Below are positions 1-21,402 of a DNA stretch of 21,402 bases, in pieces (positions within the stretch are counted from its first letter, which is position 1; each line of letters opens with the position of its first letter). Source of the DNA: a virus. A program made the translations under genes and the position numbers. Where the stretch lies: IMG/VR virus record IMGVR_UViG_3300025141_000919, positions 1-21,402 of that record; one strand, 5' to 3'. The notes under the pieces were generated by a model. It did not search any database. It saw only the letters and a program-made list of their open reading frames with translations, and was not told where the DNA came from.

Positions 1-1
1 C

Positions 2-202
2 ACCACCAACATGACCACCGCTTTCGCGAGCAATAAAACATTTTATTTGGGAAAAAGAAACTCTGATAATAGTGGGCATCTCAAAGGTTCTATTGGCTGT
101 ATGGTCGCTATTATGAGAGACCTCACTGCTGGAGAAATGAGCCGTTTATCTGCTGCGATGCTTGACCGATGGAATGTTGGCAACGGCGCGCCCCTTAAAT
201 AG
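2..202 (+). CDS. C-terminal end of a LamG/concanavalin-like domain protein (5' truncated)
   Basis: The frame is open from the left edge, so the ATG at 11 is probably internal and the gene begins outside the window. The visible 66 residues include GSIGCMVAIMRDLTAGEMSR, which resembles the end of LamG/concanavalin A-like domains: a beta strand reading 'G.I..v.i..r.Lt..E...L', followed by a short helix. In phages such domains occur in virion surface or fibre proteins that bind glycans or decorate the head. The gene lies 10 bases before the next small gene and upstream of the scaffold and capsid genes, so a virion role is plausible. The family call rests on a short C-terminal pattern only. It could be another beta-sandwich domain. 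Confidence 0.5.
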   Translation, partial: TTNMTTAFASNKTFYLGKRNSDNSGHLKGSIGCMVAIMRDLTAGEMSRLSAAMLDRWNVGNGAPLK

Positions 203-212
203 GAATTAATAA

Positions 213-446
213 ATGTCAACCCGCCCACAGTCTATAACTTATTATGTCCAAACTGAAGCTTTGGCTAGCGGAGAAGGAACACTGGTTTATAAGGGCAGTA
301 AGCGATTTATAGTGCGTGGAGATTGGGGTCACACTACGCCGTTAAATACTGTAATTTCAATACAAACTCAGTGGCCTGAATTTAATGTTGATGCGTGGTT
401 AATAGAGAGTGGTTATACAATTCCGAACAACGGCCCGACCCCGTAA
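213..446 (+). CDS. Small unknown protein, 77 aa
   Basis: I do not recognise this protein. It starts 10 bases after the preceding stop, with AGGA overlapping that stop as a modest ribosome-binding site, so the two genes are probably cotranscribed. The product is rich in predicted beta strand (SITYYVQTEAL, GTLVYKGSKRFIVRG), has several Trp and Tyr residues and ends in a Pro/Gly-rich tail (NNGPTP). No signal peptide or membrane segment is visible. A small virion accessory or decoration protein is a guess from position only. Confidence 0.6.
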   Translation: MSTRPQSITYYVQTEALASGEGTLVYKGSKRFIVRGDWGHTTPLNTVISIQTQWPEFNVDAWLIESGYTIPNNGPTP

Positions 447-466
447 GTCATTTTACAATTTTAATT

Positions 467-475
467 ACTATTCAT
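467..475 (+). promoter_or_regulatory. Variant of putative late promoter motif (ACTATTCAT)
   Basis: This is a one-base variant of the ACTATTTAT motif found before five other units here. It lies 38 bases before the ATG of a three-codon ORF and 60 bases upstream of the better copy at 527-535. It may be a second tandem promoter or a decayed duplicate. Confidence 0.4.
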
Positions 476-492
476 TAAGAGTAAAAATATAT

Positions 493-516
493 AGGAGTGC
501 TCACATGTCTTTTTAA
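493..516 (+). other. Duplicated RBS/start with three-codon ORF (M-S-F-stop)
   Basis: AGGAG at 493-497 is followed after 7 bases by ATG TCT TTT TAA (505-516). The scaffold gene has the same arrangement: AGGAG at 554-558, 7 bases, then ATGTCTT at 566. With the ACTATTYATT motif before each, this looks like a tandem duplication of promoter, RBS and start. The upstream copy now encodes only Met-Ser-Phe. It may be a relic, or a leader minigene translated before the scaffold gene. Confidence 0.45.
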
Positions 517-526
517 ATTTTTTTTG

Positions 527-535
527 ACTATTTAT
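527..535 (+). promoter_or_regulatory. Putative late promoter motif ACTATTTAT before scaffold and capsid genes
   Basis: One of five near-identical motif copies standing before major late genes, here 39 bases before the scaffold ATG. The context is ACTATTTATT in a T-rich stretch. The spacing to the start is like that of T4 late promoters, where a single -10 type element is followed by a short leader. The assignment is inferred from recurrence and position. Confidence 0.6.
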
Positions 536-565
536 TGATAGTGTAATATTTTTAGGAGAAGAAAT

Positions 566-1507
566 ATGTCTTCAATGTTAGAACAAGCCATCGCAGATGC
601 AACCGAGCTTCGCGAGGCCGCGATCAAAAACGCAGAACAAGTCGTAATTGAAAAATATTCAAGCGACATAAAAGAAGCAGTTGAACAACTTTTAGAACAA
701 GATGACATGGGCATGGAGCCCGGCGCTGCTGAAGAAGCTCCTGCCGCGGCCGATGCCGCATTTGCACATGAAGATTTTTTAAGCGATCCGGAAGAAGAAA
801 AAGAAGAAAAAATTACAATCAATTTGTCCGATATTGCTAAAGAATTATCAGGCGAAGACGTGTTAGCTGAAGGCGAAGAAGTAGAAATAACAGAACAACA
901 GCTTGATAAAATGTTAGAAGAACTACACCTTGACGAAGAAGAAACGTTTGAGCTTGGCGAAGACGTGCTTGAAGAAATTGTTAAATTTGAGCACGAGCCG
1001 GCCGCAAACGGACATCTTGATACGCCAGACGCCGATCACATTGAGGCCGCCGAAATTATGCAAATTAAAGCAAATTTTGAAGCTGATATTGAAAAGGCCG
1101 AAAAGAAAAACAAAGAACTTAAAGAAGCTGTGAACAACACAGTGACAAAGAACAAAAAACTGTATAATGCAGTTAAACTACTTAAAGAAAAACTAGATGA
1201 GCTTACTTCAGAAAATGGAAAGCTCTTATATACGAATCGTGTTTTAGAAGACGAGTCCTTAAATAGGCGGCAAAAGAAGAAAATTGTCGAAGCTCTTTCG
1301 AAAGCACAAACTTTAGAGGAGACTAAAATTATTTATGAAACTCTTCAAAACGCAGTGGGCAGCACCTCTAAGAGAAAGCCAAAATCACTGAGTGAGGCAG
1401 TTAATAGAAGGTCATCCTTGATTATAAACTCTCGCAACCCGGAAAAGGGAAAGGGAGATTATGATTTTGCTGAGCGCATGCAGCGCTTGGCTGGCATTAA
1501 TAACTAA
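566..1507 (+). CDS. 22: Prohead core scaffold protein, gp22-like
   Basis: Predicted internal scaffold around which the prohead shell assembles, degraded later by the prohead protease. The 313 residues are strongly acidic and helical. The N-terminus (MSSMLEQAIADATELREAAI, then KNAEQVVIEKY) matches the N-terminal helix typical of T4-like scaffold proteins. Residues about 40-145 are Glu/Asp-rich, about 165-225 form a coiled coil, and a Lys/Arg-rich tail follows (LNRRQKKKIVEALSKAQTLE). Many L-x-E tripeptides fit the T4 gp21-type cleavage rule. The start has AGGAG 7 bases upstream. It lies 18 bases before the major capsid gene, the T4 gene order 22-23. No protease (gp21) or portal (gp20) gene is in the window. 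Identity is inferred from composition, N-terminus and position. Confidence 0.82.
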   Translation: MSSMLEQAIADATELREAAIKNAEQVVIEKYSSDIKEAVEQLLEQDDMGMEPGAAEEAPAAADAAFAHEDFLSDPEEEKEEKITINLSDIAKELSGEDVLAEGEEVEITEQQLDKMLEELHLDEEETFELGEDVLEEIVKFEHEPAANGHLDTPDADHIEAAEIMQIKANFEADIEKAEKKNKELKEAVNNTVTKNKKLYNAVKLLKEKLDELTSENGKLLYTNRVLEDESLNRRQKKKIVEALSKAQTLEETKIIYETLQNAVGSTSKRKPKSLSEAVNRRSSLIINSRNPEKGKGDYDFAERMQRLAGINN

Positions 1508-1525
1508 CAAAGGAGGATATAAAAA

Positions 1526-3331
1526 ATGTCAATAGTACAAAAACTCACAGAAGGAATCCTTCATCGTGATCTCAAGAAAGAAGGTGCTGCCCTAATGAAT
1601 AAGTGGGAAAGGACCGGTCTTTTGGAAGGAATCGGTGATGATTTTTCGAAAAACTCGATGGCACTTCTGTTAGAAAACCAAGCGAAGGAACTCCTTCGCG
1701 AAGCTTCAACGATGGCAGGAGGCGATGTCGAAGGCTTTGCCGCTGTAGCATTTCCGCTTGTTCGTCGTGTATTCGGTTCGCTTTTAGCGAATGAACTGGT
1801 TTCAGTTCAACCAATGAGTCTGCCAAGTGGCCTGATCTTCTTCCTAGACTTCCAGCACAACGATGTTCGTGTTGGTATCGAAGGTGGAACTTCTGGATTT
1901 GTTGATTCGCTCTACGGTGGCCGTGTTGTCGGTAGCCAGATTACTGGTGGCGTCAATCTGGACAATGATCGATTTTCCGACGATGCGACGGGCCATGATA
2001 AGAGTTTCTATAACTTGAATCAGGGCTATTCGTCTCCAGTCAAGGCTGCAACAAGCGTTACCATTACGCACGTTGCTTCTGGTACGGCTGGTGATCCCAC
2101 TAGCTGGAAGGATGAAGAAGATCATGGTGGATCTTCCACCTCGACTTATTCAGATCTCGGCGATCGGTTGATTCAATTTGATCCGGACCTTTCAGGTTCT
2201 GGTATTAACGTTGGTACCATAGCTAAGTCAAGCTTGTCTAATCTTAATGGCGATGCTTTTGTTACCGTGTATGTTACCGGTACCACGTTGGGCGACCCCT
2301 CGCAGCCCGATTGTCATCAGGTTCGTCGCTTAACCGTGACTGATCCTAATGATTCAACCAAGTTGTTGTTGGTCTTCGCTCTTAGTGGTACTACGTCTGC
2401 AGCGCGGTTGGTAACGGCACGTAGCAAAATTGCTGCGGCGCACACCTTCCACTATGTTGCGGAAGATGCATTTAAGAATGCTGATAACGGTCTCGGCAAT
2501 ATTGTCGGTACTGCTGATTGGTTGCTTGAAAGTGATACTGCTGGTTCTCCCGGTGATGTTATTGCTGATATTCCAGAAATCGACATCAAGGTTGACAGTA
2601 TTCCTGTCACGGCAATCACTAAGAAGCTGAAGGCTAAGTGGTCGCCCGAACTGGGTCAAGACCTTAATGCTTACCATAACCTCGACGCTGAAGTTGAGTT
2701 GACCTCGATTCTTTCAGAGCAAATTGCTCTTGAAATCGATCGTGAGATTCTTGGCGACCTCGTTAAGGGTGCAACTGGTAAGACTCTTTATTGGTCACGT
2801 TCACCCGGTAAGTTCGTTAAGCGTACCACCGGTGCTGATCTTTCGGCGGGCACCAACCCGCCAGACTTCACTGGTAATGTTAGCGAGTGGTATGAGACTT
2901 TGATCGAAACGGTCAATGAAGTCTCTGCACACATCCATCGTAAGACTCTCCGTGGTGGAGCAAATTTTGTGGTCACAAGCCCAGAAGTTGCCAACATCAT
3001 GGAGTTTACCGCTGGGTTCCGCGCTAGCGTCGTCGTTGACGAGGTTAAGGGTGGATCTGCTGGTGCCGTCAAGGTAGGTAACGTTAGTAAGAAATGGGAC
3101 GTTTACGTCGATCCTTACTTCCCGCGTAACCTCATGCTTGTTGGTCGCAAGGGATCTAGCTTCCTTGAGAGCGGTTATGTATACGCACCTTACGTGCCAC
3201 TACAGGTTACTCCCACGATCTTCCAACCCGAAGACTTCACGCCACGCAAGGGTGTGATGACTCGGTACGCGAAGAAAATGGTTCGACCTGATATGTATGG
3301 TTTGGTTGTTGTTACTGACCTACTTGGTTAA
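1526..3331 (+). CDS. 23: Major capsid protein, gp23-like
   Basis: Forms the hexamers of the icosahedral head (HK97 fold). Family signatures seen: ANELVSVQPMSLPSGLIFF near residues 88-106, VVTSPEVANIMEFTAGFR in the A-domain region, and the C-terminal pattern ending FQPEDFTPRKGVMTRYAKKM. An L-x-E cleavage candidate for a gp21-type protease is L57-R58-E59 before A60, close to where T4 gp23 is cut. At 601 aa it is longer than T4 gp23 (521 aa). Residues about 190-300, rich in Thr, Ser, Gly and Asp, look like an inserted surface domain. A perfect AGGAGG stands at 1511-1516. Codon use differs from the neighbours, with CGT/CGC preferred over AGA for Arg, as expected for the most abundant phage protein. 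A strong terminator follows. Confidence 0.93.
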   Translation: MSIVQKLTEGILHRDLKKEGAALMNKWERTGLLEGIGDDFSKNSMALLLENQAKELLREASTMAGGDVEGFAAVAFPLVRRVFGSLLANELVSVQPMSLPSGLIFFLDFQHNDVRVGIEGGTSGFVDSLYGGRVVGSQITGGVNLDNDRFSDDATGHDKSFYNLNQGYSSPVKAATSVTITHVASGTAGDPTSWKDEEDHGGSSTSTYSDLGDRLIQFDPDLSGSGINVGTIAKSSLSNLNGDAFVTVYVTGTTLGDPSQPDCHQVRRLTVTDPNDSTKLLLVFALSGTTSAARLVTARSKIAAAHTFHYVAEDAFKNADNGLGNIVGTADWLLESDTAGSPGDVIADIPEIDIKVDSIPVTAITKKLKAKWSPELGQDLNAYHNLDAEVELTSILSEQIALEIDREILGDLVKGATGKTLYWSRSPGKFVKRTTGADLSAGTNPPDFTGNVSEWYETLIETVNEVSAHIHRKTLRGGANFVVTSPEVANIMEFTAGFRASVVVDEVKGGSAGAVKVGNVSKKWDVYVDPYFPRNLMLVGRKGSSFLESGYVYAPYVPLQVTPTIFQPEDFTPRKGVMTRYAKKMVRPDMYGLVVVTDLLG

Positions 3332-3357
3332 TATACCATTAGCGTAAGCTAAAAGAA

Positions 3358-3393
3358 GCCCTCCTAGTTTTAAACTAGGGGGGTTTTCTTTTA
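3358..3393 (+). terminator. Rho-independent terminator after major capsid gene
   Basis: An inverted repeat pairs CCCTCCTAGTTT (3359-3370) with AAACTAGGGGGG (3372-3383). It is almost perfect with one G-T wobble, and is followed by a T-rich tract TTTTCTTTTATTT. It sits 27 bases after the capsid stop codon and ends the scaffold-capsid unit. Confidence 0.9.
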
Positions 3394-3421
3394 TTTGAAT
3401 GCGAAATTAGTAATATGGACA

Positions 3422-3430
3422 ACTATTTAT
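3422..3430 (+). promoter_or_regulatory. Putative late promoter motif ACTATTTAT before neck genes
   Basis: Exact copy of the recurring motif (context ACTATTTATATGGAGGAG), 28 bases before the gp13-like ATG and just after the capsid terminator. The SD GGAGG lies immediately downstream, so a transcript starting here would have a very short leader. Confidence 0.65.
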
Positions 3431-3449
3431 ATGGAGGAGACACAAAGAT

Positions 3450-4730
3450 ATGGCGAAACCGACTTTAAGCCCCGCTAGCACAACTAGCACACAAGTATTA
3501 CCTGATTCTGGTACCCCCGGAGATGTATCTAGTGGATTAGTTTTTGGTTTAAGCTTATATACTGGCGATGCCAATTTTTTATCTGGTGCCGCTGATCAGG
3601 TTGGGTTTGTATATAAAAAATTAGGCGGCGATGTTGTTGATGTTGAATTAACAGCCAACACTGTTTATGCTTCGTATGAAGAATCTCTTTTAGAATATTC
3701 ATATATGATTAATGTACACCAAGCGAGAAACTCTTTAGGCGATTTGTTAGGAAATACAACTGGAACTTTTAATCACGATGGCCAAAGAACAGATGGAGAC
3801 AGTGAAGTTTCTTTAAAATATCCAAAATTTAGATTGGAATATACAAAACGAGTAGCACAAGGAATTGCAGAAAAAGCGGACGTTGGCGGCTACACACAAG
3901 AGTATTCAGCTTCGATAAGTATTATAGATGATGTACAAGATTATGATCTTCAAGAAATAATTTATAGTGCTTCTGTGGATACAGACAATGCTGGGTTTAA
4001 TTATTATAATAAGGTTGGCTCCAAGCGTATTAGGGTCAAGCGCGTTTTTTATGTTGCTCCAAGATCAATGTGGAGATTTTTTGGATATTATGGCGGTTTA
4101 AATGTTATTGGCAACTTAAATACATATGGACAATATTCGGATGATAGTACTTTTGAAGTAATTCCAGTGTGGCAAAACAAACTTCAAGCTATGAATTTTG
4201 AAGATAGTTTAAGAACAAGAATTTCTCATTATTCATATGAGATTATTAATAATAAATTAAGGCTTTTTCCAAAACCAGATTCTGTTCTTTCGCCTTCGAA
4301 GGTGTGGATAACGTTTACAATACCAACAAATGCCTACGAGGAAGAGACAACCACCAACAGAGTTCATGACACTGGCGTAGACGGCGTCAACAATATGAAT
4401 ACGCTGCCATATGCTAACATTCCTTATAAGAATATAAATAGCATGGGCAAGCAGTGGATTCGAAGATATTCTTTGGCGCTGTGCAAAGAAGTTTTGGGAC
4501 AAGTTCGCGGAAAGTTTGGGGGCTCGATTCCAATCCCCGGCGAGTCTGTAAGTTTAAATTCCGCTGATTTGCTTGGCCAAGCGAAAGAAGAGCAGGACAA
4601 ACTAAGAGAAGAGTTGAAAACGATGCTCGATGAATTAACTTATGATAAGTTAATAGAAAGAGACGCAGCCAAAGTTCAGCATGCTACAGATTTGTTTAAG
4701 AATGTTCCTGTGCCAATATTTATGGGGTAA
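3450..4730 (+). CDS. 13: Neck protein, gp13-like (head completion)
   Basis: Predicted neck/connector protein that closes the filled head and prepares it for tail joining. The N-terminal part has the pattern LLEYSYMINVHQARNSLGDL seen in T4-like gp13 relatives. The middle is rich in aromatic residues (YGGLNVIG, ISHYSYEIINNKLRLFP). The C-terminal part, with WIRRYSLALCKEVLGQVRGK followed by FGGSIPIPG, a helical KEEQDKLREEL stretch and a final IFMG, resembles the end of gp13 proteins. At 426 aa it is longer than T4 gp13 (309 aa). GGAGG precedes the start. It is followed at once by gp14- and gp15-like genes, the T4 order 13-14-15, which supports the call. The N-terminal third is less certain. Confidence 0.75.
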   Translation: MAKPTLSPASTTSTQVLPDSGTPGDVSSGLVFGLSLYTGDANFLSGAADQVGFVYKKLGGDVVDVELTANTVYASYEESLLEYSYMINVHQARNSLGDLLGNTTGTFNHDGQRTDGDSEVSLKYPKFRLEYTKRVAQGIAEKADVGGYTQEYSASISIIDDVQDYDLQEIIYSASVDTDNAGFNYYNKVGSKRIRVKRVFYVAPRSMWRFFGYYGGLNVIGNLNTYGQYSDDSTFEVIPVWQNKLQAMNFEDSLRTRISHYSYEIINNKLRLFPKPDSVLSPSKVWITFTIPTNAYEEETTTNRVHDTGVDGVNNMNTLPYANIPYKNINSMGKQWIRRYSLALCKEVLGQVRGKFGGSIPIPGESVSLNSADLLGQAKEEQDKLREELKTMLDELTYDKLIERDAAKVQHATDLFKNVPVPIFMG

Positions 4731-4736
4731 TGATGA

Positions 4737-5225
4737 ATGACAGAAAATAAATGGTCACAACCTGCTGCACCACCACCGCCTTTATTCTTTGGAAAAAAGG
4801 AAAGGGATCTTGTTAAACAAGTAAATGACGAATTAATAGAAAAAGTTATTGGCCAACAAATTGCTTATTATCCTATAAGCCTAGAGCATACAAATTTTCA
4901 CCCCTTGTATGGAGAGGCCATTGAAAAAACGTTTTTGCCTCCTATTAGAATTTATTCGCTGATTACTTGGGAAGGGTTTGAGACAACAATAACGAATTAT
5001 GGTATTGACAGAAGGCCCTCGATTACGGTTAAATTTCATAAAAAAAGATTAACCGCAGATCAGGATTTGTTTGTAAGAGAAGGCGACTTTGTTCTATATG
5101 GCACCATTTTTTATGAAATCGTTTCTTTAAATGAGCCTCGTCAACTTTTTGGCCAACAAGAACATCGGTTTGAAATAGAAGCTAAATGTATTAAAGCAAG
5201 AAAGGGTTTATTTAATGCCAAGTAA
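4737..5225 (+). CDS. 14: Neck protein, gp14-like (head-tail connector)
   Basis: Predicted second neck protein acting with gp13 at the head-tail junction. Motifs match T4 gp14 in order: a 'YYP' segment (QQIAYYPISLEH), LYGEAIEKTF, the WEGFETTITNYGI block, then SITVKFHKK followed by a GDFVLYG.IFYEI core and REPRQLFG-like residues (NEPRQLFGQQEHRF). At 162 aa it is shorter than T4 gp14 (256 aa) and lacks the long C-terminal extension. There is little Shine-Dalgarno sequence. The start lies 6 bases after the gp13 stop (TAATGATGAATG), which suggests translational coupling. The end overlaps the next gene by 11 bases. Confidence 0.8.
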   Translation: MTENKWSQPAAPPPPLFFGKKERDLVKQVNDELIEKVIGQQIAYYPISLEHTNFHPLYGEAIEKTFLPPIRIYSLITWEGFETTITNYGIDRRPSITVKFHKKRLTADQDLFVREGDFVLYGTIFYEIVSLNEPRQLFGQQEHRFEIEAKCIKARKGLFNAK

Positions 5226-6102
5226 AAGAGAAAAAATATTAATGCCCTCTAATTTAGAAACCGTTGATGCGGCTCTTTATGAATGGATAAATGAAGAATT
5301 GGGTATACATGCCACAACCAACGAAGGTTGGAAAAAAGTACCAACAATCTGGGCCAGCGCAGAACGTGCTTTTCAGTCTAAACGAAACAAAGATGAGCGC
5401 GATGATGATGGCACATTGGTTATGCCAATTATAACTATTGAAAGAACTGGGATGGTTAAAGATTTAGCAAACAAGGGTGTTTTGGGTGTCAATATTTTTG
5501 CAAATCGTGATTATAGAGGTGGCACCCTTCAAATTTCCAGAAGAATACAACAAGAAAAAACAAGCAATTTTTCAAACGCCGATTCAAAAAGAAAGACCGG
5601 TGCCCACTCAACAACTTCAGATCCAAGTGTTGGCCATGGCCAAGAAAACTTTCGCCGCAGAGGCGAAGAGCAAACTGCAGTTTATGAAATATTATCAATA
5701 CCATATCCAGTTTATTTAAACATAACTTATTCTATAAATTTAAGAAGTGAATATCAACAACAAATGAATGAAATGGTTTCACCATTTATGTCTCGCTTGG
5801 GCGGCATCAATTCTTTTATGTTAAGAAAAGATGGCCACAAATACGAGGTATTTATTCAGCCTGATTTCTCTATAGAAAACAACGTCTCTTCATTAAATGC
5901 TGATGAAAGAACATACCAAACAAAAGTAGAAATGAAAGTTCTGGGCTACATTATTGGCGAGGGTAAAAATCAAATAACTCCAAAGGTTGTAATCAGAGAA
6001 ACTCAAGCAAGATTTAAGCTAGCAAGGGAAAGAACTATTTTAGAAGATGAAGTAGAACAGATTTCTAATAAGTCCAGCAAAGAAAGGTTTTATCGCGGAT
6101 AA
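5215..6102 (+). CDS. 15: Tail completion / sheath terminator protein, gp15-like
   Basis: Predicted hexameric cap on the end of the tail tube and sheath that binds the neck. Family pattern seen: VPTIWASAERAF near the N-terminus, an LVMPIITIERTG strand, then IPYPVYLNITYSINLRSEYQ followed by QQMNEMVSPFM, and a later RTYQTKVEMKVLGYI. This is the layout of T4 gp15 ('vPityAS...lP.i...y....y.DdmfQiv..i.pyf'). At 295 aa it is close to T4 gp15 (272 aa). The ATG at 5215 overlaps the gp14 gene by 11 bases. An alternative start is the ATG at 5242 (MPSNLET), with a purine-rich stretch before it. The C-terminal 50 residues are charged and helical. No terminator follows. Confidence 0.8.
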   Translation: MPSKREKILMPSNLETVDAALYEWINEELGIHATTNEGWKKVPTIWASAERAFQSKRNKDERDDDGTLVMPIITIERTGMVKDLANKGVLGVNIFANRDYRGGTLQISRRIQQEKTSNFSNADSKRKTGAHSTTSDPSVGHGQENFRRRGEEQTAVYEILSIPYPVYLNITYSINLRSEYQQQMNEMVSPFMSRLGGINSFMLRKDGHKYEVFIQPDFSIENNVSSLNADERTYQTKVEMKVLGYIIGEGKNQITPKVVIRETQARFKLARERTILEDEVEQISNKSSKERFYRG

Positions 6103-6124
6103 GATAATTTTAGACTTTTCATAT

Positions 6125-6133
6125 ACTATTTAT
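6125..6133 (+). promoter_or_regulatory. Putative late promoter motif ACTATTTAT before tail sheath gene
   Basis: Exact copy of the motif (context ATACTATTTATATAAG), 36 bases before the sheath ATG. It lies in the 58-base gap after the gp15 gene, with no terminator between. Confidence 0.65.
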
Positions 6134-6160
6134 ATAAGAGCTAACTAAGGAGACGAAAAT

Positions 6161-9100
6161 ATGTCATCTATCGACCGCAGATATAAATTTATTTCACCCG
6201 GTGTTTTTATTGATGAAATCGATAATTCACAACGGCCAAGGGCTCCAGCCCCGGTTGGGCCAGCCATTATTGGCAGAACGGAGCGCGGACCAGCGCTTAA
6301 GCCGATAACAGTTTCTTCATTTTCAGAATTTATTGAAGCTTTTGGCAATCCAGTCGCTGGTGGCTCTAGCGACGATGTTTGGAGAAACGGTAATTACACA
6401 TCGCCGACGTATGCAGCCTACGCTGCGCAAGCTTGGCTTAAAAACTCATCTACGGCAACGGTTGTAAGGTTGCTTGGCGCCGAGCATGGTGGCGCGACCG
6501 CCGCCGGCAAAGCTGGGTGGCAGACTACTGCTCTTACTGATGCAGGGGCATCAAGTGGCGGCGGCGCATATGGCTTATTTATTTCCACAAATACTGCTGG
6601 TTCAGGGCCAAATACGACTCGTGAAACCGGCGCGTTGGCAGCCATTTTTTACTGCAACGAGGGCTGTTTTGAGCTTTCGGGCGCCATTCGTAATCCGTAT
6701 GAGAAATCTGGTGGCTTAGGTGATCTTTCAGCTACTGGCACATGTGCCATGATTCAAAATGTTGGCAGCAACTATGAATATATTGGCCAGATTAAAAACG
6801 GGGCCGGCACACTGCAGTTAAAAACAAACTTTAATTTTAATCCAAACAGCGAAAAATACATTAGAAAAGTATTTAACACCAACCCAGTTAAAACGAATGC
6901 TGATATCAATTCTAGCACAGTAACATATTGGCTAGGCGAAACTTTTGACAACTGGATGGACTCTCAACTTAAGGAATACAGTACTGCCACGACAGGTAGT
7001 ACAGTTGGATTTGTTGTTGGTCTTTTGGCTAGTGGTTCCGGCGTTACCGGCGATCAGGCAAAACATCGCCATGGTATGAAAGACAGTACAACTGGCTGGG
7101 TGTTTTCACAAGATATATCAACGAACTCTGGTAGTTGGACCAGCACCGCTGTTGGTGTGGCACTTGAGTCTGTCCAAAATCTGTTTTACTTTAAAACAAT
7201 GGATTCGGGTGAAGCTACACAAAGAAAGTACAAAATTTCCATTGAGGATATTAGACCTTCATCAAATAATACGGATCCATATGGTTCATTTTCAGTGTCC
7301 GTTAGACTCGCTACAGATACTGACAATGCACCCAAAGTTGTTGAGAAGTTTTCAAGCTGTAACTTGAATCCCAATTCAAACAACTATGTTGCAAAGAAAA
7401 TTGGCACTGAATATCGAACGTGGGACGACACCAATAGAAAATATACAATCAAGGGTGAATACCCCGGTCGTTCTAACTTTATTAGAGTTGTAATGAACGA
7501 AGATGTTGATAGCGGCTATCACGACACACAATGCTTGCCGTTTGGTTGTTATGGTCCAAAAACCATTATTCCGTTTGCCGTGTGTAGTGCTTCGAACGGT
7601 GTTGCATATGAATACCCGTCTTCACCTTTAGTATATACCGCAACTGGTGCATTGAACGTCAGCGACGAACTCTGGAAGACGAAGGAGCTTGAAGATGCCG
7701 CATATGTTAAAGGCGCAGACTCGATTATGAATTCTTATGCTAAGAGCGGCGAAGCTGGTATTGGACCAGTATTTGTACACTTGGGTTATGGTAGCCTCAC
7801 CGCTTCGATGTATTTCCCAGAACTAGGTCTAAGAGAAGACAGCAAGTCTGGTTCTTTGGCTAATCCAAAGAGTGCTTATTGGGGTGCGACTTACAATAAA
7901 TATAATTCAAATCAACATGATCCAAGCTTTGTTGATACAATTAAGTATATAAATCACAAAGATTCAATCACAACTGGACTCTTGGAAGATTCGTGGATAT
8001 TTACCTTGGACGATCTAATGATTAGTTCCAGTCATGGCTATTGGGCTGTCAACAAAAGAGCAGATCAGAAATCTTTTACGACTGATGGTTCTGGTCACCC
8101 GGGCGTTGATACTGGCACATGGAAAGACCTATTAAGAGCCGGCTGGGGCAAGTTTACCGTTCCACTGTATGGCGGCGATGACGGTCTGGACATTACAGAG
8201 AGCGATCCATTTAGAAATAGCCAATGGACTGGTACTCCAACTGATGTAAATAGCTATTCATATAACTCGGTCAAGAGGGCTATTGATTCAATTGCCGATC
8301 CAGATGAAGTTGAGATTAATGCAGCTACAGCACCCGGCATTACTAATGAGTCATTGACTAATCAGTTGATGGAAGTGTGCGAAGCTCGCGGCGATGCTTT
8401 GGCTATCATTGATGTCAAAGGCGGCTTTAAGCCGAAGTCTGAAAATGCAAATAGTTTTGCAAGTCGATTAGGTAGTATTGATACAGTAGTTGATAATCTG
8501 CAGGATCGCAACTTGAATACAAGTTACGGTTGCGCTTACTACCCGTGGGTTAAGATTTCAGATTCGATTAACGCCACTACGCTGTGGGCACCGCCTTCAG
8601 TTGTTGCTCTGGGTGTATTCTCTAGCACCGACATGAAGGAAGCACCTTGGTTCGCGCCTGCTGGCTTCACCAGAGGCGGCTTAAGCGACGGTGCGGCCGG
8701 TATACCGGTTGTGCAGGTCGAAGCGCGGCTAACAAAGGATGAGAGAGATGATCTCTATCTAGCCAAGGTTAATCCGATTGCGCAATTCCCGCAAGAAGGG
8801 CTGGTCATATTTGGCCAAAAGACCTTGCAGGCAGCGCCATCCGCGCTTGATAGAATTAACGTTCGCAGGCTCATGATTTTCCTTAAGAAGGAAATCTCTA
8901 GAGCGGCGAAATCACTCTTGTTCGACCCAAATACGAAAGTAACTTGGAACAGGTTTGTTGGAATGGTTAAGCCATTGCTGTTGAGTGTGAAAGTCAGATT
9001 GGGATTGGAAGACTTCAAGTTGATCCTTGATGAAACAACCACGACTCCTGATTTGATCGACCAAAACATAATGTATGCGAAGATCATTCTTAAGCCAACA

Positions 9101-9166
9101 AGAGCAATCGAGTTTATTGCTGTTGATTTTGTAATCACGGATTCAGGAGCATCGTTTGAAGACTAA
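6161..9166 (+). CDS. 18: Contractile tail sheath protein, gp18-like (unusually large)
   Basis: Subunit of the contractile sheath around the tail tube. The N-terminus has the sheath signature FISPGVFIDEIDNS and VGPAIIGRTERGPALKPITV. The C-terminal domain (about residues 845-1001) has QFPQEGLVIFGQKTLQ, NVRRLMIFLKKEISRAAKSL, NRFVGMVKPLLLSVK and a final strand (IEFIAVDFVITDSG), the conserved handshake/core region. At 1001 aa it is much longer than T4 gp18 (659 aa). The extra length lies in the middle, rich in Gly, Ser, Asp and Asn, as expected for variable outer domains. AAGGAG at 6147-6152 supports the start. The gene appears to be a single-gene unit between two copies of the motif, with a hairpin behind it. 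Confidence 0.93.
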   Translation: MSSIDRRYKFISPGVFIDEIDNSQRPRAPAPVGPAIIGRTERGPALKPITVSSFSEFIEAFGNPVAGGSSDDVWRNGNYTSPTYAAYAAQAWLKNSSTATVVRLLGAEHGGATAAGKAGWQTTALTDAGASSGGGAYGLFISTNTAGSGPNTTRETGALAAIFYCNEGCFELSGAIRNPYEKSGGLGDLSATGTCAMIQNVGSNYEYIGQIKNGAGTLQLKTNFNFNPNSEKYIRKVFNTNPVKTNADINSSTVTYWLGETFDNWMDSQLKEYSTATTGSTVGFVVGLLASGSGVTGDQAKHRHGMKDSTTGWVFSQDISTNSGSWTSTAVGVALESVQNLFYFKTMDSGEATQRKYKISIEDIRPSSNNTDPYGSFSVSVRLATDTDNAPKVVEKFSSCNLNPNSNNYVAKKIGTEYRTWDDTNRKYTIKGEYPGRSNFIRVVMNEDVDSGYHDTQCLPFGCYGPKTIIPFAVCSASNGVAYEYPSSPLVYTATGALNVSDELWKTKELEDAAYVKGADSIMNSYAKSGEAGIGPVFVHLGYGSLTASMYFPELGLREDSKSGSLANPKSAYWGATYNKYNSNQHDPSFVDTIKYINHKDSITTGLLEDSWIFTLDDLMISSSHGYWAVNKRADQKSFTTDGSGHPGVDTGTWKDLLRAGWGKFTVPLYGGDDGLDITESDPFRNSQWTGTPTDVNSYSYNSVKRAIDSIADPDEVEINAATAPGITNESLTNQLMEVCEARGDALAIIDVKGGFKPKSENANSFASRLGSIDTVVDNLQDRNLNTSYGCAYYPWVKISDSINATTLWAPPSVVALGVFSSTDMKEAPWFAPAGFTRGGLSDGAAGIPVVQVEARLTKDERDDLYLAKVNPIAQFPQEGLVIFGQKTLQAAPSALDRINVRRLMIFLKKEISRAAKSLLFDPNTKVTWNRFVGMVKPLLLSVKVRLGLEDFKLILDETTTTPDLIDQNIMYAKIILKPTRAIEFIAVDFVITDSGASFED

Positions 9167-9172
9167 TAGTGG

Positions 9173-9190
9173 GGGGTGATTTTTCACCCC
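9173..9190 (+). terminator. Hairpin after tail sheath gene (weak terminator candidate)
   Basis: GGGGTGA (9173-9179) pairs with TCACCCC (9184-9190) around a TTTT loop, starting 7 bases after the sheath stop. No U-tract follows and the late promoter motif begins 4 bases later. It may act as a weak terminator, an mRNA 3' end stabiliser or an insulator. Confidence 0.5.
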
Positions 9191-9193
9191 TGC

Positions 9194-9202
9194 ACTATTT
9201 AT
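9194..9202 (+). promoter_or_regulatory. Putative late promoter motif ACTATTTAT before tail tube gene
   Basis: Exact motif copy (context GCACTATTTATAATG), 32 bases before the tail tube ATG and directly behind the sheath hairpin. Confidence 0.65.
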
Positions 9203-9225
9203 AATGATAAGGGAGAAAGAAAAAC

Positions 9226-9753
9226 ATGGCACAAGGATTTTGGTCAGACCCTCTAGTAGAACCTAAACGATCATATAGGTGGGTATTATATTTAGGCGGC
9301 ATGCCAACTTGGATTATTAAGACGGTTAAAAAACCATCATTTACTGTTACTGAGAGCCCTCATCAATATTTGAATCACACATTCTATTACCCTGCAAGAG
9401 TTCAGTGGAATACGATTGAGATTACTTTGGCAGATCCTGTGGATCCCGATGCTTCAGATTCAATGTTGGCTCGCTTATTTGCTGCGGGCTATGAATACCC
9501 TCTAGATTCAGCTACTACTACTACGGTTTCTAAAATTAAATCAATTGAAGCTTTGGGCGAAATTAAGATTGTACAGCTTGGGGCAGAAGGCGAAGACATA
9601 GAGACATGGACTTTGACAAATTCTTTTATTACGGCTGTTGATTTCGGAGCCCTAGATTACGCCTCAGATGAAATGGTTAACATTTCTTTAACAATACGTT
9701 ATGATTGGGCTGAGCTTATCGTTCCAGCCGGCCGGGCGATCCCACCGGGTTAA
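9226..9753 (+). CDS. 19: Tail tube protein, gp19-like
   Basis: Hexameric rings of this protein form the inner tail tube through which DNA passes. Evidence: 175 aa (T4 gp19 is 163), location directly after the sheath gene, and the order of strands. An N-terminal 'YRWVLYLGG' strand is followed by 'IIKTVKKPSFTVTES' (T4: 'FTFQCKATALPAG'), the block VQWNTIEITLADPVDP, and a C-terminal part with IKIVQLGAEGEDIETWTLTN and a final VNISLTIRYDWAEL, matching the T4 ending 'FEVTLALDYWE'. GGGAG stands 11 bases before the start. It shares a transcript with the next gene, 19 bases downstream. Confidence 0.88.
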   Translation: MAQGFWSDPLVEPKRSYRWVLYLGGMPTWIIKTVKKPSFTVTESPHQYLNHTFYYPARVQWNTIEITLADPVDPDASDSMLARLFAAGYEYPLDSATTTTVSKIKSIEALGEIKIVQLGAEGEDIETWTLTNSFITAVDFGALDYASDEMVNISLTIRYDWAELIVPAGRAIPPG

Positions 9754-9772
9754 AGAATAAAAGAGGTAATTA

Positions 9773-10633
9773 ATGACACAGAATAGAAACGAAGAGCGTA
9801 TCGGCTCGATGCCCGGTATCTCTTCTCCGGCGCCTATTGCTGAGCAATCGGGCGCTTCATTTGATTTTTCAGTTCCAACAGAATTTGTTGATTTGCCTTC
9901 AAGGGGTACATTTTATCCCGAAGGCCACCCTTTGCGCAACAAAGAAAGTGTTGAAATACGTTATATGACAGCAAAGGATGAAGATACTTTAACAAACCGC
10001 AGTCTTATTCAAAAGGGAATTGTTTTAGACCGATTAATAAAAAATATTTTAGTTGATAAGATGATCAATGTTAATTCACTTTTGTTGGGCGATAAAAACG
10101 CCATTATTGTTGCTGCAAGATCAACAGGATATGGGAATATGTATGATACACAAGTCACATGTCCGTCTTGTTTTGAGAATAGCGAACAAAGCTTTGATTT
10201 AAATAATTTAAAATTGCAGTTTCCCGACAAGGAGAGGTTAAAAAGTTTAGAAGCAACGAAAAATGATGACGATACATTTTCATTTACATTGCCGAAAACT
10301 AAAGCTGTGGTCAAAGCCAGATTATTATCTGGCGCAGACGAGAAGAAGCTTGAGCAACTTCAAGCAAACAAAAAGAAAAGTAATCTTCCCGAAACACCAA
10401 TAGTTGATCAACTTAGAACTTGCATAGTAGAAGTTAATGGACAAGCAGGAGCATCAAGTGTTAATAAGTTTATTGACGTTATGCCATTGTTTGATGGAAG
10501 ATATTTCCGAAAAATTTATAATAAATTAACTCCAAACGTTGATATGAAGCACGGCTTTCAGTGTCCTGAGTGCGAATATGAAACGGACGTGGAGGTTCCG
10601 CTGACAGCGGACTTTTTTTGGCCTGACCGATAA
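9773..10633 (+). CDS. 26: gp26-family baseplate/tail assembly protein with two CxxC pairs (zero-frame product)
   Basis: Belongs to the T4 gp26-type baseplate family, recognised from FVDLPSRGTFYPEGHPLRNK (residues 38-57), VEIRYMTAKDEDTLTN (60-75) and GYGNMYDTQVTCPSC (119-133). Two CxxC pairs, C130/C133 and C264/C267, could bind one zinc ion. T4 gp26 is a baseplate hub component. In many relatives the gene stands before the tape measure, the position of tail assembly chaperones. The zero-frame product (286 aa) ends FFWPDR. The run of seven Ts just before this stop opens into a second conserved-looking frame without its own start, so a longer frameshift product is likely (see 10605-10811). AGAGGT at 9762-9767 supports the start. 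Confidence 0.8.
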   Translation: MTQNRNEERIGSMPGISSPAPIAEQSGASFDFSVPTEFVDLPSRGTFYPEGHPLRNKESVEIRYMTAKDEDTLTNRSLIQKGIVLDRLIKNILVDKMINVNSLLLGDKNAIIVAARSTGYGNMYDTQVTCPSCFENSEQSFDLNNLKLQFPDKERLKSLEATKNDDDTFSFTLPKTKAVVKARLLSGADEKKLEQLQANKKKSNLPETPIVDQLRTCIVEVNGQAGASSVNKFIDVMPLFDGRYFRKIYNKLTPNVDMKHGFQCPECEYETDVEVPLTADFFWPDR

Positions 10634-10811
10634 ATATATTGAATCTGTTTACGAGCAGTTTTTTGCATTAAAATATCATGGCGGATGGAGCTTTATTGAA
10701 GCATACAATTTGCCAATTAAAATAAGAACTTGGTTTGTACAACGTCTAATAAAAGAAAAAGAAAAAGAAATTGAAGCTGTAGAAAAAGCAAATAAAGGAG
10801 CCAGCAGATAA
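10605..10811 (+). CDS. Frameshift extension of gp26-family gene (gp51/tail-chaperone-like C-terminus)
   Basis: After a TGA at 10602-10604 this frame stays open to TAA at 10809-10811. From GGC at 10620 it reads GLTDKYIESVYEQFFALKYH, then GGWSFIEAYNLPIKIRTWFV and a charged helical end. It contains no ATG or GTG start and no ribosome-binding site, yet it looks like real protein: a 'YHGGWSF.EAYNLPI..R.w....' pattern that I associate with T4-like gp51/chaperone C-termini. The frame is +1 (equivalently -2) relative to the upstream gene, and the two meet at T7 (10613-10619). The fusion would have about 345 residues. The terminator starts within its stop codon. Alternative: an unrelated ORF using a rare start, which I think unlikely. 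Confidence 0.7.
   Translation, partial: QRTFFGLTDKYIESVYEQFFALKYHGGWSFIEAYNLPIKIRTWFVQRLIKEKEKEIEAVEKANKGASR
10611..10622 (+). other. Candidate programmed frameshift site (seven-T run)
   Basis: The zero frame reads GAC TTT TTT TGG and stops four codons later. With two Phe codons in P and A sites on seven Ts, tRNA can re-pair perfectly after a -2 slip, or after +1 onto the last TTT. Both lead into the open frame GGC CTG ACC. A -1 slip would hit TGA two codons on (TTG GCC TGA), so only +1 or -2 is productive. Confidence 0.65.
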
Positions 10812-10840
10812 AGGACGCCCAACGAGCGTCCTTTATTTTA
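10810..10840 (+). terminator. Rho-independent terminator after gp26-family gene
   Basis: AAAGGACGC (10810-10818) pairs perfectly with GCGTCCTTT (10826-10834) around the loop CCAACGA and is followed by ATTTTA. The stem begins inside the stop codon of the frameshifted frame, so it closes the tube/gp26 unit. Confidence 0.85.
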
Positions 10841-10848
10841 TGTGAAAC

Positions 10849-10857
10849 ACTATTTAC
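10849..10857 (+). promoter_or_regulatory. Putative late promoter motif (ACTATTTAC) before tape-measure/baseplate operon
   Basis: Copy of the recurring motif with one change at the last base, 27 bases before the next ATG and just behind the terminator. It would drive the long unit that runs to about 21183, as no other terminator or motif copy is seen within it. Confidence 0.55.
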
Positions 10858-10875
10858 TCAAAGGAGAAAAATCAA

Positions 10876-11208
10876 ATGGAAAAACTCCCAATTATTGAAA
10901 TTGATTTAGGTTTTGCAAAAAAAGAAGTGCTGAATGAAAATTTATATAAATTGTTCACGGGCGCTGTAGGGTTATTTTTAAAGGGCATTGGCATTGATAT
11001 TGACAAACTAGCAATTCCGGTAAGATTAACCGGCACCAAGAAAGAGATTGATGCTTTAAAGAGAGCTTTAAACAACTCTAAGCAATATATTAAAACTGCA
11101 AATATGCACGGCGCGGATAGTGATGAGGCGGCTTCAAAGAAGAAAGAGCTTTTAACTGCTGTTTCAAACTTTGAAGAAGTAACAAAAATCAAATGGCCAG
11201 TTAAATAG
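10876..11208 (+). CDS. Small unknown protein before tape measure, 110 aa
   Basis: I do not recognise this family. AAGGAG at 10861-10866 gives a clear start. The product is lysine-rich and mostly helical: KLPIIEIDLGFAKKEVLN, a hydrophobic patch GAVGLFLKGIGIDIDKLAIP, then amphipathic helices (KKEIDALKRALNNSKQYIK; SKKKELLTAVSNFEEVTK). It has no signal peptide, and the hydrophobic patch is too short and charged to be a sure membrane segment. It is the first gene of the tape-measure operon and ends 12 bases before the tape measure start. A role as tail assembly partner of the tape measure, or as a minor tail component, is inferred from position only. Confidence 0.75.
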   Translation: MEKLPIIEIDLGFAKKEVLNENLYKLFTGAVGLFLKGIGIDIDKLAIPVRLTGTKKEIDALKRALNNSKQYIKTANMHGADSDEAASKKKELLTAVSNFEEVTKIKWPVK

Positions 11209-11220
11209 GAACTTTAAGAT

Positions 11221-13584
11221 ATGACAGACGAAAATTCACAACTTGGCCCAGAAAAAGTAACACAACTAAAGAAGGAAGTGGACAACCTTGTTGCGGCTCT
11301 TAATATTGCCGGCAGCACCTTTGCAGATTTTAAAAAAGAGGCCGACAAAGCGATGAGCCAAGCGGCCATCAAGGCCGAGGCCATGGCCAATAGTATGGGA
11401 ACCATGTTGGACTATTCCAAAGAGGTTGAACTAACACTTACGGCCCAAGCAAGAGCTTATAAGGCCGCCAACGACGCGCTGGATGAAGAAATAAAAAACA
11501 TTGAGAAAAAGCTCAAGGCAAATAACATCGAGCAACTACAGGCCGACCGCGAGATCAGCACACTCAAAGAGAAGAAAAAACATTTAAAGGATATACACGA
11601 TCAAGAGGAATCAATAGGCCGGGCGACACTACATGGCGCCGATGCTGCTGAAAGTTTCTTAGAATCTCTGGGCCTACAACGAAAAGAGCAGGAAGGAATT
11701 CTAGGCATACTCGCAAAATCAAAACAAACACAGGAAGGTTTTGGCAGAGCGCTTGGGAAGTCGGTCAAGTCTGGTAAAATGTTTGCAAACGCTATGCAGA
11801 CTGCCGGCGAAGGAATAACACAGGCCAGCATTGCAATGATGCATCTTGGTGCACGCGGTGGAGAGTTGTGGGGCGTCAAAATGCCGGGTTTGGTTGAAGC
11901 AATTAAAGACTCGTTGACGCTGCCTGCGGAATTATATCGTTCATATGGTAATATGGAAGAATATAACGATATGATTATAGAGAGTAGAAGTGAGTTGGCC
12001 AAGTGGGGTGTAACAGAAAAAGAAGCGGGCAAGGCAATTGCAGAGTTGGCATCGACAATACCAGATTTTAACATAGCCAGCAAAAGCGCTCAAAAGGAGA
12101 TGAGAAATGTCACCACTGCGCTTGAAAAAATGGGATTTGACACCAAAACAACAATTGGAACTCAAGAAAACTTAATTAAGACGCTGGGCATGGCTCCGAA
12201 AGAAGCAGCCAAATACACAAAGAGTTTGGCCGGCTTAAGCAAGCAAATGAAAGTTGGTAATAAGTTTTTCCAAGATATGCAAAGCTCAATGGAACAACTA
12301 GCGGCCTTCACAAAAGACAAGGCAATAAAAGTATTTGAAAAAATGACGACAACCGCTCATACAATGGGCCTTTCCATCGGACAACTTTGGAAGACTGTAG
12401 AGGGGTTTCAAACTTTTGATAGCGCATCACAAAAAGTTGCAGAATTCAATATTGCTCTTGGTGGGCCGTACCTTAATACAATAAAGATGATGAAAGCGGC
12501 TCACGACGAGCCAATAAAAGTAATAGAGCAAATGCAAGATGCGTTTAAAGCGTCTGGCAAGAGTTTGAACGACATGTCGCCCGCAATGGTAAAATACATG
12601 GCCAGCACCATTAACGTAAGCAAGGCGGAATTAAAGAGGATTATGGGTAGCAAAGAGGCGCTCAAAAAGTGGGGAGAAGAACAGAAAAAGTCTGAAAAAA
12701 GACAAGAAAGCCTCAATAAAATGGTACTAAAAGCCCAAGACATCTTTGTGGAGCTTACTAATGTGATACGTGAGGTTTTTTTCGAAAATGACGACTTTAT
12801 TAAACAAATGAAAGATATGATTAAAAGCACCGGCGCTTGGATTAAAGAAAACAAGTGGTTGATTGACACATTTATATATTTTGTTAAACCACCCGGTGCG
12901 CTTCTTGCTCTTATGGCCGGCGGCATCCTTGCGATAACCGGAAAACTGCTTCTGATGAACATACAGATAAGGGCCATGTCCGGTGGCGTCCACGGCGTTG
13001 GTACTGGGCTGTCGAGTGTGTTTGGTGGTAGTGGCTTGTCGAACACCATGGGGGGAATGGGAAAAATGATGAAGGGCCTTGGCGGGATTGCAATGCTTGC
13101 CGGCACTGCATTTAGTGTTCTTTCTGACCTTTCGAACGCCGACACAAGGAAAAAGAAAAGAGTGGCACAGGGCGGCGCGGGCGGCGCACTTGCCGGCGCC
13201 GCCACAGGCGCCGCAATTGGATCGTTTTTTCCGGGCGTTGGAACTGTTCTTGGCGCCGGCGTCGGTGCCGCGGTCGGCCATTTCACCGGTAAAGCCGTAG
13301 CAGAAGATGTCCCACCGATTTCGGGCGCAACGGCGATAATAACGCCAAAAGGGCCGATTGGTTTAAGCCCCGGAGATATAGTGTCTGCTGGGCGTACCGG
13401 TGGCTCAATGGATAAGGGTTTTAAATCTTTAGCAGGGACACAAAACAAAACGAACGAATTATTACAAGCGCTGCTTAATAAAGATAGCAATGTTTACATG
13501 GACGGCGACAAAATAACGAGAAAGGTAAATGGTAAGAATACGCGAAACGCTATGTACGGCGATCACAGTACCGCCTTAAGCTAA
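11221..13584 (+). CDS. Tail tape measure protein (T4 gp29 role)
   Basis: Predicted to set tail length and lie in the tube lumen before ejection. The 787 residues are mainly helical. The N-terminal 150 form charged coiled coils (IKNIEKKLKANNIEQLQ). A central helical region follows, then hydrophobic segments near residues 557-583 (GALLALMAGGILAITG) and a Gly/Ala-rich stretch near 651-694 (ALAGAATGAAIGSFFPGVG). The end reads NVYMDGDKITRKVNGK, a pattern common at tape measure C-termini. Its place after the tube and the frameshifted chaperone-like gene, and before the baseplate genes, supports the role. At about 0.15 nm per residue the tail would be near 118 nm. Direct similarity to gp29 is not evident to me, so I give no symbol. 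Confidence 0.85.
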   Translation: MTDENSQLGPEKVTQLKKEVDNLVAALNIAGSTFADFKKEADKAMSQAAIKAEAMANSMGTMLDYSKEVELTLTAQARAYKAANDALDEEIKNIEKKLKANNIEQLQADREISTLKEKKKHLKDIHDQEESIGRATLHGADAAESFLESLGLQRKEQEGILGILAKSKQTQEGFGRALGKSVKSGKMFANAMQTAGEGITQASIAMMHLGARGGELWGVKMPGLVEAIKDSLTLPAELYRSYGNMEEYNDMIIESRSELAKWGVTEKEAGKAIAELASTIPDFNIASKSAQKEMRNVTTALEKMGFDTKTTIGTQENLIKTLGMAPKEAAKYTKSLAGLSKQMKVGNKFFQDMQSSMEQLAAFTKDKAIKVFEKMTTTAHTMGLSIGQLWKTVEGFQTFDSASQKVAEFNIALGGPYLNTIKMMKAAHDEPIKVIEQMQDAFKASGKSLNDMSPAMVKYMASTINVSKAELKRIMGSKEALKKWGEEQKKSEKRQESLNKMVLKAQDIFVELTNVIREVFFENDDFIKQMKDMIKSTGAWIKENKWLIDTFIYFVKPPGALLALMAGGILAITGKLLLMNIQIRAMSGGVHGVGTGLSSVFGGSGLSNTMGGMGKMMKGLGGIAMLAGTAFSVLSDLSNADTRKKKRVAQGGAGGALAGAATGAAIGSFFPGVGTVLGAGVGAAVGHFTGKAVAEDVPPISGATAIITPKGPIGLSPGDIVSAGRTGGSMDKGFKSLAGTQNKTNELLQALLNKDSNVYMDGDKITRKVNGKNTRNAMYGDHSTALS

Positions 13585-13594
13585 GGAGAAATAA

Positions 13595-14347
13595 ATGGCG
13601 ACAAAAAGAAAATACCCGTTAATGAGTGATGTTGAAGAAGCCAAACGCACAACAGTCACTGATTATATGAAAAGGCATCAAATTGCATTTGAACACATCG
13701 CCACCGGGAATAAAGTAAAGTTTTTAGCTTTTTTAACTGCGTTTAATGATGCTTATGCTTCAAACTGGAAAACAGAGAATGTGTATGGTCGTATGGATCC
13801 GCTGGCTGTATTTCAAAATACGCAGAGAACTTTAACTATTGGATGGAGCATACCTTCGGAGGGTGTTATTGACGGGGCAAATAATTTAGTAAAAATCAGA
13901 AATTTTGTACAAATGTTGTATCCTGTTTACGAAGAGGGTTCTTTAGGTGTTTCTGGAATTAAAGCGGCACCACTGGTACGTTTGGGCTTTGTTAACTTGG
14001 CGACAGAGGGTGAAAAAGAAGGTTTTACAAGCCTTGTTGGTTTTATACAAAATATTACTTTTGCTCCAGATATGGAAGCTGGCTTTTTTGATCATGTGTC
14101 CGCGAAGGGAAAGCCTTATTTGTATCCTAAATCAGTAACACTTAATATTACATTCCAAGTGTTACATACTAGAAAAGTTGGCTTTGTTGGCAAGAAGTTC
14201 GCTGGAACCGGCCAGTCATTTCCTTATCAAGTTGATACTGAGCACAAAAAACAGTGGAGCACAACGAAAAGCTCAAGAGACCAAACGCAGGCGTCTGATG
14301 GTCTTAATGAAGTCGCCAGCGCAAACCAAAGCAAGGTTACAGGATAA
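13595..14347 (+). CDS. Baseplate tube-initiator protein, gp48/gp54-like
   Basis: Predicted baseplate protein forming the first ring on which the tail tube is built. Family features: an aromatic-rich first half (MKRHQIAFEHIATGNKVKFL), the strand RTLTIGWSIPSEG, then VKIRNFVQMLYPVYEE, a PLVRLGFVNLA strand, GFIQNITFAPDMEAGFF and YPKSVTLNITFQVLHTRKVG. This tube-like beta pattern (the 'l.w.lp......a..n..f...l.p' segment and the final 'yP..v.l.i.f.vlh') occurs in gp48/gp54-type proteins, which share the gp19 fold. At 250 aa it is shorter than T4 gp48 (364 aa) and gp54 (320 aa). AAGGAG overlaps the tape measure stop. The stop codon shares one base with the next start (TAATG). Which of the two T4 proteins it replaces is unclear. 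Confidence 0.7.
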   Translation: MATKRKYPLMSDVEEAKRTTVTDYMKRHQIAFEHIATGNKVKFLAFLTAFNDAYASNWKTENVYGRMDPLAVFQNTQRTLTIGWSIPSEGVIDGANNLVKIRNFVQMLYPVYEEGSLGVSGIKAAPLVRLGFVNLATEGEKEGFTSLVGFIQNITFAPDMEAGFFDHVSAKGKPYLYPKSVTLNITFQVLHTRKVGFVGKKFAGTGQSFPYQVDTEHKKQWSTTKSSRDQTQASDGLNEVASANQSKVTG

Positions 14348-14688
14348 TGGCTGTTTCAAGATACAACAATCGTGAAACTTTTTTCAATAACAGTGATATA
14401 TATGAAAATGTTTTTCAAAAAAGAGGCGTAAAACATATAAAACAATATGGTACGCCAGTCATTGATTTTCCTTTGGCTGAAGAAATAAGAGATTTAAAAC
14501 TGGAAACCCACACTTGGAAATCCAACGACAGCTTTTATAAATTGGCTTACGAACATTATGGTGATCCCTCTTATTGGTGGATTATTCCATGGTTCAATAA
14601 GAAGCCCACCGAGTTCCACTTTCAACTGGGTGATTTGGTTTATATTCCGGGCCCCCTAATAGAAGTCTTGGTTGTAGCAGGGTTTTAA
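14347..14688 (+). CDS. 53: Baseplate wedge protein with LysM-like fold, gp53-like
   Basis: Predicted baseplate wedge component. The 113 residues carry a LysM-like stretch: HTWKSNDSFYKLAYEHYGDP, then SYWWIIPWFN and LGDLVYIPGP. The 'D.fy.lA...YGdp.yWw.i...N' pattern is shared by T4 gp53 and P2 gpX-type baseplate proteins. It is shorter than T4 gp53 (196 aa), keeping mainly the LysM-like core plus an N-terminal segment (RYNNRETFFNNSDIYENVFQ). It starts on the last base of the preceding stop (TAATG), so translation is probably coupled. A P2 gpX-like assignment would be an equally fair name. Confidence 0.75.
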   Translation: MAVSRYNNRETFFNNSDIYENVFQKRGVKHIKQYGTPVIDFPLAEEIRDLKLETHTWKSNDSFYKLAYEHYGDPSYWWIIPWFNKKPTEFHFQLGDLVYIPGPLIEVLVVAGF

Positions 14689-14691
14689 TAA

Positions 14692-17600
14692 ATGGCAGAA
14701 ACTCCAAAAAAACAACGCGCATGGGACCGAATTGTCGCGCAAGACGGCGCTTTATTAAAAATAATTGACGGTGTTATTGAAAAAAATCTGCACCCAGTCT
14801 TCGCGGCGAGACCTCCAGCTTCGAACGCCGCTACGCTTAAAGCAGTAAGAAAAGATCTTTTTTATGCGCTTAAAGAAATACAGGGTTTTATCCCCGAACA
14901 ATTTAAAAGCAGCCCGCAGCAGATGGCGGTTAATCCTAAAAGCGCTCATCCGTGGTTTTGGGCTGAAGATCAAGCCAATGCAATCCCTAAAGTCAACGGG
15001 GTGCTTGAAAAGTACACGTTCCTCGACACTTCGGGCTCCTATATTGACACCACAGAACAGGCTGTTAATGAACTTGACAAGGCGGATGTGAAGACTTTAG
15101 TGGTAGCTATTGCCAACCACTCTTCCAAGATTGAGACAGAACAAGAAGAAATAGTCGAAGAAACAACAAAAGACGAAAAAGAGCGTGAAGAAGCCGGCGC
15201 AATAATGGGAGATATTGCAGAAGCTCAACAACTTATTTTATTTAAAGAATATATTAAAAGCGAAAGCAAACTACATCCGGCTGGATCTTCTGGCATTTCG
15301 GCCGAAGTAGACATCGCCGGCCAAAAAAAGCCTGCAAAATGGAGAAGCGCGACACCGGAAATGAGAACGCTGGTCACTAAAAATAAAAAAGCATCATCTT
15401 TAGAGTTATATTCTAAATTAGTGACGAGTAAGTTCGATCCAGAATTTTTACGCATCAACAACGCGCAGTGGTCCTTGTTAGTTCCTAAAATAACTTTAAA
15501 AAATATAGAATTTGTCAACAAGGGGGGTATACATAAAAAAGTTCCGGGGTCAACAAAATATTTCTTTTTTTCAGATTTCCTTCAGCCCAATAGTTTAAAA
15601 AATCTAACAAGTAATAAAATTGGTCGCGGAGATGGAGTTGGCCTTAAAAATGCATCTATTGAGCTAAGGCAAGAACACTTCGCAGATAAGAGATACGTTG
15701 TTAAAATATCGATTTTCTTTGAGAACGCACAAACAATTTTTAAACATCATGTGGCAACTAAGGCCGCTGGGAAAAATGAAGATGAAGCTGGTGTCAACAA
15801 AAAAACTCCAAAAAAGCGCCCACAAGCTGCAGATTTTGTTGATTTGTTGAAGCTGCCCGGTGCGGATGAGAAAGCGCCGCTTGGCCCGGGCCGGTACAAA
15901 CAGTGGCATCTTACTTATGGTTGGGCAGTGCCTCCAAAAAACAGCTTGATAAGCGAAAACATGAGAACGTTTATTCAAAAGCTTCAAACAACGTTGGTAT
16001 TAAGCATTTACCGTTGGCAATTTAAGTTCGATCAAGACGGTTCTGTTGTTTTAGATGTTGATTTTTTAGCTGATGAAGATCATCGAGCGTCTAGCAACAT
16101 GCTTTATTCAAAAAAGGCTGAGCTTGGCATCCGAAGGGGCAAAAAGGCTTATGAAGAGTCTCACAAAAAGGCCGAGAGGGCGAAGGCAGCTTTAGATACT
16201 TATAAAGGCTCAAAGGAGTTAACTCTTCGTCGCACCCGGGAACAGGATGCCGGCTTTGGCCCGGAAGAAAAAAAGAAATACAACGAATTAAAGAAAAAGA
16301 AAGAAACAGATTTAGATAACTTCACAGACGATGAGCAGAGCGAACTCACCAAACTAGAAAACGCAAAAAAGAATGCACTAAGGAGAGGTGGCGGCATCAC
16401 CGCCGATCAGCGAATAGAAAATCTTCAAGAACAATATGAAGATGCTCTTGATATATCGGCAGGAATGAGCAATGATTATCAACAAAAAATTTATAGTAGT
16501 TTTATCAACGAGTTGCTTAAAACGCAAAGAATAATTGTAGGTGTTGCCGAGCGTAGCTGGAAAAAGAGGAAAGGAGACAAAAAAGCATCTAATTTTAAAT
16601 ATAGTTTCACTTCTCACTTCAAAGTTAATCCCGGCTCCGGTGCAAAAGTAGCCGCGGCCTTAGCTGGGACAGTACAAGACACGCACGATGCAGCTAACCT
16701 TGAAGCAGTTAAAGAGACTCACGGCAACGTAACTGATGATGACAAGGCGGCGACTAAAGCTGCCGAATATCAGCTTTTAAAAGGAACTGAAGCATTAATT
16801 AAAGATTTAAAAATAAAACCGCAAAAAGGGGCCAGCGTTGGTACCATGAATGATGTAGTTGTTATTCCATATTTCTTTTTGGGTGATATTATTGATATAG
16901 CTTATCAAAACCATAGATCTCGCGCCGGCAACGTTGCTCAACCAATATTGGGTTCTTTAGATGTTGATTTGGCCCGCCGAGTGAAGGGCAAACCGGTGCC
17001 AACGGTTAAAAGAGATATTAGTAGAATTCCCATCTCTTTTACAAACTTTATGTTGTGGTGGAATAATAAAGTTGTAAGAACACAAAAAGAAGTTTGGGCC
17101 TTCAAGCCGTTTTTGCGGGAAGTCTTCCAACAGTTTGTGGGTAAAATAATTGATGAATATGATCCGCTTCATATAAAATATTTTGGTGGCAAGGCGGATA
17201 AAAAAGTTTGGCACAACACAGAGGCGGCTATAAACATAGAACAAGTTGACACACCTTTTGATATAACGCATTGGCAGTATCGGGGCCCCAGAAAATACGA
17301 CATCGATGCCGATAAAGTTTTAGCCGCTAAATCAATATTAGCTGGCAAACCAACCGCACACCGAACAGATGAGTTTCATTCATATTTATTTATATATGGC
17401 CAAGCTGGGCGCATTTATTTAGACTGCAATCCAAGAAAAAATATGGAAAGTGGAATATATCATTTTTACGTCGGAGGCGACGGCGGTATTATGAAAAGCA
17501 TAGAATTTAATGTGGTGCCAAACGAAATGCGACGTACAGTGCAAGTTTTGGCTGCAGCCGAAGATAAAAAGAACAACCCCTTCTTAGAACAATATGATGT

Positions 17601-17859
17601 AACAATAAAAATGAGGGGGAATAACATATTTAGGCCGGGAGTATTAATATATGTTGACTTAAGTTTGATAGGCTTTGGCAAATCAAACCAGACAAATACA
17701 ATTTCTTACGAGTATAACCTAGGCGGCTATTATAGAATAATCAAAACTGATCATCAAATAAGTGGCGATGATTATGAAACCACCATAGTGGCGCGTACTG
17801 ATGGTTTTAGTGGAAAGGGAATAATGGCGAAACACCAGCCCAAGAAGGAAAAGAAATAG
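14692..17859 (+). CDS. Large baseplate hub protein, gp27/gpD-like C-terminus
   Basis: Predicted central hub of the baseplate. The C-terminal region (about residues 950-1040) reads NPFLEQYDVTIKMRGNNIFR, PGVLIYVD, then GYYRIIKTDHQISGDDYETT. This is the typical hub ending in which a beta-barrel 'GN..i.PG..i.vd' is followed by 'GYYri.kv.H.isg..w.T'. Before it lies a segment with many Trp and Tyr (PRKYDIDADK, FHSYLFIYGQAGRIYLD). Residues about 480-590 are highly charged and probably coiled coil. At 1055 aa it is far larger than T4 gp27 (391 aa), so several domains may be fused. I see no lysozyme or metallopeptidase motif. The start follows the gp53-like stop by 3 bases with weak SD. Confidence 0.7.
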   Translation: MAETPKKQRAWDRIVAQDGALLKIIDGVIEKNLHPVFAARPPASNAATLKAVRKDLFYALKEIQGFIPEQFKSSPQQMAVNPKSAHPWFWAEDQANAIPKVNGVLEKYTFLDTSGSYIDTTEQAVNELDKADVKTLVVAIANHSSKIETEQEEIVEETTKDEKEREEAGAIMGDIAEAQQLILFKEYIKSESKLHPAGSSGISAEVDIAGQKKPAKWRSATPEMRTLVTKNKKASSLELYSKLVTSKFDPEFLRINNAQWSLLVPKITLKNIEFVNKGGIHKKVPGSTKYFFFSDFLQPNSLKNLTSNKIGRGDGVGLKNASIELRQEHFADKRYVVKISIFFENAQTIFKHHVATKAAGKNEDEAGVNKKTPKKRPQAADFVDLLKLPGADEKAPLGPGRYKQWHLTYGWAVPPKNSLISENMRTFIQKLQTTLVLSIYRWQFKFDQDGSVVLDVDFLADEDHRASSNMLYSKKAELGIRRGKKAYEESHKKAERAKAALDTYKGSKELTLRRTREQDAGFGPEEKKKYNELKKKKETDLDNFTDDEQSELTKLENAKKNALRRGGGITADQRIENLQEQYEDALDISAGMSNDYQQKIYSSFINELLKTQRIIVGVAERSWKKRKGDKKASNFKYSFTSHFKVNPGSGAKVAAALAGTVQDTHDAANLEAVKETHGNVTDDDKAATKAAEYQLLKGTEALIKDLKIKPQKGASVGTMNDVVVIPYFFLGDIIDIAYQNHRSRAGNVAQPILGSLDVDLARRVKGKPVPTVKRDISRIPISFTNFMLWWNNKVVRTQKEVWAFKPFLREVFQQFVGKIIDEYDPLHIKYFGGKADKKVWHNTEAAINIEQVDTPFDITHWQYRGPRKYDIDADKVLAAKSILAGKPTAHRTDEFHSYLFIYGQAGRIYLDCNPRKNMESGIYHFYVGGDGGIMKSIEFNVVPNEMRRTVQVLAAAEDKKNNPFLEQYDVTIKMRGNNIFRPGVLIYVDLSLIGFGKSNQTNTISYEYNLGGYYRIIKTDHQISGDDYETTIVARTDGFSGKGIMAKHQPKKEKK

Positions 17860-17870
17860 GAAATTAATTA

Positions 17871-19160
17871 ATGGTATATAGAACTGGAAAAGAAACTAGC
17901 CCCCTTGCGCTTGCTGCAAAACGGATTCTTTATGAGGTTACTGCGGTGCCTTCTATTTCCGGTGTCCGCGTGTTTGAAGGGTTGTCTCGATTTTATGGTC
18001 TTAAGAATTCCGATGATAATTATGTAATACCAAATCCGGAATATATTAAACATGTGAGTAGTTCAGATACGGTTTTAGCTTTAGATTTTGTCGCTGCAGC
18101 CTTCGAAGACTTCCAGAAATTATATGTAGAAATGATACAGTCTGGGAAAGCTTCGAATGAGTCGGTCTATACAAATATAATTTTTGAGCCATTCGAAGGG
18201 TGGTATAATTTTGAAGAGCAATATAGCCATAACATTCAGACTCTTATAGATCAAATTAATAATATTTTTTTAAGCGAGCACAAACAACAAAAGAAAATCA
18301 AGAATATAGATGATTATATTAAATCATTTATGAATTTCATTCCTTTGCTAAGCTTATTAAAGATAACTAGGGCTAAAATGTTATCTAATGTTTTAACAAA
18401 GAGGGGCGCGTCAGGGCTTATAATAAAACTAGTAGATGAAAATGAAAATGATGATCAAACTAAAGTAGACGAATATATAAACGATCTAAATTTCAAAACT
18501 GTTGTAACTCTTGCCGAACAAACTGGATTTTATGTAAGTAAAAATTCTCCATGGACTTTGGTTGCAAACTTAGGATCTCCGTTGATGAAGTTTTATATGC
18601 AACCGGATGAATATGAAGAGGAAACTAAAAAGATTTTTGATGATTTGTTTTTAAAAGAACAACAGAAGGCGGCAAAAGATAATATTCCGATGAATCCCGA
18701 TACTACTGAAAAATTAAGAGAACAAGCACAAAAAGAAGCAAAAAAGAAAATTATGTCAACAAAGTTTCCTATAGAAGATATATTTGAAAAATATTATTTT
18801 GAAACAGCTTTCGCTGATTTTAATACCATTAAAAACATGTTTTATTATGGGTATACTTCGTTTTTTAATATTTACCCAGAAGCAAGAAATGTAAAATTTT
18901 GTCCAATCGCACAGAAAACTATTCAAGTATATACGCCAAGAAAATATATCTCTGAAGAAGAATATGATCAAAAATTTGATGATAAATTTTTCTTAAAAGC
19001 ATTTCTTGTTATCAAGAACTACGAAGTTGGTAAAATATTTTCGAAAAGGCAGATGCAGGAGCATCTCAAACAAATCTATTTAACCAAGAAAAGAGTTGAC
19101 ACATCCGCGGCAATAATGTATATTAATAGTATATTTAAAGCCTATATGGACTCTGTGTGA
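17871..19160 (+). CDS. Conserved-looking unknown virion protein, 429 aa
   Basis: I cannot name a function. The sequence resembles uncharacterised structural proteins of marine T4-like phages as I remember them: a 'VLALDFVAAAFEDFQKLYVE' helix early, GASGLIIKLV, TGFYVSKNSPWTLVANLGSP near residues 222-241, and FEKYYFETAFADFNTIKNMF near 303-322, followed by a cysteine in VKFCPIAQ. It is rich in aromatic and charged residues, largely helical, with no signal peptide or transmembrane segment. AGGAA overlaps the hub stop. It is the last tail-type gene of the operon, and its stop overlaps the GTG start of the DNA polymerase (GTGA), so the two are coupled. A baseplate or tail-associated role is inferred from position. 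Confidence 0.75.
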   Translation: MVYRTGKETSPLALAAKRILYEVTAVPSISGVRVFEGLSRFYGLKNSDDNYVIPNPEYIKHVSSSDTVLALDFVAAAFEDFQKLYVEMIQSGKASNESVYTNIIFEPFEGWYNFEEQYSHNIQTLIDQINNIFLSEHKQQKKIKNIDDYIKSFMNFIPLLSLLKITRAKMLSNVLTKRGASGLIIKLVDENENDDQTKVDEYINDLNFKTVVTLAEQTGFYVSKNSPWTLVANLGSPLMKFYMQPDEYEEETKKIFDDLFLKEQQKAAKDNIPMNPDTTEKLREQAQKEAKKKIMSTKFPIEDIFEKYYFETAFADFNTIKNMFYYGYTSFFNIYPEARNVKFCPIAQKTIQVYTPRKYISEEEYDQKFDDKFFLKAFLVIKNYEVGKIFSKRQMQEHLKQIYLTKKRVDTSAAIMYINSIFKAYMDSV

Positions 19161-20338
19161 TTTTTCAATCTTTAGACAATAAAAATAAATGTAAAGACAT
19201 CTATTGTAATAACAAGATTCACAAAAAAATACCAGTCGATTTGACCGGCACATGGGATTATGTTGATGTGCCCTATGATATAATGTATGCAAAGCTGTAT
19301 TGTGGCGGCAAATCCATTGAAGATGTTTGTCCCGATCATTTGAGAAAGCAGTGGCTCGATGCAAGCCAGAGGCTTAAAGCATATTTAAATTCTTTTATGC
19401 AAGCGAAAATTTCACTAGAAGAGCACTGTTTTTACGACTTAGTGCCACAACATTTCCTTTTGGATTTTTTTGAAGTGAAGAATGAAATAACAAAACATGT
19501 TTTTGACAATTATAAGCGTCCTGAAAATTATGATTTTTTGTTGCAACTTACAAAAATTGCGGAAGACATTAAAAATAGACCTTTAAAGCTAAAAATAAGC
19601 AATTTAAACAACTTAGGACATCAGCTAGCAACTAGAAACTTTTTAAAGCGTCTAAAAGGAGCAGAAAAGCGCGTTAAATATAATATTTATGGGACGAAAA
19701 CGGGCAGGCTAACAACAGAGCCAAAATCTTTTCCTATTTTGACGCTAAAAAAGGAATATCGTACCATTTTAGAACCAAATAACGATTTGTATGTAGAGTT
19801 GGACTTTAATGCGGCTGAGCTAAGAACGCTCTTAGCTTTGTGTGATAAAGAGCAGCCAAAAGAAGACATACATGAGTGGAATGCTAAAAACGTATTTCGT
19901 GGACTACAATCACGTAGTGAAGCCAAGGAGCGTATTTTTGCTTGGTTGTATAATCCAGACTCTAAAGATTATTTAGCCAACAGAGCTTATGATAGAACAA
20001 GCATTAAAGAAAAGTATTGGGATGGTAAAATAGTAACAACGCCATTTGGCAGAAAAATAGAGGCGGATGAATTTCATGCTTTAAACTACTTGATTCAAAG
20101 CACAACGGCAGACATGGTATTACGTCAGTTGATTAAAGTTTATGAATTGCTCAAAGAACATAAGTCGCATATAGCATTTGTGATACATGATTCGTTGGTG
20201 ATCGATCTAGCGAAAGAAGACAAACCTTTGTTGAAAGATATTTTTAATGTTTTTTCGAAAACTGATTTGGGAGAGTTTTTAATTTCAGTTAAGGCCGGCA
20301 AAAATTTTGGTCAAATGAAGGAAATAAAATGGACATAA
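19157..20338 (+). CDS. polA: Compact family A DNA polymerase without exonuclease domain
   Basis: Template-directed DNA synthesis. Family A motifs occur in order: K181-TGRLT (182-186), motif A L215-DFNAAELRTLLAL with catalytic D216, motif B R253-SEAKERIFAWLY with R253, K257, F261 and Y265 at the spacing of R754/K758/F762/Y766 of E. coli Pol I, N310-YLIQSTTAD like 'N..QGTAAD', and motif C H344-D345-S346. The Glu usually following the catalytic Asp is Ser. Phe at the 762 position predicts discrimination against dideoxynucleotides. At 393 aa there is room for thumb, palm and fingers only, and the fingers are short (Y265 to Q314 is 49 residues against 83 in Pol I). The GTG start overlaps the preceding stop as GTGA, with no clear SD. 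T4 itself uses a family B polymerase. Confidence 0.9.
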   Translation: MIFQSLDNKNKCKDIYCNNKIHKKIPVDLTGTWDYVDVPYDIMYAKLYCGGKSIEDVCPDHLRKQWLDASQRLKAYLNSFMQAKISLEEHCFYDLVPQHFLLDFFEVKNEITKHVFDNYKRPENYDFLLQLTKIAEDIKNRPLKLKISNLNNLGHQLATRNFLKRLKGAEKRVKYNIYGTKTGRLTTEPKSFPILTLKKEYRTILEPNNDLYVELDFNAAELRTLLALCDKEQPKEDIHEWNAKNVFRGLQSRSEAKERIFAWLYNPDSKDYLANRAYDRTSIKEKYWDGKIVTTPFGRKIEADEFHALNYLIQSTTADMVLRQLIKVYELLKEHKSHIAFVIHDSLVIDLAKEDKPLLKDIFNVFSKTDLGEFLISVKAGKNFGQMKEIKWT

Positions 20339-21183
20339 TTGGATTCGGCGGCGCCGGCTGCAACGTTGCAAAAACGTTTAAAGACTATCCTCAGTATAAG
20401 ATTCATTATATAGACGTAGGCCTGCGCGGCGCTGATAGCTGTTCTCTTTTAAGAGCTAGCACCATGGAAGAGGCAGAAACAAATGTGCCAAAATTTTCAA
20501 AACTTGTTAAAAAACTAAAAGGTGAAGTTGTTTTTATATGTGCCGGCGCAGGAGTAAGCAGTGGTTCAATTTTAGGAACTTTAGAACAATTCAAAGACTT
20601 GCCGATAACTGTGATCTACATTAAGCCAGATTATGATCTTTTGAGCGAAAAAGAAAAACAAAGGGAAAGAGTTGTGCATGGAGTATTACAACAATTTGCT
20701 AGAACAGGGTTATTAAAGCGCATGTATTTGTTCGATAATGCAAAAATAGCTGAGATACTGGGTGGGCTTTCGATAGTTGAATATCACCCTAAAATCAATC
20801 AAATGATCAGTAATTCTTTTCATATGCTGAATTATTTTAAAAATATAGATTCCATTATGACAAATATGTCAGATCCTCAAGAAATTAACAGAATTTCAAC
20901 GGTTGGAATTTACAATTTTGAGGACGAGGCCGAAAAATATTTTTATGACATTGTAAATCCGCGAGAAAAGCATTTTTACTTTGCCTTTAATGAAGAAACG
21001 CTAAGTAAGGAAAAAACCCTTTTAAATAAAATAAGCGAACAGATAAAAAGTGCTGGACAATCTGAGTTTACTGCTGTATCATATGATATAACAGCGACGA
21101 CATATGAGGAAAATTTCGCATATATCGAAGCTCATACAAATTTCATTCAGGGCGAAAAAGTGGTTGACAAAAGCTCAGAATAG
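20329..21183 (+). CDS. Divergent tubulin/FtsZ-superfamily protein (phage cytoskeletal GTPase candidate)
   Basis: Likely a GTP-binding, filament-forming or FtsZ-interacting protein. The N-terminus MDIIGFGGAGCNVAKTF matches the FtsZ first loop (GVGGAGGNAV). Residues 69-80 (FICAGAGVSSGS) align with FtsZ FVTAGMGGGTGT, keeping G75, S78, G79 and S80 but losing two glycines. Further parallels are ITVIYIKPD (93-101, like 'VVTKPF'), FDNAKIAEIL (135-144, like 'PNDRLL'), a helix with N157 where FtsZ/tubulin have a base-binding Asp/Asn, and D182-x-x-E185 like the tubulin T7 loop 'NVDLTE'. At 284 aa it is somewhat shorter than PhuZ. It overlaps the polymerase stop by 10 bases (ATGGACATAA). Its last codons contain the -35 box of gene 32. 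The call is from motifs only. GTPase activity is unproven and the altered G-box is a real caveat. Confidence 0.65.
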   Translation: MDIIGFGGAGCNVAKTFKDYPQYKIHYIDVGLRGADSCSLLRASTMEEAETNVPKFSKLVKKLKGEVVFICAGAGVSSGSILGTLEQFKDLPITVIYIKPDYDLLSEKEKQRERVVHGVLQQFARTGLLKRMYLFDNAKIAEILGGLSIVEYHPKINQMISNSFHMLNYFKNIDSIMTNMSDPQEINRISTVGIYNFEDEAEKYFYDIVNPREKHFYFAFNEETLSKEKTLLNKISEQIKSAGQSEFTAVSYDITATTYEENFAYIEAHTNFIQGEKVVDKSSE

Positions 21184-21191
21184 GTTATAAT
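21164..21191 (+). promoter_or_regulatory. Sigma70-type promoter for gene 32
   Basis: Perfect -35 TTGACA (21164-21169), a 16-base spacer and perfect -10 TATAAT (21186-21191). Transcription would begin near G21198. The -35 lies inside the last codons of the tubulin-like gene. This host-type promoter differs from the ACTATTTAT motif before structural genes and fits early or constitutive expression of the ssDNA-binding protein. Confidence 0.8.
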
Positions 21192-21200
21192 GTATATGCG

Positions 21201-21221
21201 GGCTGGGAAAACGACCCAGCC
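21201..21221 (+). promoter_or_regulatory. 5' stem-loop in gene 32 leader (possible autoregulatory structure)
   Basis: GGCTGGG (21201-21207) pairs perfectly with CCCAGCC (21215-21221) around AAAACGA, almost at the predicted mRNA 5' end. An A/U-rich stretch and the SD AAGGAG (21231-21236) follow. Loop bases AAAA could pair with TTTT at 21227-21230 to form a weak pseudoknot, recalling the T4 gene 32 translational operator. It could also end upstream transcription, though the U-tract is poor. Confidence 0.5.
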
Positions 21222-21246
21222 TATAATTTTAAGGAGAAAAAATAAA

Positions 21247-21402
21247 ATGGCGTTAAACATGAAGAAAATGAAGAACAAGATGTCGTCCCTGCAAAGCGGC
21301 GGCAACGGTAAGCGGTGGTTCTGGAAGCCGCAGGATGGTGAGCAGACTGTTCGAATCGTTCCAGATTCAGATGGCGACCCCTTTCGGGAGTTCTGGTTTC
21401 AT
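21247..21402 (+). CDS. 32: Single-stranded DNA-binding protein, gp32-like (3' truncated)
   Basis: Start of the replication/recombination ssDNA-binding protein, running off the right edge after 52 codons. The basic N-terminus (MALNMKKMKNKMSSLQSG) corresponds to the cooperativity (LAST-like) segment of gp32. Next comes RWFWKPQDGEQTVRIVPD, the 'w.p..g.qtvRilP' strand that opens the gp32 OB-fold in T4-like phages, and then PFREFWFH, like 'PF....vH'. The zinc-binding Cys/His residues would follow outside the window. AAGGAG stands 10 bases upstream. It has its own sigma70-type promoter and a structured leader, so it is regulated separately from the late operon before it. Its position beside a DNA polymerase supports the identity. 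Confidence 0.82.
   Translation, partial: MALNMKKMKNKMSSLQSGGNGKRWFWKPQDGEQTVRIVPDSDGDPFREFWFH

Follow-up and report, generated by a model that had tools for sequence, protein, structure and literature searches.

The window analysed here is a 21.4-kb virus record, and gene order and coordinates refer to it unless a locus label is given; the parts described between 9226 and 13584 are on the + strand. Its genes encode, in this order, a major head protein, a tail sheath, a tail tube, a gp26-family protein, a small protein and a tape measure protein. The tail tube gene (9226..9753; PHROG 4542 tail tube, 1.5e-21) is followed by a zero-frame ORF of 286 aa with two CxxC pairs (9773..10633), which matches PF12322 (T4_baseplate, E 3e-15; 56.9 bits, above the family cut-off of 24.5) and PHROG 150 (baseplate hub, 8.5e-19), and which we consider the putative short form of a tail assembly chaperone. 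The tape measure gene (11221..13584, 787 aa; PHROG 167 tail length tape measure, 1.7e-13) is preceded by a small gene from the ORF list (10876..11208, 110 aa), for which no significant match to PHROG or Pfam profiles was found. The chaperone-type gene is therefore located between the tail tube and tape measure genes with one small gene intervening, as in the G/GT type of arrangement. Elsewhere in the window we observed a DNA polymerase A family protein of just 393 aa with a GTG start (19157-20338), and a glycine-rich protein of 284 aa (20329-21183; start MDIIGFGGAGCNVAKTF) whose N-terminus resembles nucleotide-binding, possibly FtsZ/tubulin-like, proteins; the latter has no PHROG match, and its Pfam match is at chance level only.

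The zero frame ends with GCG GAC TTT TTT TGG CCT GAC CGA TAA, so that its stop (10631..10633) lies four codons past GAC TTT TTT TGG. The +1 frame is open over 10605-10811; from GGC at 10620 it provides 63 sense codons followed by a stop at 10809-10811 (the tail, 10620..10811), and its earliest ATG, GTG or TTG is the TTG at 10710, which is within the conserved part. A 9-bp terminator-like hairpin with a T-rich tail (AAAGGACGC-CCAACGA-GCGTCCTTT, 10810..10839) begins within the stop codon of the tail (it was read directly from the sequence and is absent from the list of our computed hairpin scan). A -1 slip at the junction reaches a TGA after two codons. The original prediction, made from the sequence of the window, had described a 63-codon second frame without a usable start that ends at a terminator, and a -1 slip that meets TGA at once, and these descriptions are accurate. 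The run of seven Ts (T7) is by itself weak evidence, since the window contains 14 runs of at least seven A/T (the 31-base cassette has a single exact occurrence in the window, as compared to 0 expected); the junction stands out from chance because it is conserved across loci.

A scan of viral contigs yielded 585 relatives, of which 80 were retrieved, and 80 further ones were obtained via the tail. Conservation was counted over the 164 loci in which both parts were recognised. The tail is found in the +1 frame in 161 of these loci, in the -1 frame in three (L006, L007 and L085) and in frame in none, and the +1-frame tail is strongly conserved at the amino-acid level, which strongly supports the predicted programmed frameshift joining a gp26-family protein to a chaperone-like tail. 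Dereplication at 90% left 115 +1 loci (these loci share ancestry and are not independent, and p-values are inflated). Comparison of these loci establishes the two frames and the site: (U/C)UU UGG is found at the identical codon position in 115/115, and the zero-frame stop is 4-9 codons past the P-site codon in all of them. The P codon (10616-10618 in the window) is TTT in 111 loci and CTT in four, the A codon (10619-10621) is TGG in 115/115, and the +1 codon (10620-10622) is GGC in 109.

Codon choice around the site is highly biased. Phe at the P site is encoded by TTT in 111 loci and by TTC in none (background 1111:452), and an Asp codon preceding TTTTTTT is GAC in 69 loci and GAT in none, as compared to 631:1413 in the rest of the gene, showing that the -1 heptamer U_UUU_UUU is avoided. 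The codon 5' of TTTTTTT never ends in T, and the two cases of GAT carry TTC, which breaks the run. The expected conservation of both frames was confirmed, and that of the T run holds for the 105 loci with T7; the remaining 10 contain only three or four Ts (TTCTTTT or TTTCTTT), with TTC TTT TGG in six loci and TTT CTT TGG in four. All variants permit +1 re-pairing of YUU on UUU, and the TTC and CTT variants exclude both a -2 re-pairing and the need for a T7 run. The +1 frame with a compatible site is also found in phages, isolated or assembled, whose gp26 proteins are distant relatives, including Flavobacterium phage immuto (TTT CTT TGG), Microcystis phage Mel-JY01 and Rhodothermus phage RM378 (both TTT TTT TGG), and further in Bacillus SP-15, Listeria LIS04, Streptococcus GXN1 and jumbo phage LR756508. 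Among the annotated phage records examined, none has the junction marked as a frameshift.

Synonymous constraint is elevated near the P codon, between -33 and +13. In the window, an internal Shine-Dalgarno sequence GGAGGT (10591..10596, i.e., -25 to -20 relative to the P-site codon) is followed by a hairpin TCCGC-TGACA-GCGGA (10597..10611) and then by the slip site TTT TTT TGG C (10613..10622), and the comparison shows that both upstream elements are conserved. For the Shine-Dalgarno sequence, Glu at -24 is encoded by GAG in 81/81 loci and Pro at -18 by CCG in 87/113, and the mean anti-Shine-Dalgarno pairing over -28..-17 is -7.2 kcal/mol versus -3.8 kcal/mol after synonymous randomisation. 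The hairpin has a minimum free energy (MFE) of -7.05 versus -2.51 in synonymous-randomised sequences (mean Z -2.86 over 115 loci, and -3.04 without the Shine-Dalgarno sequence). RNA structure windows farther upstream and downstream in the +1 clade gave little or no signal, with at most weak structure immediately past the site (Z -0.86 at +10..+69, and -0.01 to -0.33 elsewhere). Two layouts were observed, with GGAGG ending at -21 (75 loci) or AGGAGG ending at -27 (19 loci, several of which have a longer hairpin). The Shine-Dalgarno sequence and the hairpin co-occur (76/23 versus 2/14); the former is below the cut-off in 16 and the latter in 37 of the 115 loci. Fixed-register covariation is modest, and exceeds 1000 shuffles in the GGAGG (-21) layout. 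The architecture is repeated in LR756508 (AGGAGGUG, 7-bp hairpin, UUU C) and in L285 (AGGAGGUC, 8-bp hairpin, UUUUUUUGG). Both the Shine-Dalgarno sequence and the hairpin are thus under selection at synonymous sites.

In the window the linear spacer between the Shine-Dalgarno sequence and the P-site codon is 19 nt, of which the hairpin occupies all but four (C TTT). Published Shine-Dalgarno spacings are 3 nt for +1 and 9–14 nt for -1 frameshifting (PMC5009743), and the linear distance (~20 nt) matches neither optimum unless the hairpin is counted out. The hairpin may act by shortening this distance, or by zippering or pulling the mRNA. The internal Shine-Dalgarno sequence, the upstream hairpin and the -1 counterpart described below all go beyond the original prediction.

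All 28 aligned tails match PF20546 (DUF6760; best E 1.9e-5). A profile of the window tail matches cyanophage gp51 weakly (55 columns, E 5.6e-4, Prob 30) and cyanophage gp51 matches the T4 gp51 C-terminus (E 7e-8); the window tail profile gave no match to the T4 gp51 C-terminus. By its position, the tail corresponds to the T4-type 'gp51', with which it also agrees in length. Of the two PF12322 genes in T4, gp26 stops where the domain stops, and gp51 consists of PF12322 (1-201) plus 48 aa. Both are classed as hub assembly chaperones, gp51 being required yet absent from the particle (PMC3004832). The zero-frame protein was folded alone (model pLDDT 85.6), and the top three PDB matches of the model, covering residues ~23-129, are 3fgx (Z 6.2), 3klu (YqbN, 5.6) and 2ob9 (HK97 tail assembly chaperone, 5.5), where Z below 8 may reflect a common arrangement. 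We take 3fgx and 3klu to be phage chaperone-like proteins, and the matches of the predicted model to chaperone folds are only suggestive.

DUF6760 is also found in two bacterial genomes, in both after a sheath, a tube and a short ORF. One is a contractile-injection-like cluster (L287:1145-1677) made up of a sheath, a tube, a short ORF, DUF6760 and a second tube; G_GGA_AAG (presumably the lambda heptamer) is in phase at the end of the short ORF, and DUF6760 is in the -1 frame with no start codon before it. In the related cluster (L288:1456-2009) DUF6760 again lies in the -1 frame, here with TGATG as a possible start of its own. Plasmid searches found nothing.

Cyanophage-type phages have gp26 followed by a 'gp51' of ~57 aa, and the heptamer U_UUU_UUC is in phase in 79 of 81 such loci. 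Dereplication left 61 loci, in all of which the -1 frame of the tail is open across the slip and the zero-frame stop is at the same place; an ATG before +45 is missing from 27 of them, and 17 lack any ATG, GTG or TTG between the slip and +45. Structure is found downstream (9–69 nt; -12.1 versus -6.5, Z -2.63) and is absent upstream (Z -0.09), and the Shine-Dalgarno sequence is ~9 nt upstream. A -1 slip also fits KVP40 (GAT TTT TTC) and pelagiphage HTVC008M (AGT TTT TTT TAA); in the latter (L295:3367-3504) the annotated gp51 begins at an internal Met and loses conserved residues, and the -1 frame gives the full tail. The homologues annotated with a separate gene leave the predicted frameshift standing, as the cyanophage and KVP40 'gp51' genes keep a conserved slippery run and many have no start codon, rather than being ATG-started genes without a conserved run. 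The placement of structure in the +1 and -1 types is mirror-image, which is our strongest argument that both types are ribosomal.

Two near-identical contigs of one phage (L006:4840-4880 and L007:5830-5870) contain the -1 heptamer within a run of eight Ts (GAT TTT TTT TGG). Their tail is in the -1 frame, and the usual Shine-Dalgarno sequence and hairpin are absent; this lineage appears to have switched naturally from +1 to -1, and an assembly error could also account for the eight-T run. In Pseudomonas phage Paride of the PA5oct group (L089:3780-4020), an unannotated tail is open in the -1 frame behind T_TTT_TTC after a gp26-like gene. Two PF12322-like genes are present in Campylobacter phage NCTC12673 (L203:3864-4295), and the second seems to carry its tail in frame, as in the gp26/gp51 pair of T4.

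Programmed frameshifting as such is very likely at this junction. The reading we favour, to which we assign a probability of about 0.76 on the basis of sequence comparison, is that the gene makes two tail-assembly chaperones by a ribosomal +1 slip; such skipping of one base by ribosomes, at a fixed spot, is very probable for a large group of marine T4-type viruses. In the window, the majority of ribosomes would terminate at 10631 and produce the 286-aa short form, and a fraction would shift +1 with Phe-tRNA on UUU (10616-10618) and UGG awaiting in the A site. The tRNA would re-pair on the overlapping UUU and GGC would be decoded next, giving a long form of ~345 aa with the junction ...ADFF-GLTDKYIESVYEQFF.... 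The conserved upstream elements (GGAGGU, separated from the P-site codon by 19 nt, and the hairpin) probably set the direction: with the hairpin folded, the effective Shine-Dalgarno spacing would be ~4 nt, near the 3 nt favouring +1, and the hairpin would impede backward slippage or draw the mRNA forward. The short and long forms would then chaperone the tape measure protein, as gpG/gpGT in lambda.

We infer that the ribosome slips rather than the polymerase. The main rival, which we consider unlikely, is stem-loop-driven transcriptional slippage, in which, with the hairpin formed inside the exit channel of RNA polymerase, the transcript loses one of the seven Us and normal translation enters the +1 frame. 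The hairpin is indeed immediately 5' of the T run and was flagged as terminator-like, and a published Roseiflexus insertion sequence uses such a stem-loop and omits one base (PMC5009743). However, the 10 loci (of 115) with T runs of three or four keep the +1 tail and as a group retain the hairpin (mean Z -2.63), and LR756508 has TTTCTATTC. TTC is tolerated one codon upstream (six loci) and never at the P codon (0), although the latter would leave a longer T run; moreover, the conserved Shine-Dalgarno sequence has no role in polymerase slippage, and the -1 relatives bear ribosomal signals (U_UUU_UUC, G_GGA_AAG).

That the tail is a separate small gene, translated without fusion from an unusual start codon or by re-initiation, is very improbable. 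The internal Shine-Dalgarno sequence is close by and several cyanophage gp51 genes contain an ATG, but the +1 clade has no conserved start codon, the ATG of the common CGATGA context falls in another frame, conservation of the tail starts at the first +1 codon, and no ATG, GTG or TTG is available between the slip and +45 in the 17 cyanophage loci mentioned above. The original prediction had left open whether the slip is +1 or -2; +1 is supported, and a -2 ribosomal slip on the T run, as in phage Mu and with one extra Phe, is more doubtful still. In T7 loci it would lead into the same frame as +1, but in the six TTC TTT TGG and four TTT CTT TGG loci it would put the Phe or Leu anticodon on UCU or UUC, and these loci keep the +1 tail, on which ground -2 slippage was rejected. 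A sequencing error, to which a homopolymer such as T7 is open, or a dead gene has a negligible probability given conservation in more than 160 loci from many samples plus isolated phages; conservation was likewise the ground on which a chance ORF and a separate gene were rejected.

Part of this picture is already published. Vladimirov, Gautam and Davidson (2022, Virology 566:9) named T4 gp26/gp51 short and long tail assembly chaperones, T4 having a short gene and a longer fusion gene (as cited in PMC10885494, the PRFect paper), and, according to the phage Adele paper (PMC12846349), reported -1 signals of the poly-T type in T4-like relatives. As far as these citing papers convey it, that study precedes us on both the chaperone role of the gp26/gp51 family and the poly-T -1 sites in relatives, and the suggestion that the window newly extends frameshifted chaperones to tails of the T4 type has been overtaken. 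In the literature, with Vladimirov 2022 represented by the papers that cite it, neither the +1 version nor its signals were found described. What is new is the +1 direction, opposite to the usual one, the cassette of Shine-Dalgarno sequence, hairpin and slip site, the conservation of this cassette, and the change of direction inside a single gene family. We give about an even chance to a further reading, a hitherto undescribed kind of +1 cassette in which an intervening hairpin would cut the distance from an internal Shine-Dalgarno sequence to the shift codon, and in which phages of one gene family would switch between +1 and -1 by shifting the structured element from the 5' side of the shared Phe-Phe codons to their 3' side and by gaining or losing a single T.

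To our knowledge, not many natural +1 frameshifts that occur on a sense codon in the A site have been described from bacteria and phages, and the signals behind them are ill defined; the authors of a prediction tool from 2024 note that there is no known general +1 motif (PMC10885494). The +1 site is widespread, short and defined at the nucleotide level, and it has natural -1 counterparts at the same position; with such pairs, the rules of slippage direction become testable in one gene. The frameshift could also account for the resemblance of cyanophage and vibriophage 'gp51' to a truncated T4 gp51 (PMC3037559). For annotators, the site shows where the missing C-terminal domain lies.

We finally compared the junction with known systems. 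A 2016 review describes G-T frameshifting as conserved in long-tailed phages, with T4 excepted. Like T4 gp26/gp51, the window has a PF12322 zero-frame part, putative short and long forms, and a tail placed as the gp51 part beyond PF12322; unlike T4, which uses two genes, it would use one gene and one frameshift (+1). It shares with the gp26/gp51 of cyanophages, pelagiphages and KVP40 a junction after FF codons, the order of the parts and a zero-frame stop close behind, whereas their tail is in the -1 frame at U_UUU_UUC, with a Shine-Dalgarno spacing of 9 nt and structure downstream.

In lambda (gpG/gpGT), the chaperone gene is upstream of the tape measure gene and a frameshift near its 3' end adds a C-terminal domain. 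The same holds for the window as judged by comparison of loci, but lambda shifts -1 and the window probably +1. As in the stem-loop-mediated transcriptional slippage of Roseiflexus IS630, a hairpin is directly 5' of the slippage motif and the outcome is equivalent to the omission of one base; unlike here, where the run is broken in 10/115 loci, IS630 needs a slippage-prone run. Release factor 2 (prfB) is expressed by a +1 frameshift at CUU UGA C. The window resembles it in the (C/U)UU U re-pairing of the shift codon and in the internal Shine-Dalgarno sequence upstream, and differs in that its A site holds the sense codon UGG (115/115) and not a stop, in that its Shine-Dalgarno sequence is 19 nt away with a hairpin between rather than 3 nt (~4 nt only if the predicted hairpin is folded), and in that its frameshift product would be a longer variant.

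Follow-up and report, generated by a model that had tools for sequence, protein, structure and literature searches.

Organization of the locus

The window analysed here is a 21,402-base stretch constituting a virus record. Near its downstream end lies an open reading frame (ORF) of 284 amino acids with an ATG start on the plus strand (positions 20329 to 21183), at the place and of the length given in the initial annotation, and its product is predicted to adopt the tubulin/FtsZ fold. Directly upstream is a gene for a short family-A DNA polymerase (19157 to 20338, plus strand; 393 amino acids from the GTG start as listed; PF00476, E value 6e-16), in which no exonuclease domain was recognized. 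The last 10 nucleotides of the polymerase ORF overlap the tubulin-fold ORF; the two are separate ORFs, and the earlier description of a gene fused by overlap to the polymerase was wrong. Downstream is a gene for a gp32-like single-stranded-DNA (ssDNA)-binding protein (21247 to 21402, plus strand; phrog_1192, E value 1.2e-5), which runs off the window. Its true start is likely the ATG at 21247, preceded by the ribosome-binding site AAGGAGA, and not 21190, where the listed ORF begins. Upstream in the window are genes for gp23 (PF07068, E value 5.9e-71), tail sheath, tail tube, baseplate and tape-measure proteins.

Comparison of the tubulin-fold gene with seven close relatives gave dN/dS values of 0.08 to 0.23, with dS exceeding 1 for four of the seven. 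These values mark the ORF as a real gene under purifying selection. The sequence motifs picked out by the initial annotation were all located, namely, GFGGAGCN (residues 5 to 12), AGAGVSSGS (72 to 80), DNAKI (136 to 140) and D182xxE185, and, judged by dN/dS and by conservation over 116 homologues, they exceed what chance would give.

A promoter-like site and a hairpin upstream of gp32

A promoter-like sequence, TTGACA-16-TATAAT (21164 to 21191, plus strand), matches the consensus at 12 of 12 positions, where 0.5 weaker sites would be expected by chance. The TTGACA hexamer falls within the last codons of the tubulin-fold gene, and TATAAT lies just past its stop codon. When the window was aligned with seven relatives, TTGACA was kept in all eight rows, and the second hexamer read TATAAT in two and TATACT in six. 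Between this site and gp32 is a hairpin (21200 to 21222, plus strand), which also matched a terminator-like pattern; its folding z score is -1.67, and 14 of 200 shuffled sequences fold equally well. All eight rows likewise keep the hairpin, in one of them with both partners of a base pair changed, and it is retained in two relatives (L003 and L004) whose protein stops earlier. In the window and its seven close relatives, the promoter-like site likely drives gp32. Since gp32 thus seems to have its own promoter, the tubulin-fold gene would pair with the polymerase gene, not with gp32.

The C-terminal residues VDKSSE were considered as a case of conservation for protein function. We rejected this explanation because the promoter in the DNA explains the letters better: the L003 and L004 proteins stop earlier, yet both keep TTGACA.

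The predicted structure and profile comparisons place the protein in the tubulin/FtsZ superfamily

An AlphaFold2 model of the protein, built with 34 aligned homologues, had a mean pLDDT of 91.1 and a pTM of 0.90. A Foldseek search of the PDB with this model returned 738 matches at E values of ≤0.001, and the 50 matches listed were all FtsZ, TubZ or tubulin, the top one being FtsZ (E value 1.6e-11, TM score 0.71). Alignment with VIA-align gave Z scores of 24.1 to CetZ (3zid_B; rmsd 2.9, 254 residues aligned), 23.4 to TubZ (4ei7_B; rmsd 3.2, 273 aligned) and 22.5 to FtsZ (2r6r; rmsd 3.6, 268 aligned), and these matches span residues 1 to 277 or more of the window protein. A second model, of the relative L043, which is 35% identical to the window protein, had a pLDDT of 89.3, folds in the same way and gave Z scores of 24.5 to CetZ and 24.3 to TubZ. 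The N-terminal nucleotide-binding domain, helix H7 and the C-terminal activation domain are all present in the predicted structures, and the secondary structure of the model runs S1-H1-S2-S3-helix-S4-H4-S5-H5-S6-H6-H7, followed by coil leading to strand S7. In FtsZ, helix H8 comes after T7; this helix is absent from both models. The initial annotation had tied its claim of a tubulin/FtsZ-like identity to the presence of a tubulin core; the core is present, and the claim stands, strongly supported by two models and their structural matches, which confirm the tubulin/FtsZ fold of the 284-residue protein at the level of prediction. With CetZ and TubZ level and FtsZ 1.6 below, we assigned the protein to no subfamily. 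PhuZ is absent among the 50 matches listed by the structural aligner, which excludes nothing.

Comparison of profiles pointed the same way. In hhalign, the family matched FtsZ (seven FtsZ-type sequences; the FtsZ alignment, A4, leaves out L104) with a probability of 91.9 and a score of 55.2. Among 100 column shuffles the highest score was 24.7, and the reversed profile and an unrelated polymerase gave 18.8 and 17.9, respectively. The alignment with FtsZ puts the T1 and T4 loops, the E..K pair of helix H4, and Asn137 in register. The match to PhuZ was weak (probability 54.6; score 39.0 against ≤21.0 in shuffles).

Searches of protein families were run with chosen representatives, which make up alignments A3 (34 sequences) and A6 (26 sequences). 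PF00091 was the Pfam family matching most of them (11 of 26 at E values of ≤0.1, best 1.4e-4), and the relative L015 matched it with an E value of 2e-4 and 22.2 bits, the highest score among the members scored and short of the curated cutoff of 33 bits. Phage 201phi2-1, which has PhuZ, is likewise without a PF00091 record over the cutoff, so this test is not a sharp one. NCBIfam returned no consistent family for the 26 members, with ftsZ appearing once (E value 0.057). Matches in PHROGs were weak and to families of unknown function (phrog_11528, E value 0.0018, for L035; phrog_28539, 0.0067, for L015), as was the best match of the window protein itself (E value 0.011). A PDB sequence search with the single window protein gave nothing below an E value of 0.49. 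In tblastn searches of 50,697 phage records, two of four clade representatives had no match at E values of ≤10, and the best matches of the other two (E values of 2 and 1) were partial and to unlike genes. Species-level genomes held no relative of the L043 protein or of the polymerase profile in searches sensitive to close relatives only.

Some of these searches would suit another Rossmann protein, of the NAD-binding RCK/TrkA type, mistaken for a tubulin. The window protein has no Pfam match over the cutoff; profile A3 finds no tubulin homologue among PDB sequences at E values of ≤10 and matches KtrA domains instead (E value 3.8e-5 for a tandem construct, with other KtrA rows at ≥0.03); and the 26 members include 6 that match TrkA_N (best E value 0.02), 5 that match the saccharopine dehydrogenase NAD domain (3.9e-4) and 4 that match Pyr_redox_2 (0.0012). 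However, every structural match listed for either model is to a tubulin homologue, across both domains and H7, and the FtsZ profile score stands well clear of its shuffles, so that such a misidentification is scarcely credible. We conclude that the protein belongs to the tubulin/FtsZ superfamily as a divergent homologue, a membership that we claim for fold and homology and no further.

GTPase loops are altered throughout the family

Residue conservation was counted over 116 full-length rows of 123 distinct homologues, the 7 with ≤220 aligned residues having been dropped. The T1 loop, GFGGAGCN (residues 5 to 12; 20341 to 20364, plus strand), is largely conserved, with G5 in 110 of 116, G7 in 108 and G10 in 110, and 4 or 5 of the 116 rows gapped there. 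The T4 loop, GAGVSSGS (residues 73 to 80; 20545 to 20568, plus strand), placed in register by the hhalign comparison with FtsZ, is a degenerate form of GGGTG[ST]G. None of the 116 homologues has Gly at position 77, the last-but-one glycine of this signature, which is thus broken in every one; position 76 is Thr in 9 and Lys in 38. No T3 glycine motif was visible in residues 30 to 51, where the commonest Gly column is 31 (55/116), followed by 34 (28/116), whereas glycines in the T3 region are invariant in the alignments of FtsZ and of PhuZ. With the T4 signature and the T3 motif both looked for and neither found, we have not filed the protein as FtsZ, TubZ, PhuZ or CetZ.

Other elements of the nucleotide-binding domain are better preserved. 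The DNAKI motif at S6/T6 (residues 136 to 140; 20734 to 20748, plus strand), noted initially from the window alone, aligns with the ND of FtsZ, and its Asn137, presumed to be the nucleotide-base contact, is found in 92 of 116 homologues. The core helix H7 (residues 149 to 172; 20773 to 20844, plus strand), delimited by DSSP on the model, carries N157 in 96 of 116. The end of helix H5, LQQFART (residues 120 to 126; 20686 to 20706, plus strand), contains Q121 and R125, each present in 116 of 116. A T7-equivalent stretch (residues 179 to 188; 20863 to 20892, plus strand) is placed by its position after H7 only, as its register to FtsZ T7 by sequence is unreliable; an acidic residue, presumed to be the T7 acid, occupies position 185 in 83 of 116 homologues, position 182 is acidic in 55, and R188 is present in 110. 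The hhalign global mode misaligns T7, and statements on T7 and H8 therefore rest on the secondary structure of the models. Of the residues named in the initial annotation, the T1 loop, N137 and N157 proved largely conserved among the homologues, position 185 partly so, and D182 was not.

The GTPase therefore looks degenerate across the family. The idea that GTP hydrolysis may be weak or absent, first raised by the altered loop in the window protein, is strengthened by the family-wide change in T4, by a T3 motif that is not seen and by the missing H8. Most homologues nevertheless retain T1 and the base-contact Asn, which leaves room for GTP-driven assembly. From the fold topology, the ends of helices H4 and H5 would face away from the nucleotide, so that conservation persists both at the pocket and on the face opposite it, a combination compatible with head-to-tail self-association, with partner binding or with internal bonds.

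Comparison with known tubulin homologues

FtsZ shares with the window family the two-domain fold and the elements brought into register above, but the window family differs in its broken T4 loop, in lacking a visible T3 motif and, in the models, H8, in its length of 284 residues, in an identity of about 10 to 15%, and in its location in a phage replication module. TubZ, which serves plasmid and phage partition, is alike in fold; the window family differs in its degenerate GTPase loops and in the linkage of its gene to a DNA polymerase. PhuZ, from nucleus-forming jumbo phages, is also phage encoded, of similar size and a weak profile match; it retains loops of the GTDGAGK type (T3) and GGGSGS type (T4), however, and occurs in other phages with other neighbours. 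CetZ, an archaeal protein group concerned with cell shape, is the top structural match, tied with TubZ, at 14% identity.

The phage tubulins known so far serve to position phage nuclei or to segregate plasmid-like prophages. In BFVD, the best fold matches include phage proteins that bear the name FtsZ or tubulin (A0A6J5RW92, A0A8S5UFG9 and A0A8S5USZ9), with lengths of 347 to 452 residues and identities of 9 to 16%; the best of them, A0A6J5RW92 from an uncultured Caudovirales phage, matched with an E value of 6e-13 and a TM score of 0.77. Outside phages, the bacterial and archaeal families FtsZl1 and FtsZl2 are likewise strongly diverged members of the superfamily with altered elements: FtsZl2 was found through a search for the GGGTG(S/T)G loop, and FtsZl1 keeps this loop and has no identifiable T6-H7, whereas the window family has H7 and a broken T4 (Makarova and Koonin 2010, PMC2875224). 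PhuZ and TubZ are known tubulin homologues of phages (PMC3678025, PMC13282480). In searches of open-licence papers, we recognized none that places a tubulin homologue among the replication genes of a T4-like phage.

The tubulin-fold gene is linked to the polymerase gene

Wherever a contig found in tubulin-based searches extends past the tubulin-fold gene, the polymerase gene (polA) lies upstream and gp32 downstream; UvsX comes next in many of the loci that are long enough and is absent in L028. We also scanned IMG/VR with the polymerase profile alone (A7, 12 sequences, whose source loci all carry the tubulin-fold gene), which gave at least 589 matching stretches, of which the best 80 were inspected. 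In all 80, a member of the tubulin-fold family comes immediately after polA or is separated from it by a short extra stretch, and the weakest of these family matches (E value 2.7e-12) belongs to a contig cut inside the gene. Downstream, gp32 was found in 75 of the 80 and UvsX in 62; the contigs of the 5 loci in which gp32 was not found end 3 to 444 nucleotides after the tubulin match. The 78 full-length proteins from these loci form 64 clusters at 90% identity and 23 at 50%.

Spacing was counted with start codons assigned from the profile alignment together with whichever ATG, GTG or TTG lay nearest. The assigned start overlaps the polA stop in 51 of the best 80 loci and lies within 30 nucleotides of it in 12, and in the remaining 17 the gene begins 36 to 309 nucleotides after polA, in some of these behind a small extra ORF. 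Overlapping genes are common in phages, and gene order alone is not function.

Profile A6 found nothing in T4, P-SSM2, immuto or 201phi2-1 at E values of ≤1, PhuZ included. The polymerase of Flavobacterium phage immuto is a distant relative of the window polymerase (24% identity over 59%). In immuto, polA is accompanied by two hypothetical genes, an ssDNA-binding protein and a recombinase, with no member of the tubulin-fold family. The gene thus belongs to this group and not to every such polymerase.

Eight large contigs (66 to 204 kb, four of them of 176 to 204 kb), which may be incomplete, have one PolA frame and one match to the tubulin-fold family each; one of the contigs is cut inside the gene. 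No PolB and no gp45-type clamp was found in the eight at E values of ≤1. The clamp search used one model, of the gp45 type; this model detected the T4 clamp with an E value of 2.9e-35 and a 228-residue P-SSM2 frame, presumably the clamp of that phage, with only 0.0037. With that weak control and a search confined to the gp45 type, the absence of a clamp is only suggestive.

A proposed role at the replication site

The place of the gene behind polA suggests that a cell-skeleton fold has joined the viral DNA-copying machinery. Because the gene is so strictly linked to that of the DNA polymerase, we infer a role in replication, in place of the positioning of DNA or heads or the poisoning of host division that the initial annotation had suggested, and the lost loops, retained pocket and invariant end of H5 together point to a self-associating scaffold of low turnover. 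Therefore, we tentatively favour, while giving it somewhat less than an even chance, the hypothesis that the protein is a replisome-associated, self-associating scaffold with little or no GTP turnover and a core component of the replication module of uncultured gp23-type (T4-like) phages. Most likely, the protein would be co-produced with the small family-A polymerase and would act as this scaffold at the phage replication site. Its nucleotide pocket would be kept, with head-to-tail contact made through the pocket and the opposite face that bears the conserved H4 and H5 ends, and the scaffold would hold the polymerase together with the template. It could probably dispense with GTP hydrolysis and with rapid turnover of filaments. 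To our knowledge, characterized prokaryotic tubulin homologues polymerize with GTP. It is also possible, and we hold this with less confidence, that throughout a group of T4-like phages the protein is an obligate component of the replisome, a partner of the short family-A polymerase, either making that enzyme processive or forming a static scaffold for replication, and has abandoned GTP hydrolysis. If true, a tubulin linked to replication, as the 80 of 80 loci among the best 80 of 589 suggest, would be a new role for this fold, and the family would provide a test case for a cytoskeletal GTPase losing its GTPase.

A more doubtful explanation is a cytomotive filament like those of PhuZ and TubZ, in which a GTP-dependent polymer would move or centre phage DNA, replication sites or heads and the altered loops would form an alternative active site. 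The full-length fold, the largely conserved T1, N137 and N157, and the frequent acidic residue at position 185 are consistent with such a filament, but the loss of Gly at T4 position 77 in every homologue, the T3 region without a Gly-rich motif, and the absence of H8 from both models argue against it. In addition, none of the neighbours of PhuZ in the 201phi2-1 stretch examined, where most genes are hypothetical, is annotated as a replication gene.

We consider it unlikely that the protein is strictly an accessory subunit of the polymerase, serving processivity or fidelity and not associating with itself. There are parallels for recruitment of this kind in thioredoxin, which serves gp5 of phage T7, and in the aminoacyl-tRNA-synthetase-like subunit of mitochondrial Pol gamma. 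The linkage to polA in all of the best 80 of 589 loci and the invariant Q121 and R125 would suit such a subunit, as would the eight contigs with a single PolA frame and neither PolB nor a gp45-type clamp detected; the reach of the clamp search, with its one model and its weak P-SSM2 control, tells against reading much into the last of these. The same contigs raise the question of how a 393-residue PolA without a recognized clamp copies genomes of at least 176 kb.

A poison of host division, which would copolymerize with host FtsZ or cap it, is very improbable. Such a protein would have the FtsZ fold, and degenerate catalytic loops are what might be expected of a subunit that caps. However, the adjacency to the polymerase gene in 80 of the best 80 of 589 loci and the wide divergence of the family are unexpected for an accessory anti-host gene, and identity to FtsZ in structural alignments is only about 10 to 15%.

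Features flanking the tubulin gene

Near its 3' terminus, the gene for the predicted tubulin/FtsZ-fold protein (the tubulin gene) carries a putative promoter that matches the sigma-70-type consensus perfectly and is followed by a hairpin preceding gp32, the gene for a gp32-like single-stranded-DNA-binding protein. Both the TTGACA and the hairpin were conserved in all eight sequences compared, the window and seven relatives. This segment (window 21164-21222, plus strand) is perhaps where gp32 is controlled.

The family-A polymerase ORF (polA; window 19157-20338, plus strand) encodes a small protein of only 393 aa, in which motif C reads HDS, not HDE, and in which no exonuclease domain was matched. 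A single PolA frame per contig was found in 8/8 relatives' contigs (66-204 kb). Between polA and the tubulin gene, the relatives L137 (6182-6493) and L145 (2639-2950) carry a 103-aa ORF that by eye resembles an NTP pyrophosphohydrolase; a Pfam search with the L145 ORF gave no match at E<=0.01. Other, different ORFs occupy this gap in L028, L029, L030 and L035.

Other large ORFs

Before polA lie ORFs of 1055 aa (window 14692-17859) and 429 aa (window 17871-19160), for which PHROGs and Pfam searches gave nothing better than E 0.12; ORFs of similar size occur at the equivalent position in L127 and L161. The tail sheath protein gene (window 6161-9166) encodes 1001 aa, roughly double the 496 positions of its best-matching sheath profile (phrog_23), and its product was also matched by longer sheath profiles (915-1135 positions).
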